Below, one piece after another: positions 1-64,000 of a stretch of 64,000 nt of DNA. The DNA comes from Oscillatoriophycideae cyanobacterium NC_groundwater_1537_Pr4_S-0.65um_50_18 (GTDB lineage Bacteria > Cyanobacteriota > Cyanobacteriia > Elainellales > Elainellaceae), in the NCBI GenBank assembly GCA_016208305.1, contig JACQYI010000006.1, positions 310,001 through 374,000 of the forward strand, in the 5' to 3' direction. Both the position numbers and the translations under genes were made by a program. Within the stretch, counting starts at the first letter, position 1, and every line of letters starts with the position of its first letter. Below the pieces are notes generated by a model. The model was not told the origin of the DNA, searched no databases, and saw only the letters and a program-made list of their open reading frames with translations.

Positions 1-363
1 TCATGTGTAGGTAAAGATTCTTTCACAGGAGAGTTAAGAAACTCACTTGATAACTCTGTAAATCTGCAAGCCCATCTGCGAATCTAGAGCTGCAAAACTA
101 GGACATGGCCGATGGCTTATCTGGTCGGCTGCATCTGAGATGGCTGCATCAAGGCAGGTTGCTAGCGAAAGTTAAGCACTTAGAAGATTTAGGTATAAAA
201 AAGCGAAAATTATGCCGCAGTCAAGGGACAGGTGATAGTTCTGAAATAGGCATGAAACCGAGTAGAAGGTATTCGCCGGATTTTATTAGCCGGATTTGAT
301 GAAACTTGCGATCGTAGGTATTAAACTGAGTTTGTCAGGGTACTGCCGCAAGGATAGCTAGAT
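1..363. other. Upstream gap, no gene seen
   Basis: No convincing gene, RNA or hairpin is visible here. An open frame at 105-299 has no ribosome binding site and a composition I do not recognise as a protein. The last part holds AAGGA at about 350, which serves as ribosome binding site for the SLH gene that follows. The promoter of that operon presumably lies here but I could not pick out a clear pair of boxes. Confidence 0.5.
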
Positions 364-1404
364 ATGACCAATCCGCCACCTGTTGAGCCTAGACCCTCGC
401 GCAATCGTGACCTTGGCTTCGACGATGCCATTGCGATGCTGATTGCCTTTGGCACAATCGGCGCAGTTTTGTGGTGGGGACTGAACCAAAAGGGCGCAGA
501 CTTAGCTCAGGGAGTACAAGTGACCCCATCTGCGGAAGCAGGTTCTGTGTTTGAGGGGCTAACGGTTCCTGAAGGCGAGGCTAGTCAAGCCTCTGGAATC
601 ACCTCTTCTGCCGATCAGGCTGCTGCTCAGTCTGCGGGTCAATCCGGACTATCGCCTCAGGTTCCCCGATCTGATTTGGTTCCTGCTCCTAACAATCCAA
701 CTGCGGTTGCCCCTGTCATCATTGCTCCTGCGGTTGTACCTGGGCGAATTCCTGCATCTTCTGCTGCCATTGCCCCCCCGTCCGAACTCGTGGTGCCAGC
801 AGCACAAGCAACCCCTGTCGAATTTTCGGATGTAGCCGCAGATTACTGGGCACGTCCCTTTATTGCAGCTTTAGCACAGCGCGGCATCCTAACGGGATTC
901 TCAGACGGCACGTTCAAGCCCGATGAACCCGTGAGCCGATCGCAATATGCAGCTCTGATTGAAACGATTTTTCAGACAGATGCCGCCCAAAACCCGATCG
1001 CCTTCAACGATATTCCAGAAGGCTTCTGGGCGACTCCGGCCATCAACACTGCTGTAAAGACTGGCTTCATGAAGGGATTTCCTGAAGGTACCTTCCTGCC
1101 TGATCAACCTATCTCGCGCGTTCAGGTACTAGCTTCGCTGGTTAATGGCTTAAAGGTGTCTCAGCCCGCCTCTCCGACAGATGTGGTTAAGCTTTACCAA
1201 GACAGCGCTCAGATTCCGGCTTGGGCAGTGCCCGCTGCCGCTTCAGCAACCCAAGCGGGCATGGTTGTAAATTATCCTGTTCGAGATGTCCTCAACCCCA
1301 ATCAGCCAATTACCAGAGCCGAAATATCGGCGGTTGTGCATCAGGCTTTGGTGGCGGCGGGTAAGCTAGATCCCATTCCTTCTGATTACATTGTGCGACC
1401 CTAA
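364..1404 (+). CDS. Membrane-anchored SLH-domain protein
   Basis: 346 residues. A short cytoplasmic N-terminus is followed by one membrane segment (about residues 19-41), then a Pro/Ala/Ser-rich spacer to about 150. Three S-layer homology repeats follow, at roughly 152-203, 214-262 and 278-329; the first two carry the typical pattern ending in F.DGTF.P..P.SR. SLH domains bind cell-wall polymers, so the protein probably ties the inner membrane to peptidoglycan or other periplasmic polymers. There is no cleavable signal peptide, so the membrane segment should act as an anchor. AAGGA lies just upstream of the ATG. The stop codon overlaps the start of the next gene as TAATG, so the two are very likely co-translated. 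Family is clear; exact partner is unknown. Confidence 0.85.
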   Translation: MTNPPPVEPRPSRNRDLGFDDAIAMLIAFGTIGAVLWWGLNQKGADLAQGVQVTPSAEAGSVFEGLTVPEGEASQASGITSSADQAAAQSAGQSGLSPQVPRSDLVPAPNNPTAVAPVIIAPAVVPGRIPASSAAIAPPSELVVPAAQATPVEFSDVAADYWARPFIAALAQRGILTGFSDGTFKPDEPVSRSQYAALIETIFQTDAAQNPIAFNDIPEGFWATPAINTAVKTGFMKGFPEGTFLPDQPISRVQVLASLVNGLKVSQPASPTDVVKLYQDSAQIPAWAVPAAASATQAGMVVNYPVRDVLNPNQPITRAEISAVVHQALVAAGKLDPIPSDYIVRP

Positions 1405-1763
1405 TGTTAGATTTTGAGCAAGTTTCTCTGGTTCAACCGGCAACCTTGGTGACGATCGCCACTGAAGCCGTCCTGAAAGATAGCATTATTACCCTGTTGA
1501 AGAATCTCAAGGTAAAAAGCTACACGATCACGGACGTTTCGGGTGAAGGACGCTGCCCTAGATTGGTAGAAGTGCCGTCGGGCGAGGGGACTGAAACTGC
1601 GACAGAAACTAAAGTTGAGACGCACATCGCAACACCTATCGAGATTCGAGCGATCGTCTCTCAAGATCTATCAAACGTGATTCTTTACACGCTCAAAGAG
1701 TATCAGCATGAGTTTGCGATCGTGGCCTATCGTCAGGCTGTAGAGGCGTTAGGAGAGTATTAA
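1404..1763 (+). CDS. Divergent PII-like signalling protein
   Basis: 119 residues. The N-terminal stretch (about 14-45, with KSYTITDVSGEG) and the C-terminal strand-helix pattern resemble the ferredoxin-like fold of PII, SbtB and CutA proteins. The canonical PII T-loop with Tyr51 is not recognisable; in its place is an acidic, Glu/Thr-rich loop at about 58-78. PII relatives form trimers that bind adenine nucleotides and regulate transporters or enzymes. Here the gene overlaps the stop of the SLH membrane protein by one base, so they form a translationally coupled pair, an unusual context for this fold. A perfect intrinsic terminator follows. The fold assignment is moderately sure; ligand and target are unknown. 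Confidence 0.6.
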   Translation: MLDFEQVSLVQPATLVTIATEAVLKDSIITLLKNLKVKSYTITDVSGEGRCPRLVEVPSGEGTETATETKVETHIATPIEIRAIVSQDLSNVILYTLKEYQHEFAIVAYRQAVEALGEY

Positions 1764-1810
1764 TTCTCTTCTCGTAGCTATAAGCTGTATTTACAGCGGT
1801 TAGGACGGAG

Positions 1811-1852
1811 AAATTTTTGAGGGTGCGCTCTGCATGCCCTCAAAAATTTTTT
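1811..1852 (+). terminator. Intrinsic terminator of SLH/PII-like operon
   Basis: A perfect 13-bp stem, AAATTTTTGAGGG paired with its reverse complement, encloses a 13-base loop and runs straight into a T tract. It ends the transcript of the two genes upstream. Confidence 0.8.
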
Positions 1853-1936
1853 CGATCGATCGTCCGATTAAGGTTTAGGTGGCTGCAAAAAAGCGTTCAC
1901 GCAAGCTCTCGATCGAGAAATTTATTATTGAGAGAT

Positions 1937-2176
1937 TTACTGAGGCGGATCTTTGTCAGAACTGGGGCGATCGGGCACATACTCAATCAGGTCAAAGGGG
2001 GTGCAGTCCAGATGGGTGCAAAGCGCATTCAGCATATCTCCACCGATACGCGGCATTTTGTCCTGATTTTTGAGAGAGGAGATGGCGTTGGGATGAACAC
2101 CAATAAATTCGGCTAGGCGCTTGTTCGTCATACGCTGCCTCGCCATAATTTCTCTTAATCGCCAGCGAACGGTCAA
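1937..2176 (-). CDS. XRE/Cro-type helix-turn-helix regulator
   Basis: 79 residues with a TTG start. Residues 5-66 form a compact XRE/Cro helix-turn-helix: RLAEFIGVHPNAISSLKN is the scanning and recognition helix pair, followed by a Cys-Thr-Pro-Phe stretch that matches the last helix of the HTH_26 type. Such small solo regulators bind operators as dimers, often their own promoter. No toxin or phage gene is next to it, so there is no sign of a toxin-antitoxin pair. The gene converges on the terminator of the SLH operon. Family is sure, target unknown. Confidence 0.8.
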   Translation of the reverse strand: MTVRWRLREIMARQRMTNKRLAEFIGVHPNAISSLKNQDKMPRIGGDMLNALCTHLDCTPFDLIEYVPDRPSSDKDPPQ

Positions 2177-2378
2177 TTTCTAGATCTCACAAAGATGAGC
2201 AAAACTTGTGGTTACAGGAAGTAGGGCTAGAAGTAGATAAAGGCTCACAGACCAGTGTCTGACTTTTTAGATACATGGTCGAACTGTGTGATAATATCTA
2301 TCTAACTAGCAAGCCAGTGCGTCCCCTGGAAAGTTCTGCACTGGCTCTAGCTCCAACTTGCACTGGAGACAATTTATT

Positions 2379-2555
2379 ATGACCTATGAACGTCGCATCA
2401 AGCGATGGGTTGTCGTGCGAATATTGCCGAGTTTGCGGCATATCGATATTGCCAGGTTTTACAGATTCTCAGATGCCGAAGGCTATGCTCAAGTCTTGCG
2501 GCAGCTTAACCCTCAGCATCAGTATGAGGTGATGTTTGATGGCGGAGAAAGATAG
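2379..2555 (+). CDS. Small conserved cyanobacterial hypothetical protein
   Basis: 58 residues, basic at the N-terminus (MTYERRIKRWVVVRILP). I choose the ATG at 2379 because GGAG lies 11 bases upstream; an in-frame TTG at 2358 has no such site. The pattern RRIKRWVVVRILP...ARFYR.SDAEGY...LR.L.P resembles small proteins common in cyanobacterial genomes, but I know of no assigned function. It stands alone, divergent from the XRE regulator and convergent with the DUF3747 gene. Confidence 0.6.
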   Translation: MTYERRIKRWVVVRILPSLRHIDIARFYRFSDAEGYAQVLRQLNPQHQYEVMFDGGER

Positions 2556-2617
2556 GCGATCGAGGTGTTTATGACTGCCCATCTCCGCTGGAATGGCTAT
2601 GAATTTTAAGTGTCAAA

Positions 2618-4018
2618 CTATCGCGGAGGGGTCTGTGGTGGCACACTCTGTAGTGGCACACTCTGTTGCGGGGCGCTTTGCTGCGGGGCAGTTTGCTGTG
2701 GGACGTTCGGCTGTGGTGTACTCTGTGGTGCAGTTTGCTGTGGCGCACTCTGTGATGGCACACTCTGGGGTGGCGTACTCTGTGGTAGCGCATTGATGAC
2801 ACAGTTAAGCGTCCGCAAAGTCGCTGTCGCGGCATAGTTGCGCTGGGCTTCGGCATTGGGCACAAAATTGCTGCCGATCTCGTTGTAAGGCGATGCCACA
2901 CCACAGTAGGTAGACATGGCTGTGATTAACGCCGCCCCCCAATGTCCCGAAATATCAGTAAATGTTTGGGGTGCTTGGGTAGAAGGCAGATCGGGGCCAA
3001 GACCTCGCAGCGATCGCCCATATTCGGCTGTGCGGCTCAAGATGGCCATCATCTCGGCGCGAGTAACGGGCTGCGTCGGACGAAAACTGCCGTCTTCATA
3101 GCCGCTGACAATGTTATTGGCTTGGGCAAACTCAATTTTGGCTGCGCTCCATCGGGTCATCTCTACATCCCTGTAGGGAGCCGATGCCGCCGCAGTGGGC
3201 ACATTGATCGTGACGCCTGGAATCAGCTTGAGAGACTCCAATGCCATCGATACGATCTGCTCACGGGTGAGCGATCGCTGAGGGCGGAACGTGCCATCCT
3301 CAAACCCAGCGACAAAACCGAGCTGAACCGCTTGCTGAATCTCTGCGGCATAGACATCACCCCCCACATCTCTGAAGGTGAGAGTCGTAGGCGACGTTGG
3401 AGGTGCCACGGGCTGCGTTCCGGGAGCAGCGATGACATAATCTGGCGGGAACGAGCCTTCATAGGTCAGGTAAATATGTCCGAGGGGGCGATCGTCCAGC
3501 ACGCGTCGAGTAAACCGCCAGCCAGGATTCAGCTTAATTTCAGCAAAATCTGTAGTCAGACCATTGGCATGACCGATGTCAAACTCAGGATTAGTACATT
3601 TCCGGCGATCGGGATTGAAGCAGCCAATGGGGTCGCCCACCAGCACTATATCTTGATTGCGGCGAATGATGCGAACGCTGTAAAACAGCCCCATATCTTG
3701 ACCATTTGCCCGGATAGAGTAGCCGTTGGCATCCAGGCTACGCCCACAAATTCCAGAGAAGTCAAAAGTCCGTAATACCGGGTCAATTACAACAGGCATT
3801 CCACCCAAAACATTCCAGCAGGGGCGAGTGTCGCTGACTTGTTCCACAATGAGCAGTTGATGAGCCGTTCCACCCGAATAGGGAGCGGCGATCGCAATGA
3901 AGCGAGTTTGATCAACCTCCTGCTGTTGAAATGCGGCGGCAAGAGCAGAGGAGGCTGTCCAAGCGGTGCTTAAGGTAGCGAGCGCAACCGCAGTGAGGCG
4001 TTGAAGTAACAGGTTCAT
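2618..4018 (-). CDS. Exported DUF3747/SLH-domain protein
   Basis: About 466 residues from the ATG at 4018, chosen because the next residues (MNLLLQRLTAVALATLS) form a good signal peptide with an AXA-type cut near SSALAAA; the longer frame to 4057 would put a poor segment in front. The N-terminal half (about 25-200) is a DUF3747-type domain with conserved Cys residues (PCWNVLGG, CGRSLDANGYSIR). Two SLH repeats follow (about 215-265 and 280-330), and a third degraded one near FTDISGHWGA. The C-terminal 55 residues are a Gln/Pro/Ser/Val low-complexity tail built on a five-residue period. Periplasmic or outer-envelope, probably peptidoglycan-bound. The role is not known. Confidence 0.8.
   Translation of the reverse strand: MNLLLQRLTAVALATLSTAWTASSALAAAFQQQEVDQTRFIAIAAPYSGGTAHQLLIVEQVSDTRPCWNVLGGMPVVIDPVLRTFDFSGICGRSLDANGYSIRANGQDMGLFYSVRIIRRNQDIVLVGDPIGCFNPDRRKCTNPEFDIGHANGLTTDFAEIKLNPGWRFTRRVLDDRPLGHIYLTYEGSFPPDYVIAAPGTQPVAPPTSPTTLTFRDVGGDVYAAEIQQAVQLGFVAGFEDGTFRPQRSLTREQIVSMALESLKLIPGVTINVPTAAASAPYRDVEMTRWSAAKIEFAQANNIVSGYEDGSFRPTQPVTRAEMMAILSRTAEYGRSLRGLGPDLPSTQAPQTFTDISGHWGAALITAMSTYCGVASPYNEIGSNFVPNAEAQRNYAATATLRTLNCVINALPQSTPPQSVPSQSAPQQTAPQSTPQPNVPQQTAPQQSAPQQSVPLQSVPPQTPPR
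2632..2790 (-). repeat. In-frame 15-bp degenerate repeat coding a Q/P tail
   Basis: About ten degenerate copies of a 15-bp unit encode five-residue blocks of the type P-Q-Q-S-V/A/T at the C-terminus of the DUF3747/SLH protein. Period 15 preserves the frame. The repeat also opens long spurious frames on the other strand. Confidence 0.75.
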
Positions 4019-4108
4019 ACCAACAAAAATTCCAGCGACTTGACAAGCAATAAGCAATCACAACGTTAATCGAGAACCTTCCAGCCTTGAAGCTTAGCGA
4101 TCAGTTTG

Positions 4109-5653
4109 TCAGAAGTCAACCGCTTCAATCAGGTAGACCCCAACGACCGTTCCAGGCGGGCGACGATCGAGGGGCGATCGCTGAACACCCAAATCCATCA
4201 GCACTTCTGGAGGCAAATTTAGAGCATCTGCGTCCGTCGGCAACAGCGATCCGCAGCTATAGGCAGGACTAAACACTTTGATTTCACCCTGCATTTGCTG
4301 CACGAGATCGCGGGCGATCGCCAGACCTAGCCCCGTTCCCGGAATATCAGTCGCAGCCTGTACTCCACGATAGTGGCGCTCAAACAAATGCGCTAGATCT
4401 TGAGGAGGAATACCCGGCCCGTTATCTAGGATAGCGATCGTCTGCCGCTTACCCAATTGAGTCATTGCGGGTTGTGACTCTACCCTCACGCTGACCTTAC
4501 CGTTTGCTGGGGTGTACTTGAGGGCATTGTCTAGCAAATTGCTTAGCACCTCTTGTAGCGCCCGCGAATCCATTTTTACAGGAGGTAAATGCTCAGGAAT
4601 CGCGATGCTTAGCTCTAGCTGACGGTCTTGTGCGATCGCCTTAGCCGACTCCAGCAGAGGACTCAGCACTTCCGCAATCAAACGGGTTTCTAAGCGAATA
4701 GCTCCAATCAGTAGATTGCTTCCCGACGCATGAGTTTTCGAAGCGCTATTCCCCAACCCACTCGCTTCTGAGGTATTACCCTCAGCACCCGCACTGAGCA
4801 AAGGTGGCGCATAGCGCGTCACTTCTGAGTGCAGCGTCTCTGCATTTTCAGACTCAGCCGCGCTGAGCAAGAGCCGCAGATCCGCCTCATCCAGATCAAG
4901 CGCGGCATCAAACTGCTTCAGCAAATCCTGAAGGCGATCGCTCTCTCGCACAATGCCCTCTGCCGCAGTATGGTTGGCATCTTCTGGGCGAATGCGTCTG
5001 GCAAGCAGTTTCCCGAAGGTACGCATCGCAGTCAAAGGATTGCGAAACTGATGCAGTAAATTGTCGAAGAGATCGCGTCGCTGTTCGCGTAACAGCCGCT
5101 GCTGTCGTGAATCTTGCAGCAGCCATTGCGATCGCTGATCGAGCACACAACCCAGCGCCAAAGCCTTAGCAATTTGCTCAATTTGCTCCTGCTCAAGCTC
5201 TGTCCAAGCGCGATCGGCTCTTGCCGTCACCAGCAAACCCATTACCACCTCTTCGTGAATGATGGGCAAAACCACTTGCTGCTGTCGCGAGAGTGCCTGC
5301 TCAGCTGCCTCTAGAGGCCGTGAACCTGCGTAGCTAGAGCCATAATTGCTGTAGCCAGACTCTGGATAGGTCGGCAGCAATGTAAACTGAGGCAAGGTTC
5401 TAGAAGGTTGGAGCGATCGCACTTCAGCATTGCCCCTAGCGCTGCCCCGCGACAGCAGAGAAAAAATTTGCTCCTCACCCCAACCCGCCACAGCTTCGGG
5501 ATAGGCCACCACAGGCACCATTTTTGTATCCGCCACCTCTGTCAATTCTTCAGTCAAGTAAACAATGCTCAGAGCCGCTCCAAGCCCTTGGGTGAGCAAA
5601 GCCACCTGCGACTGACAAAGTGCAACAAATTCGGTACTGGCAGGCATCAACAT
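4109..5653 (-). CDS. GAF-domain sensor histidine kinase (Hik2/CSK-like)
   Basis: 514 residues, no membrane segment, so cytoplasmic. The N-terminal part (about 8-175) is a GAF-type sensor domain. The dimerisation/phosphoacceptor helix has His201 in HQFRNPLTA, followed by the catalytic domain with the N box (LLDNALKY, about 373-380), the G1 box DNGPGIP (410-416) and G2 box GTGLGLA (440-446). Kinase and phosphotransfer sites all look intact. The HQFRNP phosphoacceptor motif and cytosolic GAF layout recall cyanobacterial Hik2 and the plastid sensor kinase CSK, which respond to redox and salt; I am not certain of that orthology. About 50 residues between the two catalytic parts (280-312) are a Ser/Ala-rich insertion. 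No response regulator is adjacent. Confidence 0.85.
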   Translation of the reverse strand: MLMPASTEFVALCQSQVALLTQGLGAALSIVYLTEELTEVADTKMVPVVAYPEAVAGWGEEQIFSLLSRGSARGNAEVRSLQPSRTLPQFTLLPTYPESGYSNYGSSYAGSRPLEAAEQALSRQQQVVLPIIHEEVVMGLLVTARADRAWTELEQEQIEQIAKALALGCVLDQRSQWLLQDSRQQRLLREQRRDLFDNLLHQFRNPLTAMRTFGKLLARRIRPEDANHTAAEGIVRESDRLQDLLKQFDAALDLDEADLRLLLSAAESENAETLHSEVTRYAPPLLSAGAEGNTSEASGLGNSASKTHASGSNLLIGAIRLETRLIAEVLSPLLESAKAIAQDRQLELSIAIPEHLPPVKMDSRALQEVLSNLLDNALKYTPANGKVSVRVESQPAMTQLGKRQTIAILDNGPGIPPQDLAHLFERHYRGVQAATDIPGTGLGLAIARDLVQQMQGEIKVFSPAYSCGSLLPTDADALNLPPEVLMDLGVQRSPLDRRPPGTVVGVYLIEAVDF

Positions 5654-6012
5654 GCGACAGGCTAACCTGGCTCTAAAAAACGTTAACTCAACGGCGCTGA
5701 TTCACGCTGATTCACAGTGACAATTCACGGTGCTAACTCAACGGTAACTTGAGCGATCGACTCTGCAATAAAGCTTTGCAAAAACTATTGAAATAACCGC
5801 TGCTAAAGTTAACACTCCCCATCCAGATCCAACATTTGACTTTGTAGCCTACACTACGTAATATAGAGTATCTTTAGATTTTGTTTCAAAAGTTTAAAGG
5901 AAGTTGAAATTAAAGTTTTAAGTCGGTATACTTTGCACGGTCTGGATTTTGTAACGATGGTTACAGAGAACCTGTTCTGGTAACTTGTAGACACGCTCGG
6001 AGGTGGGTTAGG
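5654..6012. other. Intergenic region between divergent genes
   Basis: A 359-base divergent promoter region between the histidine kinase and the DUF3155 gene. It contains two close copies of GCTGATTCAC (5695-5715) and two of the type G(T/C)TAACTCAACGG near the kinase start. An AT-rich part runs from about 5860 to 5920. GGAGG at 5999-6003 is the ribosome binding site for DUF3155. No RNA gene seen. Confidence 0.5.
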
Positions 6013-6330
6013 TTGGCAAGAAGACGCAAGCGCAAAAGTCGTCGTCGGTTAGAGGGTCGCCGCATCCTAGAATTGGTGCCTCAATACAGCATCGAGAGCG
6101 GTGAAGATAAACCTGTGACTGCTGCTCGTAAGTTTATTCAATCTGAGGGCATTGCACCACCGGCACTTTTGCTGGTGAAGCGCAATGAGCATACCACGGA
6201 TCGATACTTCTGGGCAGAGAAGGGGTTGTTCGGAGCACAATACGTTGAGGAAAATCATTTTCTATTCCCAAGTCTAAGGGTTCCAGAAGATGAAGAAGTC
6301 GATACCCCTCTGGCAGTCTCAGCTCGCTAA
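6013..6330 (+). CDS. DUF3155 family protein
   Basis: 105 residues starting at TTG, fixed by GGAGG nine bases upstream. The N-terminus is extremely basic (ARRRKRKSRRRLEGRRIL) and could bind RNA or DNA; the rest contains the conserved block FIQSEGIAPPALLLVKRNEH...RYFWAEKGLFGAQY typical of the cyanobacterial DUF3155 family. Function is unknown. The gene is monocistronic, followed by a 548-base gap. Confidence 0.8.
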   Translation: MARRRKRKSRRRLEGRRILELVPQYSIESGEDKPVTAARKFIQSEGIAPPALLLVKRNEHTTDRYFWAEKGLFGAQYVEENHFLFPSLRVPEDEEVDTPLAVSAR

Positions 6331-6593
6331 CTGTGCCATAGGTTAAGGAGCTGGCTCTGCGACATTTTCAGCCTTACGTTTGCCTCTTAGTATTCTAGAC
6401 ATCACTTTATTGAATTCATTTATTGATATCAGTACTGATGCATTGGTGTTTTACTGAGATAGGTCGCCACAAAAAGGTCAAACTGTCTGGGCTAAAGATG
6501 AGAACTAGTCTAGTTCATGAATCTGGGTTTTAGCATCGAGCTGATGTGCTGGGCGTTACTTAGGTATCGAAAGCAATTGAATATTTGAAGCAA

Positions 6594-6622
6594 AGAAGCG
6601 AGGTCAGTTTGATCTCGCTTCT
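6594..6622 (+). terminator. Possible terminator hairpin
   Basis: AGAAGCGAG and CTCGCTTCT form a perfect 9-bp stem around an 11-base loop, followed by CTGTATTT. The T run is weak and the hairpin lies about 270 bases after the DUF3155 stop, so the call is tentative. Confidence 0.4.
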
Positions 6623-6747
6623 CTGTATTTAGGCTCAAAATTTAGGCTCAAATTTAGAGTCGAGTCGATATTTTCTCAAATTAACCGTACCGAAAACCCC
6701 GGTTTTTTCTACCCTAATGCAGCGGAGACTTGAAGAGATAGACCTAT

Positions 6748-6789
6748 AGAATTTAGATACAAGAATTTAGGTACAAGAATTTAGGTACA
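6748..6789. repeat. Three 14-bp tandem repeats
   Basis: Three direct copies of AGAATTTAGGTACA (first copy with one change) lie about 90 bases upstream of htpX. They may be an operator array or a neutral short tandem repeat. Confidence 0.8.
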
Positions 6790-6878
6790 GATGCGATGCT
6801 GTGGCGAATTGCCCTGTCAAAACAGACAGCACTCAATAAGGCAGCGCCAGAAGAACACCCGAATTAGGAGTAAAGAAC

Positions 6879-7772
6879 ATGAACCAAATTAAGACGCTAG
6901 GGCTATTAGGACTGCTAAGTGGACTTTTTGTAGGTATTGGCTACTACCTGGGTGGATCTAGCGGCGCATTAATGGGGCTGGTATTTGCAGGTGCCACCAA
7001 CCTGTTTTCTTGGTATTCATCCGACAAGATAGCGCTGGCCGCCTACCAAGCACAGCCCCTAGAGCCGACCGACGCACCTGAACTCTACAACATGGTGAAA
7101 AAGCTGTGCGATCGCGCAGAACTCCCCATGCCCCAGCTTTACTTAATCCCCACCGAGGGCGCAAACGCCTTCGCCACCGGACGCGACCCGCAACATGCTG
7201 CAGTTGCCGTCACCCAAGGCATCGTCAACATGCTGCCCACCGACGAGCTAGAAGCCGTCATAGCCCATGAGCTGACCCATGTCAAAAATCGGGACACCCT
7301 GACCCAAGCTGTCGCCGCAACCGTTGCAGGTGCCATTTCCTATCTAGCGCAAGTGCTGCAATTTGGAGCCATGTTTGGTGGCATATCGCGAAACGATCGC
7401 GAAGGCGGCGGCAACCCGATCGCCCTGATTGCCACCATCTTTTTAGCTCCTCTAGCCGCCAGCGTCATCCAAATGGCCATCTCCCGCACCCGCGAATTTG
7501 AAGCCGACGCTGGCTCCGCCCGCATCACCGGCAACCCTCGCGCCCTCGCCCGCGCCCTGCAGCGCCTAGAAGCCAGCGCTAAGCAAATGCCGTTAGCCGC
7601 AAATCCCGCCTTCGAGCCACTTCTCATCGTCAACGCCCTGCCCAAACAAACCTTCGGCAGCCTATTCTCCACCCATCCAACCACAGAAGCCCGCATCGAA
7701 AACCTGCTCAGGATTGAGCAAGAACTCACCGCACAATCCGGCAAACTACCCGAATCTCCCCTCAGCTTATAG
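6879..7772 (+). CDS. htpX: HtpX-type membrane zinc metalloprotease (M48)
   Basis: 297 residues. Two hydrophobic segments at the N-terminus (about 7-45) and two more around 142-200 anchor the enzyme in the membrane. The zinc site is HELTH at 130-134, with the third ligand in the REFEAD motif at 205-210. HtpX degrades misfolded or damaged membrane proteins on the cytoplasmic side. Length fits bacterial HtpX. A good GGAG lies upstream. All catalytic residues are present. Confidence 0.92.
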   Translation: MNQIKTLGLLGLLSGLFVGIGYYLGGSSGALMGLVFAGATNLFSWYSSDKIALAAYQAQPLEPTDAPELYNMVKKLCDRAELPMPQLYLIPTEGANAFATGRDPQHAAVAVTQGIVNMLPTDELEAVIAHELTHVKNRDTLTQAVAATVAGAISYLAQVLQFGAMFGGISRNDREGGGNPIALIATIFLAPLAASVIQMAISRTREFEADAGSARITGNPRALARALQRLEASAKQMPLAANPAFEPLLIVNALPKQTFGSLFSTHPTTEARIENLLRIEQELTAQSGKLPESPLSL

Positions 7773-7815
7773 AAAACCCAAAACTCTACATTCGCCAATG
7801 ACTCTCTGATGATGA

Positions 7816-7832
7816 GGTGGGCAGTGCCCACC
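7816..7832 (+). terminator. Palindrome, possible htpX terminator
   Basis: GGTGGGCA-G-TGCCCACC is a perfect palindrome 43 bases after the htpX stop, with CTCTGTTTTCC after it. It could terminate htpX, but the T tract is weak; the same kind of palindrome is also found as an interspersed repeat. Confidence 0.35.
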
Positions 7833-8052
7833 CTCTGTTTTCCAGAGTATTTTTGAAACTTAATTTTTGAGACTTATTTTCTAGCTTTCTAGAACTCCTT
7901 AGAATCCGTCTCGACCCATTGACACCCGATCGCCCATTAATGCGTTCGCGCAGCGTTCCTGAAGGGAATAGCGACCCCAGCCAACCATCCCTAGACTCAT
8001 GCGGAGGGGTTGTAGGGGACGTGCCCGCCCCCTGCCGGGGGTTTGGGGGAGG

Positions 8053-8092
8053 CCCCCAAGGCTGTTGGCTGACCCCCAAGGCTGTTAGCTAT
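8053..8092. repeat. 20-bp tandem duplication
   Basis: Two adjacent copies beginning CCCCCAAGGCTGTT; they differ by two bases near the end. No gene is affected. Confidence 0.8.
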
Positions 8093-8240
8093 TTCCAGCC
8101 CCGCTCATCATCCACAAACCAACCCTCTACCCAAGATTCAGCTCATCCCCACCCATAGAAGGATTTTTGTTTCATGACTCACCCCTTCCCCAGATAGAAT
8201 AAGGCTGATAACCAGCCATTCTCTATCCCATTAGCCTTCT

Positions 8241-10028
8241 ATGCGTACTCACTACTGCGGTCAACTACGAGCCGAACATGTTGGACAAACCGTCACCCTG
8301 TTTGGTTGGGTCGATCGTCGTCGTGATCATGGCGGCGTCATATTTATAGATTTGCGCGATCGCTCCGGCATTTCCCAGATTGTCAGCGACCCCGAACGCA
8401 CCCCAGAGTCTTACCTTCCCGCCGGAGACTTACGGAACGAATATGTCGTCAAAATCACAGGTCGCGTTACCCAACGGCCACCCGACTCCCTCAACCCCCG
8501 CATTCCCACGGGCGAAGTCGAAATCTATGCCGACCAGATCGAACTTCTCAACGCCGTCCGTAAGCCCCTACCCTTCCAGGTCTCCGTCTCCGAAACCGAG
8601 TCAGTTCGAGAAGAGCTACGCCTAAAATACCGCTACCTCGACCTGCGGCGAGAGCGCATGAGCCGCAACTTGCAACTTCGCCACCAGGTCATTAAAGCCA
8701 TCCGGCGCTTTCTCGAAGATCAAGAGGGCTTCATGGAAGTAGAAACCCCGATCTTGACGCGATCGACTCCCGAAGGTGCCAGAGACTACCTCGTTCCTAG
8801 CCGCGTCAATCCCGGTGAATTTTACGCCCTGCCGCAATCGCCCCAGCTCTTCAAGCAGCTCTTAATGGTGTCAGGATTCGATCGCTACTACCAAATTGCC
8901 CGCTGCTTTCGCGACGAAGACCTCAGAGCCGATCGCCAGCCTGAATTCACGCAGCTCGACATGGAAATGAGCTTCATGAACCAGGAAGAAGTCATTGCCC
9001 TTAACGAAAAGCTCATTTGCCATATCTTCAAGCAAGTCAAAGGCATTGATCTCCCCTGCCCCTTCCCCCGCCTAACCTACGCCGAAGCCATGAACCGCTA
9101 CGGCTGCGACAAACCCGACACCCGCTATGGGCTAGAACTGGTAGATGTCTCCGACCTGATGCAAGACTCCGGCTTTAAAGTGTTCTCAGGAGCGATCGCC
9201 AGCGGTGGTGTCGTTAAAGTCCTGCCCATTCCAGGCGGCAACGCAGCCATTTCCAACGTCCGGATTAAGCCAGGTGGCGATCTATTTAAAGAAGCATCTG
9301 AGGCCGGAGCCAAAGGACTCGCCTATATTCGCGTGCGAGAAAACGGCGAAATAGACACCATCGGTGCCATCAAAGACAACCTCAGCGAAGCGCAAAAGCA
9401 GGAATTGCTCAGCCGTACCGGAGCCACCGAAGGACACCTGCTGCTGTTTGGAGCTGGAGACTCCCCTACGGTGAATAAGACGCTCGATCGCATTCGGCAG
9501 TTTGTTGCCCGCGAACTTCAGCTCATCGACTCCGAAAAGATTAATCTACTCTGGGTAACAGAGTTTCCCATGTTTGAGTGGAACGCCGATGAAAAGCGGC
9601 TAGAAGCCATGCACCATCCCTTCACTTCCCCCTTCCTAGAAGATGCCCATGACTTAAAAACGGCACGCGCTCAAGCCTACGACATCGTATTTAACGGCTT
9701 TGAGATTGGCGGCGGCAGCCTGCGAATTTACCAAACTGAGCTTCAGCAGCAGGTATTTGAAGCGATCGGTATGTCTACAGAAGAAGCCCACAGCAAATTC
9801 GGCTTTTTGCTAGAAGCCTTTGAGTATGGCACACCGCCCCATGCTGGCATTGCCTATGGCCTAGACCGACTGGTGATGCTGCTGGCAGGCGAAGACTCCA
9901 TCCGAGATGCGATCGCCTTCCCCAAAACCCAGCAAGCCCGCTGTTTGCTGACCAATGCCCCCTCTGAAGTGGATGCGAAACAGCTTAAAGAACTGCACAT
10001 CGCCACGATTCAAAAACCTAAGGCTTAG
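8241..10028 (+). CDS. aspS: Aspartyl-tRNA synthetase
   Basis: 595 residues, the length of bacterial-type class IIb AspRS. The N-terminal OB fold binding the anticodon (about 1-130, with [20 protein letters not shown]) is followed by class II motif 1, motif 2 (around [21 protein letters not shown]), the GAD insertion domain (about 285-420) and motif 3 near the C-terminus ([13 protein letters not shown]). Charges tRNA-Asp. Since AsnRS is also encoded in this window, AsnRS supplies Asn-tRNA directly, and whether this AspRS is discriminating was not judged from the sequence. Gene is intact and stands alone. Confidence 0.95.
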
Positions 10029-10128
10029 CCTACCCCAGCCATTGCTGACTTTAGGGATAAATTTTGTGTGAGCGGGGTATGGAGCGTCCTTCTCACGCAA
10101 AATTCGTTTCCCGATTAAGTCATGTCGC

Positions 10129-10719
10129 CTACCAAAACGATGCGAGGTCGAGCATCAACCCAGGCAAAACGGCTTCGCCCGACAAAGTCATGGGCGCTTC
10201 TAGCACTTCTTTTACCTGCTTCGGTCTGTAAATCTCAACTTGCCGCTCTTGGTGATTCAGCAACCAGCCTAAGCGAACGCCATTGGCTAAATATTCCTGC
10301 ATTTTGTCTTGCAAGGGCTTGAGGGCATCACTACTAGACCGGAGTTCAACCACAAAATCAGGGCAAATAGGCGGAAATTTCTCCCTTTGCTCTGGCGTGA
10401 GAGCGTTCCATCGGTCACGGGCAATCCAAGCAACATCCGGCGATCGATTGGCTCCGTTTGGCAGCGTGAAGCAGGTCGAGGAGTCGAAAACCTCGCCTAA
10501 TTCAGATTGTTCATTCCAAATCACAAATCGAGCCGTCAGCTTAGCATTCCGTTTGCCCGTTTCCCCTCCGGTAGGCGGCATAATAATCAACTCTCCAATC
10601 GCACTGCGCTCTATTCTCAAGTCACGATTGAGCTGACAAAGCTCATAAAATTGCTCGTCAGTCAGCTTTGCCGAGGGCGGGACGTTGAGTGTAAGGGACA
10701 TCATGAGCTGAGCATTCAA
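10129..10719 (-). CDS. Uma2 family putative nuclease (DUF820)
   Basis: 196 residues. It shows the restriction-endonuclease-like fold motifs of the Uma2 family: MPPTGGETG, SPDVAWI, CPDFVVELRS and a KMQEYL.NG block, i.e. the D...ExK-like acidic set. Uma2 genes are present in many copies in cyanobacteria and their role is unclear; defence or mobile-element links have been suggested. The gene converges with aspS and is separated by about 40 bases from the amidase gene upstream on the same strand. Confidence 0.88.
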   Translation of the reverse strand: MNAQLMMSLTLNVPPSAKLTDEQFYELCQLNRDLRIERSAIGELIIMPPTGGETGKRNAKLTARFVIWNEQSELGEVFDSSTCFTLPNGANRSPDVAWIARDRWNALTPEQREKFPPICPDFVVELRSSSDALKPLQDKMQEYLANGVRLGWLLNHQERQVEIYRPKQVKEVLEAPMTLSGEAVLPGLMLDLASFW

Positions 10720-10757
10720 ATATCTATTTCAACGGCTGAAATCCATTATGCCAGATG

Positions 10758-12584
10758 TCAATTTTCTGTATTTTGGTCTACCCATTGCGTCACGCCATCC
10801 GCGATCGCCTCTGCCAGCTTCTCCTGCTCCTGAGGGTTCGTAATCCACTCAAATTCTTCAGGATTAATCATGAACCCTAGCTCTAGTAAAACAGCAGGAG
10901 CCACCGTCGGGCGAGTCAGCGCCAGATTATCCCAAAAGATGCCGTAGGAAGGGCGATCGAGCCTTGTTACCAGGGTGTCATGCAAAGCCGCAGCGAGGCT
11001 ATGCGCCTGAGTGTCATACCAAAAGGTGCCAACTCCGCGCGTGTTGCGGGCATCGCCGCTGTCCGGTAGCGCATTGTAGTGAAGGCTAATGGCGATCGTT
11101 GGCTCCATCTGATTGATCAGGTTGACGCGATCGTTGGGGTACAAATCAATATCGCCTTCGCGAGTCATGTAAACCGTAGCACCTTGGGCGATGAGGCGAT
11201 CGCGCACCAGATTAGACAAAATGAGCGCAACGTCCTTTTCGGGATATCCGGTAGGGCCGCGTGAGCCTAAGTCTTCAGGGCCGCCATGACCAGGGTCGAG
11301 TAAGATGCGAATGCCGGATAACGGCTGTCTCCGGTCACTCTGGCGGGGCGGATGCTTAAGCGACAAAATCAGCGTTGTGCCTTCATAGCGCAGCTTGTAT
11401 CCCCATGGCTGATCAGACTTGAACTGAAAGGTATACTGCACCTGTCCCGGAGCAGACTGCTGCCAGTCGAGGCGGGCGATCGCTGGGTCAGGGCCTAAAG
11501 CAATAATGTCGGTTTGTGCCGTGGTGTTGTAAAGGGTAAGGGTAAAGGTGCGATCGCCCTGCTGCACGCTGAGCGGCACAGGAGCCTGAAGCGGAAAGGC
11601 AATCTCTGTCCAATCACCTGCTTGGCTAGCGCTGACGCTGCGAATCAAAGTTTGGGGTAAGACAGCGTTGGGAATGACTTGAGTTTCGCTGGCTTTAATC
11701 CAGCCGCCATAGTCAAGCCGCAGCCATTCGCCTTCTTGGGCAGTGACTGCCGCGCGAGTGCCTTTGGGCAAAGGCGTAAGCCGCGAATAGTCTGTGCTGG
11801 CTCCTGTCCGAGCCGTACCCGCTTCAGCTATAACTTCCACCACGGCTAGCGTTGCAGGAGACAAAATCTCGACTTTGCCTTTGCCCTGTTCTGTTGCCGT
11901 TTTGCCGTCTAGCGTCAGATTGAACTGCGGATAGCCTAAATCGAGGCGGGTGCGACGGCTCAAAGCGTCTCCCGTGGCGTTGCTCACCCGACTGTCATTC
12001 CAAGTTTCGCCTGCAATACAGCCTTGGTAACTCTGTGCTGAAGTGGGGGCAGGCTGATTTTCTAAGGTCAAAACCGCAGAATTGGGCGGCAAAGTCGAGG
12101 TGCTGGGCTGCGGCAGCAGGGAAATCGTCTGCTGATTCAGGGTAACAGAAACCTGGGCGTTGGGAGGGGCGATCGCCCCAAAGCAGATCGGTTCGCTAGG
12201 CAAGCGGGCGATATCGGTATCAGGAGTCAGAGAGTCTGGTGCAAAACCGTCTGTAGGTGCAGCCGTTATCTCTGCCAACCGTTTCACATGCAGGGTAACA
12301 ACCTGATTTTGATAATTCAGCGTAAACAGGTTGTCGCCCACCTGTAACGGCAGGCTAGGGGCAAAATGTCCGGCAGGGCTGCGATCGATCGCCACCCCAT
12401 TGACCGTCACCTCGCCTGAAGCCGGAGCCGTACCAATCAGGAAAATTTGAGCCGAGGTGGTTTCATGCCCATCGGGCGGATAGGCCACAAACAGCGGCTG
12501 CTCTGCCCAAGCAACCGAGGTCAAGGCGATCGTTCCCATCATGAACCCGCTGCTAAATCCTAGCCATCTGAAACTATTGGTCAT
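10758..12584 (-). CDS. Exported N-acetylmuramoyl-L-alanine amidase
   Basis: 608 residues. Signal peptide at 1-27 ending in AWAEQ. The middle holds a bacterial SH3-type domain (about 240-295, around AGTARTGASTDYSRL..LPKGT) and an AMIN-like beta domain (about 315-410). The catalytic Amidase_3 domain occupies about 425-605, with zinc ligands His in DPGHGG, Glu in YPEKD and His in SLHYN, and the catalytic Glu in LLELGFM. It cleaves the amide bond between muramic acid and the stem peptide and acts in the periplasm, by analogy with AmiC in cell separation and septal junction pores of filamentous cyanobacteria. All active-site residues are present. Confidence 0.9.
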   Translation of the reverse strand: MTNSFRWLGFSSGFMMGTIALTSVAWAEQPLFVAYPPDGHETTSAQIFLIGTAPASGEVTVNGVAIDRSPAGHFAPSLPLQVGDNLFTLNYQNQVVTLHVKRLAEITAAPTDGFAPDSLTPDTDIARLPSEPICFGAIAPPNAQVSVTLNQQTISLLPQPSTSTLPPNSAVLTLENQPAPTSAQSYQGCIAGETWNDSRVSNATGDALSRRTRLDLGYPQFNLTLDGKTATEQGKGKVEILSPATLAVVEVIAEAGTARTGASTDYSRLTPLPKGTRAAVTAQEGEWLRLDYGGWIKASETQVIPNAVLPQTLIRSVSASQAGDWTEIAFPLQAPVPLSVQQGDRTFTLTLYNTTAQTDIIALGPDPAIARLDWQQSAPGQVQYTFQFKSDQPWGYKLRYEGTTLILSLKHPPRQSDRRQPLSGIRILLDPGHGGPEDLGSRGPTGYPEKDVALILSNLVRDRLIAQGATVYMTREGDIDLYPNDRVNLINQMEPTIAISLHYNALPDSGDARNTRGVGTFWYDTQAHSLAAALHDTLVTRLDRPSYGIFWDNLALTRPTVAPAVLLELGFMINPEEFEWITNPQEQEKLAEAIADGVTQWVDQNTEN

Positions 12585-12694
12585 GCCCTTTTAAATTTTG
12601 GCGCTCTTACAAGATTGAATTAGCGATTACCCCAGCTAGCATACGCGATCGGTCTACTCCCTCGCTTTAAATGCTGCTGATTTTAGCTCTGCTG

Positions 12695-12761
12695 ACTTCA
12701 GCCACAAATATACTTCAGCCACAAATATACTTCAGCCACAAATCACTTTAGCCACAAAAGC
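12695..12761. repeat. 17-bp tandem repeat at 3' end of permease gene
   Basis: Four near-copies of ACTTCAGCCACAAATAT. The unit nearest the gene overlaps the last codons and stop of the permease on the minus strand (TTGTGGCTAAAGTGA codes for LWLK-stop), so the array looks like reiteration of the 3' end of the gene. Confidence 0.85.
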
Positions 12762-13942
12762 GCAATTCCCACCGTGGCGATCGTCAGAGGCACGCCAAAT
12801 CTTAAGTGATCGATGAAAGAAAGCTGATACCCTTGCTTTTCGGCAGCTTCGGCCACAATCAAATTGGCGACTGAACCAAAAAGCGTCAGATTTCCAGCCA
12901 GCGTCGAACTTGCCGCCAGCAGCAGCCAGGATTGCGTATCGTCAGGCCGGATTAACGGTTGCAATACCAGCACCGCAGGAACGTTAGAGATCAGGTTGGA
13001 TAAAATCACCGTGACCCAGGTTAAACCCCAGGCCGAATCAATCCAATTGGCAAAGAATTTCAGCAAATCCAGGGCTTGGGTACAGCGGGTCAGCACAAAC
13101 AGCCCAGAAAACATGACCAGCAGATTCCAATCGACTTCGCGCAAGATGCGATCGGGCTTAATCCGCCGCGTTACCAACAGCAGAGCCGCCGCCACAAAGG
13201 CAGATTTTGCCAGGGGCAAGCCCACCATAAACGCGACCAACAGCGCGATCGTAATGCCTACAGTTTTGGTAAACAGCGGCTTATAAACCCACGATTGCAG
13301 CATTGCCTCTCCCTGCAAAGGCTGCACAGACCTAACTTCTGGATAGAGCAGCCACAGCAACCCAACCTGCACCCCTAACCCCATCAGCGCCACAGGGGTC
13401 AGCGCTTGGGCAAAGTCAAGGTAGGCAATCTTAGAGAATGAGCCGATGAGAATATTCTGCGGATTGCCGCTAATTGTGGCGACAGAACCCAAATTTGTGG
13501 CTCCGGCCACCGCCAGCAGGTAAGGAATAGGATTGAGTCGAAAGGCTTGCGTCAGGCTGAGGGTGAGCGGCGTGAAAATAATGGCGATCGTATCGTTAAG
13601 AAAAAAAGCCGAGAGCAGTCCGCTGCCAAAGGTCAAAAGGGTGATCAGCCCCAAGGGGCTACGGGTCAGGCGCGTCAGAGTGGTTAATGCCAGCCGAAAA
13701 AACCCTGAATAGGCCAGATTGGCATTTACAACCATCATGCTCAGCAAAAAGATGATGGTATTAGCATCGATCGCTTCCCAGGCTTCCTCTAGGCTCAAGA
13801 CGCCCAACCCGATGAGCAGGGCTGAACCCACTAGAGCGATCGTCGCCCGATTCATGCGTAGCCCTGGCAAGTATCCCAACGCCAGCCCCAGATAGCTGAT
13901 AGCCAGAATGAGATATTGGGCGATCGACAGCAGCAGAGTCAT
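12743..13942 (-). CDS. SLC13/ArsB-like anion permease
   Basis: 399 residues from the ATG at 13942 (MTLLLSIAQYLIL). The open frame continues upstream to 14077, but that extra stretch is polar and does not look like the start of a transporter. About ten to eleven hydrophobic segments; the two internal halves each contain a re-entrant-like motif (NDTIAIIFTPL near 131 and SNVPAVLVLQPLI near 334) characteristic of the ion-transporter superfamily that includes ArsB, NhaD and SLC13 dicarboxylate/sulfate carriers. Substrate cannot be told from sequence. The stop codon is embedded in a tandem repeat. Confidence 0.82.
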   Translation of the reverse strand: MTLLLSIAQYLILAISYLGLALGYLPGLRMNRATIALVGSALLIGLGVLSLEEAWEAIDANTIIFLLSMMVVNANLAYSGFFRLALTTLTRLTRSPLGLITLLTFGSGLLSAFFLNDTIAIIFTPLTLSLTQAFRLNPIPYLLAVAGATNLGSVATISGNPQNILIGSFSKIAYLDFAQALTPVALMGLGVQVGLLWLLYPEVRSVQPLQGEAMLQSWVYKPLFTKTVGITIALLVAFMVGLPLAKSAFVAAALLLVTRRIKPDRILREVDWNLLVMFSGLFVLTRCTQALDLLKFFANWIDSAWGLTWVTVILSNLISNVPAVLVLQPLIRPDDTQSWLLLAASSTLAGNLTLFGSVANLIVAEAAEKQGYQLSFIDHLRFGVPLTIATVGIALLWLK

Positions 13943-14206
13943 GAGGCAGGCACTAATTCTTCGTTGGATAGATGCGATCGAAAGCAAATCAGTTAATCTG
14001 AGGAAGGGTTGTGATCCAGACCAATTATTTATTTTTTGAAGAGAGGAACATAATTTATTTTCCACCCCGCTTTCCAAAAAATAAGCAATATAGTTGAGAC
14101 ATCACCCTTTCTGTGATGGAGACCTGAAATTGCGATCGCTCAAGCCCAACTGAACGCTCAGGTAGGGCTGAACCTAGATATTGCTGAACCTAAACGGATA
14201 AATCCC

Positions 14207-14581
14207 ATGAATTCTGACACTCTGATCCAGCTTGCTCAAAAAAGCTTGCGCGTTACCCTGGGCGCAACGGCAACCTTGATTGAATCTCTGCAAGACCCTC
14301 AACAACGAGAAGCCAATCTGGCAAAACTCAAGACCGAACTGAGTCAACTGACGGAAGAATGGGAAGTCAAAGGCGAGAGTGCAGAGCGAGAAGCTCGTGG
14401 CTTTGTAGATTCGCTAATTAACCAGGCTTCCAGTCGGGTCAACCCGCCCGATGCGAGCAGTACGGTGTCTACGCTGGCCACTCCAGTTTCATCGGCTGCA
14501 CAACAAGATTTGCAAGAGCTGACCGAACAAATTGCCGCCCTGCGCGCCGAAATAGAAAAGCTACGAGCGCAGGACTCGTAG
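14207..14581 (+). CDS. Coiled-coil protein of unknown function
   Basis: 124 residues, mostly helical. Two likely coiled coils: about 30-70 (REANLAKLKTELSQLTEEWE) and 98-122 (LTEQIAALRAEIEKLRAQ). A short linker rich in Pro/Ser/Thr lies between. No signal peptide or membrane segment. The family appears to be cyanobacterial and I do not recognise a function. It stands alone, followed by a terminator. Confidence 0.65.
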   Translation: MNSDTLIQLAQKSLRVTLGATATLIESLQDPQQREANLAKLKTELSQLTEEWEVKGESAEREARGFVDSLINQASSRVNPPDASSTVSTLATPVSSAAQQDLQELTEQIAALRAEIEKLRAQDS

Positions 14582-14665
14582 CTTTCGCAAATAGCATAGT
14601 TCATATATAAGGTCACGCCATCCGCTTAGCCGATGCCACTCGTTAGCTGATGGAAGTGATACCCA

Positions 14666-14722
14666 TCCGCTTTGAAATCCAGCTCTGGACTCTCCAGATT
14701 CTGGAAATCAGCGGAATTTTTA
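14666..14722 (+). terminator. Bipartite terminator hairpin
   Basis: TCCGCT pairs with AGCGGA and, inside it, ATCCAG with CTGGA, with an internal loop between them; ATTTTTATC follows. It sits between two convergent genes and may serve the coiled-coil gene on the plus strand. Confidence 0.55.
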
Positions 14723-14723
14723 T

Positions 14724-14945
14724 CTAGTCGTTCGTCCAATCTTCGCGACCGAGCAAATCGCCGATCCGATCTCTCAAAAGATAGTCATTGCTCTCCAGTA
14801 CGCCTTCAACACAAGACCATTCCCGTGCTGGAATATACTTGCAGAGGACATAAATCGGCTGTTGGCGATTGACGACGCCTGTCTGCACCAGTTGGCGCGC
14901 TTCATCTTGGATCAAGCCTATTGAATATTGAACTGCATTAATCAT
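14724..14945 (-). CDS. DUF4327 family protein
   Basis: 73 residues. The sequence follows the cyanobacterial DUF4327 pattern: a start with NAVQYSIGLIQDEARQLV, then VVNRQQPIYVLCKYIP, AREW and the C-terminal LLRDRIGDLLGREDW. Small soluble protein of unknown function. The ATG is preceded on the minus strand by GGAGG-like sequence (CCTCC at about 14953-14957 on the plus strand). Confidence 0.85.
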   Translation of the reverse strand: MINAVQYSIGLIQDEARQLVQTGVVNRQQPIYVLCKYIPAREWSCVEGVLESNDYLLRDRIGDLLGREDWTND

Positions 14946-15992
14946 GATTCACCCTCCGTTGTTCAGACCTTATGAATAATGGCGGATTGTGAAGATAGGT
15001 AAGCGCCTTCCTCAAAAACTGCCTAAAACTCAGCTAAGGGGTTTGCTTTGTAATCGAGTATGCTTTGTAGTCGAGTATACTGAACGATTTCTATTTTTAC
15101 GTTACTAACCTCCCGATTATATTAATAAACATTGCAAAAGTCACTAAACTTTGACAATGTGATAGCCCTGCAATCGATTCTAAGCAGCCTTGCTCTAGAC
15201 AAGCTGTAGGCCAATCTCTCAGAGTCTCAACCTAAAATCCCCTCATCGCCGCTCTAGCTGCAAGATGGAGCAAGGGAACAACTCAGTACCTCCATCATTT
15301 TTTGCTACAGAGCAAAATGCAGCAAATCTACACCTGTGCTAGCTTCTCTTTTGAAAAAGAAAAGCGTCCAAGCTTCCAATGTTCTCTCAAATAAGAGGCT
15401 AAGGTGACTTTGAAAAGCCGCGCATCGCGTTACCTAGAATGCAAACGTATCGTAGGATGGCGTTCCCTGTCGGCGGCAAATCACTGCTGTTTTAGAAAGA
15501 CTCTACAGCGACTGAGACAGATAGCGCTTGCTGTGCCCTACTTGTAGCTGCTGCAAGTATACGACTGCCGTCAAACCCTCAAGAACGAGGCTCAAACCCT
15601 TGTTCTAAGCTAAAGACACGACTTTACCCAATCGGTAACAGAGGCAACCTTCTTTATCGTTTCTTAAGCTTTCTAAGATTCTGCTGTAGGTAACTCGTTT
15701 TTTGGCAAAAGGCTTCTCGTTGAGCGTTAGGGATGATGCACCACTTAACATGACTATCTTACAGCTTGTCTTGCAGCTTGAGATGCAGCAGTATGGCCTA
15801 TTCAAAACATTCCTTTCTCAAAAGCCACTCCACTTCTCACCCAATTTTCCCATCCAGTCCTACTAGGCTTTGTAGCATTAAGCACTCATCTTCCTGCGTA
15901 ACTTTACTCCCAAGAATAAAATTGCAGCGATCGGTCTAGACGACTTCTTGTACGCTAGGTTAGGCTTTGCATACTTTGATCCAGAGAATATG
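14946..15992. other. 1-kb gap with no recognised gene
   Basis: This is the longest stretch without a gene in the window. I looked for tRNA T-loops, tmRNA, RNase P RNA, SRP RNA and 6S RNA signatures and saw none. A direct repeat (TGCTTTGTA(A/G)TCGAGTAT, two copies at about 15046-15078) and a near-palindrome TCTCTTTTGAAAAAGAAAAG (15344-15363) are present. The minus frame 15605-15805 is unlikely to be a gene. It could hold decayed genes or an unrecognised RNA. Confidence 0.4.
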
Positions 15993-17087
15993 TCAAGCTA
16001 CAAAACGTTGCTTTACTAATTCTGCCGCTAGCGATATTGCCGATTTCATACTTGTTGCGTTAGCGATTCCTTTGCTTGCAATATCAAAAGCTGTACCGTG
16101 ATCTGGAGAAGTGCGCACAAAAGGCAAGCCGATCGTCGTATTGACTGCCCGATCGAAGGCCATGAGCTTAACGGGGATTAGCCCCTGATCGTGATAGAGC
16201 GCCAGATAGGCATCATGCGCTAAGGAAGTATTGCCACCATACCAGGCTTGCCCCGGACGCACCCAAAGCGTGTCCGGTGGCACCAATCCCTCTAGTACGG
16301 CCTGAGGAAACCGATCGCGCATTTCTTGCATCCAAGACCTCATCCAGTCTTGCTCTTCATGACCTAGCTGCCCTTGTTCGCCACTATGAGGATTCAGTCC
16401 GGCGATCGCAATGCGAGGCTGTTGCAAGCCAAAATCCTGCTGCAAGCAATCCAGCAGCAGCTCTAATTTGCGCGTCAGCAGGTTGGGCGTGAGGGCATCT
16501 GCGACCTGTCGCAAAGGAATGTGGGTAGTTGCTAACAAAGTCCGCAATGTCCAGCCTGTGTGGGGCGATCGCGCCACAAACAACATGCCGTAGCGCTGCG
16601 TTTTCGATCGCTCAGCCAATAGCTCTGTTTGTCCCGGATAAACATGCCCTGCCAACTTCCAGGCTGCTTTAGAAATAGGCGCTGTCACGACTCCTAAACT
16701 TTCTCCAGCCAGCGTTTGAGCGATCGCCACCTCCAGAAAACGAAAGCTCGCCTCTCCCGACGCTGCGCTTTCTTTGCCTAGAGCAATCTGAGCCATCAGC
16801 GCTTCCTCTAACGGTACATCCTGGATAGAGAGCTGAGCTAAGTCAACTAATGGAGCCGCCGGACTGCTTTGAGCGATCGCCTGAGAGAGCACCTGATGGG
16901 TTTGCTGCAAGAGCGAACGGTTACCTATGATCGTCGGCTCACAGCATTGCGCCACTGCCGGATCGCTCAATGCCTTAAGCACGACCTCAGCCCCAATTCC
17001 GGCTGGATCACCAAGGGCAATCGCTAATTTGGGACGGACAGGCGCTGTAGAAAGAGAAGGGGCAGTTTGGATGGTTGTGGGCTGCAT
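15993..17087 (-). CDS. pdxA: 4-Hydroxythreonine-4-phosphate dehydrogenase
   Basis: 364 residues. PdxA oxidises 4-phosphohydroxy-L-threonine in the DXP-dependent pathway to pyridoxal phosphate. Visible motifs are [10 protein letters not shown] near the N-terminus, [14 protein letters not shown] in the middle, and the metal/substrate region [16 protein letters not shown] with [12 protein letters not shown] near the end. The N-terminus is about 20 residues longer than usual, so an internal start is possible, but the ATG at 17087 has GGAGG just upstream on the minus strand. Isolated gene. Confidence 0.93.
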
Positions 17088-17281
17088 AGGAGGAAGCTGA
17101 TCTGCCTCAGAGGGTTGGCTTGAGAACGCTTAAGAACTAAAGTCTTGCGAAAAATCTCGTGACAAGTACGGCTTCTAATCGGAGAAAGGGGACTAAATTT
17201 TGCACCCTAAACTGCCTTACAATACGGGACGTAGGATCGTTGCGCATTTGATCCCAATATTTTTTCGGAGAACCTCACCCT

Positions 17282-17386
17282 ATGAACGGCGAAATTTTTA
17301 GAGCAGCCATCTTGTCTTCATCCTTGATTTTGGTGGGTCTCAGCTTAGGCTTTTTGATGCTCAAGATTCAAGGCGGTGAAGAGTAG
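17282..17386 (+). CDS. petM: Cytochrome b6f complex subunit PetM
   Basis: 34 residues: MNGEIFRAAILSSSL, then a single membrane helix, ending in LKIQGGEE. The C-terminal K(L/I)QG.EE signature and size match PetM (subunit VII) of the thylakoid cytochrome b6f complex, which carries electrons from plastoquinol to plastocyanin or cytochrome c6. CGGAG at 17266-17270 supplies the ribosome binding site with an eleven-base gap. Monocistronic, with its own terminator. Confidence 0.9.
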   Translation: MNGEIFRAAILSSSLILVGLSLGFLMLKIQGGEE

Positions 17387-17423
17387 ACGCGATGTATCGC
17401 AGCGCTCTCAGGCAAGCTCATGC

Positions 17424-17468
17424 AAAGGAAAGGGGCAGATCCATAAAAAACGGCTGCCTCTTTCTTTT
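17424..17468 (+). terminator. Terminator of petM
   Basis: A purine-rich arm ending GGGGCAG pairs, with a few G-T pairs, with CTGCCTCTTTCTTTT. The T-rich 3' arm makes it a plausible intrinsic terminator between petM and the convergent metal sensor gene. Confidence 0.6.
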
Positions 17469-17503
17469 AGAAAAACAGCTTAAAGAGCTTATTCAACTGT
17501 GAG

Positions 17504-17890
17504 TTAATCCTGTGGCTCATCGAGATGTTCAGCTACCTCTCGGTACAGATTGGTTACATGGCTATCTTTGAGGTAGTAAAACACGTTGCGCCCCTGCTTG
17601 CGATAGCTCACTAGCCTCATGGCACGCAAAGCCCTAAGTTGATGAGAAACTGCTGACTCTGTCATCTTTACGACAGTAGCCAGATCGCAAACGCAAAGCT
17701 CTTGCTGATTCAGAGCCGATAAGATTCGTAGGCGATTGGCATCTCCTAGCAAGCTAAAAAATTCTGCCATTCGCTGCGCTTTCTCAACCCCCAGGATGTC
17801 TTGGTGCAGGTGACGCACATTGTTAAGATCAACGGGATGCTGAACCTCGCAGTTAGGAACTGAATCAGGAGTTGTAGAGGCAGTCTTCAT
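17504..17890 (-). CDS. SmtB/ZiaR-type zinc-sensing ArsR repressor
   Basis: 128 residues of the ArsR/SmtB winged-helix family. The recognition helix is in [14 protein letters not shown]. Both classic metal sites can be placed: the alpha-5 site (Asp109, His111, His122, Glu125, with the same spacing as Asp104, His106, His117 and Glu120 of SmtB) and an alpha-3N site (Cys14, Cys66 and Asp69 in ELCVCDLA). This points to zinc sensing, as in SmtB and ZiaR, which release DNA when zinc binds. No metal exporter or metallothionein gene lies nearby, so the target is elsewhere. I saw no clear 12-2-12 operator next to it. Confidence 0.88.
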
Positions 17891-18406
17891 AATGCAGAGT
17901 TAACCCAGTCTAACTATGGGGCACTTAGCGATAGGATCTCGTTTGACTCAAGAAGATCTCACTTAGCACAACAAGCCTAGCATTTATTACCGCAGAAGCT
18001 TTGAGTAGAGCCAAAGCCAGGAAGGCCGCAACTCAAGCAGTCGGAGATCACCCATTTTCATAAAACTCTTCGTCCTTGAAAAAAAATTATTCTAAGACTT
18101 CCTCGACCTCATCTAGTTGGGCCAGCCTGCTTGACTCTAAGACTTGGCTTTAAGGCTTGACTCTAAGAAATTTTTGACCTTGAGTAACCCGACCTGACTG
18201 ACTTGATCACCCTTAATTTGAGTAAAGGCCACCTTTCGCCAAGCGCTAGACTTTACTTTAATAGCCCTGCTCCTTAGAGAGATTTATCCTCTAGCAATCT
18301 GCTGAAATAGGAAGAGTCAAATCATCACCTTCGCCTTGTCAAAGCGTGGTCATTTCAGGGTATCTTGTATATTAACGAAGTTTAACAATTCTTTACGGTA
18401 TCCCTC
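17891..18406. other. Intergenic region between metal sensor and ycf39
   Basis: 516 bases. Contains two copies of GCTTGACTCTAAG (18129-18141 and 18157-18169) and runs of short related CTTGACT blocks. GCCAGGAAGGCC near 18015 hints at SRP RNA but the flanking sequence does not fit. No gene recognised. Confidence 0.45.
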
Positions 18407-19459
18407 ATGAATATATTGGTTGTCGGTGCCACTGGGACTTTAGGAAGGCAAATCGTTCGCCGTGCTCTGGATGAGGGATTTCAGGTACGGTGCCTGGTGC
18501 GCAGCTTTAGAAAAGCATCTTTCCTAAAGGAATGGGGAGCAGAACTGGTTCAAGGCGATTTGCGCTACCCAGAGACTTTACCCCCTGCCCTAGAAGGTAT
18601 GACAGCCGTGATTGATGCAGCCGCAGCCAGACCTACGGATGCCTCGATTCGTCAGGTAGATTGGGATGGCAAAGTATCGCTCATTCAAGCTGTGAAGGCA
18701 GCCAATATCGATCGCTTCATCTTTTTCTCGATTTTGGACTGCGAGAAATATCCTCATGTACCGCTGATGGACATCAAGCGCTGTACAGAGCTGTATTTAG
18801 AAGAATCTGGCTTGAACTATACCGTTCTGCGGCTTTGCGGCTTTATGCAAGGGTTGATCGGGCAATATGCGATTCCCATCCTAGAAAAGCAGGCCGTTTG
18901 GGTCATGGGAGATGGTGCGCCAACGGCTTACATGGATACTCAAGATATCGCCAAGTTTGCAGTGCGGGCGCTTCAAGTCCCTGAGACTGAAAAGCGCTGT
19001 TTTCCAGTGGTGGGTTCACGGGCTTGGGGAGCCTACGAAGTCATCCGACTCTGTGAACGGCTGTCGGGACGTGAAGCGAAGATCACCCGGATGCCTATTG
19101 GTCTGCTGCGAGCGGTGCAAAAGACGGCTCGCTTCTTCCAATGGACTTGGAATGTTGCCGATCGCCTTGCCTTTGCAGAAGTGGTTGCGGCTGGACAACC
19201 TCTGACCGCCTCTATGGATGAAACCTATGCGACCTTCGGCATTGATCCTAAAGAAATTACCACCCTGGAAACCTACATGCAGGACTACTTTGCGCGGATC
19301 ACCAAAAAGCTGAAAGAGCTAGAGTACGAGCGTGAGAGAGCCAAAGAACGCAAAAACAAAAAACGCAGTCCATTTAAGCCGGTTAACGCCAAAGCTGCGA
19401 TCGCTAAGTCGAGAGCCGCTTCTGCTGCCAACGAATCTTCTCAGCAAGAAGATTCCTAA
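18407..19459 (+). CDS. ycf39: Ycf39/HCF244-type photosystem II assembly factor
   Basis: 350 residues. The N-terminus MNILVVGATGTLGRQIVRRAL is a Rossmann NAD(P) fold of the atypical SDR/NmrA type; conserved blocks RCLVRSFRKASFLKEWGAELVQGDL (in two parts), FFSILDCEKYPHVPLM and YTVLRLCGFMQGLI match Ycf39 of cyanobacteria and plastid HCF244. Ycf39 binds Hlip proteins and helps pigment insertion into newly made D1. The last 35 residues are a Lys/Arg/Glu-rich helix and Ser/Ala tail beyond the usual fold. It lies downstream of petM but is separated by a convergent gene. Confidence 0.9.
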   Translation: MNILVVGATGTLGRQIVRRALDEGFQVRCLVRSFRKASFLKEWGAELVQGDLRYPETLPPALEGMTAVIDAAAARPTDASIRQVDWDGKVSLIQAVKAANIDRFIFFSILDCEKYPHVPLMDIKRCTELYLEESGLNYTVLRLCGFMQGLIGQYAIPILEKQAVWVMGDGAPTAYMDTQDIAKFAVRALQVPETEKRCFPVVGSRAWGAYEVIRLCERLSGREAKITRMPIGLLRAVQKTARFFQWTWNVADRLAFAEVVAAGQPLTASMDETYATFGIDPKEITTLETYMQDYFARITKKLKELEYERERAKERKNKKRSPFKPVNAKAAIAKSRAASAANESSQQEDS

Positions 19460-19492
19460 CGTGCTTTAAAGCCCCGTTCAAAATTAAAACCA

Positions 19493-19543
19493 AGAACTTT
19501 TTTGAGCGAGAGCCGATCCGCCGCACTCGTTCAAAAAGGTTCT
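19493..19543 (+). terminator. Terminator of ycf39
   Basis: An 18-bp stem (two G-T pairs) is formed by AGAACTTTTTTGAGCGAG and CTCGTTCAAAAAGGTTCT around a 15-base loop, 34 bases after the stop. No long T tract follows, but stem strength suggests a terminator. Confidence 0.6.
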
Positions 19544-19590
19544 GCTAGTTATTTCTGTGAAGATTCTTAAAGAGACACGAGAAGCGCAAT

Positions 19591-19953
19591 ATGGCTCTAA
19601 AGCGGTTGGTGATTGCGATGGGCATGGGCGTAGATCAACATGGTCAGGATCCAACCGTGGCAGCAGTCAGAGCCGTGAGAAACGCGATCGCTCACAATGC
19701 CCTGCCTGGGGTTTGGGAAGTCGCAGGTCTGGATGATCCCAATCAGATGTTTGTTGAAGTACAGATTGCGGCTCCTTACGCAGACCAAATTCGCGAAGAT
19801 GAAGTTCTGGCGGTTCTGCCCTTTGGGCGCAAAACTTTCTCAGTTGTTAGTGGCGGCATGGTTGTGCAGGGGCGAGCGATCGCCAGCCTCAACGACAAAA
19901 ATGATGAAATGTTAGTCGCCATCGCCTCCGTTACGGTTTGGGTCGATATTTAG
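19591..19953 (+). CDS. Lin0512 family protein
   Basis: 120 residues. The pattern MGMGVDQHGQDPTVAAVRAVRNAI...PGV at the start and VSGGMVVQGRAI near the end match the Lin0512 family, a small ring-shaped alpha/beta protein related to a fungal homologue, with no proven activity. Cytoplasmic. Alone between ycf39 and hisG. Confidence 0.85.
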   Translation: MALKRLVIAMGMGVDQHGQDPTVAAVRAVRNAIAHNALPGVWEVAGLDDPNQMFVEVQIAAPYADQIREDEVLAVLPFGRKTFSVVSGGMVVQGRAIASLNDKNDEMLVAIASVTVWVDI

Positions 19954-20093
19954 GATCGCGAATTTAATCTGTCGGCAGATTCGCGCAACCTGCGGTTTAT
20001 CCGGCCTTTAGAAAATTCAGATAGAGCTGGGAATAGCGATCGCAAAACGTGATAGCTTCAGTGGAGTAACATCATTTGGATGCTGCGGATTCC

Positions 20094-20121
20094 AGCAATG
20101 ATTGATTAGCAATGATTGACT
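20094..20121. repeat. 14-bp direct duplication upstream of hisG
   Basis: Two adjacent copies of AGCAATGATTGA(T/C)T, 67 bases before the hisG start. May be a remnant of a regulatory direct repeat or neutral. Confidence 0.7.
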
Positions 20122-20187
20122 AGAATAAAGGCTTTGCCTCTTTCCTAAAGGCTTCATTCTGCAATTTAGCAGTGTTTTCCCTCTTTT

Positions 20188-20832
20188 ATGATCACTGTCG
20201 CACTTCCCAAAGGCGGACTGCTCAACGACAGCATCCGGCTTTTAAAATCCATTGGCCTAGACTTCAGCGCCTTTCTAGATGACTCCAATCGTCAGCTAGA
20301 AATCTGGGATGCCACCCACACGGCAAAAGCTTTGCTGGTGAGAAACTATGACGTGCCTGTCTATGTCGAGTATGGGCAGGCTCAGCTTGGCATTGTCGGA
20401 TATGACATCCTGCGAGAGAAACAGCCAAAAGTCGCCCATCTAGTCGATCTTCAGTTTGGGCAGTGCCGGATGTCGGTGGCCGTGAAAGCCTCAAGTCCCT
20501 ACCGCTCATCGATCGACCTGCCCCCCCATTGCCGCGTTGCCAGCAAGTTTGTCAACTGTGCCAACGAGCATTTTAATGGGTTAGATTTGCCTGTAGAAAT
20601 TGTGCCGCTATACGGCTCGGTAGAGCTAGGTCCCATTACAGGTATGTCGGAGGCGATCGTCGATCTCGTCGCTTCGGGTCGCACGCTGAAAGACAACAAT
20701 CTGATTGAGATCGATCGGCTGTTTGAAACGACAGCGCGATTAATTGCCCATCCTTTGAGTTATCGCCTGAATTTAGACGGTTTGCAGGAGCGGATTGAGC
20801 AGATCAGAACAGCGGTTGTGCCCGTGGCTTGA
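20188..20832 (+). CDS. hisG: ATP phosphoribosyltransferase, short form
   Basis: 214 residues, the short HisG type without the C-terminal histidine-binding domain. It makes the first committed step of histidine synthesis from ATP and PRPP. Motifs: [11 protein letters not shown] at the start, [14 protein letters not shown], and the PRPP loop region [14 protein letters not shown]. The short form needs HisZ for activity and feedback control; no hisZ is in this window. Followed by two hairpins. Confidence 0.93.
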
Positions 20833-20908
20833 TCTGTCTGGAATATCCCTCTCTAGAATTAGTCGATCGCAAAAGCTCGCTCATTCTCTAAAAGGTTTTC
20901 TCTAAAAG

Positions 20909-20952
20909 GCTGATTTTCAAAAGCGCAAAACACCTTTGAGAATCAGCTTTTT
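20909..20952 (+). terminator. Terminator of hisG
   Basis: GCTGATTTTCAAAAG pairs with CTTTGAGAATCAGC (one bulge) and is followed directly by TTTTT. Confidence 0.75.
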
Positions 20953-20953
20953 A

Positions 20954-20988
20954 GGGTTTTAGGCTGCACGTAGCATAGCCTAAAACCC
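20954..20988. other. Second hairpin after hisG
   Basis: GGGTTTTAGGCT and AGCCTAAAACCC form a perfect 12-bp stem with an 11-base loop. It begins two bases after the first terminator's T run. It could back up termination or act on an antisense transcript. Confidence 0.6.
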
Positions 20989-21152
20989 CGTTTGCGATCC
21001 TTACCTCAAAGTGGGGTAGGGGTGAGCGCCCTCTGCCTCAAATGAGGAATTCAAAATAGAATCTTGTTATTTTTAAAAAAAATGTGAATTTAATCCGGAA
21101 TGGCTCCTTTGGGCGGTGATGAACAACTTATACAAGTTGAGGCGCGACCAGA

Positions 21153-21290
21153 GTGGAAACTTCTTTAACCGAGAGACTGTTTGCCGTCCTGCTTAGCCTG
21201 ATTACGTTGGGGTCGGTAGCGACCCTAACCTATATCCTAATTACGGCAGAGCCGACTGCCACTCCGACCCAGAGCTACTTGCAGCAGTAG
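21153..21290 (+). CDS. 45-residue single-membrane-helix microprotein
   Basis: GTG start with TTGAGG ten bases upstream. Translation: a short polar head (VETSLTERL), one hydrophobic helix of about 22 residues (FAVLLSLITLGSVATLTYIL), and a polar Thr/Pro-rich tail ending SYLQQ. The build resembles small thylakoid or membrane subunits of photosynthetic complexes, but I do not recognise the family. The stop codon is the start of a degenerate 11-bp repeat. Real gene likely but unproven. Confidence 0.45.
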   Translation: METSLTERLFAVLLSLITLGSVATLTYILITAEPTATPTQSYLQQ

Positions 21291-21321
21291 TTTAGCCAGA
21301 GTTCAGCCATAGTTTGGCCTA
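21289..21321. repeat. Degenerate 11-bp tandem repeat after stop codon
   Basis: Three units of the type AGTTTAGCCAT start inside the stop codon of the microprotein gene (AGTTTAGCCAG, AGTTCAGCCAT, AGTTTGGCCTA). Confidence 0.6.
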
Positions 21322-21390
21322 GCAAGAGTTCGATCCAGTCGGCGCTTGCTTCAGCGATAGATCATCGAAAGATCACGAAGATTCACCGAT

Positions 21391-22734
21391 TTAAATAACC
21401 CGCAACACACTCGGAACCGTTACAGAGTCAAATGAACGAATTTCCTCTAGCGCTTCTCGGAAATTCCCTTCTCTAACATGGTGTGTAATCACAACAATCT
21501 CAGCCCGATCGCCTTCCAGTCCAATCTGCACCACTGATTCTAAACTGACGTTGTGATTGCCAAAACAAGTTCCCAGTCTTCCAATCACCCCCGGATTGTC
21601 GTGGGTCAAAACGCGTGCATAGAATCGGGTGACTAGATCGGATATTGGGGCGATCGAACAATAGTCTTGATGAGAACAGGCTAACAGCGGATCGAGTAGA
21701 GGCTTACCATCCTGTACTACCGCCCCTCGACCCACTTTAAGAATGGCGGCAATGTTTAAAATATCCGACACTACCGCGCTTGCAGTCGGCCCTGAACCTG
21801 CTCCTGGGCCATAAAACATGACTTGTCCTACCGGATCTCCCTCGATCAAGATGGCATTAAAAACGCCATTAACGTTGGCCAAAGGATGGGCTTTAGGTAC
21901 GAGTGTCGGATGAACCCGCACCTGAAGCTGAGCCAGTTTGGCTGAATCTTGGCTATAGTTTCCAGATCCTAAGACCATATCCCGCTTTGCGGTTGCCAAC
22001 AGCTTAATGACAAAGCCCAGCTTCTCGGCATAGGCAATATCGGTAGCGCTTACCTGACGGATGCCCTCGCAGTGAACCTCAGCTAGCTTGATCCGTCCCC
22101 CAAAGGCAAGAGAGGCCAAAATTGCGATTTTGTCTGCTGCGTCTAGGCCATCGACATCGGCTGTTGGATCAGCCTCGGCATAGCCCAGTGCCTGTGCGTC
22201 TTCTAGGACAGCATCAAAGCTGCTGCCCTCAGCCTGCATCCGGCTAAGAATGTAGTTGGTGGTGCCATTGACAATGCCCGTGACAGACTCAATGCGATTA
22301 GCGCAAAGAGATTGCTTCAAAGGTTCAATTACCGGAATGCCGCCTGCTACAGCCGCCTCCAACAGGACATAAACCCCAGCCTCATTAGCCGCCGTAAAAA
22401 TTTCGTCGCCAAATCGGGCGATCGCAGCTTTGTTAGCCGTCACCACATGTTTGCCATGCGCAATAGCCTTCAGCATTAAAGATCGGGCAGGCTCTAACCC
22501 CCCCATGACTTCAACCACCAGATCAATGTTGGGGTCAGTGACAATGGATTCCAGGTCGGTAGTCAAGAGGTGAGGAGGCAAATTTACAGCACGAGGTTTG
22601 TCGAGCGATCGCACGCCTACTCGGTAAATCTCAATCTCTTGCAATAACGGATGTCGCTGTGCAGGATGTAGCAAGATATCTGCTGTGCCAGATCCAACGG
22701 TTCCCAATCCCAGTAGACCAACCTTAAACGCCAC
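21391..22734 (-). CDS. hom: Homoserine dehydrogenase
   Basis: 447 residues, GTG start. N-terminal NAD(P)-binding fold (GLLGLGTVGSGTADIL), the central catalytic domain with VNGTTNYIL and EADPTADVDGLDAADK, and a C-terminal ACT domain (about 362-440) that senses threonine. It reduces aspartate semialdehyde to homoserine, the branch point to threonine and methionine. ThrC, the last enzyme of the same path, is also in this window (62 kb) but not linked. A strong terminator lies about 200 bases upstream of the start, in the leader or belonging to an upstream transcript. Confidence 0.93.
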   Translation of the reverse strand: MAFKVGLLGLGTVGSGTADILLHPAQRHPLLQEIEIYRVGVRSLDKPRAVNLPPHLLTTDLESIVTDPNIDLVVEVMGGLEPARSLMLKAIAHGKHVVTANKAAIARFGDEIFTAANEAGVYVLLEAAVAGGIPVIEPLKQSLCANRIESVTGIVNGTTNYILSRMQAEGSSFDAVLEDAQALGYAEADPTADVDGLDAADKIAILASLAFGGRIKLAEVHCEGIRQVSATDIAYAEKLGFVIKLLATAKRDMVLGSGNYSQDSAKLAQLQVRVHPTLVPKAHPLANVNGVFNAILIEGDPVGQVMFYGPGAGSGPTASAVVSDILNIAAILKVGRGAVVQDGKPLLDPLLACSHQDYCSIAPISDLVTRFYARVLTHDNPGVIGRLGTCFGNHNVSLESVVQIGLEGDRAEIVVITHHVREGNFREALEEIRSFDSVTVPSVLRVI

Positions 22735-22930
22735 AATCTCAACTCACTACGAGACTTCTTCAGCGAACCCCTTTGGGGTCATGATCTCAACAGATTATTG
22801 ATGTTTCGGCAAGGTGAACGTAGCGTTCCCTGGCAGAAATCAATCACCCACTTGAAATACCATTTTCCAATTGTATGGGAGTTTCACCTACGTTAGAGCT
22901 TCACTAGCAGAGCCGCAAGATAAACAAAAA

Positions 22931-22949
22931 CCCCGGCACAAGACCGGGG
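22931..22949 (-). terminator. Strong terminator upstream of hom
   Basis: Read on the minus strand: CCCCGG, a 7-base loop, CCGGGG, then TTTTTGTTT. This is a textbook intrinsic terminator pointing the same way as hom and 197 bases before its start codon. It ends an upstream minus-strand transcript or works as an attenuator in a long hom leader. Confidence 0.8.
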
Positions 22950-22976
22950 AGAACTAGTTGCATTCAGGAACATGCT

Positions 22977-23216
22977 TTAGAGGTTGATTAGAGAATAGCG
23001 ATCGGCTATGGCGCTAATCGCTCGCTCCTGTGACAATCCTGTGTCAGGCAATGGAGGGTGCAGCGAGCGGTCAATCTTCATCTCTGCCTTAAACTCTCTT
23101 GATAAATATGTCAACCCAACTGTCACAAGATGTCCTAGTATGGTAAGCAAAAGGTGTACGTGGTCAAACGGCATGGGCGCAAGCGTCAGAATTTGCATTT
23201 CTAGAGCAGCTTGCAA
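22977..23216 (-). CDS. Possible small gene ending at the hom-leader terminator
   Basis: An open frame of up to 79 residues whose stop lies 27 bases before the strong terminator. The C-terminal half (SREFKAEMKIDRSLHPPL...LSQERAISAIADRYS) looks protein-like, but no start has a convincing ribosome binding site and I do not recognise a family. TTGACA on the minus strand at about 23110 could be a promoter element inside the frame, in which case the transcript would be a small RNA instead. Low confidence as a protein. Confidence 0.25.
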   Translation of the reverse strand: MQAALEMQILTLAPMPFDHVHLLLTILGHLVTVGLTYLSREFKAEMKIDRSLHPPLPDTGLSQERAISAIADRYSLINL

Positions 23217-23434
23217 TACTGCACCGATACCAGCGCGATCGCACCTGTGTAGTCAGCGCCTGTCAATCTCGATGGGTATCTAGACTGCGGGTGAGATAGC
23301 CTCAAGTGTCATAGGGTGTTAGCCTCATAATTGGTCACACTAAGCCGTCTCGATCCTTGATGTGCCTGGAATTCCCTTGTACTGATAACAGCGGGCTAGC
23401 CTGTGCCCTAGGAAATTCCTCGAAGTAGGTTGAG

Positions 23435-24100
23435 ATGCATAGTCAAAATCAGCGATGTTATCCGATTACTTTTTCCGCACATCTTGCTGACTCTACTCCT
23501 CGTTCTGAGGGCAGAGCAGCACAACAGACGCAAATGCCTCAGTGCTCATCTCAAAACAAAGTGGCGATCGACTCTCCGTCCCCTGATTCTCCACCCCCCT
23601 ACTCCCCTGCTCTTGCCCCCTCTCTTGACTGCCCATCTGTCCTGGAAGACGCGGACGCTTCACAAATTTTGGAGTATCTTCAGACTGGGAGTCTGTGGGT
23701 CGTCAATAGCCGTCGGCGCAATGGGCTAATTCTCTGCAAGCCCTTCTATGCTGAGTTTGCGGGGCCAGGAGCCGCAGTAGGGGGGGTCTTTGACCTAGAC
23801 TGCCAAAAGGTGATTCCGGTAGGTAATTTGTCTATGGTTCAGCCTACCTCGCATGAAGCGCGGCATGATGCCTACCTCATTCGCCGCCAGTGGATTCGTT
23901 TAACACAGCAGTTCACCGATCAAACGGTGCCGCTTCAGCGTGCTCAAATGATTCTCAATCAGTTTGAGAACTATTTTGATCAAGATACGATCGCCCGTAT
24001 CCCCGACGAGGCTTTCGCTCTACTCGTTGGCGTATTGCCCTACTCTGTGCGAATGGCAAGACGCCGACCTGGAAAACTCAACGTTAAGGCCAAAGCCTAG
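23435..24100 (+). CDS. Conserved cyanobacterial hypothetical protein
   Basis: 221 residues. The first 70 residues are Ser/Pro-rich and low in complexity; the conserved part starts near ILEYLQTGSLWVVNSRRRNGLILCKPF (written in part) and runs to the end, which is basic (MARRRPGKLNVKAKA). No membrane segment. I do not recognise the function. Its stop overlaps by four bases with the stop of the convergent esterase gene. Confidence 0.65.
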   Translation: MHSQNQRCYPITFSAHLADSTPRSEGRAAQQTQMPQCSSQNKVAIDSPSPDSPPPYSPALAPSLDCPSVLEDADASQILEYLQTGSLWVVNSRRRNGLILCKPFYAEFAGPGAAVGGVFDLDCQKVIPVGNLSMVQPTSHEARHDAYLIRRQWIRLTQQFTDQTVPLQRAQMILNQFENYFDQDTIARIPDEAFALLVGVLPYSVRMARRRPGKLNVKAKA

Positions 24101-24741
24101 CAGGTTTTTAGTTCAGGACAAAAATCCTGAATCGCTTGCCAAATCTCAACCTGAACGTTGCCAAGGGCATGGTCGCTATCCAATTCGACTAGCTTTACCC
24201 AAGGACGCTGAGCCGCGTAGTTACGGCTGGCTTCGATGGAAATAACCTCATCCTGACGCCCATGTAAAATTAGCGTGGGGATCGATCGCTGGAGCTGATT
24301 GTCTTTATATTGAGCCGCATCTGTTGCAAACGTATAGCCAAGCGGCAGCATTTTCTGTTCACCATAGTGATAAACCTGAAGCGATCGCGTTGCCTGCCAC
24401 TGCTGCAGTTGCTCTGAGCCAATCCGAGGCAGCCAATGCGCTAAAAAATCGAACGCAGGTGCCAGCAAGATCAGTCGCTCTACTTGAGCACTCTGTTCAC
24501 CCACCCAGGCCGCCGTCAAACCTCCCAAGCTAGAGCCAATTAGCGTTACAAAGGCATCATTCGGCAACAGCGATCGCGTTTGTTGAATCTGACGGCTCAG
24601 CGTCAAATTAAAGAAATCTCCTTGATTCAAATCGGGTATGACCAGAGCAACCCCGATCGCGCTAAAGCTTTCGCGAAGCTGTTGCGCTTTGACCGATTGA
24701 GGGCTTGAGGCAAAACCATGTAAGTAAGTATAGGTTTTCAT
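24097..24741 (-). CDS. YqiA/YcfP-type alpha/beta hydrolase
   Basis: 214 residues from the ATG at 24741 (MKTYTYLHGFASSPQS), preferred over the longer frame because the family starts with this YLHGF strand. The nucleophile elbow is GSSLGG (Ser in IGSSLGGLTA), the acid is Asp in HGRQDEVI and the base His in DSDHALGN. YqiA-like enzymes are small esterases of unsettled physiological substrate. Catalytic triad complete. Confidence 0.85.
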   Translation of the reverse strand: MKTYTYLHGFASSPQSVKAQQLRESFSAIGVALVIPDLNQGDFFNLTLSRQIQQTRSLLPNDAFVTLIGSSLGGLTAAWVGEQSAQVERLILLAPAFDFLAHWLPRIGSEQLQQWQATRSLQVYHYGEQKMLPLGYTFATDAAQYKDNQLQRSIPTLILHGRQDEVISIEASRNYAAQRPWVKLVELDSDHALGNVQVEIWQAIQDFCPELKTC

Positions 24742-24894
24742 GACATACCGCGTTACGCACCTCAATAGACATACGAAGTAGAAGCTATGCTATACCTCGC
24801 TTTCACTTCATCATAGTTGCCCTCATCGAAATGATGATCAGCACCATATTGCCAGCTGAGTCATGCTGAAGAATAGCGCTCTATTTTTGCAACC

Positions 24895-25335
24895 TTACTT
24901 TTGCAAATGCAGCAGTTCTTCAAGAGCGGCCAAAAGTTTTACCCGAACGGTCAAAATTTCAGCTTGTGAATTGAGGACAAAGTGCCAGGAGACATTGACA
25001 CTGAATAGAGGGGTCTGAACCTTGCCTGCTACCTTGGCCTCTGTATCGCCGTCAAGGGTTTGGAGAGTACCGTGGTTGGGTAAAGCCTTCATGCCTTTTG
25101 CATCTTTCTTCAAGTAGGCTGCGATCGCCTCCTGGCCTACCACAGGGGCTTCAAAGGGAGGATAGAGCTTGCCTGTCTCAGCAAACAAACTTGCAGCTCC
25201 CCGAAAATCTTCAGCGTTGAAGGTGGCAAAGTATTTGACTACTGTAGGGTGAGAAATGCCAGCGATCGCGCCTTCTAGGTTATCACTGGGGCTGCTTTGG
25301 GGACTATTTTTTAGATGAGTTGAAGGGTTGTTCAC
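24895..25335 (-). CDS. OCP C-terminal-domain homologue (CTDH) carotenoid carrier
   Basis: 146 residues of the NTF2/SnoaL fold. From residue 20 on it matches the C-terminal domain of the orange carotenoid protein: KYF at 34-36, LYPPFEAPVVGQEAIAAYL, GKVQTPLFSVNVSWHF (104-119) and LLAALEELL at the end. Tyr35 and Trp117 stand where OCP has the Tyr and Trp that hydrogen-bond the keto-carotenoid (inferred by alignment from memory). CTDH proteins carry canthaxanthin or echinenone and hand it to the N-terminal-domain homologue. The protein has no cysteine at all, unlike the Anabaena CTDH that dimerises by a disulfide. No HCP/OCP gene is near. Confidence 0.85.
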   Translation of the reverse strand: MNNPSTHLKNSPQSSPSDNLEGAIAGISHPTVVKYFATFNAEDFRGAASLFAETGKLYPPFEAPVVGQEAIAAYLKKDAKGMKALPNHGTLQTLDGDTEAKVAGKVQTPLFSVNVSWHFVLNSQAEILTVRVKLLAALEELLHLQK

Positions 25336-25734
25336 GATCGCCTCTCCGCGAAGTAGCCACTAGATCTGGTTCACATAAGTCACCCTAGCAACCTCTGCCC
25401 AGATTTTTCTACATCTCAGGGTATAAACTGCCTGCTAGCTCTCTTCCAGAGGGGGTTGCTTTGCGTCAGCTGTTCTCGCTCTGGTAAATTCGGGCACACT
25501 ATCTTAGTTCCTTCGGATAGGGGATGTGCCTCCTGGCTGTAAAGGCCAGGGGGCTTTATTTTTAGAGCCGCATTTTTTAAAAGCGCTCCTTCCTGGTCGA
25601 ATTGATCCAGGTAAAACCACTCGATCGACTCTATCTCAGGCCAATGTCTGCGCATCGCCCAATTCAGACTCCTATAATAAATTACTGAAAGGGCTGTATG
25701 CCCCGATCGCGATCTTTCTGAGCCTGAGCTATCC
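25336..25734. other. Intergenic region with orphan hairpin before miaB
   Basis: 399 bases between divergent genes. Holds a TATAAA at 25422-25427 that could be a -10 box, and a strong hairpin at 25528-25554. Opposed open frames here (25416-25736) are not convincing as genes. Confidence 0.45.
25528..25554 (+). terminator. Orphan terminator-like hairpin upstream of miaB
   Basis: GCCTCCTGGC and GCCAGGGGGC pair along 10 bp (one G-T) around a 7-base loop, followed by TTTATTTTTA. There is no plus-strand gene before it, so it may end a small RNA or attenuate miaB. Confidence 0.65.
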
Positions 25735-27093
25735 ATGACCCCTTCTCCTCGCCGTTACCACATCACAACCTTCGGCTGCCAGATGAACAAAGCTGACTCT
25801 GAGCGCATGGGAGGAATTTTGGAAGACATGGGTTTTCAGTGGTCAGAAGATCCCAACCAGGCAGATGTCATCCTTTATAACACCTGTACTATTCGCGACA
25901 ATGCTGAGCAAAAGGTGTACTCCTACTTAGGCAGACAGGCTAAGCGCAAGCATGAGCAGCCTGATTTGACGCTGATTGTGGCGGGTTGTGTTGCCCAGCA
26001 AGAAGGCGAGGCATTGCTGCGGCGGGTGCCTGAGCTAGATCTGGTCATGGGGCCACAGCATGCCAATCGGCTACGAGATTTGCTAGAAGAAGTATTTAGC
26101 GGTAATCAGGTCGTTGCTACCGAAGCGATTCAAATCGTTGAAGACATCACCAAACCCCGTCGAGACAGCACCGTTACAGCTTGGGTCAATGTCATCTATG
26201 GCTGCAATGAGCGTTGTACCTACTGCGTTGTGCCCAATGTACGGGGAATAGAGCAATCTCGCACACCCGAAGCCATCCGTTCTGAAATGGAGGTTTTGGG
26301 ACAGCAAGGCTTTAAGGAAGTGACGCTGCTGGGGCAAAATATTGATGCCTATGGGCGCGACCTGCCTGGCTCAACTGCCGATGGCCGCCACCAGCATACG
26401 TTGACTGACCTCCTGTACTTTGTTCATGACGTACCGGGAATCGATCGCCTCCGGTTTGCCACTAGCCACCCGCGCTACTTTACCGAGCGGCTGATTCGAG
26501 CCTGTGCTGAACTGCCCAAAGTCTGCGAGCATTTTCATATTCCGTTTCAGTCGGGTGATAACGAGGTTTTAAAAGCCATGTCGCGTGGCTATACCCGTGA
26601 AAAATACCTGCGCATTATTGACATGGTGCGTCGATATATGCCCGATGCTTCTATCAGCGCTGATGCCATTGTTGGGTTTCCGGGTGAGACTGAAGCCCAA
26701 TTTGAAAACACCTTGAAACTGGTGGAGGCGGTTGGATTTGATCTGCTTAATACTGCGGCCTATTCGCCTCGCCCCGGTACTCCGGCTGCTCTTTGGGAAA
26801 ATCAGCTCAGCGAAGAAGTCAAGAGCGATCGCCTACAACGGCTGAATCATCTCGTATCAACTCAAGCGGCTGAGCGATCGCAGCGGTATTTAGGACGAAT
26901 TGAACAAGTGTTAGTAGAAGATCAGAACCTTAAAGATCCAACGCAGGTGATGGGTCGCACAGGCGGCAACCGTCTGACCTTTTTCGCAGGCGATATTACT
27001 CAACTCAAAGGCCAGATTGTCCCTGTTAAAATCACCACTATTCGCCCGTTTAGTCTCACCGGAGAGCCGATAAACCAGCCCGTCTGCGTTTAG
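25735..27093 (+). CDS. miaB: tRNA-2-methylthio-N6-dimethylallyladenosine synthase
   Basis: 452 residues. MiaB adds a methylthio group to i6A37 in tRNAs reading UNN codons. The N-terminal UPF0004 domain carries Cys15, Cys51 and Cys85 (auxiliary 4Fe-4S cluster), the radical SAM domain has CNERCTYC (Cys157, 161, 164), and the C-terminal part (about 380-450) is the TRAM RNA-binding domain. All cluster ligands are present. The GTG-started DUF6464 gene follows after 51 bases. Confidence 0.95.
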
Positions 27094-27144
27094 GCGATCG
27101 TCAACCCGGCAGTTTGTCCATCCTGATCGACAGCCTAAAGTACC

Positions 27145-27453
27145 GTGATTGTCACCTTCTTTATCCTGATCTTGGGTCTTACGCCTTCACTGCTTTCGCT
27201 GTGGTTTGCGCGAGAGGCTAGCGCCCAAGCCGAGGCTCGGCTACAAATCGCGATCGAGTCTTTGGCGAACCGAGGTCTACCCTTTTATCCTTCGTCCGAT
27301 CATCACTATGTGGAAGGCATTGGCTACATCATCGGCGACTTGACCTGCGAGTTCAACGCGCGATCGAGCTATATCCGTTGTGCAGTCAATCCCAGCGGCT
27401 CTTGCCAAGAGTGCAGCCACTATCGTCAGAGTGAACAGATTTTGCACAAGTGA
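27145..27453 (+). CDS. DUF6464 family membrane protein
   Basis: 102 residues, GTG start. One N-terminal membrane segment (MIVTFFILILGLTPSLLSLWF), then the conserved cyanobacterial block AREASAQAEARLQ, YVEGIGYIIGDLTCEFNARS and CAVNPSGSCQECSHY. The four Cys residues in that last part (Cys348-type numbering not attempted) could bind a metal or form disulfides. Function unknown. Probably co-transcribed with miaB. Confidence 0.8.
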   Translation: MIVTFFILILGLTPSLLSLWFAREASAQAEARLQIAIESLANRGLPFYPSSDHHYVEGIGYIIGDLTCEFNARSSYIRCAVNPSGSCQECSHYRQSEQILHK

Positions 27454-27592
27454 CATCCGGCATCCTCAAGGGGGTAGTGCGCGTCAGTGGTTTTTTGAGG
27501 CAGGATGTTAGTACGCCGATCGCATTTGCTCGGCTCATGTCTTTCAAGGCAGATCCTTTCTTAAAATTTCACCCTTCACATCCTCAAGCTGC

Positions 27593-28984
27593 ATGACGAC
27601 TCGCCGCATTTTAGACTTGCTCAGAACTGGACAACCTGATGAAACTGTCACCATTCAAGGATGGGTGCGTACTAAGCGTGAACTCAAAGAATTCTCCTTT
27701 GTGGAAATGAACGATGGATCTTCCATGTCGGGGCTTCAAGTCGTGGTTAATCAGACGCTACCCGGCTATGCCGATCTGGTCAAAAAGCTAAACACGGGAG
27801 CCTCTGCCGAGATGTCAGGCGTGCTGGTAGCTTCCCAAGGCAAAGGACAGCGAATTGAGCTGCAAGCCGCCGCTGTTACCGTCTATGGCGAAGCTAATGC
27901 TGAAACCTATCCCTTGCAAAAAAAGCGGCACTCGTTTGAATTTCTCCGATCGATCGCCCATCTGCGTGCCCGCACCAATACAATGGGAGCCGTTTTTCGG
28001 GTGCGAAATGCCTGTGCAACTGCCGTCCATAGCTTTTTTCAAGAACGAGGCTTTTTGTGGATGCATACGCCGCTGATTACGGCCAGCGATGCTGAGGGCG
28101 CGGGTGAACTGTTCACCGTGACGACGCTTGATCTAAAAAAGCCACCCCTGACAGAGGCCAAAGAAATTGACTTTAGCCAAGACTTTTTTGGCAAGCGGGC
28201 TTACCTCACCGTGAGCGGTCAGCTAGAAGCAGAAATTATGGCGATGGCGTTTACCAACGTCTACACCTTTGGCCCCACCTTCCGCGCTGAAAATTCTAAT
28301 ACCTCGCGCCATCTGGCGGAGTTTTGGATGATTGAGCCAGAGATGGCTTTCTGCGATTTGATCGGCAACATGGAGATTGCTGAGGCATTGCTAAAGCATA
28401 TTTTTCGGTATGTGCTGGAAACCTGTCCTGAGGATATGGAGTTCTTTAACCAGCGCATTGACGACTCGGTGCTGGCAACGGCGAATAACATTATCGATAG
28501 CGAGTTCGCCCGCATTACCTATACTGAGGCGATCGCCCTCCTGGAAAAAGCTGACAAGAAATTTGAGTATCCGGTTTCTTGGGGGCTAGATCTTCAGTCA
28601 GAACATGAGCGCTATCTGGCAGAGGATTACTTTAAAAAGCCGACGATCGTGACAGATTATCCAGCACAGATCAAGGCTTTTTACATGCGGATGAATGAAG
28701 ATGGCAAAACGGTGAGAGCCATGGACATCCTTGCGCCTAAGATTGGTGAAATTGTCGGCGGCTCTCAGCGGGAAGAGCGGCTAGACTTCTTGCAGCGCCG
28801 CATTCAAAGTATGGGTATTCCTGAAGAGGAGCTATGGTGGTATCTAGATTTGCGGCGGTTTGGCACGGTGCCTCATGCGGGATTTGGCTTGGGCTTCGAG
28901 CGGCTGGTGCAGTTTATGACGGGTATGGGCAATGTCCGAGACGTCATTCCCTTCCCTCGTACACCCCTTAGCGCCGATTTCTAA
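27593..28984 (+). CDS. asnS: Asparaginyl-tRNA synthetase
   Basis: 463 residues, class IIb synthetase. OB-fold anticodon domain at 1-115 ([21 protein letters not shown]), catalytic domain with [25 protein letters not shown] (motif 2 region, in part) and motif 3 [15 protein letters not shown] near the end. Charges tRNA-Asn directly. Ends with a very strong terminator. Confidence 0.95.
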
Positions 28985-28999
28985 GGTTTGCCGCCTTTT

Positions 29000-29040
29000 G
29001 AAACGATGAGAGCCGCGCTAAGCGCGGCTCTCATCGTTTC
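29000..29040. terminator. Perfect 20-bp palindromic terminator
   Basis: Arms of 20 bp (GAAACGATGAGAGCCGCGCT and its complement) with a single central base, between convergent asnS and a PEP-CTERM gene. It should terminate from both sides. Confidence 0.85.
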
Positions 29041-29055
29041 TATTAAGCTTGATAA

Positions 29056-29958
29056 TCAAGCTTGGCTTGGGGCGGTTTGTTGACGCTTTAGCAGCTTAAA
29101 GGCTACCCCTGCCCCGATCGCCAAGGCCGCTGCTGCTCCAGGTTCAGGAACTTCTCTTGGTTCTTGAGGGGATTCAGGAACGGTCGGCACCACTACAACA
29201 GGGGGCAGAGTGATGACGGGAGGGGTAACAGGAGGGGGAGTGACAGGAGGGGGAGTGACAGGAGGAGGGGTAACGGGAGTTGAGCTAATGGGAGGTAATG
29301 TAGGAGAAGTACCTGCCAGTTTGCTGCTGCCTTCGCGATCGGCTCCCACGCTCATCAAACGCACGCCAAAGTCCTGATTTGAGAAATAGCTCAAATCCAG
29401 ACCTTTTTGAAACTTAGCGCCTGCGCTAGAGGCCAGGAAGGAGTCTGATAGAGAAAGGGTGAACCAAGCTGAACGGAAGTCATCTCCTTTGCCAATGCCC
29501 TCTTTGCCAATTTCTACGCCAGCATCAAAGACATGGGAACCTCCACCTCCTTGCATGGTGTTGCTGTTGCCGCCAACGCTGACCACACTACCTGCTCCAA
29601 AGGAATAGCTGATTTTTTGGTCGGCAACGCTGATCGTCTTGCCAGCTGCGTCAAGATATTGCAGCCCGCTAATCTGTAATCCTGCTAGAAGGGAATCATC
29701 GCTGACGTTAAAGAACAGACCCCGCAGGTCAGCAATACCAGCAACATCAGCTTTAAAGAGGACTTTGCCTGAACCACCCTGATCGTCCAGCGTGATTTTG
29801 GTGCTGGCAGGGCTGCCTGTAAAAGGCTGTGTATCTATCGTCAGGGAAGCCGCTTGAGCGGGTGCTAATATGGCTGAGTAGGCAGTGAATCCTGCGATCG
29901 CCAAAGTAGCAGATAGAACCTGAGCAGATAAGATGTATCTGCGGAGCGCATTTCTCAT
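29056..29958 (-). CDS. Exported PEP-CTERM protein with Pro-rich linker
   Basis: 300 residues. Signal peptide at 1-37 (cut near AQAAS). The globular part (about 38-220) is a Gly/Ser-rich beta domain resembling other secreted cyanobacterial proteins, no known activity. A proline linker of TPPPV units at about 228-262 precedes the sorting tag: VPEPG, a hydrophobic helix and KLLKRQQ. PEP-CTERM tags are cut by exosortase, and cyanoexosortase A is encoded about 2.7 kb away. Probably ends up at the cell surface or in matrix. Confidence 0.85.
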   Translation of the reverse strand: MRNALRRYILSAQVLSATLAIAGFTAYSAILAPAQAASLTIDTQPFTGSPASTKITLDDQGGSGKVLFKADVAGIADLRGLFFNVSDDSLLAGLQISGLQYLDAAGKTISVADQKISYSFGAGSVVSVGGNSNTMQGGGGSHVFDAGVEIGKEGIGKGDDFRSAWFTLSLSDSFLASSAGAKFQKGLDLSYFSNQDFGVRLMSVGADREGSSKLAGTSPTLPPISSTPVTPPPVTPPPVTPPPVTPPVITLPPVVVVPTVPESPQEPREVPEPGAAAALAIGAGVAFKLLKRQQTAPSQA

Positions 29959-30291
29959 AGCTCGCTAAATAGTGTCCTGAATTTATATTGTCATGTATTA
30001 GAACATACACAGATTCAGAAGTTATCTCATCAGTAGTTAAACGGTTTTCATTCGGCTGAAATTCAGCATCATTAATGTAAATCGCTAAACGCAAAGCGTA
30101 AGCTGCTTTGGGAAATCCACCTTTATCATCTTTTTTTATACTTGAAGTTTTGGTGTACTTAAAATTACTGCACTTACGAGGATGATCTTCCTTAAACCAG
30201 AGGCTGCCGACTTGAAAAACCGTGGTACTTGAGGAACTGTAGTACTTGAGGAACTGTAGTACTTGAGGAACCGTGATTAATAGCTCCGACG
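29959..30291. other. Intergenic region with short tandem repeat
   Basis: 333 bases between two minus-strand genes. AT-rich near 29990-30170, with the 17-bp tandem repeat at 30211-30275. Long open frames on the minus strand here run through the repeat and overlap both neighbours, so I do not accept them. Confidence 0.5.
30211..30275. repeat. 17-bp tandem repeat after RluA-type gene
   Basis: Three copies of GTACTTGAGGAACTGTA (last one slightly changed), preceded by a partial copy CTTGAAAAACCGTG. The array lies 16 bases beyond the stop of the pseudouridine synthase gene. Confidence 0.85.
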
Positions 30292-31224
30292 CTAGATACT
30301 TTGCAATTCTGCGGGTGCAGGACAGACGATACACATAGGCTGCCCTGTGCGGGGATGAGCAAAGGAGAGTTGGTATGCATGCAGGCAGTAACCGCAATCT
30401 CCAGGAACCGCAGTTTTTCTGGCTTCTGGTTGGTATATTGGTATGCCACCTACCCCATATAGCGGATCGCCCAGCAGCGGATACCCTGCCGCTGCCAAAT
30501 GAATCCGAATCTGGTGAGGTCGCCCTGTGAGAATAGTGACTTCCAATAAGGTGCTGCTGCTATTGCGCTTTAGCACTCGACATTCGCTGTGGGCAAATCG
30601 CCCGTCAGGGGTTGCGCCGTAAATGTAACCCAGAATCGGATGAGGAATCTTGCCGATCGCATAGGTTAGCGTTAGCCGATCAGGAATGGAGGTGCCGCTC
30701 ACCAGCGCCCGGTAGGTTTTCTGGATTTGGCGATCGCGCATTTGCTGGCTCAGATGAGATTTGGCAAGGGGCGATCGAGCCATGAGCATTAGCCCTGAAG
30801 TGCCGCGCCCAAGCCGATGAATGGGTACCGGAAAATTCTGAGAATCTAGAGACTCCTCTTGGGGATACTGCCGCTGCAACTGCCGCAGCAGCGTATGTTC
30901 TAGAAAACCGCCCCCTGGTAGCACAGGTAAACCAGAGGGCTTTGCCACAATCAACAGGTCAAGGTCTTGGTAAAGGACATCAAAGGAGAGCGGGACGGCT
31001 GGCTCTTGCCAGGGCAAACGGTGATAGGTGAGCCGCTGACCCAAATGCAAAAGCGTATCCGCTGTAGTCGGGTGATTATCCAGTAAAACTTGTCCCGCCG
31101 CAATCCGACTCTGCCACTCTTCGGGGCTAGAGTGGGAATAACGCTGACTGTAATACGCCAAAACGGTCAACCCTGCGCTAGCGCGATCGACCTGCTCTTG
31201 ATAAGTCCAGCCCCGATTGAGCAA
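30292..31224 (-). CDS. RluA-family pseudouridine synthase
   Basis: About 310 residues from the TTG at 31224, chosen because the frame upstream overlaps the previous gene by 50 bases and because AAAGGAG lies just before this TTG. The catalytic Asp motif is seen as HRLGRGTSGLML (RluA-type HRLD with Gly in place of Asp at that position), followed by KTYRALVSG and the C-terminal RPHQIRIHLAAAGYPLLGDPLYG. The usual HRLDR.TSG motif reads HRLGRGTSG here, so the catalytic Asp is missing at the expected place. This may be a catalytically altered member. It lies between two PEP-CTERM genes. Confidence 0.85.
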   Translation of the reverse strand: MLNRGWTYQEQVDRASAGLTVLAYYSQRYSHSSPEEWQSRIAAGQVLLDNHPTTADTLLHLGQRLTYHRLPWQEPAVPLSFDVLYQDLDLLIVAKPSGLPVLPGGGFLEHTLLRQLQRQYPQEESLDSQNFPVPIHRLGRGTSGLMLMARSPLAKSHLSQQMRDRQIQKTYRALVSGTSIPDRLTLTYAIGKIPHPILGYIYGATPDGRFAHSECRVLKRNSSSTLLEVTILTGRPHQIRIHLAAAGYPLLGDPLYGVGGIPIYQPEARKTAVPGDCGYCLHAYQLSFAHPRTGQPMCIVCPAPAELQSI

Positions 31225-31285
31225 TCCCTCTCCTTTAACGGCTGAGCCATTGCAAATGAACTGCAAATAGCTATAAATTAACAGG

Positions 31286-32449
31286 CTACTTAGTCGATGC
31301 CTTACGTCTGCGTCTAGCAACCATGCCAAGTCCGCCAAGCACTACTAGCGTACTGTAAATTGTGGCAGGCTCAGGGACAGGTTCTACAGAGCGACGAACG
31401 GCTGTCACACCAATGGGGCGCTTCAAGCTGCTGTCTGTAGTCGCAATTCCGGTGAATTTTGTGGCACTGCCTTTGGCATCTTTGTAGGCGAGGACAGAAC
31501 CAATATTGTCTTGACCTGCGGCATTGTTAAACCCGATCGCGTAGAGGTTGTTGCTATTTTCCCCAGAGCCGAACGTTAGGCTACCGATAAAATTGCTGCT
31601 GGGAGCAGTGCCTGTGTAGTTTGTAGAGAGCGTGCTGACTAATTGACCCGCAAAATCATACTGACGGATGCCGCCTGCGAAATCGCTGACAAACAGGCTC
31701 TGTTCATCTGGGGCGATCGCCAACCCCAACAAGCTGACGAAACCAAAGCTTTCCTTCAGAGGGGTGGGTTGAGCCACAAATACGCTGGGTGCAGTGGTCG
31801 GTGCCAGCCCCGCAACTTGTTCAGGGCTATAGCGAACCACCTGACTTTCAAACGCAAAGGCCAGATCTCCCTTGGCGTCATTCGCTGTCCCTTCTGTGGT
31901 GACGTAGAGGCTGCCGTCTGGGGCAAACAGCAAGCCGTTAGGGCCATTCAAGCCGTTTTTGGTGCCAAAGCCACCATTGTTGTCCGAGGCAAAAACGCCT
32001 AAAAACGAGCCGTTGGTGTCGTAGCGCAAGATTTGATTGGTACGGAAGCTGCTGACATAGAGGCTGCCATCTGGGCCAAAAGCATTGCCGTAGGGTCGAG
32101 TCAGCCCTGCTCCAGAAGCTGCAACCCCCAGAAAATCTCCCGTAGGACTGTACTTCAACACGGCTGAGTTTTTAGGATAAAGAGGATCAAATAAATTGAG
32201 GCTGCTATTTCCACCGCTGCTGACGTAAAGATTGCCATCTGGGCCAAAGGTGAGCGCATCGGGTGCGCTCAGCCCACCGCTGCCTGGAGCCGTGAAATTA
32301 CCGATCGCGCTTGCCGTTCCTTCATCAAATTTGATAATACTGTCGTTTTCGCTGTTACCGATCAGCAAAATAGCATTAGCAGGAATAGCGCCAAAACTCA
32401 CCAATGCCAAAGAACTCAGAATGACGGAAGCCTGGAGACGCAGTTTCAT
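31286..32449 (-). CDS. Exported NHL/SMP-30-like beta-propeller PEP-CTERM protein
   Basis: 387 residues. Signal peptide 1-26 (cut after ANA). At least four propeller blades with the repeat FGPDG.LYVSS or similar (LTFGPDGNLYVSS, NAFGPDGSLYVSS, LLFAPDGSLYVTT, IAPDEQSLFVSD). The C-terminus is a textbook PEP-CTERM tag: VPEPAT, a hydrophobic stretch and RRRRK. Substrate of the cyanoexosortase whose gene is divergent to it, 168 bases away. Function of the propeller unknown. Confidence 0.88.
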   Translation of the reverse strand: MKLRLQASVILSSLALVSFGAIPANAILLIGNSENDSIIKFDEGTASAIGNFTAPGSGGLSAPDALTFGPDGNLYVSSGGNSSLNLFDPLYPKNSAVLKYSPTGDFLGVAASGAGLTRPYGNAFGPDGSLYVSSFRTNQILRYDTNGSFLGVFASDNNGGFGTKNGLNGPNGLLFAPDGSLYVTTEGTANDAKGDLAFAFESQVVRYSPEQVAGLAPTTAPSVFVAQPTPLKESFGFVSLLGLAIAPDEQSLFVSDFAGGIRQYDFAGQLVSTLSTNYTGTAPSSNFIGSLTFGSGENSNNLYAIGFNNAAGQDNIGSVLAYKDAKGSATKFTGIATTDSSLKRPIGVTAVRRSVEPVPEPATIYSTLVVLGGLGMVARRRRKASTK

Positions 32450-32617
32450 GAAGCTTTAATGCCAGAGGAATGAACATTCCATTCTTGAGAACCCTATCCT
32501 AGGCCAGCAGTGCGTTTGGCTACAGATCACCGTTTCTTTACGGATATTCTGTAAAGATGTGAAGGCTGAATGAAGCTATCGGCAATTTTAGCTGTGCTGG
32601 GTTAAGAAACGGTAAGT

Positions 32618-33502
32618 TTGCCTCAAGATATTCCGCAATTTGCTGCGTATAGAGCAGTTCTCAGTATGGTTTCGATCGAATCTCTGAAAAGCCCCCGATT
32701 CTTGTTATTTGGCTTAGGGGGAGCGATCGCTGCTATCCACCTAACCCTAACGGCAACCGTCGATCATTTCCCTCTATTTAGCAACGGTCTGCTGCTGTGG
32801 ACAGGAGTTGGGATTTTGCTCTGGTCACGCCGCTACGACCTGCCGTTGGGCGGCAGCTTAGGCGGCAGATGGGGCAGCAAGCTATGCGGAATTTTATTGC
32901 TGGGTTGGGGTTTGCTCAACAGTGTTGTTGTTAAACCTAGCGATCTGTTTTTGCATCTCTTCCCGGTGACTGCGGCTCTGGGCGTTGTCCTCATTGCCTC
33001 CGGATTCTCAGGCTTAAAGCATTACCGAGGCGAGCTGTTGGTGCTGGCTTTCCTGGCTTTAGTCCCTGAAGCTGTGGCTAAGGTGGTTGACATCTCGATT
33101 CTGACGGCCCAATATGCAACACATCTCTTGCAATGGACAGGATTTGAAGCGATACGCCAAGGGGTGATAATTCTGCTGCCTGCGGGCGGTATTGAGGTAG
33201 CAGATACCTGCTCAGGCATGTCTGTGATCTTGCATCTCTTGGGAATTGCCGTTCTGGTGGTTCAGCTGTTTCCTACAGGATGGCGCTTGCGAGCTGCTAT
33301 ATTGGCGGCAGCGATCGCCCTTGGGTTTGCCATCAATGGGGTTCGGGTTGCGGTGCTGGCGGCTTTATCGGGTGCAGAAGATCCTCAAGCTTTTAAGTAC
33401 TGGCATATTGGGGACGGCTCACACTTTTTCTCGGTTGCGGCGCTGCTGGCTTTCGGGCTGATCTGCTATGGGTTAATGGGTCGGCAAAAGATTTTAGACT
33501 GA
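32618..33502 (+). CDS. Cyanoexosortase A
   Basis: 294 residues from the TTG at 32618; an ATG at 32666 is an alternative start, neither with a strong ribosome binding site. About eight membrane helices. The exosortase triad is visible: Cys198 in VADTCSGM, Arg243 in NGVRVAVLA and His269 in GDGSHFF. Exosortases cut PEP-CTERM tags in the membrane and attach or release the protein. Two PEP-CTERM substrates lie just upstream. The small companion gene that often follows cyanoexosortase A is not seen; a methyltransferase gene follows instead. Confidence 0.9.
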   Translation: MPQDIPQFAAYRAVLSMVSIESLKSPRFLLFGLGGAIAAIHLTLTATVDHFPLFSNGLLLWTGVGILLWSRRYDLPLGGSLGGRWGSKLCGILLLGWGLLNSVVVKPSDLFLHLFPVTAALGVVLIASGFSGLKHYRGELLVLAFLALVPEAVAKVVDISILTAQYATHLLQWTGFEAIRQGVIILLPAGGIEVADTCSGMSVILHLLGIAVLVVQLFPTGWRLRAAILAAAIALGFAINGVRVAVLAALSGAEDPQAFKYWHIGDGSHFFSVAALLAFGLICYGLMGRQKILD

Positions 33503-33602
33503 CTTGGCGATACCGCTAGAGTATCAATCCGCAGACCATTAGATATTGGACAATTCCGATCGCTTTCCTTACTGTGGTACTCATTCATTCTTGTAAAACA
33601 GT

Positions 33603-34382
33603 ATGGCGATCGCCTCTAATATTCGATGGGATACTGCCCGATATGAGAATCAACATGCATTCGTCTGGGAATATGGCGAATCGCTCCTTGATCTACTCTC
33701 GCCACAATGGGGCGAACGGATTTTAGACCTAGGATGCGGCACCGGGCAGCTAACTGAAAAGATTGCGGCAAGCGGGGCAGAGGCGATCGGCATGGATGCC
33801 GATACTGCCATGATTGAGAAAGCCCAGCAAAATTATCCGCATCTGTCTTTTGCCGTTGCCGATGCGAGAACCTTTCAGGTGGCTCAGCCCGTAGATGCTG
33901 TCTTCTCTAATGCCGTTCTGCATTGGATTCATCAGCCCGACAGCGTGATTGAGCAAGTTGGGCAAGCGCTCAAGTCTGGCGGGCGCTTTGTGGCAGAATT
34001 TGGCGGTCAGGGCAATGTTGCTGGAATTCTGCGATCGCTCCAGCAGGCACTCCAGCCCTACCGTTCTTCTCCGCTCAATCCCTGGTATTTTCCTAGCCTG
34101 AGCGAGTATACGACTCGTCTAGAGCGACAGGGATTTGAGGTGATCTATGCGGCATTGTTCGATCGCCCAACTCCGCTGCAAGGGGGTGAGGCTGGCATGG
34201 CCAATTGGCTGAAAATGTTTGCTCATGGCTTGCTGGCTGAATTACCCGACCCCGTACAAGCCCAAGTCATTCAGGCTGTTGAGTCAGACCTGCAATCGAC
34301 GCATTATGCCGCCGGTGAAACGGGCGGCCAGTGGACAGCCGATTATCGTCGGCTTCGAGTCTTGGCGATCAAAAGCGAATAG
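33603..34382 (+). CDS. SAM-dependent methyltransferase
   Basis: 259 residues, class I methyltransferase. Motif I ILDLGCGTGQLTEKI (about 40-54), acidic Asp in GMDAD, motif IV NAVLHWI. Similar to trans-aconitate methyltransferase and other Methyltransf_11/25 proteins; substrate unknown. It may be co-transcribed with cyanoexosortase (100-base gap) but a functional link is not shown. Confidence 0.85.
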   Translation: MAIASNIRWDTARYENQHAFVWEYGESLLDLLSPQWGERILDLGCGTGQLTEKIAASGAEAIGMDADTAMIEKAQQNYPHLSFAVADARTFQVAQPVDAVFSNAVLHWIHQPDSVIEQVGQALKSGGRFVAEFGGQGNVAGILRSLQQALQPYRSSPLNPWYFPSLSEYTTRLERQGFEVIYAALFDRPTPLQGGEAGMANWLKMFAHGLLAELPDPVQAQVIQAVESDLQSTHYAAGETGGQWTADYRRLRVLAIKSE

Positions 34383-34464
34383 AAATGGAGCTGAGGTGGC
34401 CATTCATAGTTTTGGTGCGGGTTTTCACATTAAGGAAACAAGGGAAAGACCTGCGCTAGTGCGA

Positions 34465-36450
34465 TCAATTGCTCAGGCTTACTGCCCGATCGCCCATTGT
34501 TTGCTTCACCCGATCGGCAAGACGAATGGCAAGCGCCAAAATCGTTAGGGTAGGGTTGGCATAGCCGCCTGTGGGAAAAACGGCGCTGCTGGCAATGTAG
34601 AGGTTAGACACGCCATGAACCTTGCAGTTGCCATCCACCACACCCTGTTTAGGGTCGTCGCTCATGCGCGTTGTGCCCATATGGTGATGCGCAGTGCTGC
34701 TCATCAGAAAGGGCTTGCCGTTATCGCGATAGAGATTGAGCTTGCCCAAGCCCGATCGGTTGATATCCTCAGCCATAATGTCTTGCGATCGCGCAATTCG
34801 CTCCAGATCCGATTGACTGAGATGCCAGTGCAGCTTGGCCTTGCGACAGCCGAGGCGATCGACCTGGTCGCTAAGCGTAATCCGATTTTCGGGATCGGGC
34901 GACTGCTCAATTAAGCTCCAGACTTCGTAGTAGCCAAACTTGCGCTCTTTCTTCTTCCACTCTGACCAGCCACAACGACCCATATCTGCCGGGATATTGG
35001 GCTGCAAGGGGTCAATAATGGCAGCGCGATAGGTTGCCTTAAAGATATCTCCCAGCCCAGAACCGACCCCTGCCAAAAGCTGTCGAATTTCTTTGGGAGA
35101 CTTGCCGCCTTGGGTAAACGCCTTAAACAGCAGCCGCAGTGAGCGAACGCCTTCCGACTGAGAACTCTGCTTCAGATCCATGTACTGGCTCATGAATACT
35201 TTCTTCAGCGCTCGTGCGACTTTGTTTTTATAGACGGGGTAGCGGGGAAACAGCATGATACACATGCCGATGAGCTGCTCTACCCGCATGACTTCATCCG
35301 TGAGAGAAAGCTTGCCCATCACCTGCGTGCCGTTGACCGTGCGGCGATCGTAGAGCGAAGTTTGATTAAACAACTGACGATCGCTGGGGACAAACTCGCC
35401 TGTGCAGATAAAGGGATGATCCATAAAACATCTCCCCACCCAGTCATACTGGTTGCCCAACCCTTGTGGCTGAGCCTGGTTAGACAGCAGCAGCAGACGG
35501 GCGCTCTCTACGGCTCCTGAGCTAACAATCACCGTTCGGGCAGCAATCCAGAACTGGTTGCCTGAAAGGCAGGCCACACGAACCCGCTCTACGGTCTGCC
35601 CTGCTGCATCAGTTTCTAGCTCTACCGCCGTGCCGTGGGTGACTAGGGTGATATTCTCAGACTCGATGATTTGCTGGCGGTATTTTTGGGTGAACATGCT
35701 CTGGATGCCAAACTGGAACATGCTCGTCTGAACGCGATCGCCCGGAATGGGCAGGTGGGGAGCTGCTGCATCTTCCCAGTCCTCTACGGCATAGGTGTAA
35801 GGCCCTGCCCCACCGACCTGCTGCGCCCGCCGATAGTATGGCTCTAGCTCAGCCCGATCAAAACACCAGCCGCTGTAAGGCATCCAGTCGCGTTTTTCAA
35901 AGTCAATTTTCTCTAGCGTGGCATACCGCACGCCGCGATCGACCTCGTTCAGTTCGATCGTCCATTCATTAGACATGCCTGCCACCTGACGACGGCGATT
36001 CACCTCAAGTCCAGTGTAGGTCGCGCCCTGAGGGTTGGGGACGGTTTCACCGCTACTCAAAGACTGCACTTCGTCATCGGGCTGCAATCCCCCGGTTTCT
36101 AAGAGGCAAACCCGAAAGTGTTGTCCTAGCAATTCTTGAGCTAGCGCTAACCCGGCGGGGCCGCTGCCAATAATGCAGACATCTGTTTCTAGAATGTCTC
36201 CGCTGGGGACTGTTTGGGCATCTCTCAACATAAAACACGGCTCCGCTAGGCGACGATCGCAAACTGATTTGAACTGCGTCAGGCTTAAACTCGACCACGG
36301 CAGGTTGCAGCCTGACAAACGCGCTCTTACGACTCTAGCGCTGCCTAAACTCGAAAGCCGAAATTGAGTTCTATCTTTAGGTCTCGTTTGCAGTTTTTTA
36401 AAGATTTGATTGAGTTTGCCTTGATCTAATGGTGATAAATTAAGCGCCAT
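34465..36450 (-). CDS. GMC-family FAD oxidoreductase
   Basis: 661 residues. FAD-binding GSGPAG (95-100) in VCIIGSGPAGLALAQEL, and the C-terminal GMC block HHHMGTTRMSDDP followed by GVVDGNCKVHGVSNLYI and PTLTILALAIRLADRV. The first 85 residues are an extra N-terminal segment without known motif. GMC enzymes oxidise alcohols or sugars with FAD. Long 180-residue insertion (about 395-520). Substrate unknown. Confidence 0.88.
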   Translation of the reverse strand: MALNLSPLDQGKLNQIFKKLQTRPKDRTQFRLSSLGSARVVRARLSGCNLPWSSLSLTQFKSVCDRRLAEPCFMLRDAQTVPSGDILETDVCIIGSGPAGLALAQELLGQHFRVCLLETGGLQPDDEVQSLSSGETVPNPQGATYTGLEVNRRRQVAGMSNEWTIELNEVDRGVRYATLEKIDFEKRDWMPYSGWCFDRAELEPYYRRAQQVGGAGPYTYAVEDWEDAAAPHLPIPGDRVQTSMFQFGIQSMFTQKYRQQIIESENITLVTHGTAVELETDAAGQTVERVRVACLSGNQFWIAARTVIVSSGAVESARLLLLSNQAQPQGLGNQYDWVGRCFMDHPFICTGEFVPSDRQLFNQTSLYDRRTVNGTQVMGKLSLTDEVMRVEQLIGMCIMLFPRYPVYKNKVARALKKVFMSQYMDLKQSSQSEGVRSLRLLFKAFTQGGKSPKEIRQLLAGVGSGLGDIFKATYRAAIIDPLQPNIPADMGRCGWSEWKKKERKFGYYEVWSLIEQSPDPENRITLSDQVDRLGCRKAKLHWHLSQSDLERIARSQDIMAEDINRSGLGKLNLYRDNGKPFLMSSTAHHHMGTTRMSDDPKQGVVDGNCKVHGVSNLYIASSAVFPTGGYANPTLTILALAIRLADRVKQTMGDRAVSLSN

Positions 36451-36530
36451 AGATTAAAAGAGTCCGAAACGATCGGAAACCGCCGGATTCTTCTGGTTCA
36501 ATCTACTAGTGGCTAAGTACCCTAATTTAA

Positions 36531-37823
<1,293 letters not shown>

Positions 37824-37920
37824 CATTTGTGGGCATACAAAGCGCACCTGCAAGTCTCATGAGGAGTGGCTTTAGCGTAGTGGCCATAGTGAACCAGCCA
37901 GCCTCATTTTGATTTGAAAC

Positions 37921-37963
37921 AAGCCCTGAAAAAGCTCGCTACAGGAGAACTTTTTCAGGGCTT
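37921..37963 (+). terminator. Terminator of eno
   Basis: AAGCCCTGAAAAAG and its exact complement CTTTTTCAGGGCTT form a 14-bp stem with a 15-base loop; TGCTTTG follows. About 100 bases after the stop. Confidence 0.75.
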
Positions 37964-38051
37964 TGCTTTGGAGTGTTCGCATGCTGCGGACGCAAACGCC
38001 TCAATTTGAAATCATCGCCTATCGCCAAGGTTAACTCAATGACCGTTTTCT

Positions 38052-38070
38052 CTTAACTGAGACTTTACCT
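38052..38070 (+). promoter_or_regulatory. Candidate Pho box upstream of pstC
   Basis: CTTAACTG and CTTTACCT are separated by 3 bases, matching the 8-bp repeat of cyanobacterial SphR boxes (PyTTAAPyPy with A/T) at 7 of 8 and 7 of 8 positions and with the expected 11-bp period. AGTTAACC-like sequence also lies at 38029-38036 on the other strand. Located about 240 bases upstream of pstC. Only a motif match. Confidence 0.35.
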
Positions 38071-38307
38071 TGATGCCGTAAGCTGCACGGAGGCTGGATA
38101 AGAGCGATCGCTATTTTTATAAAACAGGAAAAATTATTGACCTTAAATTATTGACATTGCTGAATGAGCAGACACTTTTTGCATAGGCCAGTTCTCCAAT
38201 AGCGCTCTGTTTGTTGTGTAGGCACGCCACACAGCAAAAGACGATCGCTCACCATGACTCTGTTTTGAACTGTTGATATCAAGACATAAGATTCAGCTCT
38301 CTTTTCT

Positions 38308-39243
38308 ATGACTTTTGAACTGCCCTCGTCCCGAAGCTCGGATCTTTGGCAGCCCAACCGACAGGTGAGCCAGATCTCTGAAGGTGTTGCCAAGTCTCTG
38401 TTTATGTTGTTTGCTCTGGTTTCTGTCGGAACTACCATCGGCATTATCTTGACCTTGATCTTTGAAACGATCGAGTTTTTCAAAATTGTGCCCCTCTGGC
38501 AGTTTTTGACTGAAGATCGATGGACGCCACTCTTTGCCGATGCCCACTTCGGTATCTTTGTTTTAGTCAGCGCTACGTTTCTCACTTCTACTATTGCCCT
38601 AATGGTTGCGGCTCCTGTCGGTCTACTAGCGGCAATTTATTTAAGCGAGTATGCCAGTCCGGGTGTGCGCCGATGGCTCAAGCCAATTCTAGAAATTTTG
38701 GCAGGTGTGCCTTCAGTCGTGTACGGCTATTTTGCACTGCTGTTTGTGACACCACTGTTGCAAAAGATTATTCCCAATTTGCAGGGCTTCAATGGATTGA
38801 GCGCAGGCTTAGTGCTAGGCGTTTCCATCATTCCCCTAATTGCATCGCTGAGCGAAGACGCCATCTATGCCGTACCGCGTAGCCTGCGGGATGGGGTGTA
38901 TGCCTTGGGCGGCACCAAGCGCGAGAGTATTACCTCGGTGGTACTGCCTGCGGCGCTATCGGGAATTGTGGCTTCTTTGATTTTGGCCGTTTCCCGAGCG
39001 ATCGGTGAAACCATGATTGTCACTTTGGCTGCCGGACAAAATCCCAGGCTGGGTTTCAATCCACTAGTGCCGATCGAAACCATGACGGCCTATATCGTGC
39101 AGGTGAGTTTGGGCGACACGGCAGCCGGATCGCTTGCCTACAAAACCCTCTTTGCGGTGGGTATGACGCTGTTTTTGATCACGTTAACGCTGAACGTTTT
39201 TAGCTTCTGGTTTGTTCGCCGTTTCCGGGAGAAATACGAATGA
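38308..39243 (+). CDS. pstC: Phosphate ABC transporter permease PstC
   Basis: 311 residues, six membrane helices with the ABC permease EAA loop near [23 protein letters not shown]. It pairs with PstA to form the channel for phosphate delivered by PstS and driven by PstB. The start follows a weak ribosome site. No pstS or pstB is found next to it in this window, so those genes are elsewhere. Ends in ATGA overlap with pstA. Confidence 0.93.
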
Positions 39244-40163
39244 CGGTTCAAGATCCGAAAAAAAATCTGTTCACCCAACCGCTGTCTAGCAGCCTATTTA
39301 CGGCAAATTTGCCCCAGCGCTATCGGCTCGATCGCCTGTTTGTTTTCTTCTGCCTTGTTGCGATCGCGCTTTCCGTATTGGCTTTAGCGGTCTTAATGTA
39401 CGACTTTTTAACAGATGGGCTGCCTCGACTGAATGGGCAGTTCATCACCAGCTTTCCTTCGCGCCGAGCTGCATCTGCGGGCATTGCTCCAGCTTTGGTG
39501 GGAACGTTTTGGATGCTGTTTCTCGTTGCTGTGATTGCCTTCCCGGTGGGGATTGGAGCCGGAATTTATCTGGAAGAATTTGCATCCGATAGCGGGTTGA
39601 GCCGCATTATTGAAATTAACATCAACAATCTGGCAGGTGTGCCTTCCATTATTTATGGACTGCTGGGGCTTCAGCTCTTTGTGCGCGGCTTAGAACCCAT
39701 TACAGGAGGGCGATCGGTACTTTCGGGCGGTTTGATTCTCTCGCTGCTGGTCTTACCCATTGTGATTGTCACGACACGGGAGGCTTTACGCGCAGTCTCA
39801 GACAGCATTCGGCAGGCAGGGGCGGCACTGGGAGCAACGCAATGGCAGGTCGTCCGTGAGCAGATTTTGCCCATTGCTATTCCAGGAATCTTAACAGGCA
39901 CAATTTTGGCTTTAGCGCGAGCCATTGGTGAAACGGCACCGCTCGTCGTCATTGGCGCACTTACGTTTGTGCCCTACCTGCCCACCAATTTGCAAAGTCC
40001 CTTCACCGTATTGCCCATTCAAATCTACAACTGGATTTCTCGCCCTCAGCCCGCTTTCCATGACAATGCGGCTGCCGCCATCATTGTGCTAATGCTGGTG
40101 CTGCTGACCATGAATGCAACCGCTATCTATTTCCGCAATAAATTTCAAAAGATGCGCGCTTAG
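39240..40163 (+). CDS. pstA: Phosphate ABC transporter permease PstA
   Basis: 307 residues, six membrane helices; the EAA loop region is [24 protein letters not shown]. Overlaps pstC by four bases, so translationally coupled. It normally precedes pstB; here a response regulator gene follows after 73 bases. Confidence 0.93.
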
Positions 40164-40236
40164 GCACGGCTTAATCTGGCGAGGAACGATGTTCTAAAGC
40201 CTTCAGACCTCACTGAGCATTTGCTTCAAACTATCT

Positions 40237-41022
40237 ATGCTGATCTCAGAAGCCAATAGAGCCAGAGCTATTCACAGACCTGAGCGCATTTTAATTATTG
40301 AAGACGATCTATCCATTCGGGAGGCGATCGCGCATTCGCTTCAGCAAGAAAGCTATGAAGTGATAACAGCAGCAGATGGCACAGCAGGTTTAGAGCTGAT
40401 GCAGTCAGGCTTGATGCACCCAGACCTAATGCAGCCAGGCTTAATACAGCCAGACCTGAGACAGCTAGGCAAGTCTGCGATCGCTTTTGATCTGTTGATT
40501 CTCGACCTGCTCCTGCCGGATATGAATGGTTTCGATCTCTGTCGGCAAATTCGTTATCAGGGGAGTAACTTACCGATTTTGATAATTAGCGCCAAGTCGA
40601 GTGAGAGCGATCGCGTAGCAGGTTTGGATTTGGGAGCCGATGACTACTTGCCCAAACCCTTTGGTATGCGAGAGCTTGTTGCGCGCTGTCGGGTGCTGCT
40701 GCGCCGCTGGGATGTACCCGCCCCCTCGCTGCTGACCGTTCGAGATATCGTCATGAATTTGCACATGGCTAGCGTATCTGTGCGCGGCCAAGAGATTTCT
40801 CTATCCCCAAAAGAATTCCAGCTTTTAGAAATGTTGATGCTGCATCCTCGCCAGGTTTTATCGCGGGAGCAGCTCATGAAACAAGTCTGGGGCAAAGAAT
40901 CTGCTGGAGACTACAAAACGCTGGATGTGCATATCCGGTGGTTGCGAGAAAAGCTGGAAGTAAACCCCAGCCAGCCTGAATATTTAATCACGATGCGCGG
41001 ATTTGGCTATCGCTTCTGCTAA
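40237..41022 (+). CDS. OmpR-family response regulator with pentapeptide insertion
   Basis: 261 residues. Receiver domain with the acidic pair EDD at 22-24, phospho-acceptor Asp90 in LLILDLLLPD, conserved Thr/Ser position ISAK and Lys in LPKPFG. C-terminal winged helix (about 160-260) with the pattern LSPKEFQLLEML and VWG...DVHIRWLREKLE. Between the second helix and the third strand of the receiver lies an extra 25 residues, five exact five-residue units (LMQSG, LMHPD, LMQPG, LIQPD, LRQLG). No kinase gene is adjacent; pstCA upstream suggests a phosphate or stress link but this is not shown. Confidence 0.88.
   Translation: MLISEANRARAIHRPERILIIEDDLSIREAIAHSLQQESYEVITAADGTAGLELMQSGLMHPDLMQPGLIQPDLRQLGKSAIAFDLLILDLLLPDMNGFDLCRQIRYQGSNLPILIISAKSSESDRVAGLDLGADDYLPKPFGMRELVARCRVLLRRWDVPAPSLLTVRDIVMNLHMASVSVRGQEISLSPKEFQLLEMLMLHPRQVLSREQLMKQVWGKESAGDYKTLDVHIRWLREKLEVNPSQPEYLITMRGFGYRFC
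40396..40470 (+). repeat. Five 15-bp in-frame tandem units in receiver domain
   Basis: Five consecutive 15-base units of the pattern CTGATGCAGCCAGGC coding for pentapeptides in the response regulator. The number of units could vary between strains without breaking the frame. Confidence 0.9.
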
Positions 41023-41072
41023 ACCCAACAGGATTATTTAATGATAAAATACAGAGCCGTCACTGGAGAAAA

Positions 41073-42161
41073 ATGGCTCAACTCAACGATACAAAAAAAC
41101 TGCGCTCTTTACTACCCAAAGAAGCGTTTAAGCCTGACTCTAGTAAGTTAATTATTCTAGTCATTAATCTTCTGATTTTAATCTTAGGGTGGACGATCGC
41201 CCGCCATTTAGATCAGTGGCCTTTGCACTGGCTATGGCTGTATTTGCCGCTAGCGATCGTGATGGGAAATAGTGTCGTCATTCTATTGTTTTCCACCCAT
41301 GATATGCTGCATGGCAGCGTTATTAAAAACCCTCGCCTTGCCCATTTTATTGGCCTATTAGGGCTGGCTATGCTGTGGATGCCGCCCACGCTTTGGAAGA
41401 TTGTGCATAATCAACTGCACCATACGCAAACCAATGCATTGGACGATCCCGATCGCAGCTATTTGCTCCATCAAAATCAGACGTGGGGGAAGTGGATTCA
41501 AAATCTTGTGGTTCCCTCGGCAGAAGTGAATTCATTCTATCTTCTCTTGGGTATGGCAACCGCTTGGGGAACTCATACGTTTCGTCACCTGACCTCTGTT
41601 TTGCAGTTCAAATTCTCTGGCGTTAGCTTAGGCCCTACCTCTATTGCAGCCAGCGCTAGCAAACGTCGAATGATTGCTGGAGAACTTGCAATCATTGCAT
41701 TGATTCATCTTGGGATTTTAGCCTACCTACAATTTAATTTGTTAAGCATATTTTTAGGCTATTTACTTCCGATTTGGATTGGGTATGCGGGTGTGATGTT
41801 CTATATTTACACCAATCACTTTCTCTGCCCCATGTCGGAGATCAACGACCCTTTCGCCAATAGTCTTTCGATTAAAGTCAACCGATTATTTGACTTGCTT
41901 CATTTAAACTTTTCCTACCATACTGAGCATCATCTCTTCCCCAGTATTAATTCAGATTACTATCCGCTTTTGCGAGAACTCGTGGAAACTCATTATCCCG
42001 ATCGCCTCCATTTGCTCACCGCAGGCGAAGCATGGCGAGGACTGCTCACAACCCCTAGACACTACAAAGATGAGCAGACTCTGACGGATTGGACGGGCGC
42101 TAAATCGGTAGCTTGTCCCTGCATATCCGAGCAGGCGATCGCCTCTCCTCAAGCCAAGTGA
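41073..42161 (+). CDS. Fatty-acid-desaturase-like membrane enzyme
   Basis: 362 residues with four or more membrane helices. Three histidine boxes for a di-iron centre are visible: HDMLH (76-80), HNQLHH (112-117) and HTEHH (283-287). The layout fits the fatty acid desaturase/hydroxylase superfamily, but the boxes are not those of DesA, DesB or DesC types or of CrtR. Substrate unknown (lipid or carotenoid). TGGAG lies seven bases before the ATG. Confidence 0.82.
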   Translation: MAQLNDTKKLRSLLPKEAFKPDSSKLIILVINLLILILGWTIARHLDQWPLHWLWLYLPLAIVMGNSVVILLFSTHDMLHGSVIKNPRLAHFIGLLGLAMLWMPPTLWKIVHNQLHHTQTNALDDPDRSYLLHQNQTWGKWIQNLVVPSAEVNSFYLLLGMATAWGTHTFRHLTSVLQFKFSGVSLGPTSIAASASKRRMIAGELAIIALIHLGILAYLQFNLLSIFLGYLLPIWIGYAGVMFYIYTNHFLCPMSEINDPFANSLSIKVNRLFDLLHLNFSYHTEHHLFPSINSDYYPLLRELVETHYPDRLHLLTAGEAWRGLLTTPRHYKDEQTLTDWTGAKSVACPCISEQAIASPQAK

Positions 42162-42339
42162 GAGCTTCTGTAGCTTGAAGCCAGATTGCTCAAAGCCTCT
42201 CTTCAAGAAACTTCAGGTTGAAGACGAACCCTAGGGGGAAGGTTGCCTAACGTTGGCTTTCCTCCCCCAAATTAATGCTGAGCGGCTGTGCCGCTTGCCA
42301 AACTCTCGAACCTTATGTTTAAGAAAGATTCAGTATCCC

Positions 42340-42500
42340 GTCTTTTGGTTGTTCGGCCATGCTAAGTTAGTCAGGCTCAGAGTCGGGAAAGTCCGGTGAG
42401 ATTCCGGTACTGTGCCGCAACTGTAATGGGACTAGCCCCAGTCAGAATGCCGACTTTGATCTGTTACCTGTTCTCTTGATTTCCCGCGCTGCACGGGGAA
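42340..42500 (+). promoter_or_regulatory. Cobalamin riboswitch upstream of cobG
   Basis: The B12 element core is clear: CGGGAAAGTCCGGTGAGATT, TTCCGGTACTGTGCCGCAACTG and the box AGTCAGAATGCCGACT. At the 3' end TTCCC (42481-42485) can pair with GGGAA (42496-42500), which is part of the cobG ribosome binding region (GGGGAAGGAG, 42495-42504). Binding of adenosylcobalamin should therefore hide the ribosome site: translational repression (inferred). Confidence 0.9.
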
Positions 42501-42512
42501 GGAGCTAACTGC

Positions 42513-44075
42513 TTGCTGTCTCAAACGGACGCTTGTCCTGGCTTATTCTACGCTACACCTGCTCAAGACGGTATCTTGTTTCGCCTTCGCATACCGGGCG
42601 GCATCCTGACGGCTCAGCAATGTGAGGCGATCGCCCTACTCTCTGATCACTATGGTGCGGTGCAAGTCACCAATCGCGCCAATCTACAATTGCGATCGGC
42701 TGAGGCATTGCCAAACACAGTGCTAAATTGCCTCCAGCAGGTAGGTTTGGCTGCGGTCAATGGCAGTACCGATCATCTACGCAACATTATGGCCAGCCCC
42801 ACGGCAGGCATCGATACCGAGGCGCTGATAGATACTCGCCCCTGGGTCGCCCAGTGGAACGACTATCTCGCACACCACTTCAAGCTGGCACCCCTCTCAG
42901 GCAAGTTCAGCGTTGGGTTTGATGGGGGTGAGGCCGTTTCGATTCGCGATCGACCCAACGACATCAGCCTAGTGGCTGTGAAGCGGGATAACGCTATTTA
43001 CTTTCGGCTGCACCTGAGTGGCGGCGATCGCGGCAACCCTCCGCAGCCAGTAAACCTGTGGGTTAAGCCAAAAGACAGTTTACGCCTGCTGGCTGCTTTG
43101 GCAGATCTGTATTGCGATTACACGGTGCAGCGAACCTCCATCCCACCGGATAGTGTCTCTTCTCCCCCGCGCGATCGCCATGTTCGCAGCCCTAAACCCC
43201 GCTTCCGAGAATTCTTGCAGGATCGAGGCATTGCCACTGTGCTTCAGGCAGTTGAGCGGCGGCTGCATCCGGCCTGCGTTCTCACCTGTCCTGCTGCTAA
43301 TGGCGAGATAAGCGACCTTTCCCAGTCGGTTCGCAAATTTAGGTACTTAGGCAGTCATCCCCAACAGCAGCCCGGACTGGCCTATCTGGGCGTTGCCCTA
43401 CCGCTGGGGTGGCAAAAACCCTTCCAAATTAGGGGATTGAGCGCACTGGCAGCAGCCTATGGCGACAGCACCCTGCGGCTCACGCCTTGGCAAAACTTGC
43501 TGATTCCCTATATTCCTCAGCCGCAGCTGGCGATCGTGCAGCAAGGGCTTGAGGCGCTGCAACTCACGGGAGCCAGCGCTTGGGGAGCGATCGTTGCCTG
43601 TGCCGGGACAAGAGGTTGCAAATCCGCCGCCACTGATACCCAAAGTCATGCACTCGCCTTGATAGACCAGCTTCAGCACCGCATTAGCCTCGATCGCCCC
43701 ATCAATATTCACTGGAGCGGCTGCGAAAAATCCTGTGCGCAGCACTACCCTGCCGACATCACGCTTATGGGTCTTCCTGCAACGGAGACTGCCCTCAGAG
43801 ACAATGGGAGCAGGCAGGCAGAGGCGGCGCCCTATGCCGTTTACGTTGGCTCTAATGATGACGCACCCGATCAAGAACTTTTTCAAGAACACAACTTTGA
43901 ACGGCTGCTAAACCTGATCGAACACATGCTGAGAACCTATCAAGATCGGCGAGCAGATGTGGCTGAAACCTTTAGGGCATTTACAACAAGACATTCGCTA
44001 GAGCAGCTCAGACAGCTTTTTAGTTCGCCAAAATTCAGTAGATCGAAAATGAGTTTATATCACGATGAACCTTAG
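42513..44075 (+). CDS. cobG: Precorrin-3B synthase CobG
   Basis: 520 residues, TTG start fixed by GAAGGAG eight bases upstream. A sulfite/nitrite-reductase-like protein: ferredoxin-type halves, siroheme/4Fe-4S Cys motifs seen as ACAGTRGCKSAATD and SGCEKSCAQH. CobG uses O2 to hydroxylate precorrin-3A and start ring contraction in the aerobic B12 pathway. It heads the cob operon behind the riboswitch. A palindromic mini-element begins four bases after the stop. Confidence 0.92.
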   Translation: MLSQTDACPGLFYATPAQDGILFRLRIPGGILTAQQCEAIALLSDHYGAVQVTNRANLQLRSAEALPNTVLNCLQQVGLAAVNGSTDHLRNIMASPTAGIDTEALIDTRPWVAQWNDYLAHHFKLAPLSGKFSVGFDGGEAVSIRDRPNDISLVAVKRDNAIYFRLHLSGGDRGNPPQPVNLWVKPKDSLRLLAALADLYCDYTVQRTSIPPDSVSSPPRDRHVRSPKPRFREFLQDRGIATVLQAVERRLHPACVLTCPAANGEISDLSQSVRKFRYLGSHPQQQPGLAYLGVALPLGWQKPFQIRGLSALAAAYGDSTLRLTPWQNLLIPYIPQPQLAIVQQGLEALQLTGASAWGAIVACAGTRGCKSAATDTQSHALALIDQLQHRISLDRPINIHWSGCEKSCAQHYPADITLMGLPATETALRDNGSRQAEAAPYAVYVGSNDDAPDQELFQEHNFERLLNLIEHMLRTYQDRRADVAETFRAFTTRHSLEQLRQLFSSPKFSRSKMSLYHDEP

Positions 44076-44079
44076 ACTT

Positions 44080-44166
44080 GATCCCCCTAAATCCCCCTTA
44101 AAAAGGGGGACTTCAAGTCATCTTTGGCTCAGTTCCCCCCTTTCTCAAGGGGGGCTAGGGGGGATC
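44080..44166. mobile_element. MITE-like palindromic element, copy 1
   Basis: 87 bases with inverted ends GATCCCCCTAAATCCCCC and GGGGGGCTAGGGGGGATC. Also internal GGGGGA/TCCCCC arms. It carries no gene. A second copy lies at 52284-52359. Non-autonomous palindromic repeat; the responsible transposase is not in the window. Confidence 0.75.
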
Positions 44167-44255
44167 CAAACAAGGTTTGTGATCTACTGAAATTAAATGG
44201 CTCTGATCTCAGCTAGGCCATACCCCGCTACATCCTGTCCACAATCCCAAACCCA

Positions 44256-44882
44256 ATGTCTGACTATATCCGTGACGGCAACGAAATCTACCGTAACTCT
44301 TTTTCTATCATTCGAGCTGAGGCCAATCTGGCGAGCTTGCCACCCGACTTGGAATCGGTTGCTGTGCGGCTGATTCACGCCTGTGGCATGACAGATATTG
44401 TGAGCGACCTGGCCTATTCGCCCGATGCCGCAGCGATCGGTCGGTCGGCTTTGGCAGCAGGAGCGGTGATTTTGTGCGATGCCCAAATGGTAGCCTATGG
44501 CGTGACGCGCAAGCGGCTACCCGCCAACAATGCCGTCATTTGCACGCTGAACGAACCAGACGTTCCAGCGATCGCTCAGAAAATTCAAAATACGCGATCG
44601 GCTGCCGCCATTGAGCTATGGAGAGGGCCGCTAGAGGGAGCCATTGTTGCCATTGGCAATGCACCAACGGCGCTATTTCGGCTATTAGAACTTTTAGATG
44701 AAGGGGTGCCAAAACCTGCGCTCATTTTAGGTTTTCCGGTGGGTTTTGTTGGGGCAGCAGAGTCAAAAGCGGCTTTAGCCGAAAATAGCCGAGGCGTACC
44801 CTTTTTAACGATTCACGGTCGGCGGGGCGGTAGCGCCATGGCCGCAGCAGCAGTTAACGCCTTAGCAATGGAGGAAGAATAA
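44256..44882 (+). CDS. cobH: Precorrin-8X methylmutase
   Basis: 208 residues. CobH/CbiC moves the methyl from C11 to C12 of the corrin ring. Conserved IRDGNEIYRNSFSIIRAEANL at the start with the catalytic His in LIHACGMTD, and GFPVGFVGAAESKAAL near the end. Overlaps the next gene by one base (TAATG). Confidence 0.93.
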   Translation: MSDYIRDGNEIYRNSFSIIRAEANLASLPPDLESVAVRLIHACGMTDIVSDLAYSPDAAAIGRSALAAGAVILCDAQMVAYGVTRKRLPANNAVICTLNEPDVPAIAQKIQNTRSAAAIELWRGPLEGAIVAIGNAPTALFRLLELLDEGVPKPALILGFPVGFVGAAESKAALAENSRGVPFLTIHGRRGGSAMAAAAVNALAMEEE

Positions 44883-45583
44883 TGTCGCATGGTCGTCTTT
44901 ACGGAATTGGCGTGGGGCCTGGAGATCCAGAGCTGCTGACCCTAAAAGCGCTGCGCATCCTGCAAGCGGTGCCTGTGGTTGCCTACCAATCTGCTGTAGA
45001 CCGGGAGAGTGTGGCGCGATCGATCGTGGCACCCTATCTGGTCGGGCATCAAACTGAGGTTAGCTTTCATTTTCCGCGGGCTGATGATCCCCAAGCGGCA
45101 CAGCCTTTGTATGCTGAGGCGATCGCTCCTGTGGCGGAACACCTATCTGCGGGTCGCGATGTGGCCGTCCTCTGTGAAGGCGATCCGCTGTTCTATGGGT
45201 CGTTTATGTATTTGTATACGCGCCTGTCCGATCGATTTGCGACTGAAGTGGTTCCAGGTGTTTCTTCCCCGATGGCTTGCGCGTCAGCCTTAGGGATTCC
45301 TTTGAGCTATCGCAACGATATCTTTAGCGTTCTCTCGGCAGCACTACCAGAAGATGTTTTGGCGACGCAGTTGCTCAATGCCGATGCGGTTGCCATTATT
45401 AAGCTGCGACGACATTTTGCCAAGGTGCGATCGGTTTTGCATCAGCTCAGCCTGATTCCTCGTGCCCAGTACATTGAGCGGGCGACGATGCGTGACCAAC
45501 AGATTATGCCGATCGATCAGGTGGATTCCAGCAACGTCCCCTATTTCTCAATGATTTTGGTGCCGAGCAAGGCGCACTTATGA
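44882..45583 (+). CDS. cobI: Precorrin-2 C20-methyltransferase
   Basis: 233 residues. SAM-dependent tetrapyrrole methylase: GIGVGPGDPELLTLKA at the start, then CEGDPLFYGSFMYL and VVPGVSSPMACASALGIPLSY. CobI/CbiL methylates C20. Overlaps both neighbours by one and four bases, so all three are co-translated. Confidence 0.93.
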   Translation: MSHGRLYGIGVGPGDPELLTLKALRILQAVPVVAYQSAVDRESVARSIVAPYLVGHQTEVSFHFPRADDPQAAQPLYAEAIAPVAEHLSAGRDVAVLCEGDPLFYGSFMYLYTRLSDRFATEVVPGVSSPMACASALGIPLSYRNDIFSVLSAALPEDVLATQLLNADAVAIIKLRRHFAKVRSVLHQLSLIPRAQYIERATMRDQQIMPIDQVDSSNVPYFSMILVPSKAHL

Positions 45584-47346
45584 AGGAATTGATAGACCTG
45601 CCAGGACAACGCCCTGCTGTCGTCGTGCTGGGGCAAAACAGTGTGCCCGTGGCGCGGCAGCTCATGCAGCATCTGCCCGGTGCAACACTCTATGGGTTGT
45701 CGGGTCGCACGACTGAGGTGGATATTAGCTTTAGCGATTTTGGCGTTACCTTGCGCCAGCTCTTTGCGGAAGGCACGCCCATCATCGGCCTATGCGCTGC
45801 CGGAATTTTGATTCGTACGCTTGCCCCCCTGCTGAGTGACAAACGGGCTGAGCCGCCTGTGCTGGCGATCGCTGAAGACGGCAGTGCTGTTGTGCCGCTC
45901 TTGGGTGGGCTAAATGGCGCGAATGATCTGGCGCGTCATCTGGCGGCAGCGCTAGAGGTCAGTCCTGCCATTACCACCACAGGCGATTTGCGGTTTCGCA
46001 GTCGGCTCCTGTCGCCTCCAGCCGGATACCACCTCGCCAATTCTGACGATCAGGCCAAAACATTTCTGGCTGATCTGCTGTCGGGAGCAACGGTGAAATT
46101 GGCAGGCCATGCGCCCTGGCTGCGGGATAGCCAGATTCCCTGGGTGGATGAGGGGACGGCTAATGCTGCGCTGACCATCGAAATCACCGAACGCCCCCTT
46201 TCCCCTTCGCCCGATCGCCTAATCTATCATCCGGCCACGGTGGCGATCGGGCTTAGCGATCTCGGCACTGCTACGCCTCAAGATCTGTTGGCACAGGTAC
46301 AGCAGCGTTTGACCGAGCATGATTTGGCTACGGCTTCAGTCGCAGGCTTCTTTGCCCCTCTGTCCGCAGCGGCTCATCCTGATCTGGCCGCGATCGCCCA
46401 TACCTTTAACGTTCCAATTCGCTTCTTTACGTCTGCCCAACTTGACTCGCTAACCCAACGCCGGGAAAGCCAAGCTGAAGCGATCGCCCTGGCTGCCGTT
46501 GGCGCGGCTGGACAATTAGTGGCCTCAGGACAGGTGGCGATCGCCCTGGCTCCCGAACCCCTTGACCCAACGCAAATCGGCCAGCCGCAGGGGCGATTAG
46601 CCATCATTGGCACAGGCCCAGGCGGCGAAGCCTGGATGTCTCCCGAAGTGAAGGAACTGCTCAAGGTTGCCACCGATTTAGTCGGGTACAGCACCTACCT
46701 CAAGTTGGTCGGCAGTCTAGCAGAGGGCAAGCGCCAGCATGAGTCAGATAATCGAGAAGAGCTGGCACGCGCCAGAATGGCGTTAGATCTAGCTGCAACA
46801 GGGCGATCGGTCGTCATCGTTTCTTCGGGCGATCCGGGAATTTATGCCATGGCATCGGCTGTGTTTGAGGTAATCGATCGCGAGGCAAATCCAGTCTGGA
46901 ATAGCGTTCATTTGCATGTTGCCCCCGGCATTTCGGCTATGCAGGCGGCAGCAGCAGCGATCGGTGCACCTTTGGGTCACGACTTTTGTGCCATCTCGCT
47001 ATCGGATATCCTCAAGCCGTGGTCTATTGTGACGCAGCGAATTGCGGCGGCAGCTGAGGCAGATTTTGCCATCGCCTTTTACAACCCTGTTTCAAAACAG
47101 CGCACCTGGCAGTTGGCCGAGGCGCAACAGATTTTGCTGAAATGGCGATCGCCCGACACGCCCGTGGTGCTGGCGCGCAACCTCGGTCGCCCCGGACAGT
47201 CCGTACAGGTCATCTCCCTGGCAGAGCTGACACCTGACCAAGCCGATATGCGAACGGTGATTTTGATTGGCTCTAGCCAAACCCGCCGGATCGATCGCGC
47301 TAATGGCGGTGTTTGGGTTTATACCCCTCGGAACTATGGGAAATAG
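45580..47346 (+). CDS. cobJ: CbiG-CobJ fusion (cobalt-precorrin-5A hydrolase domain plus C17-methyltransferase)
   Basis: 588 residues. Residues 1-330 are CbiG: N-terminal part (GLCAAGILIRTLAPLL, DGSAVVPLLGGLNGAN) and C-terminal part (AVGLSD-like, SVAGFF). From about 337 the CobJ/CbiH domain begins: LAIIGTGPGG, DREELARAR-like, VVIVSSGDPGIYAMA. CobJ contracts the ring with CobG in the aerobic route; CbiG opens a lactone in the anaerobic route. Such fusions are frequent in cyanobacteria. Last gene of the operon. Confidence 0.92.
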   Translation: MKELIDLPGQRPAVVVLGQNSVPVARQLMQHLPGATLYGLSGRTTEVDISFSDFGVTLRQLFAEGTPIIGLCAAGILIRTLAPLLSDKRAEPPVLAIAEDGSAVVPLLGGLNGANDLARHLAAALEVSPAITTTGDLRFRSRLLSPPAGYHLANSDDQAKTFLADLLSGATVKLAGHAPWLRDSQIPWVDEGTANAALTIEITERPLSPSPDRLIYHPATVAIGLSDLGTATPQDLLAQVQQRLTEHDLATASVAGFFAPLSAAAHPDLAAIAHTFNVPIRFFTSAQLDSLTQRRESQAEAIALAAVGAAGQLVASGQVAIALAPEPLDPTQIGQPQGRLAIIGTGPGGEAWMSPEVKELLKVATDLVGYSTYLKLVGSLAEGKRQHESDNREELARARMALDLAATGRSVVIVSSGDPGIYAMASAVFEVIDREANPVWNSVHLHVAPGISAMQAAAAAIGAPLGHDFCAISLSDILKPWSIVTQRIAAAAEADFAIAFYNPVSKQRTWQLAEAQQILLKWRSPDTPVVLARNLGRPGQSVQVISLAELTPDQADMRTVILIGSSQTRRIDRANGGVWVYTPRNYGK

Positions 47347-47477
47347 AGGCACTCAGTAACACCGGAAACTCAAGCGTAAGGGTTTAGCATTCGGGCAACC
47401 CTCTTTGCTACGACCAAGGGCACATCTGTCGAATGCTAAACCCCTACAGGTATAGCGCTACGCGCTTAAATCCAACG

Positions 47478-47524
47478 AATATTTTTCTAAAAGCCTCGCG
47501 GAGCGAGGCTTTTAGAAAAATATT
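47478..47524 (+). terminator. Terminator of cob operon
   Basis: Two perfectly complementary 22-bp arms, beginning AATATTTTTCTAAAAGCC, with a 3-base loop. Located 131 bases after the CbiG-CobJ stop. Confidence 0.85.
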
Positions 47525-47667
47525 GTCCTAACCTAATTGCGTAGAGCCATCGGTTTTATTTCGTTCTCGTTCCTAAACGCTGGATTGCAAAGGCGCGGCG
47601 GGCTACAAAACTCTAATTCGAGATCTCCTGATACTGTAAAGAGAATACTTGACTGGCAAAATCGCCC

Positions 47668-49770
47668 ATGTCTTCTGCTCCAGAAAGGCTCAATTTGCCC
47701 TTTGGCTCCCATCTCGATCGATTCTTGGTCTGCGGGTTGGGCAGCTTGGGGCAGCATTGTGTCGCAGAGCTAAAAGAATATGGCGCGATCGTCAGTGCCA
47801 TCGTCGATGCGCCTCCCAAAAACTGGGAAATTCCGGAACTGCCTCAGTTGCTAGAGGAAGTTTTTATTGGCGACTGTCGGCTAGAAACGGTGCTCAAGCA
47901 GGCGCGTATTCACCATTGCCGCACGATTCTGCTGGTCACAGGCAACGAACGGGTGAACACCGAAGCGGCCTTGGCAGCGCGCGCACTTAACCCTGATGTG
48001 CGGCTGATTGTGCGATCGGATAAACAAAACCTCAATCAGCTCTTGGGAGAGAATCTTGGCAACTTTGCCGCTTTTGAACCTACCCAACTCTCTGCCTCTG
48101 CCTTTGCTCTGTCGGCCTTGGGGGTCGAAACCTTAGGATATTTCAATCTCGAAAAGCGGCTGCTGCGGGTGGTGAAATATCAGGTGCATCAAGGCGATCG
48201 CTGGTGCGATCGCTGGCGGGTACATGGGCTAAATAGCCGCAGTCGGCGGTTGCTCAGCCATGCCTCAGCCCAGCTAAATCCGCCATTGACACCTGCCGCT
48301 CCGCAGCAGTTTCACCAATGGGAACCCGACGCCGTACTCCAGGCTGGCGATACGGTGGTGTATGTCGAAGTCATGAATTCACTGGATATGGGCAACATGC
48401 TCGCCCGTCCTACCCATGAGAGCGAACAGCGCGCCAAGCCTTCTCGCTGGCGAAAAAAGAAAACCTGGATAGCCCAACTGCGGCATTGGGGCAAGCAGGA
48501 GAAGAACTTTGCGCAGATGCTGCTGCGATTTTGGCGATCGACCGAGCAGTACCAAACGCAACGGGTGGCGATCGTCTGCGGCATTACGCTGGTGGCAATG
48601 TGGCTGTTGGGCATTGTCCTATATCGCCTGTCCTATCCTGGCGCGGGTTTGGCCGAAGCTTTCTATGCGCCGATTATTCTGCTGCTTGGGGGCTATGGCG
48701 ATCTGTTTGGCAGCGTCGATTTTGCCAATCAGCCAGCTCCGGCGGCTGAAATGCCAGGCTGGCTGCGGCTGTTTAGCCTCATGTTGACTTTGGCAGGAAC
48801 TGCGTTTGTGGGGGTGCTATATGCGCTGTTAACGGAGGCGCTCCTGACCTCTAGATTTATGTTTTTCAGCAACCGTGATCCGGTGCCCCAAGCAAACCAT
48901 GTGGTTTTAGTAGGTCTGGGGCGTGTAGGCCAGGGAGTGGCCGCCCTACTGCAAGAGCTGAAGCAGCCGCTTGTGGCGATTACAATTCAGGCGATCGATT
49001 CCAGCACTTTGCCGCGCATGCCCATCATCATGGGCGATCTCACCCATCTGCTCGCCAAAGTCAATTTAGAGACCGCCAAAAGCATCATTGTCGTAACAGG
49101 GGATGATATTCAAAATTTAGAGCTGGGGCTGATGGCGCATACGATCAATCCCCAAAGCCGTCTGGTGATTCGCACCTATGATCAGCACTTTAGCAACAGC
49201 GTCACGCGCCTGTTTCCCTATGCTCAAGTGCTGTGCGGCTCGGCACTTTCGGCTGAGGTTTTTGTAGCGGCAGCGTTTGGCGAAAATATCATCAGCCTAT
49301 TTCACTTTAATCAACAAACGGTGCTGGTGACGGAATACAGCATTGAGGTGGGAGACACACTCAATGGGCATCTCCTCTCTGAAATTGCCTATGGCTATGG
49401 CATTGTGCCTGTGCTGTATCAACGCAGCCGTCAAGAACCCCCCGAACTGATGCCTTCCGAAGACATGCGGCTCTATGTAGGGTCACGGCTGATTGTGCTG
49501 GCAACCAGCCAAAGCCTTCAGTGGGTCGAACGTGGAGAAATGATGCCTCGGCAATGGCAAGTGCGGATCGAGCAAGCTTTGAATTCTTATGCGATTACCG
49601 AAGGCGTCAATCAAATTGCATTGATTTCGGGCTGTAACATCGGCATCGCCAAAAAACTGATGCTCAGTTTGCCCGCTACCTTAGAGCAGCCGTTGTATGA
49701 ACATCAGGCGCTACGGCTGGTGCGTAAGCTAAATGAAATTCATGTCTTGGCTCAGGCCATCAAGCTGTAA
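47668..49770 (+). CDS. RCK-pore-RCK ion channel
   Basis: 700 residues. Two cytoplasmic TrkA-N/RCK domains (17-150 with GLGSLGQH at 23-30; 410-540 with GLGRVGQG at 417-424) flank a two-helix pore unit (TM1 about 300-322, TM2 about 367-393). The filter region reads GGYGD at 341-345, close to the potassium filter TVGYGD but with Leu-Gly before GYGD. Each RCK has a TrkA-C like tail. Likely a ligand-gated K+ channel or a related cation channel. Layout with RCK at both sides of the pore is unusual for bacterial Kch or MthK. Confidence 0.8.
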   Translation: MSSAPERLNLPFGSHLDRFLVCGLGSLGQHCVAELKEYGAIVSAIVDAPPKNWEIPELPQLLEEVFIGDCRLETVLKQARIHHCRTILLVTGNERVNTEAALAARALNPDVRLIVRSDKQNLNQLLGENLGNFAAFEPTQLSASAFALSALGVETLGYFNLEKRLLRVVKYQVHQGDRWCDRWRVHGLNSRSRRLLSHASAQLNPPLTPAAPQQFHQWEPDAVLQAGDTVVYVEVMNSLDMGNMLARPTHESEQRAKPSRWRKKKTWIAQLRHWGKQEKNFAQMLLRFWRSTEQYQTQRVAIVCGITLVAMWLLGIVLYRLSYPGAGLAEAFYAPIILLLGGYGDLFGSVDFANQPAPAAEMPGWLRLFSLMLTLAGTAFVGVLYALLTEALLTSRFMFFSNRDPVPQANHVVLVGLGRVGQGVAALLQELKQPLVAITIQAIDSSTLPRMPIIMGDLTHLLAKVNLETAKSIIVVTGDDIQNLELGLMAHTINPQSRLVIRTYDQHFSNSVTRLFPYAQVLCGSALSAEVFVAAAFGENIISLFHFNQQTVLVTEYSIEVGDTLNGHLLSEIAYGYGIVPVLYQRSRQEPPELMPSEDMRLYVGSRLIVLATSQSLQWVERGEMMPRQWQVRIEQALNSYAITEGVNQIALISGCNIGIAKKLMLSLPATLEQPLYEHQALRLVRKLNEIHVLAQAIKL

Positions 49771-49853
49771 TCGGTTTCCACTATAGGTAGTCATCAGGCT
49801 CAGGCCATTGGGTAGATCTGATCTGCGCGCCCCAAAATGTCTCTAATCTATCG

Positions 49854-50582
49854 CTATGAGTTACGCATAAACTGCTCTAAAGCATAAGCGTAAACTTCGA
49901 TATCAACCTTGTTATAGGTTTGAATAAATTCATGAATTAAGGCATTTTCACAGATATCTTTCTTGATTTTGTACTCTGAATTTTGATTGAGGAAATCAAC
50001 TTTAACCTCTACCTCTAGCTGATTGGCTGCCACAAATTTTTGTAGGCTTCTTTCATAAAATTCAGTTAGCCCAACCATATCGAGTGTTGCGAGATTTTCG
50101 ATGACATCCATGCTGCGTAAATTTTGCCAGTCTTCAACAAAGTAACGAGACTGACAGTTTTGAAATAGCCAATCGTACTTGCTCAAGCAAGATATGAAGG
50201 TATCAGAATCATACAAGTTGGCTGCTCTCAGCTCCAGGCTAAGGTCTTGAATGTTTTTGGGGTGCGCCTGGAAAAAATCAGAGCCAATATCGTAGATGTG
50301 AATCACCCAGTTGATATGAGAAATCAGTTGGTCAATAGGCTCTCTCAAAAACGTTAGGGCAAAATATTCTTCCCTGGCGAAGTTTCTTGCAAACACAAAG
50401 AAATTCAGATGCCCTGAAATATACTCAAGTTTTTTAAGAGAGTCTAGATTCGGAAGGGTTACAGTTTGGCTATCCAAATACTGTTCACAGTGCGATTCTC
50501 CGACAAAGTTATTTGCTAAAAATTTATTGAATGAAGATCCGGCTGTCTTTGCAACATGGATAAAAAAAATCTTTTTCTTCAT
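49854..50582 (-). CDS. Sulfotransferase family protein, probably acquired
   Basis: 242 residues. The PAPS 5'-phosphosulfate loop is HVAKTAGSSFNKFL (9-22) and the 3'-phosphate site FALTFLREPIDQLISH (about 75-90). Sulfotransferase_2-type enzymes add sulfate to sugars or other acceptors on surface glycans. The gene is AT-richer than its neighbours (one 60-base line, 49921-49980, has 16 G/C) and lacks HIP1 sites, suggesting transfer. It stands alone; no glycosyltransferases are nearby. Confidence 0.82.
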   Translation of the reverse strand: MKKKIFFIHVAKTAGSSFNKFLANNFVGESHCEQYLDSQTVTLPNLDSLKKLEYISGHLNFFVFARNFAREEYFALTFLREPIDQLISHINWVIHIYDIGSDFFQAHPKNIQDLSLELRAANLYDSDTFISCLSKYDWLFQNCQSRYFVEDWQNLRSMDVIENLATLDMVGLTEFYERSLQKFVAANQLEVEVKVDFLNQNSEYKIKKDICENALIHEFIQTYNKVDIEVYAYALEQFMRNS

Positions 50583-51033
50583 TACTGGCTCTGCTTCACG
50601 GTTTGGTAAATGTTAGAGAGTTTGGTAACTGTTAAAGATTTCTACTGGAGAGGAATGTTTAAAAGCGTCCAATTATGTTACCTTTGCTTTCGTTTCTGGT
50701 TTGCCGCAGGCGCTAAACTTCATCTCTGAGAGCTTAACCCTATAGGATTGCCTCTAGCTTTCTCTGACGCAGAATTTAGGCGTAGCAAAGCAAACTTCAA
50801 AAGCTGGGCTGGCTAAACTCTAGAAAGTCTACCTCAAAAGCATTTTGTTGATCGGGTTGAGCTTCGGGTTGTTCCAGCTCACCATTCACACCTCCCCAAA
50901 AAACTGACATAGACGATCGCAGCTTTATCACTTTATGAGGAGCAATGACCAGCGCTATGCCCAACTCAGCGCAACGATGCCGATACAGCGATTCCAGTAC
51001 AATGATTCCTGCAAGGTAGGCGGGGATCAACGT
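50583..51033. other. Intergenic region before purM
   Basis: 451 bases. Contains one copy of TGCCGCAGGCGCTAAAC (50702-50718), a motif repeated in tandem near 56.2 kb. A minus-strand frame (50797-51117) overlaps purM and is rejected. Confidence 0.5.
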
Positions 51034-52065
51034 ATGGATTACAAACAGGCTGGGGTTGATGTAGAAGCAGGTCGCGCCTTTGTCAAAAAAATTCGAGATG
51101 CCGTAGAAAGTACCCATCGTCCTGAAGTGATGGGCGGGTTAGGCGGTTTCAGTGGCTTGTTTCAGTTGCCTAGCGGCTATCAAGAGCCAGTGCTGGTGTC
51201 GGGAACCGATGGCGTTGGGACAAAGCTCAAGGTAGCTCAGCAGTACGATCGCCATGACACGGTTGGTATAGATCTAGTCGCCATGTGCGTCAACGATGTG
51301 CTGACTTCGGGAGCTGAGCCGCTGTTTTTCCTCGATTATTTAGCCACTAGCAAGCTCAATCCTGATCAGCTTGCCCAAGTTGTCACCGGAATTGCTGAAG
51401 GCTGTCGGCTGGCGGGCTGTGCCTTGTTGGGGGGCGAAACCGCCGAGATGCCAGGATTCTATCAGCCTGGAGAATATGATCTGGCAGGCTTTTGCGTCGG
51501 CATCGTTGAAAAAAGCCAAATCGTAGACGGCTCACGGGTGCAGGTGGGCGATGTGGCGATCGCTCTAGCCAGTCAGGGCATTCACAGCAACGGCTACAGC
51601 CTGGTACGCAAAATAGTAGAGGCTACGGATAGCGCTTTGAGCGATCGCCCCGATCAGCTCGGTGGCAAGTCTCTAGGCGAAGCCTTGCTCACGCCAACGC
51701 AAATCTATGTCAAGCCTGTTTTGGCAGCGCGTCAGGCTGGGATTGACATCCACGGCATGGCACATATTACCGGGGGCGGCTTGCCCGAAAACCTACCGCG
51801 CTGTTTGGGTGCAGGTCAGTCTGTGCAGATTGATGTGCGCTGTTGGACAACACCACCCATTTTTGAGTGGCTGGCAGCACAGGGCAACGTGAATCAGCTA
51901 GAAATGTTTAATACCTTCAATATGGGGGTGGGCTTTGTGTTAATCGTGCCGCCCTCAGCAATTGACCCAGCGATCGCCTTTTTTGAAGCCCAAAACCTAT
52001 CGGCTGGGGCGATCGGTGAAGTTGTGAGTGGCACAGGAGAACTCATCCTAAAGGGCTTAGCGTAA
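51034..52065 (+). CDS. purM: Phosphoribosylformylglycinamidine cyclo-ligase
   Basis: 343 residues from the ATG at 51034 ([20 protein letters not shown]), chosen because PurM proteins start here and are about 340-350 long; the open frame runs upstream to 50935. Makes AIR in purine synthesis. Motifs: [17 protein letters not shown] and [12 protein letters not shown]. Ends with a hairpin terminator. Confidence 0.95.
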
Positions 52066-52092
52066 CCCTGTTTGCCTAGCCGCAGAAACCTA

Positions 52093-52135
52093 AAATCCTC
52101 GATTCTGCCCATGCCTTGGACAAAATCGAGGATTT
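52093..52135 (+). terminator. Terminator of purM
   Basis: AAATCCTCGATT pairs with its complement AATCGAGGATTT around a 19-base loop, then ATGGCTTTAT. 28 bases after the stop. Confidence 0.65.
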
Positions 52136-52283
52136 ATGGCTTTATACACAGCAGTTAGAACGGGACATTTTTAAGGGCACGCTCAAAAATACTCCAAGCA
52201 TTACGGCTACGGCGATCGCACAACCTTAGGCCACACAACCTTAGAGGATGTTTAAATCCAACTAGGGGTAGCGAAACGTTTTA

Positions 52284-52359
52284 GATCCCCCTAAATCCCC
52301 CTTAAAAAGGGGGACTTTGATTCCGGTTCCCCCTTTTTTAGGGGGGGCTAGGGGGGATC
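52284..52359. mobile_element. MITE-like palindromic element, copy 2
   Basis: 76 bases; same ends as copy 1 at 44080 (GATCCCCCTAAATCCCCC and GGGGGGCTAGGGGGGATC), with a short different central loop. Located between purM and glgP. Confidence 0.75.
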
Positions 52360-52404
52360 AAACCCATTGCAGCCAACAATAAAACACTTGTGTGTACACC
52401 GTAG

Positions 52405-52429
52405 CTTTTTAAGGGGGGCAGGGGGGATC
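52405..52429. mobile_element. Half copy of the palindromic element
   Basis: CTTTTTAAGGGGGGCAGGGG and the final GGATC correspond to the right end of the element, 46 bases from copy 2. Confidence 0.6.
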
Positions 52430-52473
52430 AACAGATGCTTAAAATCGCAGCCGACCCCTTTTCAAACATCCCC

Positions 52474-55026
52474 TTAAACCACATGGACTTTCTTCACCTT
52501 CAACCCTGCCCCTGATTGAGAATACTCATTCAGTAAAATCGGCACAGGCTGCACATGCCAGATATCTGTGCAGTACTCAGCGATCGCCCGGTCAGACGAG
52601 AACTTGCCCATGTTAGCCACATTGAGAATGGACATGCGCGTCCAGTTATCCTGATCGCGGTAGGCTTCGGCAGCGCGAGCTTGACAGTCCACATAGGCTT
52701 GGAAGTCAGCAAAGAGCATGTACTCATCCGAATTCAGCAAAGAGCTGACGATCGGCATAAACAGCCCTGGATCTTTGGGAGAGAAGAAGCCCGATGCAAG
52801 CTGATCTACCACTCGCTTCAGCGCCGGATTCGAGTGGTAATAGTCTTGCGGCTTATAGCCCTTCGCCTTTAGATCAACCACTTCCTGAGCCGTCAGACCA
52901 AACAGGAAGAAGTTTTCAGCGCCCACCTCTTCTCGAATCTCGACGTTGGCTCCATCTAGAGTGCCGATCGTCAGAGAGCCGTTGAGCGCAAACTTCATGT
53001 TGCCTGTACCTGAGGCTTCTTTCCCAGCGGTAGAGATTTGCTCAGACAAGTCAGAGGCCGGATAGGCAAACTGTCCCAGAGAGACTGAGTAATTGGCTAC
53101 AAAGATCACCTTTAAGCGTCCAGCCACATCTGGGTCGTTGTTGACCACATCCGCTACTGAGTTGACCAGCTTAATCACCATCTTGGCCATGAAGTAACCC
53201 GGAGCCGCCTTGCCGCCAAAAATAACGGTACGGGGCACCACGTCAATGCTGGGATTGTCTTTAATTTGGTTGTACAGCGCAATCACATGCAAGACGTTAA
53301 GCAACTGCCGCTTGTATTCATGAATCCGCTTGATCTGAATATCAAAAAGCGAATTGGGATCAATTTCGATCCCGTTGCTGCGGTGGATATAGGACGCAAA
53401 GCTAGCTTTACGGGCTTGCTTGATCTGCCGCCAGCGCGATCGAAATTCTAGATCATCCACATAGGCTTCTAGCTTTTTCAGCTCGTCGAGTTGTTTGACC
53501 CAGTTGCCGCCAATTTTTTCGGTAATTAGCGCCGACAGCTCTGGATTGCTCATCAACAGCCACCGCCGAGGCGTAATGCCGTTGGTTTTGTTCTGAAACT
53601 TCTCAGGCCAAAGCTCATAAAAGTCACGGAACAGGTCTTGCTTGACCAGCTCAGTATGTAGCGCCGCCACACCATTGACAGCATGGCTGCCAACACAAGC
53701 CAAATGCGCCATGCGAATCTTCTTATCTTCGCCTTCTTCTACCAACGACATCCGGTTCATCTTACCCGCATCACCGTTGTACTTCAACTGAAGTTCTTCC
53801 ATAAACTGGCGATTAATCTCATAGATAATCTCCAGATGGCGCGGCAGCAAGCGACCAAACAAACTCACCGACCAGCGCTCTAAGGCTTCTGACAGCAGCG
53901 TGTGATTGGTATAGGCGAAAGTCTGGCGCGTGATGTCCCAGGCTTTTTTCCAGGGGACAGAGTGCTCATCAATCAGCAACCGCATTAGCTCGGCCACGCC
54001 GATCGCCGGATGGGTGTCGTTGAGCTGAATTGCAGCCTTTTCAGGGAATAAATCAAAGGTGTCATGCTTGCGCAGATACAGTCGAATAATGTCTTGCAAG
54101 GAGCAAGAAACAAAGAAATATTGCTGCTGAAGACGCAGCTCTTTGCCCTGAAGCGTGTTGTCGTTGGGGTAGAGAACTTTGGAAATGTTCTCAGAGAAAG
54201 TCTTGTTGGCGACAGCCTGCGTATAGTCCCCAGCGTTAAAGGTGTTGAGGTCAAAGTCTTCACCCGCTTTGGCTGCCCAGAGGCGTAGGGTATTAACCGT
54301 GTTGTTGCCATACCCAGGCACAGGGGTGTCATAGGGTGTCCCCAAAACCGTTACTCGGGGTACCCATCGCATTTGAAAACTGCCGTCGGTATCGGTGTAG
54401 CCTTCGGTGTGCCCGCCAAACTTGACTTCAACAGTGTAGTCAGGGCGTGGCAGTTCCCAGGGGTTGCCAAATTGCAGCCAGTTATCGGGACGCTCAGTTT
54501 GCCAGCCGTCAGCGATGAGCTGGTCAAAAATACCGAACTCATAGCGGATGCCATAGCCCACTGCCGGAATTTCGAGCGCGGCCAGAGAATCGAGATAGCA
54601 AGCGGCCAATCTGCCTAAGCCGCCGTTGCCTAGTCCGGGTTCTTCTTCGCGCTCCAGCAGATCATCCAGATTTAAGCCTGACTCCTTTAGAGCCTGCTGC
54701 ATAGGTTCATACAGCCCTAGATTAATCAGGTTATTGATCAGCAGGCGGCCAATCAGAAACTCGGCAGACAGGTAGTAGACCATTTTGACATCTTTGTCAA
54801 AGTAGGTCTGGGCAGTCTTGATGCGGCGATGCACAAGACGATCGCGCACCGTGTAAGCCAACGCCATGTAGTAGTCGTAGAAGGTGGCAAAGTTCTCGTC
54901 TTTGCCCTGAATGTAATAGAGGTTGTCGGCAAGGGCGCGCTTGAGGGTTTCCACCGTTGTCCCAGTCCGATCGTCCTCGATCGTGATAGGACAATCAATT
55001 AACTGGTTAGCAAGCTGGTTGTCCAT
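52474..55026 (-). CDS. glgP: Glycogen phosphorylase
   Basis: 850 residues. Releases glucose-1-phosphate from glycogen. The N-terminus NQLANQLIDCPITIEDDRTG is followed by GT35 domain blocks; PLP-binding region GTGNMKFALNG and GTLDGANVEI around residues 670-690. Length normal. A REC-GGDEF gene lies 105 bases upstream on the same strand. Confidence 0.95.
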   Translation of the reverse strand: MDNQLANQLIDCPITIEDDRTGTTVETLKRALADNLYYIQGKDENFATFYDYYMALAYTVRDRLVHRRIKTAQTYFDKDVKMVYYLSAEFLIGRLLINNLINLGLYEPMQQALKESGLNLDDLLEREEEPGLGNGGLGRLAACYLDSLAALEIPAVGYGIRYEFGIFDQLIADGWQTERPDNWLQFGNPWELPRPDYTVEVKFGGHTEGYTDTDGSFQMRWVPRVTVLGTPYDTPVPGYGNNTVNTLRLWAAKAGEDFDLNTFNAGDYTQAVANKTFSENISKVLYPNDNTLQGKELRLQQQYFFVSCSLQDIIRLYLRKHDTFDLFPEKAAIQLNDTHPAIGVAELMRLLIDEHSVPWKKAWDITRQTFAYTNHTLLSEALERWSVSLFGRLLPRHLEIIYEINRQFMEELQLKYNGDAGKMNRMSLVEEGEDKKIRMAHLACVGSHAVNGVAALHTELVKQDLFRDFYELWPEKFQNKTNGITPRRWLLMSNPELSALITEKIGGNWVKQLDELKKLEAYVDDLEFRSRWRQIKQARKASFASYIHRSNGIEIDPNSLFDIQIKRIHEYKRQLLNVLHVIALYNQIKDNPSIDVVPRTVIFGGKAAPGYFMAKMVIKLVNSVADVVNNDPDVAGRLKVIFVANYSVSLGQFAYPASDLSEQISTAGKEASGTGNMKFALNGSLTIGTLDGANVEIREEVGAENFFLFGLTAQEVVDLKAKGYKPQDYYHSNPALKRVVDQLASGFFSPKDPGLFMPIVSSLLNSDEYMLFADFQAYVDCQARAAEAYRDQDNWTRMSILNVANMGKFSSDRAIAEYCTDIWHVQPVPILLNEYSQSGAGLKVKKVHVV

Positions 55027-55131
55027 AAGCTCGGATTGGTTAGGGATTGAGTTGATGGTTCAACTCAACTTATGCACAATCCAATTTCTAAACGCAAGGG
55101 AGAAGGGCTTAAGATTGCATGAAGATCGGCT

Positions 55132-56145
55132 TCAAAAATGAGGATGAACTGAGTCTAAACTGCCTAGACAGCAGCGATTGCGACCTTTTGCTTTAGCTTG
55201 GTAAAGCGCTTTATCAGCAGCAGCGACAAAAGCTTCAGAACTCACTTCAGGAGAAGGAATAAGGCCAGCGACTCCAGCGCTCAAAGTCACGGTTTGATGA
55301 ACAGGGGCGCTGCTGTGGGGAATGGCCAGGGTGCTAATCACTTTACAGGTTGCCGATGCCACAACTAAGGCTCCAGCCGCATGGGTGTTGGGTAGCAGCA
55401 GAGCAAATTCTTCACCACCATAGCGCGCCACTAGGTCTGCTGGGCGCTTGATAGAGTCTTGCAACGCTCTGGCTACTTGCTGAAGGCAGCGATCGCCTGC
55501 CTGATGGCCATAGGTGTCGTTATAGGACTTAAAGAAGTCGATATCGCACAGTATTAGAGCGATCGGGAGTCGTTCACGCTGCATGCGTCGCCATTCAGTG
55601 TCTAGGTACTCATCGAACCGCCGCCGATTGGCAACGTGAGTTAAGCCATCTAGCGACACCAGACGCAGCAATTCCCGATTGGCTGTCTCTAGCTGCTGCT
55701 GAAGCTGGGATTGCTGGATGAGCCGCCGCACTCGCTGCCGCAGGACGGCAAAATGGACGGGCTTGGTGACAAAATCCATCGCTCCGACTGCAAAAGCGCG
55801 ATCGACGGAAACGCGATCTTCAAGCCCCGTAATCATCAAGATGGGAGTTGGGCGATCGCCTGCCAAAGCCTGAAGCTTTTCACAGCACTCAAAGCCATCG
55901 ATCCCTGGCATAACGGCATCTAGCAGCACAATATCAGGATGTTCGCGGCTGTAGATTTCTAACCCTTCCTGGCCTGTCTTGGCCTCAATAATCTCATACC
56001 CCTCTTGGTCTAGACACAGCCGTAGGTGCATCCGCATGACGGCATCATCGTCAATTAGCAAAACAAGGGCAGGTTTGCTGGAGGCAAGGAGCCCAACTGG
56101 TGCTTGATACCCGATCTCTGTTTGCCTAAATGCATCGATTTCCAC
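55132..56145 (-). CDS. REC-GGDEF diguanylate cyclase response regulator
   Basis: 337 residues, GTG start. Receiver domain (27-142) with acidic Asp32-34, phospho-acceptor Asp76 and Lys128; a short helix (145-165); GGDEF domain (165-330) with active site GGEEF at 243-247 and inhibitory I-site RPAD at 234-237, so it should make and be feedback-inhibited by c-di-GMP. It lies directly upstream of glgP (same strand). Confidence 0.92.
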   Translation of the reverse strand: MEIDAFRQTEIGYQAPVGLLASSKPALVLLIDDDAVMRMHLRLCLDQEGYEIIEAKTGQEGLEIYSREHPDIVLLDAVMPGIDGFECCEKLQALAGDRPTPILMITGLEDRVSVDRAFAVGAMDFVTKPVHFAVLRQRVRRLIQQSQLQQQLETANRELLRLVSLDGLTHVANRRRFDEYLDTEWRRMQRERLPIALILCDIDFFKSYNDTYGHQAGDRCLQQVARALQDSIKRPADLVARYGGEEFALLLPNTHAAGALVVASATCKVISTLAIPHSSAPVHQTVTLSAGVAGLIPSPEVSSEAFVAAADKALYQAKAKGRNRCCLGSLDSVHPHF

Positions 56146-56649
56146 GATTAAACCCTCAATGCCCTCTTTAATCTTTACCCTGCAAAAAAAATTCTTGGCT
56201 ATATGTTTTTCAATCCCTTTAACCCTTTTACCTGCCGCAGGCGCTAAACCTACCTGCCGCAGGCGCTAAACCCTTAATAATCAGGCGAACTTTGAGTTCC
56301 CGAAATCCATCAGGGCTGGGGAGTATAGCCCCTTAAGTTTTGCAGCAAGGAGGTGGGTACGGCCTTTATGTTGAGCCGTGAAAACAGTCATAAAAACAGT
56401 CGCGAAATATGCATGCATGGATTCCCATTGGACTAGTATTCCCATTTCTATGAGGAGCACCGAAGAAAGCTGCAAAGAGATCTACAAACCTAAGAAGGCT
56501 TTTATATTCCTGCAACTTTAAGCCCTGATCCTCTAACGCATAGAGCGCTAAAAGATTAGGGCTTGAGAGACAAAATATTCAGACTCTAGAACCAACCTGA
56601 ATGTTGAATTTCTTGATTTTCCCGCGCGCTATGGCTCAAAGCAGCCCGC
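56146..56649. other. Intergenic gap with tandem and inverted repeats
   Basis: 504 bases with no convincing gene. Holds the 22-bp direct duplication (56231-56274) and an imperfect hairpin AAGCCCTGATC/GATTAGGGCTT (56520-56564). Confidence 0.5.
56231..56274. repeat. 22-bp tandem duplication with interspersed core
   Basis: Two adjacent copies of a unit beginning CCTGCCGCAGGCGCTAAAC; the core TGCCGCAGGCGCTAAAC recurs at 50702-50718. Confidence 0.8.
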
Positions 56650-57222
56650 CTATCCGGCCTGAGAATTACTCTGAGGAGTGCTAATTAAAGCCACTTCAAC
56701 CTGTTCTCCGCTGAGCTTCGCCAGCTCAACCCGCAGTCCGGGGCCAAAAAACCGCTCAATTTTCTCTCGTTTTTCTTGCCAAGTTTCAAAAGAAATGAGC
56801 GCAGAATCAAATTCTAGTACCAGCGCATAGGCTCCTTGGCGCTCTTCTTCATGCAGACCGTAGAGCAGGGGACGTTCATCATCGCTGGGGCTAAGGCCAA
56901 GGTGCTCTAAGGTGCTGTCTAGATGAGCCTCCTGACCATAGCGATAGCGGGTGACATCTTTGCGAATCTGATTTTGAGTTTCGGTTGCCTGCTGCTGCCG
57001 TAGTGCCAGCACCTCCGGCGCAGTAGGCTGAGTCAGCGGCACAGGCTTTAGCTCAGATGCCGTTAGCGCCAAGCCGCCCAGAAGCACGGGAATCCCGTAG
57101 AAAAAGCCCACTAAATTGAGGGTTGGGTGATCGGTGGCGTAAGCAATAAAGCCCATGACGGTCAAAATGCCACCAACGACTAAGCCCAGCGCTCCTAGAG
57201 AAATTTGGCGTAACATATTCAT
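56650..57222 (-). CDS. DUF2854 membrane protein
   Basis: 190 residues. Two membrane helices (about 8-28 and 35-54), then a soluble part with the DUF2854 pattern VTRYRYGQEAHLD and PLLYGLHEEERQGAYALVL. Cyanobacterial and plastid family, function unknown. Confidence 0.85.
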   Translation of the reverse strand: MNMLRQISLGALGLVVGGILTVMGFIAYATDHPTLNLVGFFYGIPVLLGGLALTASELKPVPLTQPTAPEVLALRQQQATETQNQIRKDVTRYRYGQEAHLDSTLEHLGLSPSDDERPLLYGLHEEERQGAYALVLEFDSALISFETWQEKREKIERFFGPGLRVELAKLSGEQVEVALISTPQSNSQAG

Positions 57223-57392
57223 TGGGTCAAGATTTGTGAGTCAAGCATCCTACTTCATAAGTATTAACCATCTTGGTGTAGCCCGTCTAACTGATTCGGC
57301 TTGACTGATCCGGTCAGCCTGATTTCAGCTTTTGGCCTGGGCAACACCTGAACAACCGCTAGACACTAAAAGATTATCGGAGCTGAGCCAGT

Positions 57393-57581
57393 ATGTCAGA
57401 TTTGCAACAAGACCCCAAAGCAATGCGCGATCGTTTTAAGCTGATTGAAACCAAGCGAGAGGCTCTGGTGCGGCTCCTGGAACAGCCGGACTTAGGCACT
57501 TTGCGCATTGACGTTAATCAGGCACTCGAAGAAATGGATGACTTGATTGATGAGTTCAAGCGAGCCTTTCCCGAAACCTGA
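57393..57581 (+). CDS. Small helical conserved protein
   Basis: 62 residues, helical and acidic: MSDLQQDPKAMRDRFKLIETK, RLLEQPDLGTLRIDV, LEEMDDLIDEFKRAFP. Resembles small cyanobacterial hypothetical proteins with no known role. Its stop codon is the first base set of a 16-bp tandem repeat, and a ferredoxin gene follows. Confidence 0.65.
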   Translation: MSDLQQDPKAMRDRFKLIETKREALVRLLEQPDLGTLRIDVNQALEEMDDLIDEFKRAFPET

Positions 57582-57643
57582 GCCTCGTAAAACTTGAGCC
57601 TCGTAAAACTTGAGCCTCATAAAGCCTGAGCCTCACAAGCATC
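57580..57643. repeat. 16-bp tandem repeat at stop codon
   Basis: Four units of the type GAGCCTCGTAAAACTT start within the stop codon of the upstream gene and fill the gap to the ferredoxin gene; the last units diverge. Confidence 0.8.
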
Positions 57644-57663
57644 CAAGCGTTCAGAAAGAACTT

Positions 57664-57996
57664 ATGTCAAACACCTACACTGTCGAAATCGACCATCAGG
57701 GCAGCACTTACTCTATAGAGGTGCCCGAAGACCAGACTATTCTAGAGGCGGCTCAAGCAGCCGGGATAGACTTACCTACCTCTTGTGGTGCAGGGGTCTG
57801 CACGACCTGCGCAGCGCTGATTTCTGAAGGCACAGTCGATCAAGCCGATGGCATGGGCGTTAGTGCCGAACTGCAAGCCCAAGGCTTTGCACTGCTCTGT
57901 GTTGCCTATCCGCGCTCGAACATCAAGCTGAAGTCGGGACAAGAAGATCAGGTTTATCACCTGCAATTTGGGCAATTTCAGCAGGCAAAGACATGA
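57664..57996 (+). CDS. Plant-type 2Fe-2S ferredoxin
   Basis: 110 residues from the ATG at 57664 (MSNTYTVEIDHQG), the usual ferredoxin start; the longer frame to 57610 includes repeat sequence. Cluster ligands are the three Cys in SCGAGVCTTC and Cys at FALLCVAYP. The longer C-terminal tail (QVYHLQFGQFQQAKT) is not found in the main photosynthetic PetF. Electron carrier to unknown partners. Confidence 0.9.
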   Translation: MSNTYTVEIDHQGSTYSIEVPEDQTILEAAQAAGIDLPTSCGAGVCTTCAALISEGTVDQADGMGVSAELQAQGFALLCVAYPRSNIKLKSGQEDQVYHLQFGQFQQAKT

Positions 57997-58012
57997 GATG
58001 GGGAAATAGGGA

Positions 58013-58225
58013 ATGGTAACGCAGTTTCTAACGGTGGAAGTTGCGCTGCAATCTTCGCCTGCCCTGTTGCAGCAGGCGATTTTGGCTGAGCTGAAAAAGT
58101 GCGGTGAGCCTTTGCGCTGGGCGATCGTAGCGGTGAATGGCGATCGCCAAATGGCAATTATTGAAGCGGTTGTAACGGTTTCTCAAGAGTTTTTGGTTCC
58201 TGAAGCGGCGATAAGAACAGCATGA
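58013..58225 (+). CDS. Small protein coupled to DUF3326 gene
   Basis: 70 residues, alpha/beta. Pattern MVTQFLTVEVALQSSP, LAELKKCGEPLRWAIV and VVTVSQEFLVP. I do not recognise the family. It starts 16 bases after the ferredoxin stop and overlaps DUF3326 by four bases (ATGA), so it is made with it. Confidence 0.7.
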   Translation: MVTQFLTVEVALQSSPALLQQAILAELKKCGEPLRWAIVAVNGDRQMAIIEAVVTVSQEFLVPEAAIRTA

Positions 58226-59334
58226 AACCCTACACCGTAATGCTGATTGTGCCGACAGGCATTGGCGCAGCGATCGGCGGCTATGCGGGCGATGCTTTAC
58301 CTGTGGCACGGGCGATCGCTCAAGTGGCCGATCGGCTAATCACCCACCCAAATGTGATGAATGGGGCACAGCTCTATTGGTCAATGCCCAACGCGCTGTA
58401 TGTCGAGGGCTACGGACTCGATCAGCTAGCGGCGGGGCAGTGGGGGTTGCGTCCGGTGCATCAAAATCGGGTGGGTTTGGTGCTGGATCAAGGCATTGAA
58501 CCGGAACTGCGACTGCGCCATTTGCAAGCGGCTGATGCTGCCAGAGCCACGCTGGGGCTAGAGCTGACCGACTACATCGTGACCGATGAACCTCTGGGTG
58601 TCGCGTTACGCACGGCTGCTTCTGGCGCAACCTGGGGCACGATTCAAAGCCCAGATAGCCTGTTGCGAGCAGCAGAAAAACTCGTTAAAGCCGCAAAAGC
58701 TGAGGCGATCGCCGTGGTGGCACGCTTTCCAGATGACTGCGGCAGCGAAGCCCTGACTCAGTACCGCCAGGGGCAAGGGGTTGACCCGCTGGCAGGAGCC
58801 GAAGCAGTGATCAGCCATCTGGTCGTGCGGCATCTACAAGTGCCCTGTGCCCATGCACCTGCCCTGCTACCGCTGCCCCTAGAGCCAGATCTGTCGCCGC
58901 GATCGGCGGCTGAGGAGTTGGGTCACACCTTTTTGCCCTGTGTGCTGGTGGGGTTGAGTCGGGCACCACAGTTTGTAGTAAGTGGGACTGAGAGCAGCAA
59001 TGGAGGGCGATCGACTGATATTTGGGCGGATCAGGTGGATGCACTTGTGATTCCAGCTTCGGCCTGCGGCGGCAGTGCGGTACTGAGCCTGAGCCAAACC
59101 CAGACAAAGATTATTGCCGTCCGAGATAATGCAACGCGGCTAAATGTGCGGGGCGATCGCCTTAATCTTCCGGTGCTAGAGGTGGAGTCCTACCTGGAGG
59201 CCCTAGGGGTTTTGGTGGCTCACCGAGCCGGGATCAGTGTCTCAGCACTCTCTCCTCAGTTAGAACAAATTCAGCAGCTTCCAGCCGGACTGACGCAATC
59301 CGTCATCCACAGGGTCTGCACAGAGATAACTTAG
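58222..59334 (+). CDS. DUF3326 family protein
   Basis: 370 residues. N-terminal VMLIVPTGIGAAIGGYAGDAL and LITHPNVMNGAQLYWS match DUF3326, a cyanobacterial/plastid family of unknown function; later VRDNATRLNV. Cytoplasmic. In an operon with a ferredoxin and a small protein. Confidence 0.85.
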   Translation: MKPYTVMLIVPTGIGAAIGGYAGDALPVARAIAQVADRLITHPNVMNGAQLYWSMPNALYVEGYGLDQLAAGQWGLRPVHQNRVGLVLDQGIEPELRLRHLQAADAARATLGLELTDYIVTDEPLGVALRTAASGATWGTIQSPDSLLRAAEKLVKAAKAEAIAVVARFPDDCGSEALTQYRQGQGVDPLAGAEAVISHLVVRHLQVPCAHAPALLPLPLEPDLSPRSAAEELGHTFLPCVLVGLSRAPQFVVSGTESSNGGRSTDIWADQVDALVIPASACGGSAVLSLSQTQTKIIAVRDNATRLNVRGDRLNLPVLEVESYLEALGVLVAHRAGISVSALSPQLEQIQQLPAGLTQSVIHRVCTEIT

Positions 59335-59431
59335 AGAAATTTTGTAAGGAGCCACAATCCACACTCCCAAAAGGCCGTGAGATTCGCAGCCGTCGCCTAG
59401 AATCGAGACATGTCGTGTTTACCTTGTCACT

Positions 59432-60025
59432 GTGCCTGAAGAACTTCCTCCCAAGTCCAACGCTGAATCTCTAACGCGCACGCAAATTTTGATGGCGATG
59501 GGCTTAACGGCAGTAGTGCTGCTGCTGGCAGCGCGCTTATGGCTGCTGCTTGATCCGTCTGCGCGGCTATTGCCCGTCACTGGGTCGAAATCAGCGCTGC
59601 TGTGGGGCGTTAGCTTAGGAGTAGGGATTACCCTAGCCAGCAGCATCGCCTATCGAGTTTGGGAGAGCTATCGCCAAAGTGCCGATTATTACTTGGCATT
59701 GGTAATCAAGCCTTTAGCACTGCCCGATCTGATTTGGCTAGGGTTGCTGCCTGGAATGAGTGAGGAGCTGCTATTTCGGGGCGTTATGCTACCTGCGATC
59801 GGCCTCAACTGGTTTGGTCTAGTAGTTTCCAGCCTCTGTTTTGGCGTGCTGCACTTCAGCGGCTCACAGCAGTGGTCTTACGTCATTTGGGCAACGATTA
59901 TTGGTGGAGTGCTGGGCTACAGCGCTATTGCAACAGGCAATCTTCTGGTGCCGATCGTAGCGCACATTACCACTAACCTAATTTCGAGCTGCATCTGGAA
60001 GCTTGAGCGGCAGCTTGAGCATTAA
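59432..60025 (+). CDS. CPBP-family intramembrane protease
   Basis: 197 residues, GTG start. Four or more helices. Abi/CPBP motifs: EELLFRG (Glu-Glu-x3-Arg) and FGVLHFSG (Phe-x3-His), and a final HITTNL. Such proteins are metal-dependent membrane proteases or scaffold proteins; target unknown. Confidence 0.85.
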   Translation: MPEELPPKSNAESLTRTQILMAMGLTAVVLLLAARLWLLLDPSARLLPVTGSKSALLWGVSLGVGITLASSIAYRVWESYRQSADYYLALVIKPLALPDLIWLGLLPGMSEELLFRGVMLPAIGLNWFGLVVSSLCFGVLHFSGSQQWSYVIWATIIGGVLGYSAIATGNLLVPIVAHITTNLISSCIWKLERQLEH

Positions 60026-60127
60026 CACCTTAAGCTTTAAGACCTTGAGAATTAAGCCAATGGCAGATCCTCAACTAACCTGATAGACTCAATCACGAAA
60101 ATAGAAATCGCAAACGCAGCGTCTACT

Positions 60128-60889
60128 ATGATCCAGCCCAATCTCCCTCAGCCGCCGTTGTTCGATCGCCCCGAAGCAGAACGCCTCCACCGGAAGCAGC
60201 GTCTTGCGGCGGCTCTGCGCCTCTTTGCCTACTGTGGCTTTGACGAAGGCGTTGCCGGACACATAACCGCTCGTGATCCTGAGTACACCGATCACTTTTG
60301 GGTGAATCCGTTTGGTCTGTATTTTGGGCATATCCGCGTTTCAGATCTGCTGCTGGTGAACCACAAGGGCGAAGTCGTAGAAGGCGATCGCCCGGTCAAT
60401 GCAGCCGCCTTTGCTATCCATTCGCAGATCCACACCGCCCGTCCAGATGTAATTGCAGCCGCCCATGCCCATTCGCTATCGGGCAAAGCTTTCTCATCGC
60501 TAGGGCGATCGCTGGCTCCCATCACGCAAGATGCCTGCTCCTTTTACGAAGACCATGCCGTGTTTGATGACTATACGGGTGTGGTGCTGTCTACTGACGA
60601 AGGACAGCGGATTGCGGCAACGTTGGGCGATCGCAAAGCCTTGATCCTGCGCAATCATGGTCTAATGACGGTCGGGCACTCGGTTGATGAGGCGGCCTGG
60701 TGGTTTGTTGCAATGGATCGCTCCTGTCAAGCACAGCTCATGGCAGAGGCGATCGGCCAGCCTGTTTTGATTGATCCCGAAGTCGCGAGCCTCACCTTTA
60801 GCCAGGTCGGATCGCATTTTATGGGTTGGTTTAGCTTTCAGTCGCTGTACGAAAAGATGGTGCGCTTGCAGCCCGATTTACTGGAGTAG
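60128..60889 (+). CDS. Class II aldolase/adducin-like protein
   Basis: 253 residues. Class II aldolase fold with metal His in AAAHAHSLSGKA and LRNHGLMTVG, and acidic ED in SFYEDHAVF. Similar to fuculose-phosphate or ribulose-phosphate epimerase/aldolase types, but substrate is not clear. It shows no obvious partner genes. Confidence 0.85.
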   Translation: MIQPNLPQPPLFDRPEAERLHRKQRLAAALRLFAYCGFDEGVAGHITARDPEYTDHFWVNPFGLYFGHIRVSDLLLVNHKGEVVEGDRPVNAAAFAIHSQIHTARPDVIAAAHAHSLSGKAFSSLGRSLAPITQDACSFYEDHAVFDDYTGVVLSTDEGQRIAATLGDRKALILRNHGLMTVGHSVDEAAWWFVAMDRSCQAQLMAEAIGQPVLIDPEVASLTFSQVGSHFMGWFSFQSLYEKMVRLQPDLLE

Positions 60890-60987
60890 AAGAGGAGTGA
60901 CAATCTGCCCTGCGTGCTGAGTTCGCTAGGCTGCTTCTGCCTGGGTGGGCGATCGTTTACTCTAGCTGTCATAAACCTCAAAACAAA

Positions 60988-61009
60988 GGGTACAGCTCAT
61001 GCTGTACCC
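60988..61009 (-). terminator. Terminator of DUF2996 gene
   Basis: Read on the minus strand: GGGTACAGC, ATGA loop, GCTGTACCC, then TTTGTTTT. 39 bases after the DUF2996 stop. Confidence 0.75.
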
Positions 61010-61048
61010 CCGAATCTGTAGCAAACGCGCTAGCGATTCCAATCGACT

Positions 61049-61546
61049 TTAGTTTCTAACCAGCCACTTTTGACCGTTCAGGCGTTGTGCAGTGTAAAGC
61101 AGCAGCAAATCCAAGCTCACCTTCCGTTCATCAATCATGAACGACTCTAGCGTACTGGGCTGAGCGCCATTATCGGCATAGCAGAAAAACTTTGCTGCCT
61201 GAATGTCTTCTTTAGAAAAAATAATGTGGAACTGGCGTTTGCCGCCTTGCCAATGGCCAATGACCTGCCAGTAAGCATCCGTCATCCCGGCGATCGGCAG
61301 CTTTTGCTTCTCAAACTTCAGATCCAAGTCCTGGATGCCTAACTTAGAAAGCATGAGCTTCAATCCGGGAAGATAGTCCTGTGCAACAAAGTCAGCAAAG
61401 GGCTTATCTTCTAGGGCTGGAGGCTTCTCTTTTTTAGGCGCTTTAGCAGGTTTTTCCTCCCCTTCAGCAGCTTTTGCTTTAGGGGCTTTGGCGGGCTTTT
61501 CTTCAGGCTCAGGGGTGGGAGTTTGGGGCGTAGTTTCGTCTGACAT
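61049..61546 (-). CDS. DUF2996 family protein
   Basis: 165 residues. An N-terminal Lys/Ala/Pro/Glu-rich tail (1-42, with EEKPAKAPK twice) precedes the conserved domain: VAQDYLPGLKLMLSKLGI, W.VIGHWQGGKRQF and SLDLLLLYTAQRLNGQKW. Found in cyanobacteria and plastids; function unknown. Second downstream of thrC on the same strand. Confidence 0.85.
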   Translation of the reverse strand: MSDETTPQTPTPEPEEKPAKAPKAKAAEGEEKPAKAPKKEKPPALEDKPFADFVAQDYLPGLKLMLSKLGIQDLDLKFEKQKLPIAGMTDAYWQVIGHWQGGKRQFHIIFSKEDIQAAKFFCYADNGAQPSTLESFMIDERKVSLDLLLLYTAQRLNGQKWLVRN

Positions 61547-61672
61547 CGCTCAGCCTACTTGCTGTGTATGGGGTTTGGGCACGACTCTATCGTAACGGCT
61601 AACCGCGCGCTAGAGAATCACATCGCAGAGACTAACTTCTCGCAAAGGCTAACGCTTCACAAAGACTTAATT

Positions 61673-61948
61673 TCAGCCGCCAGCAACAGCGGGCACAATG
61701 CTAACCTCGTCACCTTCACTGAGGGCAGTGTTTTTGCCGTCTAAAAACCGAATATCTTCGCTGTTGACGTAGAAATTGATAAAGCGGCGCAGCTCGCCCT
61801 GATCGTCACAGAGGCGGGCTTTGATACCGGGAAAGCCTTGCTCTAGGGAATCTAGCAATTCTGAAATATTGCCGCCGCTACACTCGATCGCCGCCTGATC
61901 GCGGGTGAACTTTTGCAGAGGCGTTGGAATGAGAACTTTGACAGCCAT
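61673..61948 (-). CDS. MoaD/ThiS-like sulfur carrier protein
   Basis: 91 residues with a ubiquitin-like fold: [36 protein letters not shown] and the end SIVPAVAGG. The terminal Gly-Gly is needed for adenylation and thiocarboxylate formation. Not next to moaE or thi genes; lies 78 bases after thrC, on the same strand. This hints that it may serve a PLP enzyme, as CysO does for CysM in mycobacteria. Confidence 0.88.
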
Positions 61949-62026
61949 AGGAAAGTGCTAAACAGATAGTAAAGAGTGAAAGACTGGGCGGGGTGGCAGT
62001 TACGCCACCCCATGAAAAAGAATGGC

Positions 62027-63337
62027 TTAAACCGAAACCTGCTGCCATTCCAGGCGATCGAGCGTCCGAGATCTTTCGAGCGCCCGCTCGAAGCTATCTA
62101 GCTTGGGTTCAATGGTGAAGGGTTCGCCCACATAGCCTTGAACGGCTTCTTGGGTCTTCAGACCGTTGCCCGTGATGTAGACCACCGTTGTCTCATCAGG
62201 GTTGATCTTGCCTGCTTCCACCAGCTTTTTCAGGACGGCGATCGTCGTTCCGCCTGCCGTTTCGGTGAAGATGCCTTCAGTTTCTGCCAGCAGCTTGATG
62301 CCGTCAATGATTTCTTGATCATTCACCGATTCAATATTGCCGTTGGTCTTGCGAGCAATCTCCAGGGCATACACGCCATCAGCCGGATTGCCGATCGCAA
62401 TCGACTTGGCAATCGTGTTGGGCTTGACGGGGGTAATGAAGTCCCGACCTTCTTCAAATGCCTTGGCGATCGGTGAACAGCCTTCAGCTTGGGCACCGCT
62501 AAACCGAACGGGCTTGTCTTCTACCAAGCCAACCTTAACGAACTCTTGGAAGCCCTTGTGGATTTTGGTAAACAGAGAGCCAGAAGCCAACGGAGCCACG
62601 ATGTGATCGGGCAACTGCCAGCCAAGCTGCTCAGCCACTTCGTATCCTAAAGTCTTAGAACCCTCGGAATAGTAGGGGCGCAGGTTGATATTGACAAAGC
62701 CCCAGCCGTGGGTGTTAGCCACCTCAGAGCAGAGGCGATTAACTTGATCATAGTTGCCGTGAACCGCCATCACCGTAGGACTGTAGATTAACGTCCCCAT
62801 GACTTTCCCGGCTTCCAGGTCAGAAGGAATAAAGACGCAGCAGTCCAGTCCAGCATGGGCAGCGATCGCGGCTGTCGAGTTTGCCAAATTGCCAGTGCTG
62901 GCACAAGAGACCGTTGAGAAACCTAGCTCACGGGCACGGGTTAAAGCCACAGACACAACCCGATCTTTGAAGCTTAGGGTTGGCATATTAACGGCATCGT
63001 TCTTGATAAACAGCCGCTTGATGCCCAAGCGACGAGCAAGGCGGTTGGCTTGCAGAAGGGGCGTCATACCCGTACCCACATCAATCGGATTTTCGGAGGC
63101 GACGGGTAGAAAAGACCGATAGCGCCAGATGGAGTTAGGGCCAGCCTGGATGCTCTCGCGCGTAACGGTGCGACGGAGCTGAGCATAGTCGTAAGCTACT
63201 TCTAGCGGGCCAAAGCACTCTTCGCAAACATGAATGGCTTTGGCTTCATACTCGGTTCCACATTCCTTACACTTAAGTCCGGTGAAGGTGGCGGCAGCAG
63301 AGCGGGAATGGGTGAGAGTTTCGATCGCCTGGGTCAT
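62027..63337 (-). CDS. thrC: Threonine synthase
   Basis: 436 residues. The N-terminus has four Cys (23, 26, 38, 41) in a zinc-ribbon pattern. PLP Lys124 in PTLSFKDRVV; phosphate-binding GNLANSTAA. Makes threonine from phosphohomoserine. The zinc-ribbon N-terminus is seen in a subset of synthases. Followed by the MoaD-like gene. Confidence 0.93.
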   Translation of the reverse strand: MTQAIETLTHSRSAAATFTGLKCKECGTEYEAKAIHVCEECFGPLEVAYDYAQLRRTVTRESIQAGPNSIWRYRSFLPVASENPIDVGTGMTPLLQANRLARRLGIKRLFIKNDAVNMPTLSFKDRVVSVALTRARELGFSTVSCASTGNLANSTAAIAAHAGLDCCVFIPSDLEAGKVMGTLIYSPTVMAVHGNYDQVNRLCSEVANTHGWGFVNINLRPYYSEGSKTLGYEVAEQLGWQLPDHIVAPLASGSLFTKIHKGFQEFVKVGLVEDKPVRFSGAQAEGCSPIAKAFEEGRDFITPVKPNTIAKSIAIGNPADGVYALEIARKTNGNIESVNDQEIIDGIKLLAETEGIFTETAGGTTIAVLKKLVEAGKINPDETTVVYITGNGLKTQEAVQGYVGEPFTIEPKLDSFERALERSRTLDRLEWQQVSV

Positions 63338-63757
63338 GTGAACTTAATCCTTTGTTAACGGCACGCTTGACAGAGTGAGCAGCGAGGCATCTATTCAGCG
63401 GCTGAGTGATCCAAGCCGATCGAATGCTGATTTATGCCTGATGTTGAAGGATAGTAGCACGAGTCACAAAACAGAGCAATCATACCCGACTTTTTTAGTC
63501 GGGATTAGATTTCAAAGCCGTAACCCTTGATTTTCGGTAGATCGCAACCGAGGGATTAAACTTCCCAGTAGTTTATTTCAAAGCCTAAAGATCCTTTGAA
63601 ATAAATTTTATTAGAAAATAATTGAATATTAAGTGCTGAGGTGGATGGGTGAATGGGAAAATCTCAACCACCCCCTACTCAATCACCCCCTCACTCATCA
63701 TCCCTCTACTCATCATCCCGCCAACTATTCCTTAACTGACCACAAGGCGCGATCGCC
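63338..63757. other. Intergenic region with two hairpins and C-rich repeats
   Basis: 420 bases. Perfect hairpins at 63485-63503 (CCCGACT/AGTCGGG) and 63572-63605 (TTTATTTCAAAG/CTTTGAAATAAA, 10-base loop). The part 63660-63725 is rich in CCC with short repeated ACTCATCATCCC. No gene recognised. Confidence 0.5.
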
Positions 63758-64000
63758 CTACATCCAAATGGCCTCTAAAATCGGCTCTGCTCCAAAGCGA
63801 ATCACATCTGTGCAAGGCAGTCCAGTTTGCTGATGCGTCTGTGCGATCGCCTCTCTAGCCGCCTCTTCTGACAAATGAAACGTATTCAGAGCAATGCCTA
63901 CAACCTTAGCTGGGGCAAAAGCGCCGCCTGCGGTTGCTACAGATTCATACATCTCGATTACTTTGGGCAAGGGCGGAATGGTCACATAGTCAAAGTTGTG
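63758..64000 (-). CDS. DUF1611 family protein, C-terminal part (truncated by window)
   Basis: 81 residues, open at the right edge. The sequence HNFDYVTIPPLPKVIEMYES, then VVGIALNTFHLSEEAA and PCTDVIRFGAEPILEAIW is the C-terminus of DUF1611 proteins, which belong to P-loop NTPases including DgcN-type amino acid N-acetyltransferases. The start lies beyond 64000. Confidence 0.8.
   Translation of the reverse strand, partial: HNFDYVTIPPLPKVIEMYESVATAGGAFAPAKVVGIALNTFHLSEEAAREAIAQTHQQTGLPCTDVIRFGAEPILEAIWM

Follow-up and report, generated by a model that had tools for sequence, protein, structure and literature searches.

The C-terminal-domain homologues (CTDHs) of the OCP have been split into two clades (PMC6123778), and another study distinguishes CCP1 from CCP2 by the residue at position 103/105, which is Phe in CCP1 and Cys in CCP2 (PMC7512017). 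The clade 1 CTDH of T. elongatus (TeCTDH), which lacks Cys103, binds carotenoid and is a dimer only when holo, and an Anabaena CTDH carrying the C103F substitution exchanged carotenoid with HCP1 in vitro (PMC6123778). The same source describes carotenoid transfer mediated by CTDHs, in a passage that does not name the CTDH used for each transfer, and states that the inter-monomer disulfide of the Anabaena protein (AnaCTDH, All4940) blocks transfer (PMC6123778). In the Tolypothrix CCP2, however, reductant or redox state left the spectrum and the oligomer unaltered (PMC7512017), and the two papers therefore disagree about the role of the disulfide. Relative to OCP, the absence of four residues after position 103 is universal to CTDHs, and in Synechocystis OCP the carotenoid is contacted by Tyr201 and Trp288 (PMC6123778). 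CTDH1 of Euhalothece binds canthaxanthin (564 nm) but not zeaxanthin, and its gene adjoins hcp (PMC6971039). HCP4 is present in 20% of 690 genomes (PMC12059629), and all4940 was linked to phycobilisomes earlier by a neighbourhood-based predictor (PMC7968678).

In the 64,000-nucleotide stretch of DNA analysed here (the window), a CTDH is encoded on the reverse strand at 24895-25335 by an uninterrupted 146-codon frame with a GTG start; phmmer and an AlphaFold2 model support the assignment. A Shine-Dalgarno-like GGAG, read by eye at 25344-25347 on the same strand, sits 9 to 12 nt 5′ of the start, which is a normal spacing. When the protein was compared with solved structures by phmmer, AnaCTDH ranked first (E 1.8e-35) and OCP chains followed (E 5.1e-32 to 3.3e-24); the solved OCP and CTDH chains scored 89 to 125 bits, and the best chain outside these families scored 26.6 bits. 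Judged from these comparisons, the homology to AnaCTDH and OCP is far above chance level, with 62 of 129 aligned residues identical between the window CTDH and AnaCTDH. The AlphaFold2 model (mean pLDDT 88.8, built from an input alignment of 44 CTDHs) found its best solved match in AnaCTDH 6s5l (Z 23.2, rmsd 1.1, 119 residues aligned), followed by 9r84, whose entry title names a C103F mutant of apo-CTDH (Z 22.4), the OCPs (Z 18-21), and other NTF2-like folds (Z ≤17). The C-terminal tail, a CTDH trait required for uptake, is present, with a helix predicted at residues 138-145 and lower confidence for the final residues.

Pfam gave only the names NTF2 and SnoaL for this protein, and Carot_N (PF09150) was absent both from it and from the whole window contig. 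The Pfam names alone would fit a generic NTF2/SnoaL-like enzyme or binder that carries no carotenoid. That reading is barely credible, because the protein retains the keto-group residues and the CTDH-specific deletion described below, and a SnoaL enzyme is ruled out by the OCP/CTDH scores (125 bits against 26.6). The grouping with SnoaL proteins that the original prediction had named as its refutation did not occur. Near the gene, a 221-aa open reading frame (23435-24100, forward strand) matched nothing in Pfam or NCBIfam and is kept beside the CTDH in three genomes of the same genus (L035, L140, and L141).

Tyr35 (codon at 25231-25233, reverse strand) corresponds to AnaCTDH Tyr26 and Synechocystis OCP Tyr201, and Trp117 (24985-24987, reverse strand) corresponds to AnaCTDH Trp109 and Synechocystis OCP Trp288 (PMC6123778). 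Each of the two is kept in all 111 CTDH rows of our alignment and in all 20 OCP-labelled rows, the latter made up of 19 OCP C-terminal domains (CTDs) and one fused frame (L046) represented by its CTDH-like second domain. The gap between the 103 position and the Trp is 5 residues long in 112 of 112 CTDH rows, AnaCTDH included, and 9 residues long in 19 of the 20 OCP rows; only the L046 OCP-CTDH fusion, measured at its CTDH end, differs. The window CTDH thus carries the CTDH-specific four-residue deletion (5 residues against 9). Its residue 110 is Leu, the commonest CTDH state at that place (55 of 111 sampled), where AnaCTDH and all 19 OCP CTDs carry Trp (OCP Trp277). AnaCTDH Cys103 aligns with Phe111 (25003-25005, reverse strand), and no Cys occurs anywhere in the 146 residues. 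Sequence and alignment thus bear out the proposal of an OCP C-terminal-domain homologue with Tyr35, Trp117, and no cysteine.

With Phe111 at the 103/105 position, the protein has the residue that marks clade 1/CCP1 and, being free of Cys, lacks the one that marks clade 2/CCP2; it is an ordinary member of the already described clade 1 CTDH/CCP1. It resembles TeCTDH and Euhalothece CTDH1, the latter presumably of the same clade, as a stand-alone OCP-CTD homologue with a non-Cys residue at 103 and the keto-group Tyr and Trp, a likeness drawn from published descriptions. Unlike Euhalothece CTDH1, it has no adjoining HCP, and the order at its locus is miaB, an RNA-like element, and the CTDH. It shares its fold (Z 23.2) and pocket residues with the clade 2/CCP2 proteins AnaCTDH and Tolypothrix CCP2, but it lacks Cys103 and so can form no inter-monomer disulfide and can have no redox control through one. 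It is likewise homologous to the OCP CTD, with the same Tyr and Trp and with Phe at the Cys position, but it has no N-terminal domain and is four residues shorter after position 103.

The 111 stand-alone CTDHs comprise the window protein, loci chosen from the top-scoring short-frame matches listed, and relatives. Position 103 is Phe in 90 of them, Cys in 20, and Val in 1, in a sample that, having been selected for similarity to the window protein, leans to the Phe type. L033 (the same locus as L035) and a 30-aa fragment in L108 were dropped before counting, and L046 was counted by its CTDH end among the OCPs and not among the 111. More than half of the Phe-type CTDHs (51 of 90) have no cysteine at all in the core, defined as residues 27-146 of the window protein. 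A Cys-less CTDH is therefore the usual state, and no oddity, within this Phe-leaning sample. Since all 19 OCP CTDs compared also have Phe at position 103, and the L046 fusion has it at its CTDH-like end, Phe is likelier to be the older state. The suggestion of a different clade without a disulfide fits these data, but the clade had already been published as clade 1/CCP1 and its Phe is the commoner residue (90 of 111 sampled).

In a CTDH tree built with the position-103 column left out, the window CTDH lay among Phe-type CTDHs, beside its own genus, and the Cys rows formed a single group of 20 (19 loci and AnaCTDH) with L067 apart; many of the deep branches were weakly supported. An AU test with the window protein placed inside the Cys group gave p 0.056, just above the 5% rejection level, and so nearly but not formally rejected a redox-regulated Cys-clade (clade 2/CCP2) protein that lost its cysteine recently; L098, which carries Val at position 103 and groups with the Cys clade, also counts in favour of this rival. 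However, the nearest rows of the window CTDH are all Phe, the Cys rows are one group together with L067, which has an HCP4-like neighbour that clusters with the neighbours of that group, and Phe in 19 of 19 OCP CTDs makes Phe likelier as the old state. On the tree placement and the AU test together, we rejected a recent Cys loss inside clade 2, which we regard as highly improbable. L067 itself is a Cys-type CTDH amid Phe-type rows, and we do not claim a convergent Cys gain in it because one single Cys clade is not rejected (AU p 0.42) and the HCP4-like gene beside it falls, as noted, with the Cys-clade ones.

No HCP or OCP gene was found within the 64-kb window, in line with the original claim. 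The genome assembly is 98.5% complete, with 6.94 Mb in 85 contigs, and its three Carot_N matches all lie on other contigs. They are an OCP on contig C49, adjoined by an FRP gene, and two HCPs, on C40 and C41. The HCP that we call HCPa has as its closest solved chains 5fcx and 5fcy, the red carotenoid protein (202 bits), which we take to be Anabaena HCP1; the HCP1-type protein of the genome is the one on C40. The other, HCPb, is about equally distant from four solved chains (84-85 bits). Neither is HCP4-like in an HCP tree, and no HCP4-like gene was found in the genome. A CrtW-like ketolase is also encoded, scoring 297.5 bits, below the NCBIfam cut-off of 350. The description of the gene as being without partners thus holds for the 64 kb but not genome-wide, and with an OCP, an FRP, two HCPs, and a ketolase-like protein elsewhere, the lack of partners ceases to be an oddity. 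It is probably an effect of the window size combined with local loss of an HCP4-like neighbour.

HCP and OCP neighbours were sought within 1.5 kb of each of the 111 CTDHs. An HCP gene stood directly upstream on the same strand at 42 loci and upstream in divergent orientation at 7; an OCP was upstream at 5 and an HCP downstream at 1. Neither was found within 1.5 kb at the remaining 56; at 4 of these, the upstream flank was shorter than 1.5 kb. The HCP tree, from which 3 of the 42 upstream HCPs (L102, L112, and L137) were left out for too short a frame, placed the other 39 with the OCP N-domains and chain 8qx5, which we take to be Anabaena HCP4. The 7 divergent HCPs grouped with HCPa of the window genome (SH-aLRT 98), which suggests a link between HCP1 and CTDH. 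In these seven loci (L050, L054, L056, L081, L108, L115, and L117), 105-370 bp separate the CTDH from the HCP1-type gene. Scanning named genomes with the single protein yielded one locus only. Among plasmids, tblastn hit 5 records, each below 60% identity; 4 of them are annotated as OCP or OCP N-terminal domain and 1 is unannotated.

Among individual loci, those in which OCP precedes CTDH on the same strand are L059, L069, L074, L080, and L084. In L046, a 454-aa frame (3077-4439, forward strand) consists of an OCP, a link of about 10 residues, and a complete Phe-type CTDH, all in frame; it occurs in one genome only and may be a sequencing error, and in the other 8 genomes of that family, wherever OCP and CTDH were detected, they are two separate genes. 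One 99% complete genome of the window's family (G049) has its sole Carot_N match in a 178-aa frame (C212:5819-6262) that is HCP4-like as judged by score alone, and CTDH or OCP-CTD matches were absent from it at E≤1e-10.

We give a probability of roughly 0.82 to the reading that the product of the window gene is a CTDH of clade 1 (Phe-type, CCP1) acting as a soluble carotenoid carrier, with a holo-dimer held by pigment and with HCP1 and/or OCP as likely acceptors. Its family, predicted fold, keto-group residues, deletion, Phe at the Cys103 place, gene order, and genome content are established; binding, dimerisation, redox independence, and acceptor are what we infer. Weighing against the reading are Leu at residue 110, the CrtW-like score below its cut-off, the AU result of p 0.056, and the weak deep branches of the tree. 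The apo-CTDH would pick up a ketocarotenoid, canthaxanthin or echinenone, from the membrane, the pigment having been made with the CrtW-like ketolase. One pigment would be common to two monomers, with a keto ring at each Tyr35/Trp117 pair, and would alone hold the holo-dimer together. The carotenoid would then be handed to an apo-HCP or apo-OCP with no prior disulfide reduction needed; the T. elongatus CTDH, itself without Cys, and the C103F mutant are the analogues that make such redox-independent transfer plausible. Because the genome has no HCP4-like gene, the likely acceptors here would be the HCP1-type protein (C40) and the OCP (C49), a choice that leans on gene order in other genomes.

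Alternatively, the window CTDH could be a carotenoid store, a scavenger, or a loader of OCP, and not a donor to HCPs. The HCP4-like gene is absent from the window locus, both genomic HCPs are non-HCP4-like, and CTDH lies downstream of OCP in 5 of 111 loci, all of which would suit such a role. On the other hand, the genome does have an HCP1-type gene, and carotenoid exchange with HCP1 has been described in vitro for the C103F CTDH (PMC6123778). We consider this alternative unlikely, and we prefer the carrier reading with HCP1 among the acceptors.

The gene neighbouring the CTDH on the other side of the RNA-like element, miaB (25735-27093, forward strand; NCBIfam TIGR01574, 455 bits against a cut-off of 355), served as a syntenic anchor. 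Of the 111 loci, 11 have it near the CTDH and on the opposite strand. An HCP4-like gene stands between the two in 3 of these (L036, L045, and L078) and is missing from the gap in the remaining 8, among them the window, and the tree of the miaB-linked rows requires at least two changes of HCP presence. Searching window positions 24700-26000 by tblastn with six HCP4/5-like proteins found no HCP4 remnant (best E 0.16), so a remnant in the CTDH-miaB gap was ruled out. At 5 of 111 loci (L036, L041, L048, L077, and L105), an apcD-like gene follows 3′ of the CTDH on the same strand at 220-310 bp. The apcD-like query (L173/L176) matched allophycocyanin alpha-B best among solved chains (298 bits, with plain alpha chains at ≤210), and in NCBIfam ApcA fell below its cut-off and the ApcD model was not among the matches listed. 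Every locus with miaB or apcD nearby belongs to the window's family. We interpret these patterns as erosion of a cassette of miaB, RNA, and HCP4-CTDH-apcD, the direction being taken as loss rather than gain because HCP-CTDH pairs occur widely. Within the genus of the window, the HCP4-like gene between CTDH and miaB has apparently been lost.

The RNA-like element in this gap (25481-25564, forward strand) is a conserved stretch divergent from the CTDH. Its core is near-invariant (GGGCAYACTA...TTCGGATAGGGG), and it contains a strong terminator-like hairpin at 25528-25554. Ten element sequences gave 15 pairs, 3 of them changed on both sides, a number that 32 of 500 shuffles reach. The covariation score of 0.296 was matched by none of 500 shuffles and falls when the partners are slid, and the fold z-score was -2.85. 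Since all the double changes are within the terminator stem, this support is mostly for a terminator. With a covariance model, 13 of the 36 genomes searched in the window's family proved to carry the element, as did, class-wide, 8 of 146 genomes (6 of the window's family and 2 weak). It is present in 8 of 11 miaB-linked CTDH loci; its absence at E≤1 from the other three (L038, L078, and L105) argues that it is not essential. No Rfam family reached its gathering score, the two matches at E≤10 (17.9 and 17.5 bits) being far below theirs, and the portions of the cyanobacterial small-RNA literature covered by a limited search, that on ApcZ included, do not identify the element, which may be published elsewhere. 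A scan of 24700-25900 found no sigma-70-type promoter. A 106-aa open reading frame (25416-25736, reverse strand) that overlaps the element was set aside as a gene, with no family matched in Pfam or NCBIfam.

The element also occurs away from the CTDH. In L178, the order is miaB, the element, and apcD, with the CTDH absent, and in L176 and L177 the element is beside apcD, with neither miaB nor CTDH in the 12-13 kb examined. Because it persists in some genomes from whose locus HCP4, CTDH, or miaB has gone, the RNA may co-regulate antenna and photoprotection genes, for which the regulation of OCP by ApcZ offers a parallel. Tentatively, and with considerable doubt, the CTDH of this family could be the remnant of an HCP4-CTDH-apcD photoprotection cassette facing an Rfam-unmatched, small-RNA-like gene with such a role, and in the window genus, which is without HCP4, the CTDH may serve HCP1.

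Other features of the window lie farther from the CTDH. An AdoCbl-II riboswitch (42370-42460, forward strand, 42 bits) is just 5′ of a 520-aa open reading frame at 42513 that passed the cut-off for CobG (precorrin-3B synthase; 286 bits against 235); the NirA model scored higher than CobG (339 bits) but under its own cut-off. A fatty acid desaturase gene (41073-42161, forward strand) had DesB as its best NCBIfam match, at 184 bits and below the cut-off.

The Cys/disulfide form, though well studied, is a minority in our sample and is probably the derived state, which means that disulfide-based redox control cannot be general to CTDHs. The retention of CTDH where the HCP4-like neighbour is absent provides natural material on which acceptor CTDHs serve. 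The RNA-like element, a side result that is possibly more interesting than the CTDH, would, if transcribed, give a photoprotection locus a small RNA.
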